48,408 bases of DNA from Marilutibacter aestuarii (GTDB lineage Bacteria; Pseudomonadota; Gammaproteobacteria; Xanthomonadales; Xanthomonadaceae), in the NCBI RefSeq assembly GCF_006546775.1, contig NZ_VICE01000154.1, positions 1-48,408 of the forward strand, read 5' to 3'. Below are positions 1-48,408 of this stretch, piece by piece (position 1 is the stretch's first letter; every line of letters begins with the position of its first letter). Below the pieces are notes generated by a model that was not told where the DNA came from, did not search any database, and saw only the letters and a list, made by a program, of their open reading frames with translations. The translations under genes and the position numbers were made by a program.

Positions 1-537
1 AGGGCGTCGCCCGCGGCAAGGTTCATGGGTCCTCCCAGCGTCCTGCGACTGCTGGCGGAGTGGGGCGTGGAGGAAGGGCGCCTGTTCCCGGCCCGGGAAG
101 CCTGGGAGCCGCTTGCGCCCGGGCTGTCGGTCCATGCGGTCCCGGCCGCGCATCCCGAGATCCGTCGCGACCCGGAAGGCCGGCTGGACTGCGTCGGCTT
201 CGTCCTGCAGCGAGCCGGCCGGCGTGCCTATCTTGCGGGGGACACGAGTGTCAAGCAGGCGCTCATCGATGCCCTGGCGAAACTTGCCCCGATCGACGTC
301 GCGGTGTTGCCGGTGAACGAGCCCAATTTCTTCCGGGCCCGGCGCGGCATCATCGGCAACATGTCGGTGCGCGAAGCCTTCGCAATGGCGGACGAGCTTG
401 GGATTGGGACGGTGGTTCCAGTACACTGGGACATGTTTGCCGCGAATGCCGTGGGCCTTGACGAAATCCGGGCGGTTTATGCCCAGATGCAGCCGGCCTT
501 CAGCCTGTCCATCCAGCCAGCCCACTTCCCCGTTTGA
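1..537 (+). CDS. UlaG-like metallo-beta-lactamase-fold hydrolase, 5' truncated
   Basis: C-terminal part of an MBL-fold metal-dependent hydrolase. The frame is open to base 1 (the first codons read RASPAARF before the Met at 25), so the true start lies outside the window and the Met at 25 is internal. Visible motifs are YLAGDTS (the late metal-binding Asp), DVAVLPVNEP and VVPVHWDMF (the C-terminal metal-binding His), in the order found in UlaG-type L-ascorbate-6-phosphate lactonases and related lactonases or phosphodiesterases. The HxHxDH motif is off-window. It ends 10 bases before the next gene, which suggests co-transcription with the glycosyltransferase and sugar-activation genes that follow. 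A lactonase or phosphoester hydrolase role in making an unusual sugar acid is inference; the substrate cannot be read from the sequence. Confidence 0.8.
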   Translation, partial: RASPAARFMGPPSVLRLLAEWGVEEGRLFPAREAWEPLAPGLSVHAVPAAHPEIRRDPEGRLDCVGFVLQRAGRRAYLAGDTSVKQALIDALAKLAPIDVAVLPVNEPNFFRARRGIIGNMSVREAFAMADELGIGTVVPVHWDMFAANAVGLDEIRAVYAQMQPAFSLSIQPAHFPV

Positions 538-547
538 ACTCCATTTC

Positions 548-1429
548 ATGCTGATCAGCGTCGTTATCCGGACGCTCAACGAGGCGCGCTACCTCGGGGA
601 GTTGCTCGAATCCATCCACGGACAGGATCTTGGGCGATTCCGGGTCGAAGTGGTCGTCATCGACTCGGGATCCACCGACGGGACCCTCGAGATCGCGCAG
701 AGGCATGGTTGCGTCATCACCCACATCACGCGCGAGCAGTTTTCGTTCGGGCGCTCGCTGAACATGGGGTGCGAAGTCGCCTCGGGCGACATCCTCGTGC
801 TCGTCAGCGGGCATTGCGTCCCACGCGACGAACACTGGCTCCGCCTGCTCTGCGACCCCATCGCCAACGGTCTCGTCGACTATACCTATGGCCGGCAGTT
901 CGGGGGAGCGGAAAGCCACTTCAGTGAGTGTCGCATCTTCGGGAAGTATTTTCCGGAGGCATCGGCGGTGCCGCAGGAAGGCTTCTTCTGCAACAACGCG
1001 AACTCGGCCATTTCGAGGGCTGCCTGGGCAACGTACCGTTTCGACGAGGACGTCACGGGCCTGGAGGACATGGAGCTCGCACAGCGCCTGTGCCGTTCTG
1101 GCGGCAAGGTCGGCTACGTCGCCGAGGCAGGGGTGTACCACTACCATGCCGAGAGCTGGCCCCAGGTCCGGCGCCGTTTCGAACGGGAAGCCCTGGCGCT
1201 GCAGAAGATCATGCCCCAGATACACGTACGCCGACGCGATACCGTTCGATACATCTGCAGCAGCATCTGGCAGGACTGGAAGGCCGCCTGGGGCGAAGGC
1301 GCCTGGCTTCGCCATGCCTTGGGCATCATGCGATACCGCTTCTGCCAATACACGGGCTCTTTCATGGGCAACCACGAGCACCGCAAGTTGTCGCATGCGG
1401 AAAAAGACAAGTATTTCTATCCGAGCTGA
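548..1429 (+). CDS. Family 2 glycosyltransferase
   Basis: Predicted 293-residue cytoplasmic GT-A glycosyltransferase, probably adding one sugar to a lipid-linked O-antigen intermediate. Residues 1-12 (MLISVVIRTLNE) and VVVIDSGSTDG around 36-45 are the nucleotide-binding start of GT2 enzymes. NSAISRAAW and GLEDMEL (E173, D174) match the acceptor and catalytic-base region. At the position of the usual DxD metal motif it has VLVSGHCVP (SGH at 87-89), as in some rhamnosyltransferase-like GT2 enzymes where Asp is replaced. The start at 548 was chosen because the GT2 fold begins there and the gene then sits 10 bases after its neighbour; the longer open frame overlaps that gene and is not GT-like. 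The cytidylyltransferase begins 7 bases downstream, so a CMP-linked donor is possible (inference). Confidence 0.9.
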   Translation: MLISVVIRTLNEARYLGELLESIHGQDLGRFRVEVVVIDSGSTDGTLEIAQRHGCVITHITREQFSFGRSLNMGCEVASGDILVLVSGHCVPRDEHWLRLLCDPIANGLVDYTYGRQFGGAESHFSECRIFGKYFPEASAVPQEGFFCNNANSAISRAAWATYRFDEDVTGLEDMELAQRLCRSGGKVGYVAEAGVYHYHAESWPQVRRRFEREALALQKIMPQIHVRRRDTVRYICSSIWQDWKAAWGEGAWLRHALGIMRYRFCQYTGSFMGNHEHRKLSHAEKDKYFYPS

Positions 1430-1436
1430 TCGATCC

Positions 1437-2141
1437 ATGGACAAAAACAAGAAGAAGGTAGTCGCCCTGTTGCCGATGAAGGCGAACAGCGAGCGCGTCA
1501 AGGGCAAGAACTTTCGCGAATTCTGCGGCAAGCCGCTGTTCCGCTGGATCCTGGATACCTTGCTGGAAGTCGAAGAGATCGACGAGGTGGTGATCAATAC
1601 CGATGCGCGCCACATCCTCGCGGAGAACGGTCTCGTCGAAACCGAGCGGGTGAAGATCCGCGACCGCAAGGCCGAGATCTGCGGCGACATGGTGTCGATG
1701 AACCTGGTCCTGGCCGACGACGTCGCCAATGTCGACGCCGACGTCTACCTCATGACGCATACGACCAATCCGCTGGTCAGCGCCGACACCGTCCGGCGGG
1801 CCCTGGCGGCGTACGATGCCGCGTTGGCGTCGGGGAGCGCCGACTCCCTGTTCACGGTCGACAAGGTGCAGACCCGCTTCTATCGGGCTGACTGCAGCCC
1901 CGTGAACCACGATCCCGACAACCTGGTCCGCACCCAGGACCTGGAGCCCTGGTACGAGGAGAACTCGAACATCTACCTGTTCACCCGGCCGAGCTTCGAG
2001 TCCACCCAGGCAAGGATCGGGCGCAAGCCCATGATGTTCGAGGGCCCGCAGTTCGAGTCCATTGACATCGATACCCCGGACGATTGGGACTTCGCCGTCG
2101 TCGCGGCGCGTTTCATGCAGCAGCAGGGGCTGGCCGGATGA
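1437..2141 (+). CDS. CMP-sugar-type cytidylyltransferase (NeuA/KdsB family)
   Basis: Predicted 234-residue cytidylyltransferase that would activate a sugar acid or related acid with CTP to a CMP-linked donor. The N-terminus VVALLPMKANSERVKGKN (8-25) is the signature loop of the acylneuraminate/Kdo cytidylyltransferase family, with Lys where many members have Arg. Other family features are VVINTDA, LMTHTTNPLVSADTV (substrate and metal region) and the C-terminal DIDTPDDWDFA. The length fits single-domain members. It overlaps the next gene by 4 bases (ATGA), indicating translational coupling. No sialic-acid or legionaminic-acid synthase is present nearby, so the substrate is unlikely to be made by the classical NeuB route inside this window. 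The family is clear; the substrate is unknown. Confidence 0.88.
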   Translation: MDKNKKKVVALLPMKANSERVKGKNFREFCGKPLFRWILDTLLEVEEIDEVVINTDARHILAENGLVETERVKIRDRKAEICGDMVSMNLVLADDVANVDADVYLMTHTTNPLVSADTVRRALAAYDAALASGSADSLFTVDKVQTRFYRADCSPVNHDPDNLVRTQDLEPWYEENSNIYLFTRPSFESTQARIGRKPMMFEGPQFESIDIDTPDDWDFAVVAARFMQQQGLAG

Positions 2142-3073
2142 AGAAGATCCTCGTGACCTGCCCACCCATGCTGGGGATGATCGAAGAGTTCGTTCCGGTA
2201 GCGGCCGAACGCGGCTACGAACTCGTGCCGGCGAAGGTCACCCAAGTGATGACCGAAGAAGAGCTGATGGCGCAATTGCCCGGGTACGAAGGTTGGATCA
2301 TCGGCGACGATCCAGCCACGCGGCGCGTCTTCGAAGCAGGCCGGGCGGGCGAGCTCAAGGCGGCGGTGAAGTGGGGCATCGGCGTGGACAACGTCGATTT
2401 CGCCGCGTGCAAGGATCTTGGGATTCCCATCATCAACACACCCAACATGTTCGGGGGCGAAGTGGCGGACGTCGCGCTCGGCTACGTCATCGGCCTCGCG
2501 CGCGACCTGTTCCTGATCGATCGCGGCATTCGCCTCGACCACGGGTGGCCCAAGCCGCCGGGCATGAGCCTGGCCGGCAAGCGGGTGGCCCTGGTCGGCT
2601 TCGGGGACATCGGACGCAGTACCGCGAAACGGCTCGCGGCCTTTGATATGCCCATCGTTGCGTATGACCCGGGCAACGACGACGACGGCGGCATTGGCGG
2701 CGTGGAGCGCGCGACCTGGCCGCAGCGCATTGAAGAGGCCGACTTCATCGTCTTCACGTGCTCGCTGAACCCACGCAACCGCCACATGTTGAATGCCGAG
2801 GTGCTGGCCAGTGCGAAGCCGGGCGTCCAAGTGGTCAATGTGGCCCGTGGACCCTTGATCGACGAGCAGGCCCTGATCGACGCGCTCCAGTCTGGGCACG
2901 TGGCCGCAGCCGCGCTGGATGTCTTCGAGGTGGAACCCCTGCCCGCGGATTCGCCGCTACGGGCGATGCCGCGTTGCATCTTCGGCTCACACAACGGCTC
3001 CAACACGAAAGACGCCGTGCGACGGGCGAGCCAAGAGGCGATGGACAAGCTGTTCGGCTTCCTGGATAGCTGA
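2138..3073 (+). CDS. D-isomer-specific 2-hydroxyacid dehydrogenase
   Basis: Predicted 311-residue NAD(P)-dependent D-2-hydroxyacid dehydrogenase of the phosphoglycerate/lactate dehydrogenase family. It would interconvert a 2-keto acid and a D-2-hydroxy acid. The Rossmann motif is VALVGFGDIG (150-159). Catalytic residues are R237 in NVARGPL, E266 in DVFEVEPL and H285 in GSHNGSN; the last departs from the usual PHxAG context but keeps the His. The substrate-binding segment WGIGVDNVD is typical. It starts in the ATGA overlap with the cytidylyltransferase, and the next gene begins one base after its stop. This tight packing suggests that its product feeds the CMP-activation step or modifies the same precursor (inference). 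It is unlikely to be SerA because there is no ACT domain and the context is polysaccharide synthesis. Confidence 0.88.
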   Translation: MKKILVTCPPMLGMIEEFVPVAAERGYELVPAKVTQVMTEEELMAQLPGYEGWIIGDDPATRRVFEAGRAGELKAAVKWGIGVDNVDFAACKDLGIPIINTPNMFGGEVADVALGYVIGLARDLFLIDRGIRLDHGWPKPPGMSLAGKRVALVGFGDIGRSTAKRLAAFDMPIVAYDPGNDDDGGIGGVERATWPQRIEEADFIVFTCSLNPRNRHMLNAEVLASAKPGVQVVNVARGPLIDEQALIDALQSGHVAAAALDVFEVEPLPADSPLRAMPRCIFGSHNGSNTKDAVRRASQEAMDKLFGFLDS

Positions 3074-3074
3074 C

Positions 3075-3815
3075 GTGGGCTGCGTCGTGGTCACGGGTGC
3101 AGCCGGTGGAATTGGCCAAGCGCTGGTGCGAGGCTTCGTTCAGGCCGGTAGCGACGTGATCGCAGTGGATCGGGTCGAGAGGCCAGCCGACCTTGCGACC
3201 GACCAGTACATCTCGTGCGATCTGGCGCGCACGGTTCGTGATCCCGCCCACGCAGGCGAGATTTTCGCGAAAGTGCGCGCCGCGTTGGGTGCTCGCCCCC
3301 TCGATGCGCTCATCAACAACGCAGCGATCCAGATCCTCGGGAGCATCGAGAGCCTGGATCGCGACGCCTGGCGGGACAGCCTGGAAGTCAATTTGCTGGC
3401 TCCCTTCATCTGGACACAGGCGCTTTTGCCGGAGCTGGAAGCCAGTAGGGGCAGCGTACTCAACATCAGTAGCATCCATGCCCGGCTGACCAAACCTGGC
3501 TTCGTGGCATACGCCACCAGCAAGGCGGCGCTCAGCGGCATGACGCGCGCCATGGCGGTCGAACTGGGTTCTCGCGTGCGAGTGAATGCGATCGAGCCAG
3601 CAGCCATCGATACGCCGATGTTGCGGGCCGGGTTCTCCGGAAACGCGGAAGGGTTCTCAGCACTTGAATCGCATCATCCCGTGGGCCAGGTCGGGTCTGC
3701 CGAAGGGTTGGCGTCCCTAGCCGTTGCCATAGTCAGGGAGGGATCGGGTTTCCTATCCGGTTCGCTCGTTGGGTTGGATGGTGCGATCGCCGCTAGGCTG
3801 CACGATCCGGTATAG
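3075..3815 (+). CDS. Short-chain dehydrogenase/reductase
   Basis: Predicted 246-residue classical SDR oxidoreductase. Visible are the cofactor motif VTGAAGGIG (6-14), NNAA (81-84), catalytic Ser in NISSIHA (around 132-133) and YATSK (Y146, K150). The Pro-Xaa-Ile-like segment IEPAAIDTPM follows as expected. The start is taken as GTG at 3075, one base after the upstream stop, because the Rossmann strand begins immediately (MGCVVVTG) and no closer ATG exists. The ribosome site is weak, so coupling to the upstream gene is likely. It closes the five-gene module; a 134-base gap follows. It could oxidise or reduce a sugar or keto-acid precursor for the cytidylyltransferase (inference); FabG-like lipid roles are less likely in this context. 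Confidence 0.88.
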   Translation: MGCVVVTGAAGGIGQALVRGFVQAGSDVIAVDRVERPADLATDQYISCDLARTVRDPAHAGEIFAKVRAALGARPLDALINNAAIQILGSIESLDRDAWRDSLEVNLLAPFIWTQALLPELEASRGSVLNISSIHARLTKPGFVAYATSKAALSGMTRAMAVELGSRVRVNAIEPAAIDTPMLRAGFSGNAEGFSALESHHPVGQVGSAEGLASLAVAIVREGSGFLSGSLVGLDGAIAARLHDPV

Positions 3816-3949
3816 GATTTGAATCGACACGGGCGCTGACCTGCCCGGATCTCTGCTCATTCGAACCTTTGGGTCGCACTTGCGCCATCAGCGGCAGCGA
3901 TTCGGAGCGCCTTCGATGAGAAAAAACACTAAAGAAGGTGACGAAAGCG
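3816..3949. other. Intergenic gap before the pyruvyl transferase gene
   Basis: A 134-base gap with an A-rich end (AAAAAACACTAAAGAAGG, about 3920-3938) just upstream of the next start. GC content begins to fall here relative to the preceding genes. No convincing promoter pair or terminator hairpin was found, although a break in gene spacing makes a promoter possible. Confidence 0.4.
3934..3941 (+). promoter_or_regulatory. Ribosome binding site deciding the start at 3950
   Basis: GAAGGTGA lies 8 bases before the ATG at 3950. The alternative GTG start at 3938 lies inside this site, so the ATG is preferred. Confidence 0.55.
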
Positions 3950-5167
3950 ATGGACAGGATCTACTTCCACTCGACCGCACAGACGCTACATCGGCAGGTC
4001 GATCCAGCCCCCTACACCAATGGCCTGCCATGCCCGGCAGTAAACACCATCGAGGACCTGAAGCCCTCGTTTTCCCTGACAGGGAACAAGGGGAACATGG
4101 TTCATGCGGAGGCAGTGCTCAAACTGCTCAACGTAAACCGCTCCAGGTCCTGTGTCGGCAACTTGTCTCACCTGCATAAGGCGCTTGGCAAGGGCTTCGG
4201 AGAGTACATGCGGAGTCACTTTGACTTCGTTGTTTTGAGCATGGCCAATTTCATCAGGAAGGGGATGAACCACACGGGTCTCGTGGCCGTGCTGAAAGAG
4301 GTCGATGTTCCTCTGGTGGTGTTTGGCGCGGGAATGCAGACTCCGGTGCAGGATCCTGGGGTGCTGCATCCGTCCACGAGGGAGCTGCTCGATCTTCTGA
4401 ACAAGAAGTGCACGCTTCTGGGCGTACGTGGCGAGAAGACGTCCGAGTTCATGAAGTCACTTGGACTGCATAATCACAAGATTCTCGGATGCCCTTCTTT
4501 GTACGTCTATCCGAAGAACATACTCTCCATAAAGGCGGCGGGTTATTCGCCCGGTTGTCGCTGGGCTACGGCGGGTCACGTTTCCTACAATAATCTCGAT
4601 GGCTCCAGGCCTGGCTTCAAACGCGCGAGTACTTTCCTGGATTGCATGGAGGGCGTGCGTCCGGATTACGTATTTCAAGACGAAGTGTTCTCGTATGCTG
4701 ATATAGAGTCGCGACCCGACGTATATGACGATGCAACGGGACGGCTCAGTGCCGAAGTGATCAACGACTTCTTCAAGCAGCGGCTGGGGCTGAAACTACC
4801 TTTCACTGACTACTACTGGTTCAATGAGGTGAGCCAATGGCGGCAGTACATGATGAGAGTCGATTTCTACCTCGGCGATCGCTTCCATGGCGGGGTCGCG
4901 GGCCTGCAAGCGGGGGTGCCGGCCATCTTCATTGCCGGTGATCAGCGTATCGACGAACTTACGGATTTCTTCGGAATGCCGAAGACTACTTTCTCCGAGC
5001 TCAAGCAGTCGGGCGTGGAGGCGATTGTGGAGGAACAGTGCTCGCTTGAGGCGCTGACCGTATTCAAGACACGCTACCGCAAGCGATTGGAGCCGTTTGT
5101 CAAAGCCGTTGAGTCAGCGGGGTTGAGCTTGGTGAACAGGAATCAGCTGCTCGCAGCAGCGGTATAG
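3950..5167 (+). CDS. Polysaccharide pyruvyl transferase family protein
   Basis: Predicted 405-residue member of the polysaccharide pyruvyl transferase family (PF04230), which typically adds pyruvate ketals from PEP to sugars in exopolysaccharides or secondary cell-wall polymers. Family features are the early SLTGNKGNMVHAEAVLKLL segment, DFVVLSMANFIRKG, VVFGAGMQ, the LLGVRGEKTSEFMKSLG block and the conserved C-terminal GDRFHGGVAGLQAGVPAIF. ATG at 3950 is chosen over GTG at 3938 because of the ribosome site. Local GC is clearly lower (roughly 52-55% in places, for example 4681-4740) than in the housekeeping genes (near 70%), suggesting recent transfer. Some family members are GT-B-like glycosyl or phosphoglycosyl transferases, so pyruvylation is likely but not certain. 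Confidence 0.8.
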   Translation: MDRIYFHSTAQTLHRQVDPAPYTNGLPCPAVNTIEDLKPSFSLTGNKGNMVHAEAVLKLLNVNRSRSCVGNLSHLHKALGKGFGEYMRSHFDFVVLSMANFIRKGMNHTGLVAVLKEVDVPLVVFGAGMQTPVQDPGVLHPSTRELLDLLNKKCTLLGVRGEKTSEFMKSLGLHNHKILGCPSLYVYPKNILSIKAAGYSPGCRWATAGHVSYNNLDGSRPGFKRASTFLDCMEGVRPDYVFQDEVFSYADIESRPDVYDDATGRLSAEVINDFFKQRLGLKLPFTDYYWFNEVSQWRQYMMRVDFYLGDRFHGGVAGLQAGVPAIFIAGDQRIDELTDFFGMPKTTFSELKQSGVEAIVEEQCSLEALTVFKTRYRKRLEPFVKAVESAGLSLVNRNQLLAAAV

Positions 5168-5252
5168 GATGCGCTCTCCGCTATCACGGAGGCCATGCGT
5201 GGATCAAGCGCGCCCACCTGTATCGGCTCTAGAAGAATGAGATTTTTTTGAA

Positions 5253-7706
5253 ATGGCAATGGGAATTGCAGATGTGAACAAGCTCGAGCGAAGCGGCGAT
5301 ATCGTCGCTGCGCTCGAGCTCGTGACTGAACTCATCAGGCGTGTCGAGAACACAGACCCTGACCTGGCCCGGATCTACCGTCGGACAGAAGCGCGACTGC
5401 TGCTGCTCCTTGAAGGAAGCCATCGCTGGCACGGGCAAGGCGTGGCAATCGTCGAAGGGTCGGGGCTGTTCCAGACGGGCGCAGAGTCGTTGTCGCCCAC
5501 GCGTGCGGCGCCCCTCGTGTCATTGGTGGTGCCATGCTTCAACGCCGAGAAGTTCCTTCAGGCTACGCTGGAGAGCATCCGGTCCCAGACCTATGGCAGG
5601 TTCGAATGCATTCTGGTTGATGACTTTTCCAAGGACTCATCCGCCTCGATGGCCAAGGCCATGGCGCAGTCTGACAAGCGCTTCCGGTTTTACCAGCACC
5701 GCGCCAACGGGGGGCTGGCTGCTTCGAGGAATTCCGGCCTCAGGCTTGCAAGGGGGGAGTTGGTTGCCTTCCTGGATTCCGACGATCTCTTGGCACCCGA
5801 ATCCATTGCGAACCGCGTGGCGGCATTGGCGCCGTTGATGGGCCATGGTGCGGTGGCCGGTTCCTACGACTTCTCCGAAACAATCGCGGAGGACCACAGC
5901 GGCCCGATCAAGGCTGTACGCTTGTCCGGAAAGCCGCATTTCGTGGACTTCGTCTCGACGAGAGGTGACTGCCCCTTCAATGCCAATCAGCCATTGATCA
6001 AGCGTAATGTGCTGGTAGAGATGGGAGGGTTCCCCGAAGAATACCCGCAAGCTGAGGACTGGCGCCTGTGGTCAAAGGTGCTGAGGGCGGGATATGTATT
6101 TGTATCTGCACCTACGATCGGGAGTGGCTATCGCCAGACATCTGGCAGCATGATTCGGCGGGCCCCCCTTCTCCACGTCGAACGCTCGCGAGGGAATTTC
6201 TTCCGGGCGCATGCGCCACAGGGTGGGGACACCGACCCCGTCGAGGTTGCGTACGAAGATGGATTCTACGCGGCTGCGATTTTCGACAAGGAATGGGGGT
6301 ATTACTTTGCGCAGCACCACTTCACCACGCGCGTGTTCAACTTCATTGGCATCGAATTGGCGAGGCTGGACGAGTTGCAAGTCAAGCCCGACTACGAGGG
6401 TTTGCGAGATATAGTATTGATGCACATCCCGGATTTCTATTCCTGCGTCTCAGGCTACTCGGGGAAGAATCTCCTGGGCTGGCTGGAGAATGGATTCAAG
6501 CGATATTACGGGGTCACGGTGCTGGATGAGGGCCTCGCACAGCGCTTTTCCAGAGCGGCTCGATGTCTCATCGGCTGCGTCTTCGACGGCGTTGACGTGA
6601 AGGCCATAGGGGGAAGGATTCTTGCGACCAGGCGACTCGAACGGTTGCCCGACGAGGTTGTGGATCTGGTCTTCGTACCCCACAAGAAGTACCACACCCG
6701 AAGCTTCGAGCTTCTGATCCCAAAGTTGCGCGCGGCTGGGCTGACATTCAGGTTCGTCGATATTTCGGTTCCTTATCGGGATGAAGAGGCCTTCGATCCG
6801 AGTTTGGCCGAGCATTTCATGTCATACAACGAGTTCGTCTTTTCGCGGGTGCTGCCCAAGGTGATCGTATGCATGAACGACTGGGACACGGTCGTCAAAC
6901 CGCTTGTCAAGCACGCGAACAGTTGCGGGATACCCACCGTAGGCATCGTGGAGGGAGTTCAGGATTTTCTGGACAGCGACACGGGTAGAAAGCGGAGCCC
7001 ATACCGCGAGGTCGCGAATGTCTTTCTGCCGGGTAACTTCGACCGCAAGTATTTCCCGGAAACTGGACAGACCTTGTGGGTTACGGGGGTGCAAAGGCTC
7101 GATGGGCTCGGGTCCCACAAGGAGTCCAGGGCTCGCGCCAACCGCGGCCCGGTTGTCAAGGTGGTCGTGAATGTCAACTTCTCCTACGGCGTCATGACTG
7201 ATCGTCGCGCGGATTGGTTGAGTGATATTCAGTCGGCCTGCAACGAGTGCGGCTTCGAGATGATCGTGTCGCAACACCCTCAGGATCAGGGCGACCTGTC
7301 GAGCTACAACGTGAGCGACAGGGGCCTGTATGACCTGCTCGTGGATTGCGACGTGCTCATAAGTCGGTTCAGTGGCGCCATCTTGGAATCGCTGGTCATC
7401 GGTTGCCCGGTCGTTTACTACAACGGCCATGGGGAGCTGGTAGACAAGTTCTTTGATCCCCTTGGCGGTTTCCATGCCGCAAACGACAAGCGTTCGCTGG
7501 TTTCCGCGCTCAGGGCCGCTGTTGCCGATGATCCTGCGCCTGGGACCTTCCTGGAGCAGCACTGCGACATCACGCCCGACGAAACCAGGACCTCGGTCGA
7601 CAAGAGCGTGGACGCCCTGCAGGCGATCGTGGCCCGGTCGACGTTCAACGTGGAGGAGGGAATTCGGTTCAAGGGCTTGCTCGGCGCACGGTTGCTTACG
7701 GGTTGA
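5253..7706 (+). CDS. Two-domain GT2 plus GT-B-like transferase
   Basis: Predicted 817-residue protein with at least two catalytic-looking parts. Residues about 84-330 are a GT2 domain: PLVSLVVPCFNAEKFLQ, ILVDDFSKDSS, NGGLAASRNSGL, FLDSDD (around 174-179, the metal motif) and YPQAEDWRLW (catalytic-base region). Residues about 440-800 resemble a GT-B or CDP-glycerol glycerophosphotransferase-like domain: VDLVFVPHKKYHT (around 469) and FSGAILESLVIGCPVVYY (around 705), the nucleotide-binding end of that fold. Residues 1-80 match nothing I know. The start at 5253 is uncertain; Met3 is an alternative and the ribosome site is poor. GC is low, like the preceding gene. It may add two different groups to one repeat unit (inference). 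Confidence 0.78.
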   Translation: MAMGIADVNKLERSGDIVAALELVTELIRRVENTDPDLARIYRRTEARLLLLLEGSHRWHGQGVAIVEGSGLFQTGAESLSPTRAAPLVSLVVPCFNAEKFLQATLESIRSQTYGRFECILVDDFSKDSSASMAKAMAQSDKRFRFYQHRANGGLAASRNSGLRLARGELVAFLDSDDLLAPESIANRVAALAPLMGHGAVAGSYDFSETIAEDHSGPIKAVRLSGKPHFVDFVSTRGDCPFNANQPLIKRNVLVEMGGFPEEYPQAEDWRLWSKVLRAGYVFVSAPTIGSGYRQTSGSMIRRAPLLHVERSRGNFFRAHAPQGGDTDPVEVAYEDGFYAAAIFDKEWGYYFAQHHFTTRVFNFIGIELARLDELQVKPDYEGLRDIVLMHIPDFYSCVSGYSGKNLLGWLENGFKRYYGVTVLDEGLAQRFSRAARCLIGCVFDGVDVKAIGGRILATRRLERLPDEVVDLVFVPHKKYHTRSFELLIPKLRAAGLTFRFVDISVPYRDEEAFDPSLAEHFMSYNEFVFSRVLPKVIVCMNDWDTVVKPLVKHANSCGIPTVGIVEGVQDFLDSDTGRKRSPYREVANVFLPGNFDRKYFPETGQTLWVTGVQRLDGLGSHKESRARANRGPVVKVVVNVNFSYGVMTDRRADWLSDIQSACNECGFEMIVSQHPQDQGDLSSYNVSDRGLYDLLVDCDVLISRFSGAILESLVIGCPVVYYNGHGELVDKFFDPLGGFHAANDKRSLVSALRAAVADDPAPGTFLEQHCDITPDETRTSVDKSVDALQAIVARSTFNVEEGIRFKGLLGARLLTG

Positions 7707-7954
7707 GGGTTGGCCATCGGGGGTTCGATACTCCTAGGTCATGCGCTGCGTGCTCACGACCCCGCCAGGCCTGATCTTGGAGGGACTCGTACAAGAGCTG
7801 GTAGTGGGCGTATTGGAGCTTGCGCGCTCTCTTCTGCGTCACACTGCCGTTCGTTCGGACTTGGTGAGGATCGTAGCGGGATCTACCATCTGGCCGGGTT
7901 CGCTCGCTTCCATATTCTGAACAGTCCCACCAATTCGATCACTTTGTTCCTTGA
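7707..7954. other. 248-base gap without a supported gene
   Basis: The largest gap inside the island. A short open frame (about 7710-7973) runs through it, but its peptide is low in hydrophobic periodicity, lacks motifs and would overlap the gmd start, so it is not called. The segment probably holds a promoter for gmd-fcl, yet no clear promoter pair or hairpin could be identified. Confidence 0.45.
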
Positions 7955-9133
7955 ATGCCGGTGCCTCCAATGACCTCTACTGCTCCCGTCTCTGCCGCCA
8001 GCAATGGAAGGTGCGCACTCATCACGGGCGTGACGGGGCAAGACGGCTCCTATCTCGCCGAGCTTCTGCTTGCCAAGGGCTACGTCGTCCACGGCTTGAA
8101 GCGAAGGTCGTCCTCGCTGAATACCCAGCGGGTCGATGGCATCTATCAGGATCCGCATGAGCCAGATCGCCGATTCCACCTGCATTATGGCGATCTGACT
8201 GATGGTTCGAACCTTGTGCGGGTGATCGAAGACGTTCAGCCGGACGAGATCTATAACCTCGCCGCGCAAAGCCACGTCGCGGTGAGCTTCGACTTGCCCG
8301 AGTACACGGCGAATGTGAATGCGCTCGGTGCCTTGAGGCTTCTTGAAGCGGTGCGTCTGCTGGGAATGGAGAAGCGGGTTCGCTTCTACCAGGCCGGGAC
8401 GTCCGAGTTGTACGGGCTTGTAAGTGAGAGTCCACAGCGCGAGTCCACGCCATTCCATCCGCGAAGCCCCTATGGCGTGTCCAAGCTGTTCGCCCATTGG
8501 ATCACGATCAATTATCGCGAGGCGTACGGTATGTATGCCTGCAATGGCATCCTCTTCAACCACGAGAGCCCGCGGCGTGGCGAGACGTTCGTCACTCGCA
8601 AGATCACCCGCGGACTGGCGAGGATCGCACTCGGCATCGAACGCACCCTCCATCTGGGGAACTTCGATGCGCTCCGCGATTGGGGGCATGCGGGGGATTA
8701 CGTCGAAGCGCAATGGCTGATGCTCCAGCAGGACGCTCCCCGGGACTATGTCATCGCGAGCGGCGTCCAGTGTTCCGTGAGGGATTTCGTGCGCGCGTCC
8801 GCCAGGGAGATCGGTGTCGAGCTGGAGTTCCGTGGCGCGGGGGTGGAGGAAGAGGGCGTCGTGCGGTCGGTAACGGGCGACATGGCGCCCGCCATCAAGC
8901 CTGGCGACGTCATCGTCCGTGTTGATCCTAGGTACTTCAGGCCCGCGGAAGTCGATACGCTCCTGGGTGATGCGCGCAGGGCCATGAGCGAACTGGGGTG
9001 GAGTCCCCGCAGGACCGTTGGCGAGGTTTGCGCGGAAATGATGGCGGCAGACCTGGTCCAGGCGAAGCGCATCGCCCTGCTCGAGGCCCACGGGTTCGGG
9101 TTCAAGGACGCGCCACCCGGTGAAGGCTCGTGA
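7955..9133 (+). CDS. gmd: GDP-mannose 4,6-dehydratase
   Basis: Converts GDP-D-mannose to GDP-4-keto-6-deoxy-D-mannose in the cytosol, the first committed step to GDP-L-fucose and related 6-deoxyhexoses. The 392-residue protein is an extended SDR with cofactor motif [14 protein letters not shown] (23-36), then [18 protein letters not shown], the catalytic TSELYG (about 149-154), and YGVSK (Y173, K177). [16 protein letters not shown] and [17 protein letters not shown] are highly characteristic of Gmd. It is slightly longer than most family members (about 345-375) because of an N-terminal extension of some 15 residues; ATG at 7970 (Met6) is an alternative start. It overlaps fcl by 4 bases (GTGA). 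Its substrate is made by ManC, encoded at 23473. Confidence 0.97.
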
Positions 9134-10134
9134 GCGCGCCGGGCGCGACTCGTAGGGTCTACGTCGCCGGGCACACGGGCATGGTGGGCAGCGCCATCGT
9201 GCGCGCGCTGCGGCACGACGACGATGTCGAACTGGTCGTCCGGAGTCGCTCCGAGCTCGACCTGGCGCGACAGGAGGAGGTCGAGGCGTTCTTTCGTGAC
9301 GAACGCATCGACGAAGTCCACGTCGCGGCCGCCCGGGTTGGAGGGATCTCCGCGAACGACCGCCTGCCCGCGGACTTCATTCGCGAGAATCTTGCGATCG
9401 CGTGCAATCTGGTGGGGGCCGCGCACGACGCCGGGATCGACAGGCTGCTGTTCCTTGGCTCGTCGTGCGTCTACCCCAGGCTCGCGCCACAACCCATCCC
9501 GGAAGAGGCGCTGCTCACGGGGCCTCTCGAGCCGACGAACGAGCCGTATGCAATCGCGAAGATCGCGGGCCTCAAGCTTTGCGAGGCCTTTCGTCGCCAG
9601 CACGGCCGGCGCTATCGGAGCCTGATGCCCACCAATCTCTATGGGCCCGGCGACAACTTCAGCCTGGAAGACGGGCATGTGCTGCCCGCCCTGCTGAGAC
9701 GGTTCCACGAGGCGGCGGCGTCGGGAGCCGAAGAGGTCGTGGTCTGGGGTACGGGGTCGCCCCTCAGGGAGTTCATGCACGTCGACGACCTCGCCGCGGC
9801 ATGCCGCACGGTGATGGCGCTCCCGGATGAGCGTTGGGACACCGTCATGACGGGGATCAACCACCTGAACGTCGGGACCGGCGAAGACTGTTCGATCCGC
9901 CATCTGGTGGACGAGATCGTGGCACTGACTGGCTATGCGGGGCGTATCCGGTACGATAGCGCCAAGCCAGACGGTACGCCCAGGAAGCTCCTGGATGTGT
10001 CGCGGATCCGCGCACTGGGTTGGGCTCCCGGCATCCCCCTTCGTGAGGGGTTGCGGACGACGTATGCGTGGTACCGGGACCGGGAGGGCGACGCGTCCAG
10101 GCCCCTCAGGGGCGTGCTGGGTGATCGTGGATGA
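9130..10134 (+). CDS. fcl: GDP-L-fucose synthase
   Basis: Bifunctional 3,5-epimerase/4-reductase that turns the Gmd product into GDP-L-fucose using NADPH. The 334-residue sequence shows [13 protein letters not shown] (cofactor loop, 14-20), the family-specific [35 protein letters not shown] (Y140, K144) and [11 protein letters not shown], all typical of Fcl/WcaG. It starts with GTG inside the GTGA overlap with gmd, so the two are co-translated. GDP-L-fucose (or possibly GDP-colitose or perosamine if other enzymes act on the Gmd product) would feed the nearby glycosyltransferases; no aminotransferase or GDP-6-deoxy-hexose 3-dehydratase is seen here, which favours fucose. Confidence 0.97.
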
Positions 10135-10207
10135 CGCGTGGGCGCCGCATGCCAAGCACCACGCTCAAGCGTCATGACGCAAGCATATTGGGAAGATTGA
10201 AGTACAC

Positions 10208-11509
10208 ATGAAGATCCTATTTTCCGGTCTCGACAGCACCTGGTGGAATCGCGCTGAAGGTGAGGCCTCCGCGCGACCGCCGAATGCCGACTGGGTGGAT
10301 GCCGAGAAGCTGCTCGCCGAGGTGGCCAGCGGGACTGCCCGCGTGGAAGGCACGAAGCTGGCATGGGTCCATACTTGTCCCGTGGCCTATGCGCTCGCCG
10401 CCGGTCCCGACGATCCAAGGTTGCTGGAATCCAGGCTCGAAGCCTGGCTCGTACACAACCGGGCCGCGCTCAACATGCGACGGGAGCTGGGCCAGGATCT
10501 GGTGTTCGTTGAGGGCGATGCGCTGGCGCCTGTTGAAGTGGCCGCCGCACTGCGACTGGGCAAGCACGAACACCCCCGTGCCGATGGGGACGGGGACCCG
10601 CTGGCAAAGACCAGGCACGCCCTGTTCCAGCTCTTGGCCCGGCACGACCATCGTTACCTCGAAGTGCAGAGCGCCTTGCGGGCAGTCTCCTGGTTCCAGC
10701 AGGCCGGGGCCACCGCCACCGTTCCCGTCGCGGATGAACTGACAGGGGAACAACTGATCGAGCTGTTCCAGCACGTCGAGCGCGCCGGACGCGAGCAAGG
10801 CCTGCGCCAGGAACTGGATGCCGAGGCGAAGGCGCACGGGGAGTTGCGGGTCAGGAAGGACGTCGAGAAGTCCGAACACCTGGAACGTACCGAACAGCGG
10901 GCCGAACTGCTCGTGATCCAACTGCACCAGCTGCAGGAAGAGCTGGAGCAATACTATTTCCGCCTTCGCGATGTCGAAGCAGAGAATACAGCGAGCGCGG
11001 AGGCCTCCCGTGCCGCCAACATGCAGGTCGACGCACTGAGGCTCCAGTTGCATGAGATGCAGGCTGAATTGGACCTGCAGGTGGCCCGCAGGCCTGATCC
11101 CTCGGTCTTTTCCACGAGGGCGTTGTTTTCCGTCCTCATGCGGAGGGTCTACACCCGACTCCTGCCCCTTCGGGTCAGGACGTCGCGCGAGGCGCGTCGT
11201 CATCGGCGCGAACTCGAGTCCACGCTCGGCCTGATCCGAAGCAGTCGGTGGTTCGATGCGGACTGGTACCTGGATACCTACCGGGATGTCAGGGACGCGG
11301 GAAGCGATCCGGCCGAACACTATCACCTGCATGGCTGGCGGGAGGGCCGCAATCCTGGCCCGGACTTCGATTCGACTCACTACCTGGCCGCCAACATCGA
11401 CGTCCGCAAGTCGGCCGCCGACCCCCTCGTGCACTTCATCCAGCATGGCGCAGCGGAAGGCAGGAGCCCCAGGGAAGGCATCCCCGGATCGGTAGCAAAG
11501 CCGGCCTGA
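10208..11509 (+). CDS. Coiled-coil protein with C-terminal tandem repeats, unknown function
   Basis: Predicted 433-residue protein of unknown function. Residues 1-130 are a small globular region starting MKILFSGLDSTWWN. Residues about 180-300 are strongly helical and charged, with heptad-like spacing around LHQLQEELEQYYFRLRDVE, a coiled-coil segment seen in other polysaccharide-cluster proteins. The last 75 residues carry two copies of a motif often found in surface-polysaccharide glycosyltransferases: FDADWYLDTYRDV...HYHLHGWREGRNP, then FDSTHYLAANIDV...HFIQHGAAEGRSP. No signal peptide or membrane span is visible. It sits between fcl and the large GT2 gene, so a scaffold, chain-length or transferase-partner role is plausible, but this is inference. 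No catalytic motif was recognised. Confidence 0.7.
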   Translation: MKILFSGLDSTWWNRAEGEASARPPNADWVDAEKLLAEVASGTARVEGTKLAWVHTCPVAYALAAGPDDPRLLESRLEAWLVHNRAALNMRRELGQDLVFVEGDALAPVEVAAALRLGKHEHPRADGDGDPLAKTRHALFQLLARHDHRYLEVQSALRAVSWFQQAGATATVPVADELTGEQLIELFQHVERAGREQGLRQELDAEAKAHGELRVRKDVEKSEHLERTEQRAELLVIQLHQLQEELEQYYFRLRDVEAENTASAEASRAANMQVDALRLQLHEMQAELDLQVARRPDPSVFSTRALFSVLMRRVYTRLLPLRVRTSREARRHRRELESTLGLIRSSRWFDADWYLDTYRDVRDAGSDPAEHYHLHGWREGRNPGPDFDSTHYLAANIDVRKSAADPLVHFIQHGAAEGRSPREGIPGSVAKPA

Positions 11510-11635
11510 GTGCGTCCGATGCTGACGGCAGTACTTGATGGGGCGGAGAGCTCCCGTGGCATCCTGCCTGCTGGCGCCAGGCCTCTTCCCGGGGCCCTTG
11601 CAGCATCTCCCGCCGCTCTTGCGTAGAAGCCTCCC
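11510..11635. other. 126-base gap inside the plus-strand run
   Basis: Separates the coiled-coil protein gene from the large double GT2 gene. No hairpin with a T-tract and no convincing promoter was found. The downstream gene has only a weak ribosome site (GTAGAAGC before ATG at 11636). Confidence 0.35.
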
Positions 11636-14521
11636 ATGCAGCCATCCATATCACTGACGCCGATCGACATGCGCGAGGGGGCGCATCCAGGTGCCGGACG
11701 CGTGCAGGCGTCGGAGATGCCGGTGACAGCTTTCGCGCCTTCGGATGGATCCGTCCTGCCGGCGGGGTGGTATGTGCTCAAGGGCCGCCTCGGGGACCAT
11801 CCACCTGCCCAGGGCTTCTCGATCGAGGCCCGGGCCGGTGCTGGTTTACGCTGGCCCGTGCCGGCATCGCTCGACGGATTGATCGAACCTGAAGTCGCCA
11901 TTCGGTTGCCCGCGCCGACGGATGTCTTGCTCGTCGAGGGCCTGGCGATGGGCGACCTACAACCTGTTGCGGGACTCGAGTTGCGAAGGATCAGTCGCAG
12001 GGAAGCGTTGCTGCTTACCACCATGGCGATCGCGGGCGGCAGCGGCCGTCGAAACGGCGTGCTAGCCATCCTCGTTCTCTTCGGCAGCATGTGCCGGGCA
12101 CTCGTTGCCGGCGGCGTGCACGCCGCCGCGGGTCGGATCGAGGTGTACTACAAGGCGCTCCTGCACGAGCGTCTCGCCGAGACATTGCGCTCGCGCCCCG
12201 CTTATCGCGCCCTGCAGCTGAGGCTGCGACGCGGGCTCATGCCATCCCTCGGATTCGATGCCAGGCCCGCGGGGCAGGTGCACTCCGCCGGGCACGACAC
12301 CTGGGCGGCGACGGGCGACGATCCCCGGTTCGTGGTTTCGCAGGATGTCCTGGGAAGCCCGCTGCCGGCGGGCTGGTACCGGTTCCGTGGGCGGGTGGAG
12401 TTGCTGGAAGGCTACTTCGTCGGCAGTTGCCTGTATCCGGATTACGGACGCGGAACCAATGAAGGCGCACTGGTACCGTTGGGCGAGCCTGGCGCAGACG
12501 GCAGCATGGACGTCTTGCTGGTCTTGCCATGGCAGACCCATTCGCTCCGCTTCGACCCGACCACGCGACGGGCGACGTTCCGCCTCGCAGACCTGCGCCT
12601 CGAGCGCTTGGGCCGCGCGCGTGCTTTCCTGTACATGCTGACCCGGATCGGGACGGGCGCGGACCATGCCCCCTGGCGTGCAAGGGCGGGCGCGCTGGCG
12701 CGCTTCGTGCGCGGAATGCGCGGCGGTGGCGTCTCGAACGCCACCCGTGAGCTCTTCAGTCACTACCAGGCGGTGAGCATCCGGAATGCGACCGGATACG
12801 CGAGCTGGGCCAAGAAGTTCGACACGTTCTCCCCGCTTGATGCCGAGCCGTTGCGACAGCGAGCGCTGGCAATGGCCGACGGCCCCTTGGTATCCATCCT
12901 GCTGCCCGTCTACCAGACGCCCGAACGCTGGTTGCGGAAATGCATCGAGAGCGTCATCGCGCAGGCGTATCCGAACTGGGAGCTGTGCATCGCCGACGAT
13001 TGCTCGCCATCGCCGCACGTGCGTGCGGTGCTCGATGAATACTCGGCCAGGGATGCACGGATCAAGGTCGTCTTTCGCGGTGAGAACGGACACATATCGA
13101 AGGCGTCCAACAGCGCGCTCGAATTGGCGACCGGCGAGTACATTGGGCTGCTCGATCATGACGACGAACTGAGGCCCCATGCGTTGCTGGAAGTCGTCGA
13201 GGCCCTTCGGGAGCAGCCGGGCCTGCGCCTCGTCTATTCGGACGAGGACAAGATCGACGAAAACGGGCGGCGTTTCGATCCATATTTCAAGCCGGCCTGG
13301 GACCCTGACCTCCTCAGGAGCCAGAACTACCTTTGCCATTTCACCGTGGTCGATGCCTCCCTGGTGAGGTCGGTGGGCGGGTTCCGCGCAGGTTACGAAG
13401 GTAGCCAGGACCACGACCTCTTCCTGCGCTGCTCCGAACGCTGCGAGGCCTCGGAGATCCATCACGTGCCGCGGGTGCTCTACCACTGGCGTGCAATCGC
13501 GGGTTCGACGGCGCTGCAGCGGGACGCGAAAGACTACGCCGCGGATGCGGGTGCCAGCGCCGTGGCTGACCACCTGTCGCGCACTCGTGCCGCCGCGTCG
13601 GTCGTGCAGTTGCCCCATGGGCACTATCGCACCGTCTGGCGGCTCCCCGATCCTGCGCCGAAGGTCAGCATCATCATTCCCACCCGGGATCGTCCCGACC
13701 TGCTCAAGACCTGCGTTTCCAGCATCAGGGAGAGGACGAACTACCCGGATTTCGAACTCGTCATCGTGGACAACCAGTCTTCGGATCCCGAAGCGTTGGC
13801 ATACCTGAGTTCGCTTTCCAGCTCGGAGGACGTGACGGTCCTCGCATACGATGCGCCGTTCAACTTCTCCGCGATCAACAACTGGGCGGTGGCCCAGTGC
13901 CGGGGCGAAGTCGTGGCCCTTCTGAACAACGACATCGAGGTCATCCAAGCCGACTGGTTGCGCGAGATGGTGAGCCTTGCCTCGCGCAGGGACGTCGGCG
14001 CAGTGGGTGCCATGCTCTATTACCCCAACGATTGCATCCAGCATGCGGGCGTGGTCCTCGGCGTCGGGGGCGTCGCCAACCATGCGTACGTCGGGAAGCC
14101 GCGGGGTTACCCCGGGCATGGGGGGCGCGCCAAGGTCTTGCAGAGCATGTCCGCAGTCACTGCGGCGTGCCTGGTCGTCCGCAAGGAGGCTTACCTGCAG
14201 GTGGGTGGCCTGGATGAGTCCTTCCAGGTGGCCTTCAATGACATCGATTTCTGCCTGCGGTTGGGCCAGGCGGGCCTGAGGAACCTGTGGACGCCTTTCG
14301 CCGAGCTGTACCACCACGAGTCCGCTTCTCGAGGCAGCGACGACACCCCCGAGAAGTCGGAGCGCTTTCGCGGCGAAGTCTCCAGGATGGAGCAGCGGTG
14401 GGGCGAGCTCCTTTACGCCGACCCCGCCTACAATCCGAACCTGACGCTGATGGGCACTGATTTCGCCCTGGCGTTCCCCCCGCGTTCGATTTCCCGCACC
14501 GGTAGCGCACTGGCGCGCTAG
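11636..14521 (+). CDS. Tandem GT2 glycosyltransferase with duplicated N-terminal module
   Basis: Predicted 961-residue enzyme with two GT2 domains. The first starts near residue 415 (PLVSILLPVYQTPERWL; CIADDCSPS; GLLDHDDELRPHALLEVVE), the second near 675 (PKVSIIIPTRDRPDLLKTC; IVDNQSSD; LLNNDIEV; AFNDIDFCLRLGQAGL). Such tandem enzymes commonly add two sugars in O-antigen or rhamnan-type polymers. The N-terminal 410 residues are not GT-like and hold two related modules: about 30-125 (SVLPAGWYVLKGRL...DVLLV...ELRRISRREALL) and about 232-333 (SPLPAGWYRFRGRV...DVLLV...LRLERLGRARAFL), an internal duplication. The specificity is unknown. It is the last plus-strand gene of the island and converges on the minus-strand run after 72 bases. 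Confidence 0.87.
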   Translation: MQPSISLTPIDMREGAHPGAGRVQASEMPVTAFAPSDGSVLPAGWYVLKGRLGDHPPAQGFSIEARAGAGLRWPVPASLDGLIEPEVAIRLPAPTDVLLVEGLAMGDLQPVAGLELRRISRREALLLTTMAIAGGSGRRNGVLAILVLFGSMCRALVAGGVHAAAGRIEVYYKALLHERLAETLRSRPAYRALQLRLRRGLMPSLGFDARPAGQVHSAGHDTWAATGDDPRFVVSQDVLGSPLPAGWYRFRGRVELLEGYFVGSCLYPDYGRGTNEGALVPLGEPGADGSMDVLLVLPWQTHSLRFDPTTRRATFRLADLRLERLGRARAFLYMLTRIGTGADHAPWRARAGALARFVRGMRGGGVSNATRELFSHYQAVSIRNATGYASWAKKFDTFSPLDAEPLRQRALAMADGPLVSILLPVYQTPERWLRKCIESVIAQAYPNWELCIADDCSPSPHVRAVLDEYSARDARIKVVFRGENGHISKASNSALELATGEYIGLLDHDDELRPHALLEVVEALREQPGLRLVYSDEDKIDENGRRFDPYFKPAWDPDLLRSQNYLCHFTVVDASLVRSVGGFRAGYEGSQDHDLFLRCSERCEASEIHHVPRVLYHWRAIAGSTALQRDAKDYAADAGASAVADHLSRTRAAASVVQLPHGHYRTVWRLPDPAPKVSIIIPTRDRPDLLKTCVSSIRERTNYPDFELVIVDNQSSDPEALAYLSSLSSSEDVTVLAYDAPFNFSAINNWAVAQCRGEVVALLNNDIEVIQADWLREMVSLASRRDVGAVGAMLYYPNDCIQHAGVVLGVGGVANHAYVGKPRGYPGHGGRAKVLQSMSAVTAACLVVRKEAYLQVGGLDESFQVAFNDIDFCLRLGQAGLRNLWTPFAELYHHESASRGSDDTPEKSERFRGEVSRMEQRWGELLYADPAYNPNLTLMGTDFALAFPPRSISRTGSALAR

Positions 14522-14593
14522 TCGCCGTCCGCGGCCGCCGCCGCCTCCCGCTGGTGCCGGACGCGACGGCGCGTGAATCGACGGTTGAGGGCT

Positions 14594-15256
14594 TCAGGGA
14601 TCATCACGCCGGGAGCGGGCGTCGTGTGTCGTCGTGGGAAGCGCGAGGAACGCCGCCAGCGCGATCAGCAGCGTACAGGCGAGGCCGATCACGAAGCCGC
14701 CCTGGGCGATGCCAAATACCATGTCAGGCCTGAACCCGTTGCGCTCGCTCACCCTGAGGGCCAATGCCATGCCCCCCGTTTCGAACGAGGCGGAGTCGAC
14801 GCTGCCAAGTCGCGAGTCGCTCACCAGCCACAGCGTCGCCGAATGACCTGGTGCGCCGTCGACGCCATCGACTTCGACGTTGAACCCCTTGTCCGGCTGG
14901 AAGCGCGGGCCCGGACAGAACGCCTTGAAGGCGTTATCGCGAAGGGTCGATGCATCGATCTTCCACGCGTGCTGCCTGCCGTCCTGCGACAGGATCACGG
15001 CGATGTCGCCTTCGTTCCGGCGCATGTAGGTGGCGAACCTGATCTCGAAACATGCTTCGTCGCCCTCCACGTACTCGCTGGGGTCGACGGAGCCGGGGTG
15101 CACCTCCTGCACCAGCCGGAAGCCGGGACGTATCTCACCGGCGGGCTGGCTCTTGCCCGCCGCCGTGGAGTAGAGCGGCCTGTAGCTCTCGAACGGTTTC
15201 AGCGCCCAGGCAAGGGCGAGGAGGGTGGCCACGACCGCCGCGCATCGGATCATCAT
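14594..15256 (-). CDS. Unknown membrane-tethered protein with two terminal TM segments
   Basis: Predicted 220-residue protein that I do not recognise. Residues about 3-19 (MIRCAAVVATLLALAWAL region) form a signal anchor and residues about 180-207 (MVFGIAQGGFVIGLACTL and onward) a second hydrophobic span. The middle 150 residues are polar and probably periplasmic, rich in short beta-like stretches (FRLVQEVHPG, EACFEIRFATYM, IAVILSQDG). The start at 15256 is set by an ATGA overlap with the stop of the upstream GT-C-like gene, so the two are translationally coupled. A partner of that membrane transferase, for example in acceptor recognition, is a reasonable inference. It is the last gene of the minus-strand operon. 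Confidence 0.7.
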   Translation of the reverse strand: MMIRCAAVVATLLALAWALKPFESYRPLYSTAAGKSQPAGEIRPGFRLVQEVHPGSVDPSEYVEGDEACFEIRFATYMRRNEGDIAVILSQDGRQHAWKIDASTLRDNAFKAFCPGPRFQPDKGFNVEVDGVDGAPGHSATLWLVSDSRLGSVDSASFETGGMALALRVSERNGFRPDMVFGIAQGGFVIGLACTLLIALAAFLALPTTTHDARSRRDDP

Positions 15257-16767
15257 GTCGAGAGGTGTCCATACAGGGGCAGGATCTGGCGCAGGTAGAA
15301 GGCATCGCAGGCGATCAGGGCGCCAATCGAAGCTGCCAGCAGGAGCGCACCCATCGTCCTGCCGCGGAACGCCGACGCGCATACGACCAGCAGGAAAGGC
15401 ACGACCGGATAGAAGTAGCGACCATGCGTGGCGCGCATCGTGCCAATGTAGGATCCCCACAGGTGGTGGTAGTAGATCATCGCGAAGACGACGACGCAGA
15501 AGGCGGACGTAAACAGTAGCCATTGCCCTGGAATCGCCCGGAACGTTCCTCGTGCGTTGTATGCGAGGGTTGCCAGCATCGCGGCCAGGAGGGCCTCCGC
15601 GGTCCAGCGTGCAAGATGGGGCAGCGGCTGTGTCGCATAGACGGTCCCGGCGACGATCGCCACGACCGCCAGCACGGGGTAGGGCCACCAGTTCGGCCGT
15701 GAAAGCCTGTCGCGCAGCGGTGCGATGATGGCGATCGCGGCCGCGACGCCAATTACCCCGAGGAAGTAGCGCGCGGTCCATCCGTTCGCCTGGATCCACG
15801 CAAGCTTGCCCTCGCCGCCGCCGTTCCAGCCGAGCAATGCGACGAAGTTGAGCATCGTGTGCTCCCAGAACGGGTGCTCGCGCATCAGCGCGAAGTAGTC
15901 GATGACCACTCTCTCCCGGCTGGACAGCATGGAAGCGTCCGGCAGGATCTGGCCGAAGAGGAAGAGGTTACGGACCATCCATGAAGCGATGGGCGCGAAC
16001 ATCAGCAGCCAGACGATCGCGATGGCCGGCACCCAGTGGCGGAAGCGGCCGGACGGGTCAGCGGACTTCCACAGCTGCCATGCGACCGCAAAGAAAAAGG
16101 GGACCGCCATCGCCAGGGCGGTGACCTTGGCCAGGGAGCACAGCCCCATCATCGCCGCCGAATACAACAGGTACCGGTAAGCGCCCGACTGCAGCCATCG
16201 CGTGCACCAGTACGCGCCCCAGGTCGCCGTGCACGCGACCAGGGTGTCGTGGGTGACGCCACCGGCCAGGTGGGTGAACATCGGTGTCGCACCGAAGAGT
16301 ATCGACGCCCCCAGCGCGGCCGCCGGATTGCCGGTCGTCCTCGCGAGCAGGAGCGTGAGGCCCAGTATCGTCAAGGCGCCGAATATCGCGCTGGGCAGGC
16401 GTGCCGCCCGGACGCGTCCCTCGTAGCCCAGTCCGGCCATCCGTGCCATCGCGATCACGGGCGCATCAATCGCATAGAAAAGCGGCGGATGCTGCGCGAT
16501 CCAGTTCCGTCCCGGGCGAACGCCGTCGCCCCGCCAGGAGCGCATCGTCTCCTCGCTGAAATGCGCTTGCCCCAGGACAGGCCACTGGCCACGCGACAAG
16601 TTCTCGGCGTAGTCGTAGTGGCCAGGCTCGTCGGGAATGTCCCACAGGGGCGTCACGAGGATGCCGTAGGTCGCGAACTTTGCAAGGAACGCCAGCGCGA
16701 CGAACGCTGCGACCATCAGGAAGCGACGGGGAAGCCCAGGCGCGTTGGATGGGTTTTCCCTGATCAT
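15253..16767 (-). CDS. GT-C-type polytopic membrane glycosyltransferase (PMT/ArnT/DUF2142-like)
   Basis: Predicted 504-residue inner-membrane protein with about 10-12 hydrophobic spans. Right after the first span it has DIPDEPGHYDYAENL (D46, E47), the acidic periplasmic loop of GT-C enzymes that use polyprenyl-phosphate sugars, and later WIAQHPPLFYAIDAPV, also family-typical. A C-terminal RATHGRYFYPVVPFLLV segment resembles DUF2142/GT39-like proteins. It would transfer a sugar from undecaprenyl-phosphate to a periplasmic acceptor such as O-antigen or lipid A-core (inference). The start at 16767 is 2 bases after the stop of the upstream DPM1-like gene; the longer frame overlaps that gene and is not membrane-like. 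The pairing with a GtrB-like GT2 supports a donor-acceptor system. Confidence 0.82.
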   Translation of the reverse strand: MIRENPSNAPGLPRRFLMVAAFVALAFLAKFATYGILVTPLWDIPDEPGHYDYAENLSRGQWPVLGQAHFSEETMRSWRGDGVRPGRNWIAQHPPLFYAIDAPVIAMARMAGLGYEGRVRAARLPSAIFGALTILGLTLLLARTTGNPAAALGASILFGATPMFTHLAGGVTHDTLVACTATWGAYWCTRWLQSGAYRYLLYSAAMMGLCSLAKVTALAMAVPFFFAVAWQLWKSADPSGRFRHWVPAIAIVWLLMFAPIASWMVRNLFLFGQILPDASMLSSRERVVIDYFALMREHPFWEHTMLNFVALLGWNGGGEGKLAWIQANGWTARYFLGVIGVAAAIAIIAPLRDRLSRPNWWPYPVLAVVAIVAGTVYATQPLPHLARWTAEALLAAMLATLAYNARGTFRAIPGQWLLFTSAFCVVVFAMIYYHHLWGSYIGTMRATHGRYFYPVVPFLLVVCASAFRGRTMGALLLAASIGALIACDAFYLRQILPLYGHLST

Positions 16768-16769
16768 GA

Positions 16770-17729
16770 CTAGCTTCCTTCGGCCGGTTCGATCCTGTCC
16801 TCCAGCTTCTGAAGTCGCCAGTTCAGCCGTTCCAGGAGTTTCCGGTTGGTCGAGATCAGTTCGGAGATCGCAGCCATCATCCACATCATGACGCCGATCA
16901 TGACGCAAAGGGCCGTCAGCACCACCGACTGGATGTGGCCGTCGCCCTCGCCGAGGGCGACGAAGTAGAGGTACCTCGCGCCGGTCAAGACACCGGCGGC
17001 CATGAAGACCGCTCCGATGAAAAGGAACAGCTTGAGGGGGCGATAAATGATCGCGACCCGTACGATGGTGCCCAGCGATCGCCTGACGTAGCTGGGGATG
17101 CTCTTGACCAGGCGCGACGGCCGGAGATCGCCATTCGTCCGCACGGGCACGGAGAGGACGAGGAGGTTGCTCAAGCCGGCCTGGATGATCGTTTCAAGGG
17201 TGTAGGTATAGGCATTGAACACGTTCAGGCGCATCGCGGTGTCGCGCGAGATCGCCCGGAATCCGCTTGGCGCGTCTTCGACCTTCGTCTTGCTGGCCAT
17301 GCGCACCGCCCAGCTTCCCAGTCTTTGGAGCTTCTTCTTGATCCAGGAGAAGTGCTGGGTGTCGTCGATCGGACGGGTTCCGATGACCATGTCGGCCTGT
17401 CCCGCCACGACCGGCGCGGTCAGGCGCGGGATATCGGCGCCGTTGTACTGGTTGTCGGCATCGGTATTCACGATGACGTCCGCACCCAGGCGCAGGCAGG
17501 CTTCCAGCCCGGTCATGAAGGCGGTGGCCAGCCCCCGGTTGACCGGGTGTCTAACCACATGGTCGACGCCATGCCGCTTCGCCACCGCGGAGGTATCGTC
17601 CGTCGAGCCGTCATCGATGACCAGCCACTCGACCGAGTCGAAGCCCTCCACCTGGCGTGGAAGGTCGGCAAGAGCGACGGCAAGTGTCTGCGCCTCGTCA
17701 AGGCAGGGAATCTGGATGATCAGCTTCAT
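16770..17729 (-). CDS. DPM1/GtrB-like GT2 with C-terminal membrane spans
   Basis: Predicted 319-residue polyprenyl-phosphate glycosyltransferase. N-terminal GT2 features: LIIQIPCLDEAQTL, WLVIDDGSTDDT, NRGLATAFMTGLEACL, the metal motif NTDADNQY and APSGFRAISRD, all characteristic of dolichol-phosphate mannosyltransferase-like enzymes. Two hydrophobic spans follow (about 230-255 and 265-295), then a short charged coiled tail (LLERLNWRLQKLEDRIE). Such enzymes make undecaprenyl-phosphate-sugar on the cytoplasmic face. The ATG at 17729 is chosen because the fold starts there. It lies 32 bases after the flippase-like gene and 2 bases before the GT-C-like gene, the order expected for a Gtr-like decoration pathway. 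The sugar is unknown (Glc, Man or GlcNAc possible). Confidence 0.9.
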   Translation of the reverse strand: MKLIIQIPCLDEAQTLAVALADLPRQVEGFDSVEWLVIDDGSTDDTSAVAKRHGVDHVVRHPVNRGLATAFMTGLEACLRLGADVIVNTDADNQYNGADIPRLTAPVVAGQADMVIGTRPIDDTQHFSWIKKKLQRLGSWAVRMASKTKVEDAPSGFRAISRDTAMRLNVFNAYTYTLETIIQAGLSNLLVLSVPVRTNGDLRPSRLVKSIPSYVRRSLGTIVRVAIIYRPLKLFLFIGAVFMAAGVLTGARYLYFVALGEGDGHIQSVVLTALCVMIGVMMWMMAAISELISTNRKLLERLNWRLQKLEDRIEPAEGS

Positions 17730-17761
17730 GCGGTATGTCTGTCCATGTCGGATGTCTGATG

Positions 17762-18706
17762 CTAGCGCTGGGGGTTCCTGCGCCCCAGCCATAGGCTACC
17801 CCACGCGAAACTCAACAGGTCGCCGACCGTAGTGGCGATCCTCAGGGCAACGATCAGGGTGATGGAGGTCACCGGGCCCAATGCATCGTGCAGCCAGAAG
17901 GCGAGCATCGCCTCCCGGATGCCCAGCCCAGCGGGTGCGCCCGGCGCGATGTAGCCGATGAGCCACGAACAGGCGAATGCACCGGTGAGCAGCACCAGCA
18001 GGCGCGGTTCGGCGGCCTCGGGCGCGAGCGTCGCGGCAACGGCGAACAGGCCAACCCCAACGATCAGGAAATTGATTGCGTAGAGCAGGTAGCAGGAGAT
18101 CGAGACCGACAGGCGGGGTGAGCGCATGCCCGCTTGCTCCGGCCCGAGGCCTCGCAGGCGACGCACCAGCCGCGCAAGGCCCGGGGCTCCCGCGAGCCCG
18201 AGCGCGACCGCGATGCTGAGGCCCAGGAAGAGCGCACCGCGATGCTCGAGGATTGGCCAGTCGCGCAACGCCGCCGGCGCTTCGGCCAGCAGCGTGAGTG
18301 CGCCGACGTGCGCGCCTGCCAACATGACCAACAATGTCTCGTACGCCATGGATGCAAGGATGGCGCCCATGCCAAGTCCCATCGACCGGCTGAGCAGGAC
18401 ACGCCCCAAGTGGTGGCCGACGTTGCCAGGCAGGTACTTGCCGAATTGGGTGGTGGCCAGGATCGGCAACGTTACCCCGAGCGGCGCCGGCCGGTCGATG
18501 TCCGCCAGCAGTCGCGACCAGGCGAATGCCGTGATCGGGATCAAGGATGCGTACAAGAGCGTGAGAAGGCCGGTCGAAGCGATGATCCCGGGCTCGAGCA
18601 GCGGCCTGAGGTCATGGCCAGCCAGCGAACGCCTGGCATAGACGACGAAGAAGCCGAGCGCCGCCAATGAAACCAGGATGCCCAGGGCTCGCAGCCAGGG
18701 CTTCAT
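17762..18706 (-). CDS. Flippase-like membrane protein (LPG synthase TM / AglD family)
   Basis: Predicted 314-residue inner-membrane protein with about 8 hydrophobic segments of the UPF0104/lysylphosphatidylglycerol synthase transmembrane family. Typical elements are the early WSRLLADID, TTQFGKYLPGNVGHHLGR (the conserved K-Y-L-P-G box of this family) and the C-terminal IGYIAPGAPAGLGIREAML. The family is proposed to flip or handle lipid-linked sugars and lipids; the soluble lysyl-transferase domain of MprF is absent. It overlaps the methyltransferase gene by 4 bases (ATGA). Its placement just before the DPM1-like and GT-C-like genes suggests it moves undecaprenyl-phosphate-sugar across the membrane in place of GtrA (inference). 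Confidence 0.85.
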   Translation of the reverse strand: MKPWLRALGILVSLAALGFFVVYARRSLAGHDLRPLLEPGIIASTGLLTLLYASLIPITAFAWSRLLADIDRPAPLGVTLPILATTQFGKYLPGNVGHHLGRVLLSRSMGLGMGAILASMAYETLLVMLAGAHVGALTLLAEAPAALRDWPILEHRGALFLGLSIAVALGLAGAPGLARLVRRLRGLGPEQAGMRSPRLSVSISCYLLYAINFLIVGVGLFAVAATLAPEAAEPRLLVLLTGAFACSWLIGYIAPGAPAGLGIREAMLAFWLHDALGPVTSITLIVALRIATTVGDLLSFAWGSLWLGRRNPQR

Positions 18707-19512
18707 GCGGGCTTCCTGGCACCCAGCAGGTAGCCATTGCCGAAGGGCAGGCCGCGAGTGGCCCACTGGACGGCGAACGCGCCCCTGAGGGCGAGCCTGC
18801 CGGGCCACGACCGGAGCAGTGGATACCATTTGAGCAGCGCGCTTCGATCGATGCCGCTTCGATCGTTGTTCGCTTCCCGCGCTCCCGTCTCGCCCGTGGC
18901 GTCGATTCTGCGTTGGAATCCCCGTGCTTGCAGGCGTTCGGTGAGGTTGCCGAGCGGGAATCCAATGCACTCCACGTGCTCCACCCGAAGGCCACTCGCA
19001 GTCACGCGTTCGACGAGGCCACGACGCTCGTAACGTCGGTAGTGGCCGGCCCATACATCGGCGGCGTTCCATTGCCGTGGGTGTGCAGGGACCGAAAGCA
19101 GGAGGGTGCCGCCAGGGGCCAGCCATCGGGCCCATTGGGCGAGCGCTCCGGCATCGTCCTCGATATGTTCAAGCACCTCGAACGCCATCACGAGCGGGAA
19201 TCGTTCACGCCAGTGTTCGGAAGCCACGGCGTGCACCTGGATCGCGCGGTCGGACGCCACGCACAGTTGATGGATCAGGTCACGGGCTTCCGCGGAAGTT
19301 TCCAGTGCATGGCACTGGAATCCGCGCGCGTGAAGTTCCTGCAGCAGCATCCCGGCCCCCGGCCCGATCTCGAGCACCGGGCCCGGGCTGATGCCTTCGA
19401 GCGCCGGCAGGATCCGCTGCCGCCTGAGCAGGTATCGTGGCGCCGGCACCCAGCCCAGCGCTGGCGCGGCTGGCCCCAACATCGGATCGAGGACGAAATC
19501 ATTTGCGCTCAC
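18703..19512 (-). CDS. SAM-dependent class I methyltransferase
   Basis: Predicted 269-residue methyltransferase. Motif I is PVLEIGPGAGMLL (about 45-57), motif II region LVMAFEVLEHIEDD, and motif III LAPGGTLLLSVPAH, all standard for class I (UbiE/Ubi-G-like) enzymes; GHYRRYERRGL is common in members found in polysaccharide clusters. The start is GTG at 19512, sharing one base with the TAG stop of the upstream GT4 gene, which is more consistent with operon packing than the longer frame that overlaps that gene. It could O-methylate a sugar, for example capping the O-antigen chain, or modify a precursor; this is inference. Confidence 0.87.
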   Translation of the reverse strand: MSANDFVLDPMLGPAAPALGWVPAPRYLLRRQRILPALEGISPGPVLEIGPGAGMLLQELHARGFQCHALETSAEARDLIHQLCVASDRAIQVHAVASEHWRERFPLVMAFEVLEHIEDDAGALAQWARWLAPGGTLLLSVPAHPRQWNAADVWAGHYRRYERRGLVERVTASGLRVEHVECIGFPLGNLTERLQARGFQRRIDATGETGAREANNDRSGIDRSALLKWYPLLRSWPGRLALRGAFAVQWATRGLPFGNGYLLGARKPA

Positions 19513-20645
19513 TACGACGGTCGCCCCACGATATTCCTGCGTCGAATCATATCCATGAACTGTTCTCCGATGGCGGTGGCGTCGATACGGGGCCGGGTAC
19601 TCTCGTGGCACGGCGATTGCGCGGTGGCGGCAAGGGCCATGTGGGCGAGGAGCGCGTCGGCAAGGGACTTTGCATCCGCGCAGGGAACCAGGTAGGTACA
19701 GCCGGGCTGGGACACCAGCAGTTCCCGTGCCGCGGGGCCGTCACGGGTCACCAGGGGCCGTCCGGAGGCGACGATCTGGAACACCTTGTTGGGGATAACG
19801 CTGGCGGCCTTCTCGGAGTCGCCGAATATGCCCAGGCAGATGTCCGCCTCGCGTAGCTCTCCGGCGAGCGCTTCATAGGGCACCCACTCCATCCAGCTGA
19901 CGCGGGGCAGCGGGTCGGCGTCGAGCAGGGCGCGGATCCGCGGTGCTTCCTGGCCGACGCCCACGAGCCGCCACTCGATGTCCCGTTGCCGGAGCAGGCG
20001 CGCCGCCTCGATGATGGTCGTGATGCCGTGAAGGGGAATGAACTGTCCGTAGAACAGCACGCGGAAGGGACCGTGGCCGCGCTGGGCGAGGGGCAGGCGC
20101 GGGAAGCGCTCTGCTTCCACTCCCACCCAGACCGCATCGCAATGCCCTTTCGGAAGGTCGAACAGCCGCTCGATCCTGCGTGCGTGCGCCTGGGTGTCCA
20201 TGAAGACGTAATCCGCACGCGCGATCGCCGACGCCTCCAACCGTCGCAGCAGCCGGGCGGCCAAGCTGCCTTCGCGCAGCAGTCGCCGGTCCAGGCAGAT
20301 CGTGTCGTAGGCAGACAGGAAGACGTCCCACGCGACCGGAATGCGACGGAAGCGACAGACCAGGGCGGCGATGAAGACATCGACGTGCCCGGGATAACCG
20401 ACCAGCACCAGGTCCGGGCGGGCGACCCGCGCCAGTCGCCATGCCAGGCGTGGATACGAGAAGAGCCAGCGCAGTGCGATCCCGGCCAGCCGGACGAAGC
20501 CCCGGAGCTGGCTCTTGTCTTCGATGCCTTCCCAGGTGGAGGCGTGGATCTCGTGGAGCTCCACGCCTTGGCGCGACAGGCCTTCCCGCAGGATGCGCGT
20601 ACGCGGCTTCCCGGTGTCGTAGGTACCCCAGAAAACCACGCGCAT
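19512..20645 (-). CDS. Family 4-like (GT-B) glycosyltransferase
   Basis: Predicted 377-residue GT-B glycosyltransferase, first gene of the minus-strand island operon. The N-terminal half has RVVFWGTYDTGKPRTRIL and DLVLVGYPGHVDVFIA; the C-terminal half has FRVLFYGQFIPLHGITTII, WRLVGVGQE, and the nucleotide-sugar-binding IPNKVFQIVASGRPLVTRDG. In most GT4 enzymes the segment before ASGRP carries Glu (FE..A.G.P); here it is Gln, a notable substitution at a normally conserved site. It starts 40 bases from the etfA stop, and the intervening DNA holds a hairpin, so it marks the right border of the variable island. The sugar specificity is unknown. Confidence 0.9.
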   Translation of the reverse strand: MRVVFWGTYDTGKPRTRILREGLSRQGVELHEIHASTWEGIEDKSQLRGFVRLAGIALRWLFSYPRLAWRLARVARPDLVLVGYPGHVDVFIAALVCRFRRIPVAWDVFLSAYDTICLDRRLLREGSLAARLLRRLEASAIARADYVFMDTQAHARRIERLFDLPKGHCDAVWVGVEAERFPRLPLAQRGHGPFRVLFYGQFIPLHGITTIIEAARLLRQRDIEWRLVGVGQEAPRIRALLDADPLPRVSWMEWVPYEALAGELREADICLGIFGDSEKAASVIPNKVFQIVASGRPLVTRDGPAARELLVSQPGCTYLVPCADAKSLADALLAHMALAATAQSPCHESTRPRIDATAIGEQFMDMIRRRNIVGRPS

Positions 20646-20660
20646 CCTTCGCTCCCGCCG

Positions 20661-20678
20661 GGGCCGGCAGACCGGCCC
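20661..20678 (-). terminator. Hairpin downstream of etfBA
   Basis: GGGCCGG, a 4-base loop CAGA, then CCGGCCC: a perfect 7-bp GC stem starting 7 bases past the etfA stop on the minus strand. There is no T-tract, so it may be a weak terminator or an mRNA 3'-end stabiliser. Confidence 0.4.
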
Positions 20679-20684
20679 TGCAAC

Positions 20685-21626
20685 TCAGCCCAGCGCCGTT
20701 TCCAGTTCAGGCAGCACCTTGAACAGGTCGCCGACCAGGCCGATGTCGGCGATTTCGAAGATCGGCGCGTCGGCGTCCTTGTTGATCGCCACGATCGTGC
20801 CCGCGTCCTTGATGCCGGTCAGGTGCTGGATGGCACCGCTGATGCCGATGGCCACGTAAAGCTCGGGGGCGATGATCTTGCCGGTCTGGCCGACCTGCAT
20901 TTCGTTGGGCACGTAGCCCGCGTCGACCGCGGCACGCGAGGCGCCCACGCCCGCGCCGAGCTTGTCGGCGAAGTCGTAGATGATCTTGAAGTTCTCCGCC
21001 GAGCCCACGCCGCGGCCGCCGGACACCACGCGCTTGGCGCTCTGGAGGTCGGGACGGTCGGAACTGCCGGCCTCCAGGCCGACGAAGCGGGTATGGGTGG
21101 GCAGGGTGGCCTCGACCGACGTGGCCTCGACCGGCGCGCTGCCGCCGGCCTTGGCTTCCGGCCAGGACGCGGTGCGCACGGTCGCCACGACGGCGTGGTC
21201 GGCCGGGGCCTCGACGGTGATGATCGCGTTGCCCGCGTAGATCGGGCGCTTGAACGTGTGGCTGCCCTCGACCGACATCACGTCCGACACCTGGGCCACG
21301 CCCAGCAGGGCCGCCACGCAGGGCATCAGGTCCTTGCCGAAGGTGGTCGAGGGGCCGAAGACATGGCTGTAGCCGGTGGCGAGGCCGGCGACCTGGGGCG
21401 CCAGCACCTGGGCCAGCGCATGGGCGTTGGCTTCGTGGGCGACGGCCAGGACCTTCGAGACGCCTTCGATCGTGGCTGCTTCGGCGGCGACGGCGGCCGG
21501 GTCGGCGGCGAGAACGACGACATCGATGGACTCGGGTTCCAGCGCCCGCGCGGCGGAGACGCACTTGGCGGTCGAGGCATTCAGCTTGCCGTCCAGGTGC
21601 TCGGCGACGATCAGTACCTTGCTCAT
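20685..21626 (-). CDS. etfA: Electron transfer flavoprotein alpha subunit
   Basis: FAD-binding subunit of the cytosolic heterodimer that collects electrons from acyl-CoA and related dehydrogenases and hands them to ETF-ubiquinone oxidoreductase (encoded at 28898). The 313-residue sequence shows the C-terminal FAD signature: VVSGGRGVGSAENF, GASRAAVDAGYVPNEMQVGQ, GKIIAPELYVAIGISGAIQH and AINKDADAPIFEIADIG. The start at 21626 lies in a TAATG overlap with the etfB stop. In Xanthomonas, etfA flanks the O-antigen locus, matching its position here 40 bases from the first island gene. The length is normal for the family. Confidence 0.98.
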   Translation of the reverse strand: MSKVLIVAEHLDGKLNASTAKCVSAARALEPESIDVVVLAADPAAVAAEAATIEGVSKVLAVAHEANAHALAQVLAPQVAGLATGYSHVFGPSTTFGKDLMPCVAALLGVAQVSDVMSVEGSHTFKRPIYAGNAIITVEAPADHAVVATVRTASWPEAKAGGSAPVEATSVEATLPTHTRFVGLEAGSSDRPDLQSAKRVVSGGRGVGSAENFKIIYDFADKLGAGVGASRAAVDAGYVPNEMQVGQTGKIIAPELYVAIGISGAIQHLTGIKDAGTIVAINKDADAPIFEIADIGLVGDLFKVLPELETALG

Positions 21627-22372
21627 TACAGCAACCCCTTCTGCTTCAGTGCGGCGACCAGCTCGGCCGCGTCCTTGACCATGACGCCCTTGCTGCGCTT
21701 GGGCGGCGGCGCGTAGCTCGTGGTCTTGAGCGTGTCGCCGGCGTCGACGCCGAGGTCGGCGAAGGCGATCGTGTCGATCGGCTTGCTCTTGGCCTTCATG
21801 ATGTCGGGCAGCTTGATGAAGCGCGGCTCGTTCAGGCGCAGGTCGGTGGTGACCACGGCCGGCAGGTCGACCTCCAGGGTCTCCAGGCCGGCGTCGACCT
21901 CGCGGGTCACCGTGGCCTTGCCGTCGGCGACGTCCAGCTTGCTGGCGAAGGTCGCCTGCGGGCGGCCCCACAGCGTGGCCAGCATCTGCCCGGTCTGGTT
22001 GGCGTCGTCGTCGATCGCCTGCTTGCCCAGGATCACCAGGTCGGGCTGCTCCTTCTCGACCAGCTTGAGGAAGGCGCGTGCGGCGGTGAGCGACTGGATG
22101 CCGCCCTCGCTGACCACGTGGATGGCGCGGTTGGCGCCCATGGCCAGGCCGTTGCGCAGGTGGGCCTGGGCGTCGGCCGGGGCGATGGTGGCGACGACCA
22201 CCTCGCTGGCGATGCCCTTGTCGCGCAGGCGCAGCGCCTCTTCCAGCGCGATTTCATCGAAGGGATTGGCCGACAGCTTGACGCCATCGGTGACGACGCC
22301 GGAGCCGTCCGGCTTGACCTGGATGCGGACGTTGTAGTCCACCACGCGCTTGTAACCGACGAGGATCTTCAT
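21626..22372 (-). CDS. etfB: Electron transfer flavoprotein beta subunit
   Basis: AMP-binding partner of EtfA. The 248-residue protein begins MKILVGYKRVVDYNVRIQV and has ALEEALRLRDKG, LVILGKQAIDDDANQTGQML and the signature DLRLNEPRFIKLPDIMKAKSKP, which precedes the recognition loop that docks partner dehydrogenases. The start at 22372 was chosen because the fold begins there and GAGGAA lies 10 bases upstream; the longer frame adds an unrelated tail. A TAGAAT hexamer on the minus strand (22439-22444) could be its -10 box. It overlaps etfA, so the subunits are made from one message. Confidence 0.98.
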   Translation of the reverse strand: MKILVGYKRVVDYNVRIQVKPDGSGVVTDGVKLSANPFDEIALEEALRLRDKGIASEVVVATIAPADAQAHLRNGLAMGANRAIHVVSEGGIQSLTAARAFLKLVEKEQPDLVILGKQAIDDDANQTGQMLATLWGRPQATFASKLDVADGKATVTREVDAGLETLEVDLPAVVTTDLRLNEPRFIKLPDIMKAKSKPIDTIAFADLGVDAGDTLKTTSYAPPPKRSKGVMVKDAAELVAALKQKGLL

Positions 22373-22438
22373 CGAGTGGGGGTTCCTCAATAGCCTGGAG
22401 GGGAGGGCCGGGGCCGCTTTGGCCATGGCGGACCGTCG

Positions 22439-22444
22439 ATTCTA
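22439..22444 (-). promoter_or_regulatory. Possible -10 box for etfBA
   Basis: TAGAAT on the minus strand, 67 bases before the etfB start, in the 115-base gap after the mutarotase gene. No good -35 was found at 16-18 bases. Confidence 0.25.
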
Positions 22445-22487
22445 GCGCACCCCGATGGGCCCCGCCGGAACAGGGCGGTCTCCCGGC

Positions 22488-23339
22488 TCAGGCCGCGGGG
22501 GACAAGGAAAGCGACTGCTCGCCGCGCCAGGATTCGCCGGGTTCGAGATGGACCGGGACCAGGATCCGGCCCGCTTCGACGCAGACGAAGCGCAGATGGT
22601 CCCCGGGGGCCAGGTCCGGCAGCTGCGCGGCCTTCGCGGGCCCCGGGTTCCAGACGACCACGTCGCTGAACCCCGACATCGCGATGTCGAGCCGGTGCGG
22701 CCCGTCCTCGAGGTGCAGAGGAGAGGCGACGTCGGCGTAGATGCGATCGATCTCCCCGCCATCCAGCGCCAGCACCGGTTCGGTGTCAACGGCATCAACA
22801 TCACGGGTCGAGTCGAGGAAGCGCCGGCCGGACAGGCCACTTATTCGTACCCCGGCGGTGTCGTCCACGGCCAGGTAGGTGTGCAGGGCGGCGGCGAAAT
22901 CGAAGGAGGTCGCACCCGTATTGACGACGTCGAGGGCCATGCGCAGCGTCCAGGGCGAAAGCGCGGCCTCCAGGCGCAGGCGGAAGGGGTGCGGCCACTC
23001 CCCGCGCGTGTACGCATCGTCTTCCAGCACGAACGCCAGGCGGTCCGGGGTCGTGCCTTCAACCGGGCGCCAGGGCATGCGCCGCGCGAATCCGTGGCGT
23101 CCACCGGGGCCGCGCATCGAAAACTGCGGGAAGATGACCGGCACGCCACCCCGCATCGCGGTTCCGGGCGTGGCACGGTCGAGGGGACCGAGGAACAGGC
23201 GCTCACGGCCTGCCGCCTGCCATGACAGCAGCTGTGCGCCAAGCGACGCGGCCGCGATCGTCATGCCGTCGGCGTCGCGGCGATGCTGTCCGAAAATCAT
23301 GCGATCGTTCGTTGGATCGGGTGACGCGTGCATGTCCAT
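22488..23339 (-). CDS. D-hexose-6-phosphate mutarotase-like (aldose 1-epimerase family) protein
   Basis: Predicted 283-residue beta-sandwich mutarotase of the YeaD type, which equilibrates alpha and beta anomers of hexose 6-phosphates. The diagnostic MRGGVPVIFPQF (62-73) and RHGFAR with catalytic His82 are clear; a second conserved area is FAAALHTYLAVDD, and the DVVVWNPG segment lies near the C-terminus. The start at 23339 gives a slightly long N-terminus (MDMHASPDP); Met3 or Met14 are alternatives. It is divergent from manC with 133 bases between them and lies upstream of etfB on the same strand with a 115-base gap. Its role beside manC (both use hexose phosphates) is suggestive only. Confidence 0.87.
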   Translation of the reverse strand: MDMHASPDPTNDRMIFGQHRRDADGMTIAAASLGAQLLSWQAAGRERLFLGPLDRATPGTAMRGGVPVIFPQFSMRGPGGRHGFARRMPWRPVEGTTPDRLAFVLEDDAYTRGEWPHPFRLRLEAALSPWTLRMALDVVNTGATSFDFAAALHTYLAVDDTAGVRISGLSGRRFLDSTRDVDAVDTEPVLALDGGEIDRIYADVASPLHLEDGPHRLDIAMSGFSDVVVWNPGPAKAAQLPDLAPGDHLRFVCVEAGRILVPVHLEPGESWRGEQSLSLSPAA

Positions 23340-23472
23340 GGCATCTGTGGCTCGGGGCGCGCTCCATTATGAACGCGTGGGCCCCGTGTGCCGGCGACGG
23401 CGCCTCGCGCGGGCGTACCCAGGGGTCGGCTCGGTTAATCTCTCATCATCTCGACGTTCCAGGGAGCGGTAG
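23340..23472. other. Divergent intergenic region between mutarotase gene and manC
   Basis: A 133-base region that should hold promoters for both neighbours. A TAATCT hexamer near 23436 on the plus strand is a weak -10 candidate for manC; no matching -35 was seen. The manC ribosome site AGGGAG is at 23461-23466. Confidence 0.35.
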
Positions 23473-24885
23473 ATGCTTCATCCGGTAATCCTGAGTGGCG
23501 GCAGCGGCACGCGCCTGTGGCCCTTGTCGCGCCAGAACCAGCCCAAGCAGTTCCTGTCCCTGATCGGCGACCGGTCACTGTTCCAGGAAACCCTCCTGCG
23601 GGCCAGCCGGCTCGACGGTGCGCAGCCGCCGGTGACGGTGTGCAGCGACGACCACCGCTTCATGGTCGGCGAGCAGCTCCATGCGGTCGGCCTGGACAGC
23701 GGCGGCATCATCCTCGAGCCGGTGGCGCGCAATACCGCGCCGGCCATCGCGCTGGCCGCGATGCACGTGGCGGCGGGCGACCCCGACGCGACGATGCTGG
23801 TCATGCCGGCCGACCACCTGATCGAGGACGAGGCCTCGTTCCGGACCGCGGTGGAGACCGCGCTGGCCGAGGCCGGCCAGGGCTGGCTGGTGGCATTCGG
23901 CATCACGCCCGACTACGCCGAAACCGGTTATGGCTACATCCTGCGCGGGGAGGGGCTGGGCGAGGGGGCCTTCCGTATCGAGCGCTTCGTCGAGAAGCCC
24001 GACCTTGCGACCGCCGAGCGCTACGTCGCCGAGCGCACCTATGCGTGGAACTCCGGGATGTTCCTGTTCCGCGCCGCCCGCTACCTCGAGGAACTCGGAC
24101 GCCACGCCCCCGACATGCTGGCGGCGGTGCGCACGGCGTACGAATCGCGCGAGAGCGACCTCGACTTCACCCGCGTGCCGGAGGCGGCATTCGCGCAAAG
24201 CCCGAACGACTCCATCGACTACGCGGTGATGGAGAAGACCGACCGCGCCGCCGTGGTCCCGGTGAGCTGTGGCTGGAGCGACATCGGCTCCTGGTCCTCG
24301 CTGTGGGCGGTCGCCCAGCGCGACGACGACGGCAACCTGCACGAGGGCGACGTGATCTCCGTCGACAGCAGCGGCAGCCTGGTGCGCGCCTCCGAGCGCC
24401 GCCTGATCGCCACCATCGGCGTGGAGGACCTGGTGATCGTTGACACGCCCGATGCGACCCTGGTCGCGCGCAAGGACCGGGTCCAGGACGTCAAGACCGT
24501 CGTCGACCGCCTGAAGCAGGCCGGTCGCCAGGAGCACCTGTTCCATCGCAAGGTCTATCGCCCCTGGGGCAGCTACGACTCGATCGGCGTCGGCCCGCGT
24601 TTCCAGGTCAAGCGGATCATGGTCAAGCCCGGCGCGGCCCTGAGCCTGCAGAAGCACGCGCACCGCGCCGAGCATTGGGTGGTGGTGTCCGGCGTCGCCG
24701 AGGTCACCTGCGACGACCGCGTGTTCGACCTGCGCGAGAACGAGAGCACCTTCATCCCGCTGGGCAGCGTGCACCGGCTGCGAAACCGCGGTGACGTGCC
24801 GGTGGAGCTGATCGAAGTCCAGTCAGGCAGCTATCTCGGGGAAGACGACATCGTCCGCCTGGAGGACGTGTACGGCCGATCCTGA
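23473..24885 (+). CDS. manC: Mannose-1-phosphate guanylyltransferase / mannose-6-phosphate isomerase
   Basis: Bifunctional type II enzyme (XanB/ManC/AlgA family, 470 residues, the usual size). The N-terminal guanylyltransferase domain has the nucleotide-binding loop LSGGSGTRLWPLSR (7-20) followed by PKQF, then EPVARNTAPAIALAA and FVEKPD. The C-terminal cupin isomerase domain has RPWGSYDSI, VKPGAALSLQKHAHRAEHW (metal-binding His and Gln) and the C-terminal NESTFIPLGSVHRLRN. It makes GDP-mannose, which Gmd and Fcl in the island convert to GDP-L-fucose. AGGGAG lies 6 bases before the ATG. It is separated from the island by etfBA and the mutarotase gene. Confidence 0.97.
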   Translation: MLHPVILSGGSGTRLWPLSRQNQPKQFLSLIGDRSLFQETLLRASRLDGAQPPVTVCSDDHRFMVGEQLHAVGLDSGGIILEPVARNTAPAIALAAMHVAAGDPDATMLVMPADHLIEDEASFRTAVETALAEAGQGWLVAFGITPDYAETGYGYILRGEGLGEGAFRIERFVEKPDLATAERYVAERTYAWNSGMFLFRAARYLEELGRHAPDMLAAVRTAYESRESDLDFTRVPEAAFAQSPNDSIDYAVMEKTDRAAVVPVSCGWSDIGSWSSLWAVAQRDDDGNLHEGDVISVDSSGSLVRASERRLIATIGVEDLVIVDTPDATLVARKDRVQDVKTVVDRLKQAGRQEHLFHRKVYRPWGSYDSIGVGPRFQVKRIMVKPGAALSLQKHAHRAEHWVVVSGVAEVTCDDRVFDLRENESTFIPLGSVHRLRNRGDVPVELIEVQSGSYLGEDDIVRLEDVYGRS

Positions 24886-24911
24886 GCCCTCGCCATTGCC
24901 CCAACGTACGG

Positions 24912-24941
24912 TTCGGTCCGGCCACGCCGGCGCGTTAGACT
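24912..24941 (+). promoter_or_regulatory. Candidate promoter for the CoA-transferase genes
   Basis: TTCGGT (24912-24917) and TAGACT (24936-24941) with an 18-base spacer, 28 bases before the ATG. The same TTCGG-spacer-TAGACT pattern occurs upstream of pepA. Confidence 0.4.
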
Positions 24942-24957
24942 GGGGCCATCCCGCAAT

Positions 24958-24961
24958 GGAG
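24958..24961 (+). promoter_or_regulatory. Ribosome binding site deciding the scoA start
   Basis: GGAG lies 8 bases before the ATG at 24970. The alternative GTG at 24961 overlaps this site and is therefore disfavoured. Confidence 0.55.
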
Positions 24962-24969
24962 TGGCCCCC

Positions 24970-25707
24970 ATGTCCCAGACCCCCGCTGCGTCGCCGGCCG
25001 GCGGCGCGAGCCAGAAACTCTATCCCGACGCCCGGAGCGCGCTGGAAGGCGTCATCGCAGACGACCAGACCCTGGCGGTCGGCGGCTTCGGCCTGTGCGG
25101 CATCCCGGAAGCGCTGATCGGCGCACTGCGCGATTCCGGCGCGAAGGGACTCACGGCGATCTCCAACAACGCCGGCGTCGATGGCTTCGGCCTGGGCCTG
25201 CTGCTGGAGACCCGGCAGATCCGGAAGATGATTTCCTCCTACGTCGGCGAGAACAAGGAGTTCGAACGCCAGTTCCTGGCCAATGAGCTCGAGCTGGAGT
25301 TCAACCCGCAGGGCACCCTGGCCGAGCGCCTGCGCGCCGGCGGGGCGGGCATCCCGGCTTTCTTCACCGCCACCGGCTACGGCACGGTCGTGGCCGAGGG
25401 CAAGGAGACCCGCGAGTTCGGTGGCAAGCACTACGTGCTGGAGACCTCGCTGACCGCCGACGTCTCGCTGGTCAAGGCCTGGAAGGCCGACAAGGCCGGC
25501 AACCTGGTCTTCCGCAAGACCGCGCGCAACTTCAATCCCGCCTGCGCGATGGCCGGCAAGGTCTGCATCGCCGAGGTCGAGGAAGTCGTGGAAGTGGGCC
25601 AGATCGATCCCGACCAGGTCCACCTGGCCGGCATCTACGTCGATCGCATCGTCCACAACCCGACTCCCGAGAAGCGCATCGAACAGCGCACCGTGCGCGC
25701 CGCCTGA
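24970..25707 (+). CDS. scoA: 3-oxoacid CoA-transferase subunit A
   Basis: Alpha subunit (245 residues) of a succinyl-CoA:3-ketoacid CoA-transferase, which moves CoA between succinyl-CoA and acetoacetate or similar acids in ketone-body use. Visible family elements are [19 protein letters not shown] (coenzyme A binding), [37 protein letters not shown] and [18 protein letters not shown]. The start at 24970 is fixed by the GGAG site. The beta subunit follows after 38 bases on the same strand, so the pair forms an operon; a promoter with a TAGACT box lies just upstream. Substrate preference (acetoacetate against other 3-oxoacids) cannot be settled from the sequence. Confidence 0.95.
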
Positions 25708-25745
25708 GCGCCGCGCCCGTCCCCGAACAGACAAGGATCCCGCAC

Positions 25746-26375
25746 ATGCCCTGGACCCGCGATCAGATGGCGCAGCGCGCCGCGCAGGAACTCACCGACG
25801 GCGCTTACGTCAACCTGGGTATCGGCCTACCGACCCTGGTGGCCAACCACATCCCCGACGGCGTCGACGTCTGGCTGCAGAGCGAGAACGGCCTGCTCGG
25901 CATCGGCCCGTTCCCCACCGAGGCCGAAGTCGACGCCGACCTCATCAACGCCGGCAAGCAGACGGTCACCGCGCGTGCCGGCGCCAGCTACTTTGGCAGC
26001 GACGACAGTTTCGCGATGATCCGCGGCGGCCACATCGACCTGGCCATCCTGGGCGCGATGCAGGTCACCGACACCGGCGACCTGGCCAACTGGATGGTGC
26101 CCGGCAAGATGGTCAAGGGGATGGGCGGCGCCATGGACCTGGTCGCCGGCGTGAAGCGGGTCGTGGTGCTGATGGAGCACGTGGCCAAGGATGGAAGCCA
26201 CAAGATCCTGAACGAATGCACGTTGCCGCTGACGGGCGTGGGCGTCGTGGATCGGATCATCACGGACATGGGTGTGATGGATGTCACGGCAGACGGTCTG
26301 AAGCTGGTCGAGTTGGCCCCGGACGTCGAACTGGACGCCCTGCGCTCGGCCACCGGTTGCGAATTCAGCCAATAG
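25746..26375 (+). CDS. scoB: 3-oxoacid CoA-transferase subunit B
   Basis: Beta subunit (209 residues), carrying the catalytic glutamate that forms the enzyme-CoA thioester: E47 in [15 protein letters not shown]. Other conserved segments are [36 protein letters not shown] and [18 protein letters not shown], with the C-terminal [26 protein letters not shown] lies 7 bases upstream of the ATG. It pairs with the preceding alpha subunit gene. The stop is followed by a 111-base gap before the protease gene, with no clear terminator. Confidence 0.95.
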
Positions 26376-26381
26376 GAGGTC

Positions 26382-26410
26382 CTGCAACCCCGTTGACATA
26401 GCGCTAGACT
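26382..26410 (+). promoter_or_regulatory. Weak candidate promoter for the protease gene
   Basis: TAGACT at 26405-26410 with CTGCAA 17 bases upstream. A perfect TTGACA (26393-26398) is present but is only 6 bases from TAGACT, so it cannot pair with it as a normal -35. Confidence 0.25.
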
Positions 26411-26486
26411 GAAACCCGCCCGCGTTCTCCACCGGGCAGGGGGTGGCAGGCATGCCGCCGCGGAACATCACTGACAGGTCTGGCTT

Positions 26487-28811
26487 ATGAAAAATCTTTC
26501 GTGGCTGTGGGTGCCGGCGATCCTGTGCGCGTGCACGCAGACGCAGGATTCGGCGGTGGAAGTCGAGAGGGGCGCGAAGCTGCCGACGGCGATGGCTCCG
26601 TCCGGGATGGTCGTCGCGGGTGCGTCCGGGGCCCCGCGGCATTCCGCGTTTGCGTCGGCTCCGGACAGGGGTTCGCTGGTGGACTATGTCCGGGATGCCG
26701 GCACACGCCATTCGGGCGCTTATACCTGGCGCCCGGTCGAAGTGAGCGAGGAGCATGCGCTCCGTGCGATCCAAAGCGGGCACATGTCGTTCATGTCGCC
26801 CGACGGCACGCCGATACGCCTCGCGTACGACCGTCACATCGAGCACCCGGATGGCAACTGGACCTGGATCGGCACCGCCGGGGACGGCCAGAGCGCCGTG
26901 ATCACCTTCGGTGACGCCGCGGCGTTCGGCACGATTCCCCAGGGGAACGGCGAACTGCCCCTGCGACTGACCTCCAGCGATTCCCGCGGCTGGGTCGTGT
27001 CGACCGATCGTGCCCGCCTGGCGGATATCGACAACGAGGCGACGGACCCCACGCGGCCGGATTTCCTCGTGCCTCCGAAACTCGCGGCTGCGCGCACGGC
27101 GGGCATGCAGGCCGCGGGCGCGCGGGCGCAGGCAGCCACCTCCGGTGGCAAGACGGTGATCGACGTGCTCGTCGGTTATACCAATGGCTTCAGGGTGGCG
27201 CGCGGCAGCCAATCCGCCGCACAGACGCGTATCCGCAACCTGGTGGATACCACCAACCAGGCCTATGTGACCAGCCAGATCAATGCCGAGATACGCCTGG
27301 TGCATTCGATGGAAGTGAACTTCCCGGACAACACCAGCAACAACGATGCCCTCTCGAAGTTGACCGGCTTCCAGGCCCCTTCCACGCCGAAGGACCCCGA
27401 TCCGGCATTCTCCGCACTGCGCGCCGCGCGCGAGCAGTACGGTGCCGACCTGGTCTCGCTGGTCCGCAGGTTCAATTCACCCGAGAACGACGGTTGCGGT
27501 GTTGCGTGGCTGCTGGGCGGGGGAGAGTCTGGAATCACGCCCAGTGACGAATACTTCGGCTACTCGGTGGTGAGCGACGGAACCGACGCTGGCGATGATG
27601 GCAAGAGCTACTACTGCCGCGACGAGACGTTCGCCCATGAGTTGGGCCATAACCTGGGTTCCACGCACGATGCGGAAACCGCCGACAACGATCCGGGTGC
27701 CTACAGCTTTTCGTTCGGTTACAAGATCACGTCGGCGTCGGCCAGTTTCCACACGATCATGGCCTACGGTGACGAGGGCCAGATGTCTTACCCGGTGTTT
27801 TCCAACCCGGCGATCACCGCCTGCGGCGGTCGCGCCTGCGGCACCAGCATGGCCGACAACGCCAGGAGCATCAATCTGACCTCGCCGATCATCGGCGCGT
27901 TCAGGGCGAGCGTCGTGGCACCGCCGCCTGGCATGGCCACTCGCATCGTGTCCGACTTCAATGGAGATGGCGTGTCCGACGTCCTCTGGAGGAATACCGC
28001 CAGCGGCGCGAATACCATCTGGCCATCAGCCGGCACCGACGGTGAGATCCCGGTCACGCGGGTCGCCAACCTCGTCTGGATGATCCCCGGCATCGGCGAC
28101 TTCAACGGTGACGGCGAGGCAGACCTGTTCTGGCGGAACAGCAAGGACGGTCGCAACACGATCTGGCGCTCTGCAAGCACGACCGACGAGCAGTTCATGC
28201 CCCGGGTGGCCAATCTCGACTGGCAAGTCGTGGGCATCGGTGACCTGGATGGCGATGGAACCGACGACGTGCTCTGGCGCAATCTGCGGGACGGCCGCAA
28301 CACGTACTGGCCGGGCGCGAATACCGAGCGGGAGCAGAATCTCACTCGTGTCGCGAACCTGGCCTGGAGTATCGTCGGCCTGGGTGATTTCGACGGCGAC
28401 GGCCAGGACGACATCCTGTGGCGGAACGCGCGCGATGGCCGCAACACGATCTGGCGCTCGGGCGATTCCAACGCGGAGACCGCTGTTTCCGCGCGATCGG
28501 CTTCGTGGATCGTGGCAGGCGTCGGCGACTTCGACGGCGACGGTAAGGCCGATATCCTGTGGCGTGACCCCGCCAACGGGAGCAATGCCGTGTGGCCCGG
28601 CGCCCAGGCGAGCGGGGCCATCGCGCGAAACGGAAACGCAGGGACCCAGTGGCAGGTCGCGGGCGCGGGCGACTACGACGGGGACCGCCGTGCAGACGTG
28701 TTGTGGCGCCATGCAGGCACCGGCTTGAACACGATATGGCTTTCGGCCGATCCGTCGAACCAGAGGGATGTGACCACCGTCCGCAATACCACCTGGGTCA
28801 TCCAGAAGTAG
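26487..28811 (+). CDS. Secreted metzincin metalloprotease with six FG-GAP-like repeats
   Basis: Predicted 774-residue exported zinc protease. The N-terminus MKNLSWLWVPAILCACT looks like a lipoprotein-type signal (LCAC near residue 16), though cleavage is uncertain. Residues about 25-210 resemble a propeptide. The catalytic domain has FAHELGHNLGSTHD (H384, E385, H388, H394), the extended HExxHxxGxxH zinc motif, followed by HTIMAYGDEGQMSYP, a metzincin Met-turn. After a short linker, residues 488-774 consist of six tandem repeats of about 48 residues with the core GDFDGDGxxDxLWRN...NTIW, calcium-binding FG-GAP/VCBS-like blades. The protein ends at the last repeat. A strong hairpin terminator follows. 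Role in nutrition or predation is inference. Confidence 0.92.
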   Translation: MKNLSWLWVPAILCACTQTQDSAVEVERGAKLPTAMAPSGMVVAGASGAPRHSAFASAPDRGSLVDYVRDAGTRHSGAYTWRPVEVSEEHALRAIQSGHMSFMSPDGTPIRLAYDRHIEHPDGNWTWIGTAGDGQSAVITFGDAAAFGTIPQGNGELPLRLTSSDSRGWVVSTDRARLADIDNEATDPTRPDFLVPPKLAAARTAGMQAAGARAQAATSGGKTVIDVLVGYTNGFRVARGSQSAAQTRIRNLVDTTNQAYVTSQINAEIRLVHSMEVNFPDNTSNNDALSKLTGFQAPSTPKDPDPAFSALRAAREQYGADLVSLVRRFNSPENDGCGVAWLLGGGESGITPSDEYFGYSVVSDGTDAGDDGKSYYCRDETFAHELGHNLGSTHDAETADNDPGAYSFSFGYKITSASASFHTIMAYGDEGQMSYPVFSNPAITACGGRACGTSMADNARSINLTSPIIGAFRASVVAPPPGMATRIVSDFNGDGVSDVLWRNTASGANTIWPSAGTDGEIPVTRVANLVWMIPGIGDFNGDGEADLFWRNSKDGRNTIWRSASTTDEQFMPRVANLDWQVVGIGDLDGDGTDDVLWRNLRDGRNTYWPGANTEREQNLTRVANLAWSIVGLGDFDGDGQDDILWRNARDGRNTIWRSGDSNAETAVSARSASWIVAGVGDFDGDGKADILWRDPANGSNAVWPGAQASGAIARNGNAGTQWQVAGAGDYDGDRRADVLWRHAGTGLNTIWLSADPSNQRDVTTVRNTTWVIQK
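27948..28808 (+). repeat. Six tandem 144-base repeats encoding FG-GAP-like blades
   Basis: Six in-frame repeats of 48 codons each (one of 47) beginning at Val488 of the protease, each with a DxDGDG-type loop and LWRN. DNA copies have diverged while the protein core is kept, which indicates an old duplication under selection. Confidence 0.9.
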
Positions 28812-28838
28812 TCCTTCCGGCCACGGCAGGGATCAAGG

Positions 28839-28862
28839 ACAGGCGGCCGGGAGGCCGCCTGT
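28839..28862 (+). terminator. Terminator between protease and ETF-QO genes
   Basis: Perfect 10-bp inverted repeat ACAGGCGGCC / GGCCGCCTGT with loop GGGA, 27 bases after the protease stop and followed by CTTCTTCC. It may act on both convergent genes. Confidence 0.75.
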
Positions 28863-28897
28863 CTTCTTCCCGGGGTCTCAGCGGAAGAGCAGGGCCG

Positions 28898-30541
28898 TCA
28901 CAGGTTCTGGTAGTTGGGCCCCGCGCCGCCTTCCGGCGTCACCCAATCGATGATCTGGTAGGGGTCCTTGATGTCGCAGGTCTTGCAGTGCACGCAGTTG
29001 GCGGCGTTGATCTGCAGGTGGCGCGCCGGGTTGCCGGCTTCGTCGGCCTGCTCGACGATCTCGTAGACCCCTGCCGGACAGAAGCGCGTGCACGGGTTGC
29101 CGTACTCCTCGGCGCACCGGGTGACGCAGACCGAGGTGTCGGCGACCTTCAGGTGCACCGGCTGGTCCTCGTCGTGTTCGGTGGCGGCGAAGTAGACGCC
29201 GGCCAGGCGATCGCGCGGCTCCAGGGTCCGGTCCACCCAGTCCCGCCTGGGCTGCTCGTGCTCGCCCAGGCGGTCCAGCGACGACCAGTCGGGCTTGTTC
29301 TTCAGCGTCCACGGCGAGCGTCCCCCGGTCACGGTCTCCCAGGCGGCGTTGAGCATGCCGAACCACAGGCCACGCTTGAAGCCGGGCTTGATGTTGCGGA
29401 CCTTGCGCAGCTCGGCCATGGCCTCGGAGCCGCGCAGGCGGGCATCGAAACCCTCCGGCGAAAGGCTGGTCGCGACCGCGTGCTCGGCGGCGAGCATGCC
29501 GCTGCGGATGGCCTGGTGGGTGCCCTTGACCTTGGGCACGTTGAGCAGGCCCGCGGTGTCGCCGATCAGCAGCGCGCCAGGCATCTCCACCTTGGGCAGC
29601 GACTGCCAGCCGCCCGTCACGATCGCGCGCGCGCCGGCCGACAGGATGCTGCCGCCCTCCAGCAGCCCCTTCACCGAGGGGTGGTTCTTCCATTGCTGGA
29701 ACGCCTCCCAGGGCCGGTATTCCGGGTCCTGGTAGTCCAGGCCGCTGACGTAGCCCAGGGCGATCCGACCCTTGTCCAGGTGGTAGAGGAAGCTGCCGCC
29801 GTAGGTGCGGTTGTCCGCGGGCCAGCCGAAGCTGTGCACGATCTTGCCCGGCGAGACGCGTTCCTCCGGTACCTGCCACAGTTCCTTGATGCCGATCGAG
29901 TACCCCTGGGGATCGCAACCGGCATCCAGGTCGAAGCGCTTGACCAGGCGCTTGGTCAGGTGGCCGCGCGCGCCTTCGGCGAGCACGGTCAGCTTGGCGC
30001 GGATGTCGATGCCGGGGGTGTAGCCGGGCTTGTGCGACCCGTCCTTGGCAATGCCCATGTCACCGATGCGCACGCCCTGGACGCTGCCGTCCTCGCCATG
30101 CAGGGTCTCGGCGGCGGCGAAACCGGGGTAGATCTCCACGCCCAGTGCCTCGGCCTGGGGCGCCAGCCAGGCGCACATGGCGCCCAGACTGACGATCACA
30201 TTGCCGTGGTTGTCCATGCCGGGGGGCACCGGCAGGCGCCGCCCGCCGTCCTTGCTGAGCAGCCAGAACTCGTCCTCGGTCGCCGGCACGCAGATCGGCG
30301 GCGGGTTGTCGCGCCAGCTCGGCAGGAGGGCGTCCAGCGGGCCGGTCTCGATCACCGCGCCGGAGAGGATGTGAGCGCCGATCGTGGAGGACTTCTCGAT
30401 CACGCAGACCGACAGGTCCGGATCGAGCTGCTTGAGGCGGATCGCGAACGACAGGCCGGCCGGGCCCGCGCCCACGGTGACCACGTCGTACTCCATCACG
30501 TCGCGTTCGATGTCGGGGGCGTCGGTCGGGTGTTCGCTCAT
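28898..30541 (-). CDS. Electron transfer flavoprotein-ubiquinone oxidoreductase
   Basis: Inner-membrane-associated flavo-iron-sulfur enzyme (547 residues, family length) that passes electrons from reduced EtfAB to ubiquinone. The N-terminal FAD motif is VTVGAGPAGLSFAIRLKQ (22-39), with IGAHILSGAVIE next. Internal family blocks include RTYGGSFLYHL and ALLIGDTAGLLNVPKVKGTH. The C-terminal 4Fe-4S region has CVTRCAEEYGNPCTRFCP and NCVHCKTCDIKDP, the latter holding three cluster cysteines in a C-x2-C-x2-C pattern. Start at 30541 was chosen because the preceding part of the open frame is not related and overlaps alkB. It is divergent from alkB with 76 bases between. With etfBA nearby it completes the route to quinone. 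Confidence 0.97.
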   Translation of the reverse strand: MSEHPTDAPDIERDVMEYDVVTVGAGPAGLSFAIRLKQLDPDLSVCVIEKSSTIGAHILSGAVIETGPLDALLPSWRDNPPPICVPATEDEFWLLSKDGGRRLPVPPGMDNHGNVIVSLGAMCAWLAPQAEALGVEIYPGFAAAETLHGEDGSVQGVRIGDMGIAKDGSHKPGYTPGIDIRAKLTVLAEGARGHLTKRLVKRFDLDAGCDPQGYSIGIKELWQVPEERVSPGKIVHSFGWPADNRTYGGSFLYHLDKGRIALGYVSGLDYQDPEYRPWEAFQQWKNHPSVKGLLEGGSILSAGARAIVTGGWQSLPKVEMPGALLIGDTAGLLNVPKVKGTHQAIRSGMLAAEHAVATSLSPEGFDARLRGSEAMAELRKVRNIKPGFKRGLWFGMLNAAWETVTGGRSPWTLKNKPDWSSLDRLGEHEQPRRDWVDRTLEPRDRLAGVYFAATEHDEDQPVHLKVADTSVCVTRCAEEYGNPCTRFCPAGVYEIVEQADEAGNPARHLQINAANCVHCKTCDIKDPYQIIDWVTPEGGAGPNYQNL

Positions 30542-30617
30542 GCTGGCTGCTCCGGATGCGGCTTGCGGGTCCAATGACCGGGTATTGTCGCAAAAAGCCG
30601 CCCGCCCAGCGTGGAAC

Positions 30618-31208
30618 ATGCCTGCCCTCGATCCGCCCTTGCCCGATGCCCGCCTTGATTTCACGCCCGCATGGCTCTCCCCGTCCGAAGCCGACGCGCT
30701 GTTGTCGGGCCTGCGCGACGCCATCGCCTGGGAGACGCACCGCATCCGCCTGTTCGGGCGCGAGCATGACGTGCCGCGGTTGAGCTGCTGGATCGGCGAC
30801 CCGGGGGCGACCTACACCTATTCGGGCACGCGCTTCACGCCACGATCCTGGCCGGCGGCCCTGTCATGGCTGCGGGCACGCCTGATCGCGGAGCTGGACG
30901 TGCCCTTCAACAGCGTACTGGCCAACCTGTACCGCGACGGTCGCGACTGCATGGGCTGGCACAGCGACGACGAACACGAGCTGGGTCCCGCGCCAGTCAT
31001 CGCCTCGCTGAGCCTGGGTGGCGAGCGCCGCTTCGTGCTCAAGCACCGCCGCGATCCCGCCCTGCGCCGGGCCCTCGTGCTCCCGCATGGCAGCCTGCTG
31101 GTGATGGCCGGGGCCACCCAGCGCCACTACCGGCACGCGCTGCCGCGCACGACCCGCGACGTGGCGCCGCGGATCAACCTGACGTTCCGGCGGGTCCAGT
31201 CGCCGTGA
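30618..31208 (+). CDS. alkB: AlkB-family Fe(II)/2-oxoglutarate dioxygenase
   Basis: Predicted 196-residue DNA or RNA repair dioxygenase that oxidatively removes alkyl groups such as 1-methyladenine and 3-methylcytosine. The iron ligands are H115 and D117 in MGWHSDDEHELG and H173 in RHYRHALPRT; R185 and R191 in APRINLTFR bind 2-oxoglutarate. NSVLANLYRDGRDCMGW is the family-typical lead-in. It resembles the ALKBH2-like bacterial group rather than E. coli AlkB in size. ATG at 30618 was chosen since the fold begins there; the longer frame runs antisense through the ETF-QO start. It lies convergent to the MCE operon, only 7 bases from the lipoprotein stop. Confidence 0.93.
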   Translation: MPALDPPLPDARLDFTPAWLSPSEADALLSGLRDAIAWETHRIRLFGREHDVPRLSCWIGDPGATYTYSGTRFTPRSWPAALSWLRARLIAELDVPFNSVLANLYRDGRDCMGWHSDDEHELGPAPVIASLSLGGERRFVLKHRRDPALRRALVLPHGSLLVMAGATQRHYRHALPRTTRDVAPRINLTFRRVQSP

Positions 31209-31215
31209 AGGCGGC

Positions 31216-31887
31216 TCAGGGCGATGCGGCCTGCTGCTGGTAACGCGAACCCTCGGCGAGCGTCCAGCCGACGATCTCGCGGCTGTTGCGGTTGAGTCCG
31301 GACTGGAAGGCCAGGACCACGTCGCCGACGGCCGGACTGCCGGCGGGCACCGATTGCGTGAAGCTCCGCGAAGCGACGATGCGCTGGTCCTTCACGTGCA
31401 GGAGCTTGGCCTGCAGGTCGATCACCGCGCGGGGAACGGCTTCACCGGGGGGGTACTCGGACTCGAAGCGCCGCAAGTCCAGCACCAGCCGATAATCGGC
31501 GCTGATGCCGGTGCCCTGGCGCGCGACGCCGGCGATCCGTCCGGAGTCTTCCAGCGACTCCATGAGGCTGTCGGCGACCATGCTGCTGGGCAGCCGGGCC
31601 CAGCGCGCGCCCTGGTAGGTCTGGAATTCGTTGGGCGTGGGCCGGACGACGATGCGCAGCGTGTCCAGCGCCGTCGCGACCTGGGGCTCGGTCACCGCCA
31701 GCTGCCAGTCCGCGCGGGGCCAGGCCGGGTCGGGCTGGAACTCGTGCACGATGTCGTAACGGGTCAGGCTGTGCGTCGGCTCGCGGTCGCCAAGGATCGA
31801 ACAGCCCGCAAGCAGCGCGATCGCGACGGGTGCAAGGACGCGCGAGAGCAGGCGCGCGGGAGAGCGGGGCAGGGCGCGGGGCTTCAT
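31216..31887 (-). CDS. ABC-type transport auxiliary lipoprotein (PqiC-like)
   Basis: Predicted 223-residue lipoprotein, last gene of the MCE operon. Signal peptide with lipobox LLAGC (Cys29) after a hydrophobic stretch LAPVAIALLAG. The mature part has a beta-rich domain typical of the ABC auxiliary lipoprotein family (SSMVADSLMESLEDSGRI; YRLVLDLRRFESEY; ALLHV-like strand; RSFTQSVP; AFQSGLNRN). Family members sit with MCE systems and are thought to help lipid passage at the outer membrane. The start at 31887 is fixed by an ATGA overlap with the MCE gene stop. Outer-membrane attachment is likely but depends on the residue after Cys (Ser here, compatible). Confidence 0.87.
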   Translation of the reverse strand: MKPRALPRSPARLLSRVLAPVAIALLAGCSILGDREPTHSLTRYDIVHEFQPDPAWPRADWQLAVTEPQVATALDTLRIVVRPTPNEFQTYQGARWARLPSSMVADSLMESLEDSGRIAGVARQGTGISADYRLVLDLRRFESEYPPGEAVPRAVIDLQAKLLHVKDQRIVASRSFTQSVPAGSPAVGDVVLAFQSGLNRNSREIVGWTLAEGSRYQQQAASP

Positions 31888-32810
31888 TCGGGTACGAACT
31901 CCTTGGGCGCCTCGCGACCGAGCAGGTAGCGCGAGGGGTTTTCGTCGAGGCGGTCGCTTATCCTCCGCAGGTCGCGCACAAGCAGGCGCAGTTCCGACAG
32001 GGTCGGCCCGAGCTGGGCGAGGCCATCGTTGGCGAAGCTGCCGATCGCGGCGCGGTTCTCGCTGAGGATGCCGTTGGCGTTGCCTGCGGCGGCGTCCAGG
32101 TTGCCCAGCGTGTTCTCCAGCTTCGAGACCAGGCCGGGCAGCTTGTCGACCAGTTCGCGGTCGATGTTCTCGATCGCGCCGTTGGTGGTGACCAGGGTGG
32201 CGTGCAGCTGTTCGCTGGACTTGCGCGCCTCGACGACCAGCGTCTTGAGGTCTTCGCGCTGGTCGGCGATGGAGCCGGTCATCGACTCGATGTTGGCCAG
32301 GGTGTTGGCGACGCGCTCCACGTTCTCCTCGCTCAGCAGCTGGTCGAGGCGCGAGACGAGGCGGTTGGCGGTGTCGGCGATGTTCTGCAGCGCGGACGGC
32401 TCGGTCTCGATGACCGGGATCTCGCGGTGGTCGGTGTCGACCAGCAGCGGGGCGCCGGGACTGCCGCCGGTGAGCTGGATGATGGGGCTGCCGGTGATGC
32501 CGGTCATCGACATCTTCGCGCGCGTGTCGGTCTTGACCGGTGCATTGGCCTGGATGCGCAGCCTGGCCAGCACGCGGCGTGGGTCGTCGGGCGCCAGGCG
32601 CAGCTTCTCCACGGTGCCCACGGCGATGCCGTTGTACTGCACGGTGCTGCCCTCGGACAGGCCGGTGACGGGCTCGTTGAAGATCACCGCGTAGGCCTGC
32701 CAGCTCTTTTCGGAGGAATACTTCGCCGCCCACAGCGCGAACAGCAGCAGGAACAGCGTCACCACGATGGTGAATGCGCCGATCAGCACGTAGTTGGCTT
32801 TCGTTTCCAT
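31884..32810 (-). CDS. mlaD: MCE-domain lipid transport protein (MlaD family)
   Basis: Predicted 308-residue periplasmic lipid-binding protein anchored by an N-terminal span (about residues 7-29, LIGAFTIVVTLFLLLFALWA). The MCE domain follows (about 38-115), with VTGLSEGSTVQYNGIAVGTV and MTGITGSPIIQLTGG. After it comes a long helical region (about 150-290: SRLDQLLSEENVERVANTLA and similar), absent from the 183-residue E. coli MlaD. This extended form resembles MCE proteins that build longer channels. It overlaps the ATPase stop by one base (TGATG). The symbol is used for the family; the system may differ from canonical Mla. Confidence 0.9.
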   Translation of the reverse strand: METKANYVLIGAFTIVVTLFLLLFALWAAKYSSEKSWQAYAVIFNEPVTGLSEGSTVQYNGIAVGTVEKLRLAPDDPRRVLARLRIQANAPVKTDTRAKMSMTGITGSPIIQLTGGSPGAPLLVDTDHREIPVIETEPSALQNIADTANRLVSRLDQLLSEENVERVANTLANIESMTGSIADQREDLKTLVVEARKSSEQLHATLVTTNGAIENIDRELVDKLPGLVSKLENTLGNLDAAAGNANGILSENRAAIGSFANDGLAQLGPTLSELRLLVRDLRRISDRLDENPSRYLLGREAPKEFVPE

Positions 32811-33646
32811 CAGTCGCTGCCTTCTGTCCGTTCACGGGGCCGTGCCTCGCGGGCGTGCTGCGCGGCGCGGGCGCGCGGGCCATGGAAATACTCCTGCACC
32901 CAGGGATGGTCGAAGCGCTCGACCTCTTCGATCGGCGCGTTGACCAGCACCTTGCGGTCGGCGATCACGGCCACGCGGTCGCAGATAGCGTACAGGGTGT
33001 CGAGGTCATGGGTGATGAGGAAGACCGTCAGGCCCAGCGCCTGCTGCAGGGTCTGGATCAGCCGGTCGAACGCCGCCGCGCCGATCGGATCCAGCCCGGC
33101 GGTCGGCTCGTCGAGGAACAGCAGCGGCGGATCCAGTGCCAGGGCGCGGGCGAGGCCGGCGCGCTTGCGCATGCCGCCCGACAGCTGCGCGGGCAGCTTC
33201 TCCAGCGCTTCGGCCGGCAGTCCGGCCAGCTTGACCTTCAACAGCGCCAGTTCGTACAGCAGCGAATCGGGCAGGTGCGGGTGGTATTCCTTCAGCGGCA
33301 CCTGGACGTTCTCGCCCACGGTCAGCGACGAGAACAGGGCGCCGTCCTGGAACAGCACGCCGGTGCGGCGCTCGATCTCGCGACGCTGGGTCGCGTCGTC
33401 GCTGAGCGCATCGATGCCGAGCACTTCGATCTCGCCCTCGTCGGGGCGGCGCAGGCCGAGGATGCTGCGCATCAGCACCGACTTGCCCGTGCCCGAACCG
33501 CCGACCACGCCGAGGATCTCGCCGCGGCGGACCGAGAGGTCCAGGCCATCGTGCACGACCTGTTTGCCGAATCGATTGACCAGGCCCTTGACCTGGATGA
33601 TCGGCGTGTCGGCGTCGGGGCCATGGGAGTGGGGCGCGTCGGGCAT
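32810..33646 (-). CDS. mlaF: MCE transporter ATP-binding protein (MlaF family)
   Basis: Predicted 278-residue ABC ATPase that powers phospholipid transport through the MlaE-like permease. Walker A is VVGGSGTGKSVL (49-56 core), signature LSGGMRKRAGLARALAL, Walker B LLFLDEPTAGLDP and the switch His in FLITHDLDTL. The match to the MlaF/Ttg2A group is strong. It begins right after the permease stop (no gap) and shares one base with the MCE gene. The first 15 residues are Pro/Asp/His-rich and variable. It acts on the cytoplasmic face of the inner membrane. Confidence 0.95.
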   Translation of the reverse strand: MPDAPHSHGPDADTPIIQVKGLVNRFGKQVVHDGLDLSVRRGEILGVVGGSGTGKSVLMRSILGLRRPDEGEIEVLGIDALSDDATQRREIERRTGVLFQDGALFSSLTVGENVQVPLKEYHPHLPDSLLYELALLKVKLAGLPAEALEKLPAQLSGGMRKRAGLARALALDPPLLFLDEPTAGLDPIGAAAFDRLIQTLQQALGLTVFLITHDLDTLYAICDRVAVIADRKVLVNAPIEEVERFDHPWVQEYFHGPRARAAQHAREARPRERTEGSD

Positions 33647-34765
33647 TCAGATCCCCATCTGCATGAACCAGATCGCCATGAAGGCGTCGATGATGATGAC
33701 CAGCGAGATCGCCTGCACCACGCTGGAGGTGGTGCGTTCGCCGACCGATTGGGCCGTCCCCTCGACCTGCAGTCCCTCCAGGCAGCCGATCAGGGCGATG
33801 ATGGTCGCGAACAGCGGCGCCTTGGCCAGGCCGACGAGGAAGTGCCGCAGCTCCATCGTGTCCTGCATGCGGGCCAGGTACTGCTGCGGCGGGATGTCCA
33901 GCCCGTAGGCGCCGACGGTGAGGCCGCCGAGCAGGCCGGCGATCATCGCCACGAACGTCAGCAGGGGCAGCATGATCACCAGCGCGAGCACGCGCGGGAT
34001 CACCAGCAGGTCCACGGGGTCCAGCCCGAGGGTGCGGATCGCGTCGATCTCCTCGCGGCTGACCATGGCGCCGATCTGCGCGGTGAACGCGCTCGCGGTG
34101 CGGCCGGCCAGGATGATCGAGGTCAGCAGGACCGCGAACTCGCGCAGGAATGAGATGCTGACCAGCTCGACCACGAAGATGGTCGCGCCGAAGTCGCGCA
34201 GGATGTTGGAGCCCAGGAAGGCGATCACCGCGCCGACCAGGTAGCACAGCAGCGCGACCAGGGGCACCGCGTCCAGCCCGACCTGCTCCATGTGGTGGAC
34301 CGTCGCCGTGGGCCGGAACCGGGCCGGCTGGCGGAACATGCGCAGCAGCTTGACCAGCACCTCGCCGAAGAAGCCCAGCAGCCCGCGGAACTCGTACCAC
34401 TTGCGGTGCACCGCGCGGCCCAGGCGCGCGAGCGCGTCGCTGACGCCCAGTTCGCGCTTGCGACCGGGTCGGTCGTCGGCGACGTCCTCGATCGCCGCAA
34501 CGAGGGCCCGGTGGTCCTCGTGGAACAGGCAGGTGTCGAAGTCGATGCCACGGCGGCGGGCGAAACGGATCAGCTGCAGCACGCCGAGCGAATCGAGGCG
34601 GGTCACGTGGCGCGCGTCGAACCCGGTGGCGTCCGCGGGCGCACCGCGCAGGGCGGCGGTCACGTCGTCGGCGTAATTGAGCGTCCAACGTCCGCTGAGT
34701 CGGAGCCGGTTCGGCTGGTCGGGGGCGGCGTCGAGCCGCGGCGTGTCCGGTCGGGGCTGGTTCAT
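33647..34765 (-). CDS. mlaE: MCE transporter permease with N-terminal STAS-like domain (MlaE family)
   Basis: Predicted 372-residue inner-membrane permease. Residues about 18-105 look like an STAS domain (LRLSGRWTLNYADDVTAAL; FDARHVTRLDSLGVLQLIRF), the role that MlaB plays as a separate protein in E. coli. From about 125 the MlaE core follows: FGEVLVKLLR, LVGAVIAFLGSNILRDFG, LLTSIILAGRTASAFTAQIG, MVSREEIDAIRTLG and the C-terminal SVVQAISLVIIIDAF. ATG at 34765 is chosen because the STAS part starts there. It is the first gene of the four-gene MCE operon and is divergent from the ThrE-like exporter gene with 106 bases between them. Confidence 0.94.
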   Translation of the reverse strand: MNQPRPDTPRLDAAPDQPNRLRLSGRWTLNYADDVTAALRGAPADATGFDARHVTRLDSLGVLQLIRFARRRGIDFDTCLFHEDHRALVAAIEDVADDRPGRKRELGVSDALARLGRAVHRKWYEFRGLLGFFGEVLVKLLRMFRQPARFRPTATVHHMEQVGLDAVPLVALLCYLVGAVIAFLGSNILRDFGATIFVVELVSISFLREFAVLLTSIILAGRTASAFTAQIGAMVSREEIDAIRTLGLDPVDLLVIPRVLALVIMLPLLTFVAMIAGLLGGLTVGAYGLDIPPQQYLARMQDTMELRHFLVGLAKAPLFATIIALIGCLEGLQVEGTAQSVGERTTSSVVQAISLVIIIDAFMAIWFMQMGI

Positions 34766-34871
34766 GGTCGTTTGGCCGAGGATACAGGGCTCGCGCGGTC
34801 CCGTGTTCACGTGGGCGCGCACCGGCCCTGGCGAGGCTTGCCAAGCGGCGCGCGCATGCCATGCTTGCCCC

Positions 34872-36149
34872 ATGTCCACGCCCCTGCCACCCGTGCCTGC
34901 GGCCAAGCCCCGGCCGCTGAGCGATGCGCGCTACTCCGAACGCATCCACTTCGTCTGCGAGCTGGCCGAACGCCTGCATGCCTACGGCACGACCTCGCAA
35001 CGTCTCGAGGGCGCGATCACCCTGGTCGCCGAAAAGCTGTCGCTGGAGTGCGAGCCCTGGGCCAACCCGACGGGCTTGATCCTGACCTTCAGCGATCCGC
35101 TGCGGCCGCCGGGCGAAAGTGACGTGACCCGCGTGATCCGCCTCTCGCCGGGGGACAACGACCTGGCCCGCCTGGTCGAGACCGACCGTGTCGCCGAGGC
35201 CGTGCTGGCCGGTGAGATGGGACTGGCCGAGGCCCATGCGGCGCTGAAGGCGCTCGACGTGCCGCCGAGCTACCGGTCGCGGATGCTGCTGGCACTGGGC
35301 TACGGGATGTCGGCCTGTGCAGTCGCCGGCCTGTTGCGGCTGCCCTGGATGGAGATCGGGGTGGCGGCCGTCAACGGGCTGCTGATCGGCCTGCTGGTGC
35401 AGTTCGCCGAGCTCCGCCCGCGCCTGAAGGAGGGCCTGGAGGCGATCGCTGCGCTGATGGCGGCCAGCGTGACCCTGCTGGTGGCCAGTTACGTGGCGCC
35501 GTTGAACCAGAACACCGTGATCATCGCCTCGCTGATCGTCCTGTTGCCCGGCCTGGCCCTGACCAACGCCGTCAGCGAACTGACCAGCCAGCACCTGATA
35601 TCGGGCACCGCGCGCTTTGCCGGCGCCGTCACCACGGTACTCAAGCTGGGCATCGGCACCGCGCTGGCGCTGTATGGCGCCACCATGCTGGGGCTGGAGC
35701 CGCAGGTGCGCGCCTGGCGCCCGCAGCCGGCCTGGGTCGAGGCCGGCGCGGTGGTGCTGGCCTCCTGTGCCTTCGCCATCCTGTTCCGGGGCCAGAAACG
35801 CGATTATCCGGTGGTGATGCTCGCCGCCGCGAGCGGCTACCTGATCTCGCGTCATGTCGGCCTGGCGCTGGGGGCGCCGGTCGGTATCTTCCTCGCCGCG
35901 TTGATCATCACCGTGGCGGGCAATGCCTACGCCCAGTGGGTCAAGCGCCCGGGCGCGGTGATCCGGGTGCCGGGCATCATCATGCTCGTGCCCGGCAGCG
36001 CCAGCCTGAGGGGCCTGTTGACCCTGATCCAGCAGCAGGACGTCGGCGCCGGCAACCAGGCCATGCTGGCGGTACTCAATATCCTGCTGTCGCTGGTCGC
36101 CGGGCTGCTGATCGGCAACCTGTTGCTGCCGTCGCGGCGAAACCTGTAG
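34872..36149 (+). CDS. Threonine/serine exporter family protein (ThrE-like)
   Basis: Predicted 425-residue inner-membrane protein of the ThrE family (DUF1212 plus DUF3815-like halves in one chain). The soluble N-terminal domain contains the family motif ELAERLHAYGTTSQRLEGAI (HAYGT) and a second block, GLILTFSDPL. About 10 hydrophobic segments follow, with GYGMSACAVAGLL, LPGLALTNAVSEL and, near the C-terminus, VPGIIMLVPGSASLRGLL, which is diagnostic. Such proteins export threonine and serine by proton-driven transport; the true substrate is unproven here. There is no clear ribosome site before ATG 34872. The message ends in a repeat-rich region (36150-36429). Confidence 0.92.
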   Translation: MSTPLPPVPAAKPRPLSDARYSERIHFVCELAERLHAYGTTSQRLEGAITLVAEKLSLECEPWANPTGLILTFSDPLRPPGESDVTRVIRLSPGDNDLARLVETDRVAEAVLAGEMGLAEAHAALKALDVPPSYRSRMLLALGYGMSACAVAGLLRLPWMEIGVAAVNGLLIGLLVQFAELRPRLKEGLEAIAALMAASVTLLVASYVAPLNQNTVIIASLIVLLPGLALTNAVSELTSQHLISGTARFAGAVTTVLKLGIGTALALYGATMLGLEPQVRAWRPQPAWVEAGAVVLASCAFAILFRGQKRDYPVVMLAAASGYLISRHVGLALGAPVGIFLAALIITVAGNAYAQWVKRPGAVIRVPGIIMLVPGSASLRGLLTLIQQQDVGAGNQAMLAVLNILLSLVAGLLIGNLLLPSRRNL

Positions 36150-36237
36150 GCAGCCCCCGTCGGGATCGACATCCGTCGTTCCCGTCGAAAGGAAATACCG
36201 TCGTTGTCCGGAAAACAAAACGGACCACCTTTCGGCG

Positions 36238-36306
36238 TGCCGAACGCCCAGCGCGCTGCGCTGGGCCGGGGGCCTGGAGGGGGAGGCGCGGCTTGCGAAG
36301 CACCGC
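36238..36306 (+). repeat. Dispersed repeat, copy A
   Basis: The first 35 bases (36238-36272) are identical to 48344-48378 and contain a perfect 9-bp hairpin with loop GCT. A second shared block CGCGGCTTGCGAA (36287-36299) is followed by CACCG. The spacer between blocks differs in length by several bases. The copy lies 88 bases after thrE in the sense direction. Confidence 0.85.
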
Positions 36307-36385
36307 CATGCGCAGTGGTGCCGCTCCAGAAGCAACGGCCCACCAAGGGGCGGGCCGTCTGGAGCCCGGCGTTCGCCGGGATGAC

Positions 36386-36428
36386 GCATTGGCAAAGGCG
36401 GTTCCGCGCTGCGGAACCGCGCCAATGC
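36386..36428 (-). terminator. Long hairpin immediately after the H-NS-like gene
   Basis: GCATTGGC, a 4-base bulge AAAG, GCGGTTCCGC, loop GCT, GCGGAACCGC, GCCAATGC: 18 paired bases ending one base from the stop codon at 36430-36432 on the minus strand. No T-tract follows, so it may terminate, stabilise the mRNA 3' end or serve both convergent genes. Confidence 0.6.
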
Positions 36429-36429
36429 T

Positions 36430-36780
36430 TCACTTGATCAGGAAATCCTCGACCTTGCGGCCCTTGGCCGTGTAGGCCGCCAGCCAGCGCGGCTGCTTGC
36501 CACGGCCGGTCCAGGTGTTTTCCGCGTTGGCCGGGTCGCGATACTTCGGCGCGACCTTGCCGGTCTTGCGGGCCTTGCGCGGGGTGGCGGCCTTTGCAGC
36601 CGTGGCCTTGCCGCCGAAGAGTTCCGCGATCGTGTATCCCTCGGCCTTGGCCTGCGCGGTCAGCTTCTTGCGGACGGCGGTAATGGGCTTGCGCTTGGCC
36701 AGGGTGGTCTTGCGCTTCTTCGCCTTGGTGATGAGGGATTCGAGTTCTTTCGCGGACAGGGTGTTCAGGTCAATCGACAT
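36430..36780 (-). CDS. H-NS family nucleoid protein
   Basis: Predicted 116-residue, highly basic DNA-binding protein of the H-NS family (Xanthomonas XrvA/XrvB-like group). The N-terminal half is a short oligomerisation helix (LNTLSAKELESLITKAKKRK), the linker is Lys/Ala-rich (GGKATAAKAATPRKARKTGK), and the C-terminal domain KYRDPANAENTWTGRGKQPR with WLAAYTAKGRKVEDFL is the standard H-NS DNA-binding fold, TGRGKQPRW being the AT-hook-like minor-groove loop. Such proteins silence AT-rich and horizontally acquired genes. It has a good candidate promoter (36835-36863), a GGAGG ribosome site 4 bases before the ATG, and a hairpin right after its stop. It lies downstream of proS with 136 bases between. 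Confidence 0.93.
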   Translation of the reverse strand: MSIDLNTLSAKELESLITKAKKRKTTLAKRKPITAVRKKLTAQAKAEGYTIAELFGGKATAAKAATPRKARKTGKVAPKYRDPANAENTWTGRGKQPRWLAAYTAKGRKVEDFLIK

Positions 36781-36834
36781 ACGGCCTCCGGGACAAAGGG
36801 GGGATAGCGTCAGCCGTCCTTGGAAACGCCTCGG

Positions 36835-36863
36835 ATCATAATCCCCGGGCGCCGGTTCGTAAA
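36835..36863 (-). promoter_or_regulatory. Sigma-70-like promoter for the H-NS-like gene
   Basis: On the minus strand TTTACG (36863-36858), a 17-base spacer, and TATGAT (36840-36835), about 55 bases before the start codon. It is the best promoter pair seen in the window. Confidence 0.55.
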
Positions 36864-36916
36864 TGCATCGATTTCCCCCGCGCTGGAATATCCGACGATT
36901 ACCGGAGGCTGGTTTC

Positions 36917-38629
36917 TCAAAGGCCCAGCCGGGTCTTCAGGCCGGCGGCGTCGAGATTCTCCGATTCCGGTTCGCTGCGTGCGCGGTATTCGAAGGTGCC
37001 CGCCGCCAGCCCGCGTTCGGACACCACGATCCGGTGCGGGATGCCGATCAGCTCGATGTCGGCGAACATCGCGCCCGGGCGCAGGCCACGGTCGTCGAGC
37101 GCGGTTTCCACGCCCGCGTCGTTGAGCTCCCGGTACAGCGCCTCGGCGGCCTCGGTGACGGCCGGGTCCTTCTTGGGGTTGATCATGCACACGACCGCGC
37201 GCCACGGCGCCATCGACTCCGGCCAGCGGATGCCGTTCGCGTCGAAGTTCTGCTCGATCGCCGCCGCCACGATGCGCGACACGCCAATCCCGTAGCAGCC
37301 CATGGCAGGCACGACCGCCCTGCCGGTTTCGTCCAGCACGGTGCATTTCATTGCTTCGGCGTATTTGCGCCCGAGCTGGAATACATGGCCTACCTCGATG
37401 CCCCGGCATATTCCCAGGGTGCCGTGCCGGTCGGGCGAACGGTCGCCCTCGACCACGTTGCGGATATCGGCGACGGTTTCCGGCTCGGGCAGGTCGCGGC
37501 CCCAGTTGACACCCGCCAGGTGGAAGCCGGGTCGATTGGCGCCGACCACGAAATCGGCCAGCGCGGCGACGCTGCGGTCGGCCACGACGCGGACCGGCTG
37601 GCGCGGCGACACCGGACCCAGGAAACCGGGCTCGCTGCCCAGGTGCGTCAGGATTTCAGCCTCCGTGGCCATGCGGTACTCGCCCAGGCCCGGCAGTTTG
37701 GCCAGCTTGATTTCGTTGAGCACGTGGTCGCCGCGGACCAGCGCCAGGACGAACTGGGCTTCGCCGTCGGCGTCAGCGCCGACCAGGGCGATCGACTTGA
37801 CGGTGCGCTCCAGGCCGACGCCCATCAGTTCGGCGACGGCCTCGCAGGTCTTCTGGGTCGGCGTTTCCACCTCCCGCATGCTTTCCTCGGCCGCGTGCCG
37901 CTCGCCCTCGGGCAGGGCTTCGGCCAACTCGACGTTGGCGGCGTAGTCCGAGTCGCTGGAATATGCGATCGCATCCTCGCCGGATTCGGCCAGGACGTGG
38001 AATTCGTGCGAGGCGCTACCGCCGATGCTGCCCGTGTCGGCGAATACCGCGCGATATTCCAGGCCCAGGCGGGTGAATATCCGGCAATACGCGTTGAACA
38101 TGTTCAGGTATTCGCGGCCCAGGTCCTCGTCGGTGACGTGGAAGGAATAGGCGTCCTTCATCAGGAACTCGCGCGCGCGCATCACGCCGAAGCGGGGGCG
38201 GATCTCGTCGCGGAACTTGGTCTGGATCTGGTAGAAGGTCACCGGGAGCTGCTTGTAGCTGGCCAACTCGTCACGGGCGAAGTCGGTGATGACCTCCTCA
38301 TGGGTGGGGCCATAGCAGTACCACGCGTCCTTGCGGTCCTTCATTTTCAGCAGCTGGCCACCGAACTTCTCCCAGCGGCCGGTCTCTTCCCACAGCTCCC
38401 GGGGCTGCACCGAGGGCATGAGCAGTTCGACCGCGCCGGACGCATCCATCTCCTCGCGCACGACCCGCTCGACCTTGCGCAGCACGCGCAGGCCCAGGGG
38501 CGACCAGGTATACAGGCCTGCGGCCAGCTTGCGGATCATGCCCGCCTTGAGCATCAGCTTGTGGCTGACCAGCTCGGCGTCGGCGGGGGTTTCCTTGCTG
38601 GTGTGGAGATGGAACTGCGACAGGCGCAT
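36917..38629 (-). CDS. proS: Prolyl-tRNA synthetase
   Basis: Class II aminoacyl-tRNA synthetase (570 residues, normal for the bacterial type with the editing insertion) that charges tRNA-Pro. The N-terminus [20 protein letters not shown] is typical. Motif regions include [31 protein letters not shown] and [21 protein letters not shown] split by the usual spacing, and motif 3 at [15 protein letters not shown]. The insertion domain (about 220-400) carries the YbaK-like editing fold, including [13 protein letters not shown]. The start at 38629 removes ten extra residues of a longer frame. It is downstream of a DUF4124 gene on the same strand and upstream of the H-NS-like gene. Confidence 0.97.
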
Positions 38630-38686
38630 CGGCGGGATTCTTGGCGGGAAAGCGGCCATTTTGCCGCGCGCGGGCGTGCGAAGCGA

Positions 38687-38709
38687 GCCCGCCGGACGTG
38701 GCGGCGGGC
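38687..38709 (-). terminator. Weak hairpin between the DUF4124 gene and proS
   Basis: GCCCGCC and GGCGGGC flank a 9-base loop just after the DUF4124 stop on the minus strand. No T-tract. Confidence 0.25.
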
Positions 38710-38731
38710 CGAGTGCCCCGCGGTGCGGCGG

Positions 38732-39178
38732 TCAGGCGTCGCCGGACGCGCCCTGGTTGGGGGTGGATGCCTGGCAGTGGACCTGGATGGCGGCTTCCGC
38801 CAATTGCTTCTGTGCGGCGCGCTGGGCCTCGTTGAGGGTGCCGTCGGCCTTGCCGTCGCCATCCTCGTCGATGCCCACCGGAGTGCCCGTCTCGAGCTGG
38901 GCGAGGTTGGCGCGTGCCGAAGCGCACTGGGCCGTCACGACCGGCTGGCCATCGCCCTCCTGCCGGGACACCGCGGGGTCGCTGGCGTGGATACTGCGGT
39001 TCTTGTATTCGTGGCCCGCCGGGGGCGAATCGGAATAATGGGTGACGCCGTTGGCATCCTTCCACTGGTACACCTCGCCAGCGACGGCGGTCACGGAGGC
39101 CATCAGCAATGCTGCCAGGAGCAGGCCGCGACGGGGCGACGGGGTTACAGGAACGCAGGGCAGGGTCTGGCGGGACAT
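38732..39178 (-). CDS. DUF4124-domain exported protein
   Basis: Predicted 148-residue exported protein of unknown function. A signal peptide covers about residues 1-34 (LLLAALLMASVTAVAG, cleavage after VAG). The DUF4124 hallmark EVYQWKDANGVTHYSDSPP comes directly afterwards; it is a short beta-hairpin module common in Xanthomonadaceae and pseudomonads. The tail contains GIDEDGDGKADGTL, an EF-hand-like acidic loop with DxDxDG spacing, then a short helix with two cysteines across the protein (CASARANL and VHCQAS) that could form a disulfide. It is divergent from pssA with 85 bases between. No pathway can be assigned. Confidence 0.88.
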   Translation of the reverse strand: MSRQTLPCVPVTPSPRRGLLLAALLMASVTAVAGEVYQWKDANGVTHYSDSPPAGHEYKNRSIHASDPAVSRQEGDGQPVVTAQCASARANLAQLETGTPVGIDEDGDGKADGTLNEAQRAAQKQLAEAAIQVHCQASTPNQGASGDA

Positions 39179-39263
39179 GTAAGACTCCGTTCGCGGCAGA
39201 ATTGCCGGCAGGTCACGATTCCATCACCGCTGGGGCGGGCAGGCAAGCGATACACTCTACGGC

Positions 39264-40034
39264 ATGCAAGAAACTCCGACTCCATCACGTCCCCGCGGCC
39301 GCGGCATCTACCTGCTGCCGAACCTGTTCACGACCGGCGGCCTGTTCGCGGGCTTCTACGCCATCATCGCGGCATCGCAGGGGCATTATTCGACCGCGTG
39401 CATCGCCGTTTTCGTGGCGGCCGTCCTTGATGGGCTGGATGGACGGGTGGCGCGGCTGACCAATACCCAGAGCGAATTCGGCGTCCAGTACGACTCGCTG
39501 GCCGACCTGATCAGTTTCGGCCTGGCGCCGGCCATGGTCATGTACCACTGGTCCCTGCAAACCCTGAAGTACGACAGCATCACAGCCGGCAAGATCGGCT
39601 GGATCGCGGCCTTCCTGTACGCGGCCTGCGCCGCCCTGCGCCTGGCGCGCTTCAATTCGCAGGTCGCGGTGGTGGACAAGCGCTGGTTCATCGGCCTGGC
39701 CAGTCCCGCGGCCGCGGGACTGCTCGCCAGCGCGGTGTGGACGGCCGAGGAGCTGGGATACAGCGGCGAACAGTTGCGCTACGCCGCGCTCGCAGTGACC
39801 GTGTCGGCGGCCCTGCTGATGGTCAGCGGCCTGCGCTATTCGAGTTTCAAGGGCGGGCCGCGGCATGACCGCGTCCCGTTCCTGGCGATCATCGCCGTGC
39901 TCGTCGTGCTGGTGGCGATCGCGATCGACCCGCCCACCGTGCTGCTCGCGATCGCGTCGCTGTATGCACTGTCGGGGCCCGTCTACTGGGTGTACCGCAA
40001 GCTGCGCCGCCCCAAGGGGGAGGGCACTGCGTGA
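39264..40034 (+). CDS. pssA: CDP-diacylglycerol-serine O-phosphatidyltransferase
   Basis: Integral membrane enzyme (256 residues) that makes phosphatidylserine, the precursor of phosphatidylethanolamine. The CDP-alcohol phosphatidyltransferase motif is complete: DGLDGRVARL...GVQYDSLAD with the catalytic and metal Asp residues at 56, 59, 77 and 81. The N-terminal span LLPNLFTTGGLFAGFYAI and later segments FGLAPAMVMYHW and ARFN are family-typical. It resembles the type II integral-membrane enzyme (B. subtilis/Helicobacter-like) rather than the E. coli peripheral PssA. A TACACT hexamer 8 bases before the start codon could be a -10 for a near-leaderless message, but this is weak. It overlaps the next gene by 4 bases (GTGA). 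Confidence 0.95.
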   Translation: MQETPTPSRPRGRGIYLLPNLFTTGGLFAGFYAIIAASQGHYSTACIAVFVAAVLDGLDGRVARLTNTQSEFGVQYDSLADLISFGLAPAMVMYHWSLQTLKYDSITAGKIGWIAAFLYAACAALRLARFNSQVAVVDKRWFIGLASPAAAGLLASAVWTAEELGYSGEQLRYAALAVTVSAALLMVSGLRYSSFKGGPRHDRVPFLAIIAVLVVLVAIAIDPPTVLLAIASLYALSGPVYWVYRKLRRPKGEGTA

Positions 40035-40495
40035 GCCTGCCGTGGACCGCCGAGCAGCGCGAATGGCTGCAGGCCCTCGGCCACCCGGTGATGATGCCGG
40101 TGGGCGGTCCCGGGGCCATGGACGTCGAGACACACGCACCTGTCCCGCGGACGGAAGCCGGCGAGCCCCCCGGGTCGGCGCCGCCCCCGGACCGTGGGCC
40201 GATGCTGGGCATCCCGAAACCGCGGCCGATGGCGCCGGTCCTCGTGGACTTGCCCGTGTCCAAGGCCCCGCCGGCAACGGCACCGGACACACCCGCGGTC
40301 GCGCCGGCCCGGCTGGATCTCTCCGACCCGCTGTACCGTGCCTTGTTGCGAGCCACGGCGCAGCGGACCCCGCGTGAAGGCCAGGCCGTGCTGGCCGCGC
40401 TCGAGTTCGAGTTGGAGGCCCTGCGCGACGGCGCGGTGGCCAAGCGCGCGCTATGGCACGCGCTGCGCGCCGCGCGCCGGGGCTCGCGCCGATGA
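40031..40495 (+). CDS. holD: Probable divergent DNA polymerase III psi subunit
   Basis: Predicted 154-residue protein that simple similarity may leave hypothetical. Three short segments match E. coli HolD in the same order: REWLQALG...GGPGAM (10-30) against its RDWQLQQLG...RRPGAL; LDLSDPLYRALLRA (95-108) against ALTDPLVSDVLRA; and KRALWHAL (138-145) against RAALWQQI. The N-terminal segment is the one that joins psi to the clamp loader. A Pro-rich linker (40-95) separates the first and second blocks. It starts with GTG in the overlap with pssA and ends in an ATGA overlap with rimI; holD next to rimI is the arrangement in E. coli and Pseudomonas. The comparison is from memory, without alignment scores, so moderate confidence. 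Confidence 0.65.
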   Translation: MSLPWTAEQREWLQALGHPVMMPVGGPGAMDVETHAPVPRTEAGEPPGSAPPPDRGPMLGIPKPRPMAPVLVDLPVSKAPPATAPDTPAVAPARLDLSDPLYRALLRATAQRTPREGQAVLAALEFELEALRDGAVAKRALWHALRAARRGSRR

Positions 40496-40974
40496 GCGCG
40501 CAACCCGACAACCCGCCGCATGCCCTCGCCAGCCTGAGGCCGATGCGCGAGACGGACCTGGACGCGGTGTTCGCGGTGGAGATCGCGGCCTATCCGTTCC
40601 CCTGGTCGATGGGCATCTTCCGCGACTGCCTGCGCGCCGACTACCCGGCCTGGGTGCTCGAGGACGACGAGGGCATCGTCGGCTATTTCCTCGTCAGCCT
40701 GGCCGCGGGCGAGGCCCATGTACTGAACATCTGCATCGCGCCGGACCGGCAGGGCCGCGGACACGGCCGGCGGCTGCTGCGCGCGCTGCTGCAGATCGCG
40801 AGGGCGCGTGGTGCCGAGCGGGTGTTCCTCGAGGTGCGCCCGTCCAACCGGGGCGCGATCGAGCTCTACCACCAGGAAGGATTCAACGAGATCGGCCGCC
40901 GGCCGCGCTACTACCCCTCGCACGATGGCCGCGAGGACGCGCTGGTGATGGCGATCGAGCTGCTGTCGCACTGA
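40492..40974 (+). CDS. rimI: Ribosomal protein S18 alanine N-acetyltransferase
   Basis: GNAT acetyltransferase (160 residues) that acetylates the N-terminal alanine of ribosomal protein S18. The core LRPMRETDLDAVFAVEIAAY is followed by PFPWSMGIFRDCL, diagnostic for RimI, then HVLNICIAPDRQGRGHGRRL (acetyl-CoA pyrophosphate loop RQGRGHG) and FLEVRPSNRGAIELYHQEGF, with RPRYYP at the substrate end. The start is the ATG of the ATGA overlap with the upstream gene. It is convergent with valS, 31 bases apart, with a small hairpin between. Confidence 0.95.
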   Translation: MSAQPDNPPHALASLRPMRETDLDAVFAVEIAAYPFPWSMGIFRDCLRADYPAWVLEDDEGIVGYFLVSLAAGEAHVLNICIAPDRQGRGHGRRLLRALLQIARARGAERVFLEVRPSNRGAIELYHQEGFNEIGRRPRYYPSHDGREDALVMAIELLSH

Positions 40975-40992
40975 CGCCGGCTGGGGCCGGCG
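40975..40992. terminator. Small hairpin between convergent rimI and valS
   Basis: CGCCGG, loop CTGGGG, CCGGCG, directly after the rimI stop and 13 bases from the valS stop. It could act in both directions; it has no T-tract. Confidence 0.35.
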
Positions 40993-41005
40993 CCGCGCGC
41001 GCCGC

Positions 41006-43855
41006 TTACAGCTTGGCGCGCTGTGCGACCAGGGCGTCGTGCTGCCGGGTCCAGTCGGCCAGGCGCTCGCGCTCCTGCTCCACCACCGCGGCCGGCGCGT
41101 TGGCCACGAAGGTGGCATTGCCCAGCTTGCCGTTGCACTTGGCGATCTCGCCCGTCACGCGCTTGATTTCCTTGTCCAGGCGCGAACGCTCGGCGCCGAG
41201 GTCGACCAGGCCTTCCAGCGGCACCAGCAGCTTCAGATCGCCGACCACCGCGGCCGCCGCGGGCGGCGCTTCGGCGCCGTCCTCCAGGGCCTCGATCCGC
41301 TCCAGGCGGTTCAGGAAGCGCAGCTGCGAGCCGAACCGGGCAATGCGCGCGTGGTCGGCCGGACCGCCGCCCGCCAGCAGCAGCGGCACCTGGCGGGTGG
41401 GCGCGACGTTGAGTTCACTGCGCACGCGGCGCAGGGCCGAGACCATCGACTTGAGCCAGGCCACGTCGATCTCGGCCGCCTGGAAGCCATCGACGTCCAG
41501 CTCGCCGGCGGTCGGGTAGGGCCGGCGCATGATCGTGCCCGCCAGGCCCAGGCGTGGCGCGACCGCCTGCCACAGCTCCTCGGTCACGAACGGCACCAGC
41601 GGATGCAGCAGCGAGAGCAGGCGCTCGAGCACGTGCAGCAGGGTGTGGCGGGTGCTGTCGGCGGCGTCGGCGTCGTCGCCGCCCAGCGCCGGCTTGGACA
41701 GCTCGACGAACCAGTCGCAGAAGTCGTTCCAGGCGAACTCGTAGAGCACCTGGCTGAGCAGGTCGAAACGGTAGTCGGCGAAGTGGCGCGCGGCCTCGGC
41801 GGCGGTCTGGTCGAGGCGGGCAAGGATCCAGCGCTCGGTCTCGGTCCGCGGTTGCGGCACGCCCTCGAACACGCGGTCCTCGGTGTTCATCAGCACGAAC
41901 CGGGTCGCGTTCCACAACTTGTTGCAGAAGTTCTTGTAGCCCTCGGCGCGGCCGAGGTCGAACTTTATGTCGCGACCCGGGCCGGCGAGCGCGGCCAGGG
42001 TGAAGCGCAGCGCGTCGGCGCCGAAGGCGGGAATGCCCTCGGGGAATTCGCGGCGGGTCGCCTTCTCGATCTTCTCGGCCATCCTCGGCTGCATCAGTCC
42101 CGAGGTCCGCTTGGCGACGAGCGCGTCGGCGCTGATGCCGTCGATCAGGTCCAGCGGATCGAGCACGTTGCCCTTGGACTTGGACATCTTCTGGCCATGC
42201 GAATCGCGCACCAGGCCGGTGATGTAGACATCGCGGAACGGCACTTCACCGGTGAAGTGGTCGCTCATCATGATCATCCGGGCGACCCAGAAGAAGATGA
42301 TGTCGAAACCGGTGACCAGTACCGACGAGGGCAGGAAGCGGTCGAAGCCGCGTGCGGCCATCGCCTCCGGGTCCGGCCAGCCCAGCGTGCTGAACGGCCA
42401 CAGCGCGGAGGAGAACCAGGTCTCCAGCACGTCGGCGTCCTGGCGCAGCGCGACCTCGTCGCCCAGCGCGTTCATCGCCCGCACCTCGGCCTCGTCGCGG
42501 CCGACGTAGGCCTTCCCGGCATCGTCGTACCAGGCGGGGATGCGATGGCCCCACCAGAGCTGCCGGCTGATGCACCAGTCCTGGATGTTCTCCATCCAGT
42601 GGCGGTAGGTGTTGATCCAGTTGCCGGGCACGAAGCGGACGTCGCCGGGCTTTCCATCGGTGCCGGCCGCCAGTTCGAGGCCGCGTGCGCCGAGCGCGTC
42701 CATCTTCACGAACCACTGGTCGGTCAGGTAGGGCTCGATGGCCTGCCCGCTGCGATCGCCGCGCGGCACCTGCAGTTTGTGCGCCTTCTCCTCGACCAGC
42801 AGCCCGGCGGCCTCGAGCTCGCCGAGCATCTGCTTGCGCGCGACGTAGCGGTCAAGACCGCGGTAGGCCTCCGGCGCGTTGTCGTTGATCGAGGCATCGG
42901 GCGCCAGGATGCTGATCATCGGCAGGCCATGGCGCTGGCCGACCTGGTAGTCGTTGAAGTCGTGCGCGGGCGTGACCTTGACCACGCCGGTGCCGAAGTC
43001 GCGCTCGACGTAGGCGTCGGCGATCACCGGGATGCGGCGGCCGCTCAGCGGCAGCTCGACCGTGGCGCCGACCAGCGCGGCGTAGCGCGCGTCGTCCGGG
43101 TGCACCATCACCGCGGTGTCGCCGAGCATGGTCTCCGGTCGCGTCGTGGCGACCACGAGGTAGTCGCGGCGCTCGCGCAGGAGCTCGTTGCCGTCGGCGT
43201 CGAGCTCGACGTGCTCGTAGTCCGCGCCATCGGCCAGCGGGTAACGGATCGACCACAGGAAACCGTCTTCTTCCTGGTTGACGACTTCCAGGTCGGAGAT
43301 CGCCGTCTTCAGCACCGGATCCCAGTTGACCAGGCGCTGCCCGCGGTAGATCAGGCCTTCCTGGTGCAGGCGGACGAAGGCCTCGACCACGGCACCGGCC
43401 GGCATGTCGTCCATCGTGAAGACCTTGCGGGTCCAGTCGCCGGAGGTGCCGATGCGGCGCATCTGCCGCTCGATGGTGTCGCCCGAGTGCGCCTTCCACT
43501 CCCAGACCTTGCCGATGAAGCCCTCGCGGCCAAGGGAATCGCGCGTGTCGCCCTTGCCCTCGGCGGCGAGGTTGCGCGAAACCACCATCTCGGTGGCGAT
43601 GCCGGCATGGTCGCTGCCCATCTGCCACAGCACGTCGAAGCCGCGCATGCGGTGGTAGCGCACCAGCGCGTCCATCAGGGTGTGCTGGAAGGCGTGGCCC
43701 ATGTGCAGGGTGCCGGTGACGTTCGGCGGTGGCAGCAGGATGCAGTACGGCTCGCCTTCGCCGGACGGCGCGAACACGCCGCTGGACTCCCACTGCTCAT
43801 AGAGGCGGGATTCGAACTGGGTGGGGTCGTAACTGGGGGCGAGGGCGTGGTTCAT
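41006..43855 (-). CDS. valS: Valyl-tRNA synthetase
   Basis: Class I aminoacyl-tRNA synthetase (949 residues, usual length) that charges tRNA-Val. HIGH-type motif [15 protein letters not shown] (residues 42-56), the editing domain with [19 protein letters not shown], and KMSKS in [15 protein letters not shown] (about 556-560). The C-terminal coiled coil ([20 protein letters not shown] and [15 protein letters not shown]) contacts the tRNA. ATG at 43855 is chosen because [20 protein letters not shown] is the conserved start; the longer frame adds an unrelated 30-residue lead. It follows holC by 86 bases on the same strand, the order pepA-holC-valS seen in E. coli. Confidence 0.98.
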
Positions 43856-43941
43856 GGGGGTCCTGGTCCGGGTCTGCCCCGTCGGGCGACGGTCGTCGCC
43901 GAGGGGATGGCCGGCGCCCGCGGGGCGGGGCCGGCACGGGG

Positions 43942-44367
43942 TCACATGTCGTGCTTCTTCACGTCGATGCCAAGGGCCTGGTACTGCTTCCAGCGCTCGC
44001 GCAGGGGGCCGCGCGCGCCTTCGTCGGCCGGTACGACCTCAAGTACGCGCTCGAAAGCGCCTTCCACCGCGGCATCGCGCAGGTTGATGACGATCGGTCG
44101 AAGCGCCACGTCGGCGTCCGGGGTCGCGATGAGCACGTCGGCTTCGTCCTCGTCGACGTCGACCCCGACGATCTGGTGCGGGATGAAGGCATCCGGGTCG
44201 AACGACCACAGCAGGTCGTCGAGCTGCTCGGCCTGGGCGGCGTCGCGCGCCAGGACCAGGGTGGGGACGCCTTTTTCATAGGCCTTGCGGGCGAGCTCGC
44301 AGACCAGGCGCAGGGGCTCCTCGCGGAAGCGCGGCTTGGCGATCAGGTAGAAGTCGGCGCTGGGCAT
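43942..44367 (-). CDS. holC: DNA polymerase III chi subunit
   Basis: Chi subunit (141 residues) of the clamp loader accessory pair chi-psi; it links the polymerase III holoenzyme to single-strand-binding protein. The family pattern is visible: [52 protein letters not shown], and the C-terminal [19 protein letters not shown], which is very typical. It starts at 44367, 122 bases after pepA with a hairpin in the gap, and precedes valS. Its partner psi is probably the gene at 40031. Confidence 0.95.
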
Positions 44368-44419
44368 CTTGGATGGGAGTCGAGGCAGGGAATCGGGAAC
44401 GTGGCGATCAGGCGCGGGA

Positions 44420-44442
44420 GCGACTGCCGTCGGGGCAGTCGC
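44420..44442 (-). terminator. Hairpin between pepA and holC
   Basis: Perfect 9-bp stem GCGACTGCC / GGCAGTCGC with loop GTCGG, 47 bases past the pepA stop. No T-tract, so it may attenuate rather than fully end transcription into holC-valS. Confidence 0.5.
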
Positions 44443-44489
44443 ACGGGCAAGAATGGAGGAGGCTTCTCACCATTCCCTTCCCCCCATTC

Positions 44490-45977
<1,488 letters not shown>

Positions 45978-46012
45978 GAAACAGATTCCCGGGTAAGAAT
46001 GAAGAGTTTCCG

Positions 46013-46018
46013 TACAAT
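46013..46018 (+). promoter_or_regulatory. Possible -10 box for lptFG
   Basis: TACAAT on the plus strand in the pepA-lptF divergent region, 107 bases before lptF. No good -35 is visible at the right distance. Confidence 0.25.
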
Positions 46019-46104
46019 CGGCGGACGGGAGGCCTGCCTGGGCCTGCTGCCAATCCCGGCGCGGCGCCTGCCGTGCCCGCCCGCTGTCGACGAAAGAACC
46101 CCCG

Positions 46105-46133
46105 AGTCTAAAGCAAGCCCGCCCGATGCCGAA
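46105..46133 (-). promoter_or_regulatory. Candidate promoter for pepA
   Basis: Minus strand TTCGGC (46133-46128), 17-base spacer, TAGACT (46110-46105). It overlaps the lptF start codon region, so the divergent genes may interfere with each other. The pattern matches the one before scoA. Confidence 0.4.
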
Positions 46134-47208
46134 GCTTGACCGATATCTGCTGAGCGAATTCGTACAGTCGGTGTTCGCCACCCTGGTGATCCTGCTGATC
46201 GTCTGCGTCGGCGGCGCCCTCACCGACGTGCTCGGCGACATCGCGCGCGGGCGGCTGCCGGCGGGCCTGCTGCTCAGCCAGTTGGGCCTGGTCCTGCTGA
46301 ACTGGCTGCCGGTCATCCTGCCCCTGGCCCTGATGCTCGGCCTGATGCTGGCGATGGGGCGGCTCTACCGGGATGCCGAAATGCCGGTGATCGCCTCGAT
46401 CGGCGTGGGTCCGCGCCGGCTGCTCAGGCCGCTGGCGTGGGTGGTGCTGCCGGTGGTGGCGGTCGTCGCTGCCTGTTCATTGTGGCTGGGCCCGTGGGCC
46501 GAGCGGGTTTCGCGCGAGATGATCAACGAGGCCAATCGCAACCTCATCGTCGCCGGGCTCGAGCCCGGGCGCTTCACCGAGCTGCCCGGCGGCAGCGGCG
46601 TTGCGTTCGTCGGCGAGATGGACGGCGAGGGCCAGCGCTTCGACCGGGTATTCGTCTATCGCAAGCGCGAGGACCGCATCAACGTCGTCACCTCCAACCA
46701 GGGGGAACTCAGGACCGGCGAGGATGGCTTGCGCTACCTGGTCCTGAACAATGGCTTCGAGGTCGAGGGTCCCGGTGCCGGCGGCAAGGATTTCCGGCTG
46801 ATGCGCTATGCCAGCAACGAGGTCCGGATGCCCGCCGGCAAGGAAAAATACGCACTGGACGAGCCGGAGGCGCAGCCCACGCTTGCCCTGGTCGGCGATC
46901 CACGGCCGGAAGCCGGCGCGCAGCTGCACCGCCGACTGGCGCCACCGCTGCTGGCCCTGGCGTTCGCCCTGATGGCCATTCCGCTGGCGCGGAGCATGCC
47001 CCGGCAACCGCGCTACGGCAGCATGCTGCTGGGCTTCCTCGGCTACCTGGTCGGCGTGATGCTGATGCTGGTGGGCACCGGCTGGCTGGCGGGCGGCAAG
47101 ATCCCGCTCGGGCTCGGACTGTGGTGGCTGGTGCTGCCGCTGCTGGCCTTTGGCGCCTGGATCTACCTGCGCGATGGCAGCATGCGCCGGCCGAGGGTGC
47201 GCGCATGA
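46126..47208 (+). CDS. lptF: LPS export ABC transporter permease LptF
   Basis: Inner-membrane permease (360 residues) of the LptB2FG complex that extracts LPS from the membrane and pushes it onto the Lpt bridge. It starts [20 protein letters not shown], the coupling helix and first span. It has about six hydrophobic segments in two groups flanking a periplasmic beta-jellyroll (about 130-260, including [18 protein letters not shown]). [20 protein letters not shown] at the second group is family-typical. It overlaps lptG by 4 bases (ATGA) and is divergent from pepA. Its substrate would include the O-antigen made by the island if that is ligated to LPS. Confidence 0.96.
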
Positions 47209-48308
47209 GCCGTCCCATGTTCAAGGTCCACGATCTGTACGTCGCTCGCGCCGTGCTCGGGGCGGTGCTGCTGACCTGGGGCGTGCTGCTGGGTCTGGAC
47301 GTCATGCTGGCGCTGGTCAGCGAGCTGAGCGACGTGGGCAAGGGGCGTTACGGCTTCATGCAGGCGCTGGTGTACACCGGCCTCACCGTCCCGCGCCGCG
47401 CCAACTACCTGTTCCCCTATGCGGCGGTGATCGGTTCGCTGATGGCGCTGGGCCAGCTGGCCGCGACCTCCGAACTGACCGCGCTGCGCGCGGTGGGCCT
47501 GTCGCGGCGTCGCATCGGCATCACGGTCGCGGTCGCCGTGGCCCTGCTTACCGCGCTCATGTCGCTCAGTGGCGAAACCCTGGGCCCGGAGGGCCAGCGC
47601 CGGGCCGACGCACTCAAGGCCTCGTCGAAGTCGGACGACATGATCGTGGCGCAGTATTCCGGCGTCTGGGCGCGGGAGGGCGATACCATCCTCAACGCCG
47701 CTGCAGGCCAGGAGCGCGACGACGGCGGCGATCGCTGGATCGAGTTGCACGACGTGCACCTGTACGAATTCGCCGACGACGGCCGCCTGAAATCGATGGC
47801 CCTGGTGAAGGTGGCCGAGCATCGCCCCGGCGGCTGGCTGCTGCGCGACGTCACCCGCACGTATTTCGACGAGCGTTCGGTGACCGAGTCGCACGTGGAC
47901 GAGGAAAAGTGGGAGTCGCGGCTCGATGCGACCGCACTCACGGCCGGTACCGACAGGCCCCGCTACCTGAGCGCCGGCACGCTGCGCGAAGCGATCGAGT
48001 ACCGCAAGCGCAACAATCTCGACGCCAGCGAGTTCGAGGAGCACTACTGGGGTCGCTGGTTCTACCCGCTCAACGTCATCGTGCTGTGCCTGGCCGCGAT
48101 CCCCTTCGCGTTCGGCCTGCTGCGCAGCGGCGGCACCGGCAAGCGCCTGTTCGTCGGCATCCTGTTCGCACTCGGCTTCTACCTGCTGCAGTCGCAGTTC
48201 GTGCAGTTGGCGAAGGTCCTCAAGTTTGACTTCCGAATTGCCTACCTGCTGCCGACCCTGGTGATGGTGGCCGTCTCCGCTTTCCTCTTCCGCCGAAGAT
48301 CGGGGTGA
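47205..48308 (+). CDS. lptG: LPS export ABC transporter permease LptG
   Basis: Second permease (367 residues) of the LptB2FG complex. N-terminal KVHDLYVARAVLGAVLLTWG, then the conserved loop ANYLFPYAAVIGSLMALGQL and TSELTALRAVGLSRRRI (coupling helix contacting LptB). A periplasmic jellyroll (about 130-260) includes GVWAREGDTILNAAA. C-terminal spans include YPLNVIVLCLAAIPFAFGL. The start lies in the ATGA overlap with lptF. A strong hairpin begins at the first base after its stop codon, and a dispersed repeat follows. Confidence 0.96.
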   Translation: MSRPMFKVHDLYVARAVLGAVLLTWGVLLGLDVMLALVSELSDVGKGRYGFMQALVYTGLTVPRRANYLFPYAAVIGSLMALGQLAATSELTALRAVGLSRRRIGITVAVAVALLTALMSLSGETLGPEGQRRADALKASSKSDDMIVAQYSGVWAREGDTILNAAAGQERDDGGDRWIELHDVHLYEFADDGRLKSMALVKVAEHRPGGWLLRDVTRTYFDERSVTESHVDEEKWESRLDATALTAGTDRPRYLSAGTLREAIEYRKRNNLDASEFEEHYWGRWFYPLNVIVLCLAAIPFAFGLLRSGGTGKRLFVGILFALGFYLLQSQFVQLAKVLKFDFRIAYLLPTLVMVAVSAFLFRRRSG

Positions 48309-48347
48309 GGCAAGACCGCTTGCGCGGCACTGCCGCGCGGTCTTGCC
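48309..48347 (+). terminator. Hairpin after lptFG
   Basis: An 11-bp outer stem GGCAAGACCGC / GCGGTCTTGCC plus an inner stem GCGGC-ACT-GCCGC, starting right after the lptG stop codon. The right arm runs into the repeat that follows. Confidence 0.6.
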
Positions 48348-48408
48348 GAACGCCCAGCGCGCTGCGCTGGGCCGGGGGGTGAGGGGACGCGGCTTGCGAA
48401 CCACCGGT
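48344..48408 (+). repeat. Dispersed repeat, copy B (runs off the window)
   Basis: The first 35 bases are identical to 36238-36272, including the 9-bp GCCCAGCGC hairpin; CGCGGCTTGCGAA recurs at 48388-48400. It is cut by the window end. As with copy A it lies directly after a plus-strand gene. Confidence 0.85.

Follow-up and report, generated by a model that had tools for sequence, protein, structure and literature searches.

A recurrent bacterial gene module may make a CMP-activated 2-ulosonic acid by oxidation

Introduction

To our knowledge, all characterized CMP-ulosonic acids (sialic, legionaminic, and pseudaminic acid, Kdn, and Kdo) derive from phosphoenolpyruvate or pyruvate condensed with a sugar. 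We were interested in how a compact module of Marilutibacter aestuarii, in which a cytidylyltransferase (CTase) lies between a glycosyltransferase and two dehydrogenases, might obtain the acid that it activates. The stretch of DNA analyzed here (48,408 nt; "the window") is the entire contig C118 of the assembly, and the original prediction, made from the sequence of the window, had seen in its first five genes a possible route to a CMP-activated acidic residue. We examined the neighborhood of these genes, their relatives in other genomes, and the enzymes that known pathways would require.

Results

A five-gene module that extends beyond the window

The module is tightly packed on the forward strand, and Pfam agrees with the predicted family of all five genes. 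A UlaG-like metallo-hydrolase (1..537; Lactamase_B_2), of which the C-terminal 178 residues are in the window and which we propose to be a sugar-acid lactonase, is followed by a GT2 glycosyltransferase (548..1429; Glycos_transf_2), a CTase of the NeuA/KdsB/PseF family (1437..2141; CTP_transf_3), a D-2-hydroxyacid dehydrogenase (2HADH; 2138..3073; 2-Hacid_dh/2-Hacid_dh_C) proposed to be an aldonate 2-dehydrogenase, and an SDR with a GTG start (3075..3815; adh_short) proposed to be an aldose 1-dehydrogenase. The predicted spacings of 10, 7, −4 (a 4-base overlap), and 1 were exact.

As had been noted, the module is cut at the left edge of the window, where the hydrolase gene is open. The sequence continues to the left on contig C129 (L068), whose last 7 bases equal the first 7 of the window and whose end carries the N-terminal part of the gene (L068:18835-19097). 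Extending leftward onto C129 revealed no known pathway upstream and added one member to the module, an MptE-like gene immediately upstream of the hydrolase gene, whose product resembles WaaZ and Maf.

Co-conservation in widely separated bacteria

The module genes co-occur in other genomes far beyond chance. Across 40 loci, the CTase gene was accompanied by 2HADH in 37, GT2 in 35, and SDR in 31 (SDR absent from nine), with a strong match to the WaaZ/Maf-like (MptE-like) protein in 17; absence in this census refers to the stretch examined, at most ∼21 kb per locus. Neighborhood profiles were built mostly from loci later counted with them. Nine check loci (L047–L049, L051, L052, L080–L083) gave no seeds for UlaG, SMP-30, MptE, GT2, CTase, 2HADH, or SDR, and in these we observed 2HADH and GT2 nine times each, UlaG four times, SMP-30 three times, neither lactonase twice, and both together never (L047 gave a seed to the KdsA profile, and L050 one to the HpcH profile). 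In the MptE-like profile, three of the seven seed rows (L006, L009, and L017) were out of frame, with X at stops; its matches were afterward read in frame and aligned.

The module recurs in widely separated bacteria with a CTase identity of 47%–90%, and 23 of the 29 loci in this set come from metagenome-assembled genomes. Environmental carriers include Luteimonas lumbrici (L005, a complete locus), Aliidiomarina (L019, with the SMP-30 variant), and Nitrococcus mobilis Nb-231 (L013). Relatives of the CTase were detected in four out of 72,556 plasmid records (E 1e-20) and in none of 50,697 phage records (E 1e-10). We conclude that these genes form a genuine module, which is apparently mobile. The core of the original prediction, a CMP-activated acidic residue, thus survives both the search for a known pathway upstream and the survey of co-conservation; what it lacked were the WaaZ/Maf-like member, a second candidate for the transferase, and three loci with an aldolase.

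Exchange between two lactonase families

UlaG was present in 22 of the 40 loci and a protein of the SMP-30/gluconolactonase family in nine others, with both in none; a naive figure for this zero overlap is 4e-5, which takes related loci as independent. The state changed at least five times on a CTase tree of 36 rows (L080–L083 left out, L011 entered as without lactonase), in which 16 of 33 inner branches were unsupported and the bootstrap was unsettled. The SMP-30 gene occupies the slot of UlaG, immediately 5′ of GT2, in four loci (L019, L024, L027, and L083), and lies immediately 3′ of the SDR gene in L007 and L015. It also adjoins the SDR gene in L047, where the best model of that SDR is D-xylose 1-dehydrogenase, below cut-off; the SDRs of L047 and L049 are weak matches, and in L011, L047, and L049 the SMP-30 gene is 4 to 10 kb away from the CTase core. 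Opening of a lactone by the hydrolase, originally offered as a possibility, is strongly supported because UlaG is replaced by SMP-30-family proteins.

The UlaG-like protein has the fold and the metal site of UlaG, the L-ascorbate-6-phosphate lactonase. Seven ligand positions were invariant in 19 aligned relatives (the M. aestuarii gene itself is divided between two contigs), and the modeled fold of the L005 protein was nearest to 3bv6 and 2wyl/2wym, which we take to be UlaG structures; the model and the invariant ligands together indicate a UlaG fold with a complete metal site. On the other hand, the module protein is far under the cut-off for UlaG itself (61.5 bits for L005 against an equivalog cut-off of 306, and a weak match to the L-ascorbate-6-phosphate lactonase model for the window gene), and it is fused to GT2 in eight out of 19 loci.

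Six of the 40 loci, two of them on short contigs, had neither lactonase nor aldolase. In three loci, all without lactonase, an HpcH/HpaI aldolase gene lies immediately 5′ of the CTase gene. The 2HADH gene is still present in two of these (L031 and L050), which counts against an oxidative route, since the keto acid should exist already there.

Two dehydrogenases with conserved active-site residues

Arg237, Glu266, His285, and Asp177 of the 2HADH were invariant in 14 relatives, and the protein is nearest to phosphoglycerate dehydrogenases. In the SDR, Ser133, Tyr146, and Lys150 were invariant in 12 relatives, and the best match among PDB sequences was 2dtd, a glucose 1-dehydrogenase-related protein. 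By sequence and neighborhood comparison, the nearest families of the SDR and its co-occurrence with lactonases fit an oxidative front end of the XylB/XylC type, a pathway in which aldoses are oxidized by an aldose 1-dehydrogenase and an SMP-30 lactonase. The likeness lies in the SDR–lactonase pair, adjoining in the three loci named above. Unlike such pathways, the module sits in polysaccharide clusters beside a CTase, and its next enzyme is a 2-hydroxyacid dehydrogenase; no sugar-acid dehydratase was found.

A cytidylyltransferase without a condensing enzyme

By sequence and fold the CTase is nearest to CMP-ulosonate synthetases. The best curated model, PseF, scored 76.9, short of its cut-off of 205.7, and a fold search with the modeled structure returned CMP-Kdn and CMP-Neu5Ac synthetases. 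On this basis we propose that it is a putative CMP-ulosonate synthetase.

No condensing enzyme was found in the cluster, in line with the predicted lack of a NeuB-type or Kdo-8-phosphate synthase. NeuB (PF03102) was detected neither among the cluster proteins scanned nor in the window's own genome, which is 99.98% complete, and a NeuB-dependent reading was set aside on these grounds. The pathways to CMP-Neu5Ac, -Leg, -Pse, and -Kdn share with the module the family and fold of the CTase and a product destined for a surface glycan, but the module has two dehydrogenases and a lactonase in place of NeuB. KdsA and a true KdsB are encoded on other contigs of the genome, the kdsB match being on C12 and distinct from the module CTase, and the cluster lacks KdsA; the Kdo-pathway reading was accordingly set aside. 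That pathway also uses a CMP-ulosonate synthetase, and its transferase WaaZ resembles the MptE-like protein, whereas its product is 3-deoxy and arises via condensation. A phosphonate reading was likewise set aside, as no PEP mutase domain was found among the cluster proteins, the cluster alone having been examined.

Two candidate transferases

The original prediction tentatively assigned transfer to the GT2, which is present in 35 of the 40 loci. The WaaZ/Maf-like protein, less constant with 17 of 40, is an equally good or better candidate, and we know of no GT2 enzymes that use CMP donors. The MptE-like protein matched PF01973, the family of WaaZ and Maf transferases, at 39.7 against 34.6 bits and WaaZ weakly at 29.4 bits, where the cut-off is 200. 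Among 16 members, 15 had a weak WaaZ match and four a weak PseD match, and the MptE-like profile found no match among PDB sequences. In contrast to those transferases, the MptE-like proteins are short and stand-alone, in polysaccharide clusters.

Discussion

On balance, we favor the reading that the module produces a 2-ulosonic acid via oxidation, not condensation, and activates it as the CMP derivative, and that the residue goes to a surface polysaccharide. We infer all the catalytic steps, the identity of the sugar, and the choice of transferase, the chemistry coming from gene neighborhoods. The SDR would oxidize a free aldose to a lactone, which the UlaG-like enzyme (an SMP-30-family lactonase in other loci) would open to the aldonate. 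The 2HADH would then oxidize C2 of the aldonate to a 2-keto acid, closing to a 2-ulosonic acid that the CTase would join to CMP. The WaaZ/Maf-like protein encoded upstream on C129, or the GT2, would transfer the residue, and the ulosonate-bearing polysaccharide would be exported through an ABC transporter. As a guess, the aldonate of the starting sugar has the 2R configuration, as in gluconate, galactonate, or xylonate; the product probably retains its 3-hydroxyl.

The CTase might instead activate an ulosonic acid made elsewhere, Kdo or a relative, with the dehydrogenases and hydrolase remodeling it before or after activation. KdsA occurs in the own genome and in four out of seven other genomes or records searched, and the CTase shares its fold with CMP-Kdn, Neu5Ac, and Kdo synthetases. 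We nevertheless regard this as unlikely: a true KdsB is separate in the own genome, no KdsA was found in L030 and L032 (Lachnospiraceae-type), which both have UlaG, CTase, 2HADH, and SDR, and the exchange between two lactonase families would be left unexplained. Less probable still is activation of a hydroxy acid or its phosphate (e.g., a glycerate or aldonate phosphate formed through the SerA-like 2HADH) to a CDP-type donor of a phosphodiester-linked acid. The kinship of the 2HADH with phosphoglycerate dehydrogenases and the phosphate substrates of the related fold families IspD and TarI speak for it, but the nearest relatives of the CTase do not, no kinase was found among the cluster proteins scanned, and the aldolase variant and the lactonases indicate keto acids.

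We strongly disfavor a standard NeuB-dependent nonulosonic acid or phosphonate pathway with its remaining genes at other sites of the genome. A NeuB-family gene does lie somewhere else in 10 of 19 module genomes, and PseF is the best curated CTase model; yet that model falls well below its cut-off, NeuB was found neither in the near-complete own genome nor in eight of the 18 other module genomes searched, and the scanned cluster proteins have no PEP mutase domain.

Returning to the oxidative route, we found no description of this gene set in the titles and abstract openings of open-licence PMC literature (including PMC13171606, PMC10433991, and PMC11339370), and an oxidative route to a CMP-sugar acid is likely new. 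The Escherichia coli K3 capsule offers a parallel, as a surface polysaccharide with a hex-2-ulosonic acid: according to the title of a work cited by PMC10433991, it contains 4-deoxy-2-hexulosonic acid. The K3 acid differs in being 4-deoxy, and the L019 CTase gene had no blastn match in a collection of 20,395 E. coli records.

We see roughly even chances for a fuller reading. Here, an ordinary aldose would be converted without condensation into a pent- or hex-2-ulosonic acid that is non-deoxy (3-hydroxy) and CMP-activated, and the product would represent a new class of CMP-sugar donor. The genes would form a phylum-crossing cassette in which the lactonases can be swapped, one variant is fed by an aldolase, and a WaaZ/Maf-like protein is the transferase. 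If true, an oxidation-only route would enlarge the repertoire of activated sugars and provide a new donor for glycosyltransferase families; it could also account for rare ulosonic acids found in surface glycans.

The module at the contig break

The UlaG-like hydrolase, GT2, NeuA-family cytidylyltransferase (CTase), D-2-hydroxyacid dehydrogenase (2HADH) and SDR of the original prediction are exact in position and spacing, and Pfam confirmed every family. The source genome (3,491,084 bases, 156 contigs, 99.98% complete) contributes all of contig C118 as the window, and the left gene, described as cut, is a UlaG gene broken by the contig end (window 1–537/L068:18835–19097, L068 being contig C129 of this genome). 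Residues 6–84 of a complete homologue from Luteimonas lumbrici (L005) match the very end of C129 (76% identity), and residues 86–257 match the window start (67%). Because the final 7 bases of C129 are the initial 7 of the window, these sequence ends make the two contigs very probably adjacent; with the assembly break within UlaG, the polysaccharide cluster therefore begins ∼12.6 kb left of the window. UlaG and GT2 form a single open frame in eight of 19 loci.

Toward the window, C129 encodes cysteine-metabolism genes (CBS-domain PALP protein, Cys_Met_Meta_PP), an ABC-2 permease, an ABC ATPase, a methyltransferase-domain protein, two large glycosyltransferases, a protein without Pfam match, a sulfotransferase-like protein (under Pfam's cut-off), a WaaZ/Maf-like protein (MptE-like) and the UlaG start. 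Right of the module lie a polysaccharide pyruvyl transferase, glycosyltransferases, Gmd and a GDP-fucose-synthase-like gene. The pyruvyl transferase (3956–5164) adjoins the 3′ end of the module; the protein at 5253–7706 (817 residues) carries a GT2 domain at its N terminus, and its long C-terminal half matches nothing in Pfam; Gmd and the GDP-fucose-synthase-like gene (7955–10134) belong to the same cluster as the module. Outside the cluster, the open frame at 26487–28811 resembles, as judged by eye, a secreted zinc metalloprotease (HELGHNLGSTHD), its C-terminal part containing repeats.

Distribution and gene neighborhood

Scanning the 84,980 species genomes of genome_contigs with the CTase gave 102 pattern matches and from these 29 loci (23 metagenome bins, six isolates), with CTase identities of 47%–90% and names including Luteimonas, Azonexus, Nitrococcus, Ideonella, Desulfobulbus, Cyanobium, Chlorobiaceae, Nitrospirae, Opitutaceae, Planctomycetes, Acidobacteria and Lachnospiraceae. 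Close to home the module is sporadic: the CTase was matched in none of the six other genomes listed for the genus, in three of 198 in the family (its own, one at 90% and a weak one at 34%) and, at E ≤ 1e-50 and counting its own, in four of 398 in the order and three of 398 in the phylum. CTase relatives also occur on four Alphaproteobacteria plasmids. This scatter and plasmid carriage point to probable horizontal transfer, a reading based on distribution pattern.

The census covered 40 loci: the window itself, 29 from the scan, four plasmid loci (L047–L050) and six from taxon searches (L051 and L052 from the class; L080–L083 from phylum and order). In the neighborhood search of other genomes that had been proposed originally, the module genes recur with the CTase. 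By profile, 2HADH is present in 37 of 40 (absent from L026, and from L016 and L029, whose contigs stop beside the CTase) and GT2 in 35; SDRs exceed 100 bits in 31 (just 112 and 116 in L047 and L049), and MptE-like proteins exceed 150 bits in 17, with C129 taken as part of the window's locus. In six loci with other, PseF-like CTases (from eight weak matches), nothing matched UlaG, SMP-30, 2HADH, SDR or MptE-like, and one had a weak GT2 match. Gmd-type genes recur near the module (seven of the 29 scan loci), and fucose or a related sugar may therefore be a common component of the polysaccharides; no relatives of the pyruvyl transferase were found among those 29 at E 1e-5.

Individual loci vary. 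A radical-SAM/SPASM protein lies between CTase and 2HADH at L021:10648–11715. Diverged loci in a Lachnospiraceae bin (L030:7809–12388) and bacterium D16-50 (L032:9162–12391) have UlaG, CTase, 2HADH and SDR without GT2, the former with a 518-residue open frame lacking a Pfam match between UlaG and CTase; no KdsA was found in either genome.

Replacement of the putative lactonase

The main new evidence is an exchange of lactonase families. UlaG occurs in 22 of 40 loci and an SMP-30/gluconolactonase-family protein in nine others (Pfam SGL for L007, L019 and L024; annotation for L047 and L049; profile for L011, L015, L027 and L083), and in none of the 40 do they occur together. SMP-30 occupies the UlaG slot directly 5′ of GT2 in L019 (Aliidiomarina), L024, L027 and L083, lies directly 3′ of SDR in L007 and L015, and is 4 to 10 kb off in L011, L047 and L049. 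Among the 37 aldolase-free loci, zero overlap of 22 and nine has a naive probability of 4e-5, and the 36-row CTase tree, many of whose branches are unsupported, requires at least five UlaG/SMP-30 state changes. UlaG, SMP-30 and aldolase are all absent from six loci (L014, L016, L025, L028, L048 and L081; L014 and L016 lie on short contigs). Two unrelated folds replace each other in one module, and the simplest explanation is that both catalyze the same reaction; the reaction common to UlaG and SMP-30 is sugar lactone hydrolysis, which backs the lactone opening originally raised as a possibility.

The three remaining loci (L026, L031 and L050) have an HpcH/HpaI-like gene directly 5′ of the CTase, matching HpaI, 2-dehydro-3-deoxyglucarate and 2-keto-3-deoxy-rhamnonate aldolase models below cut-offs. 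HpcH/HpaI-type enzymes produce 2-keto acids, and an aldolase-type gene adjoining the CTase thus supports a 2-keto acid substrate, although 2HADH is kept in L031 and L050 despite the aldolase, which counts against a simple story. On the Acuticoccus plasmid, L050:5043–10653 encodes a racemase, aldolase, CTase (44% identity), dehydrogenase, HAD hydrolase and further oxidoreductase, perhaps a related CMP-acid route.

Enzymes and candidate transferases

The motif A-L-x-P-M-K-x-x-S-x-R is invariant in 28 aligned CTases; NeuA and KdsB have Arg where these have Lys. The CTase model (mean pLDDT 89.3) is nearest to CMP-Kdn synthetase, then to CMP-Neu5Ac synthetases. The L005 UlaG-relative model (93.8) is nearest to the UlaG structures 3bv6 and 2wyl/2wym, and all seven expected metal-ligand positions are invariant across 19 relatives. 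Arg237, Glu266 and His285 of 2HADH are retained across 14 relatives, and Ser133, Tyr146 and Lys150 of SDR across 12; the best PDB match of SDR is 2dtd, whose entry names a glucose 1-dehydrogenase-related protein. By the usual rule, the invariant Asp177 of 2HADH suggests NAD use, which would fit the oxidation direction.

GT2 is the more constant candidate transferase, but the MptE-like protein matches known users of CMP-ulosonates better: of 16 members, 15 match the Kdo transferase WaaZ and four match PseD, far under cut-offs where shown. In Maf flagellin glycosyltransferases the central domain is PF01973, which reportedly resembles sialyltransferase Cst-II, and Maf enzymes accept CMP-Neu5Ac and CMP-Kdo (PMC11339370).

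A putative route to a CMP-ulosonate

The module parts fit a proposed oxidative chain in which SDR would oxidize an aldose to a lactone, UlaG or SMP-30 would open this to an aldonate, 2HADH would yield the 2-keto-aldonate, and the CTase would convert that to a CMP-ulosonate. Because D-2-hydroxyacid dehydrogenases prefer 2R acids, gluconate, galactonate, xylonate and L-arabinonate are suggested as 2HADH substrates.

A condensing or phosphonate enzyme had been thought worth seeking leftward; the scanned cluster proteins contain no NeuB, KdsA, PEP mutase or aldolase domain, and NeuB is absent from the whole source genome. KdsA (C42) and KdsB (C12, above its cut-off) sit on contigs other than the module's, so Kdo has its own enzymes. 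A remodelled Kdo, a CDP-linked hydroxy acid and a pathway completed by distant genes each explain less, and none of the three accounts for the exchange of lactonase families.

The original observation is thus confirmed, and the idea of a CMP-activated acidic residue, sharpened to the oxidative chain, is largely upheld, its chemistry putative throughout. As no sugar-acid dehydratase domain was seen among the scanned cluster proteins, the product would retain its C3 hydroxyl, unlike Kdo and sialic acids. Hex-2-ulosonic acids do occur in capsules, one case being the K3 antigen with 4-deoxy-2-hexulosonic acid, as named in the title of a paper cited by PMC10433991.
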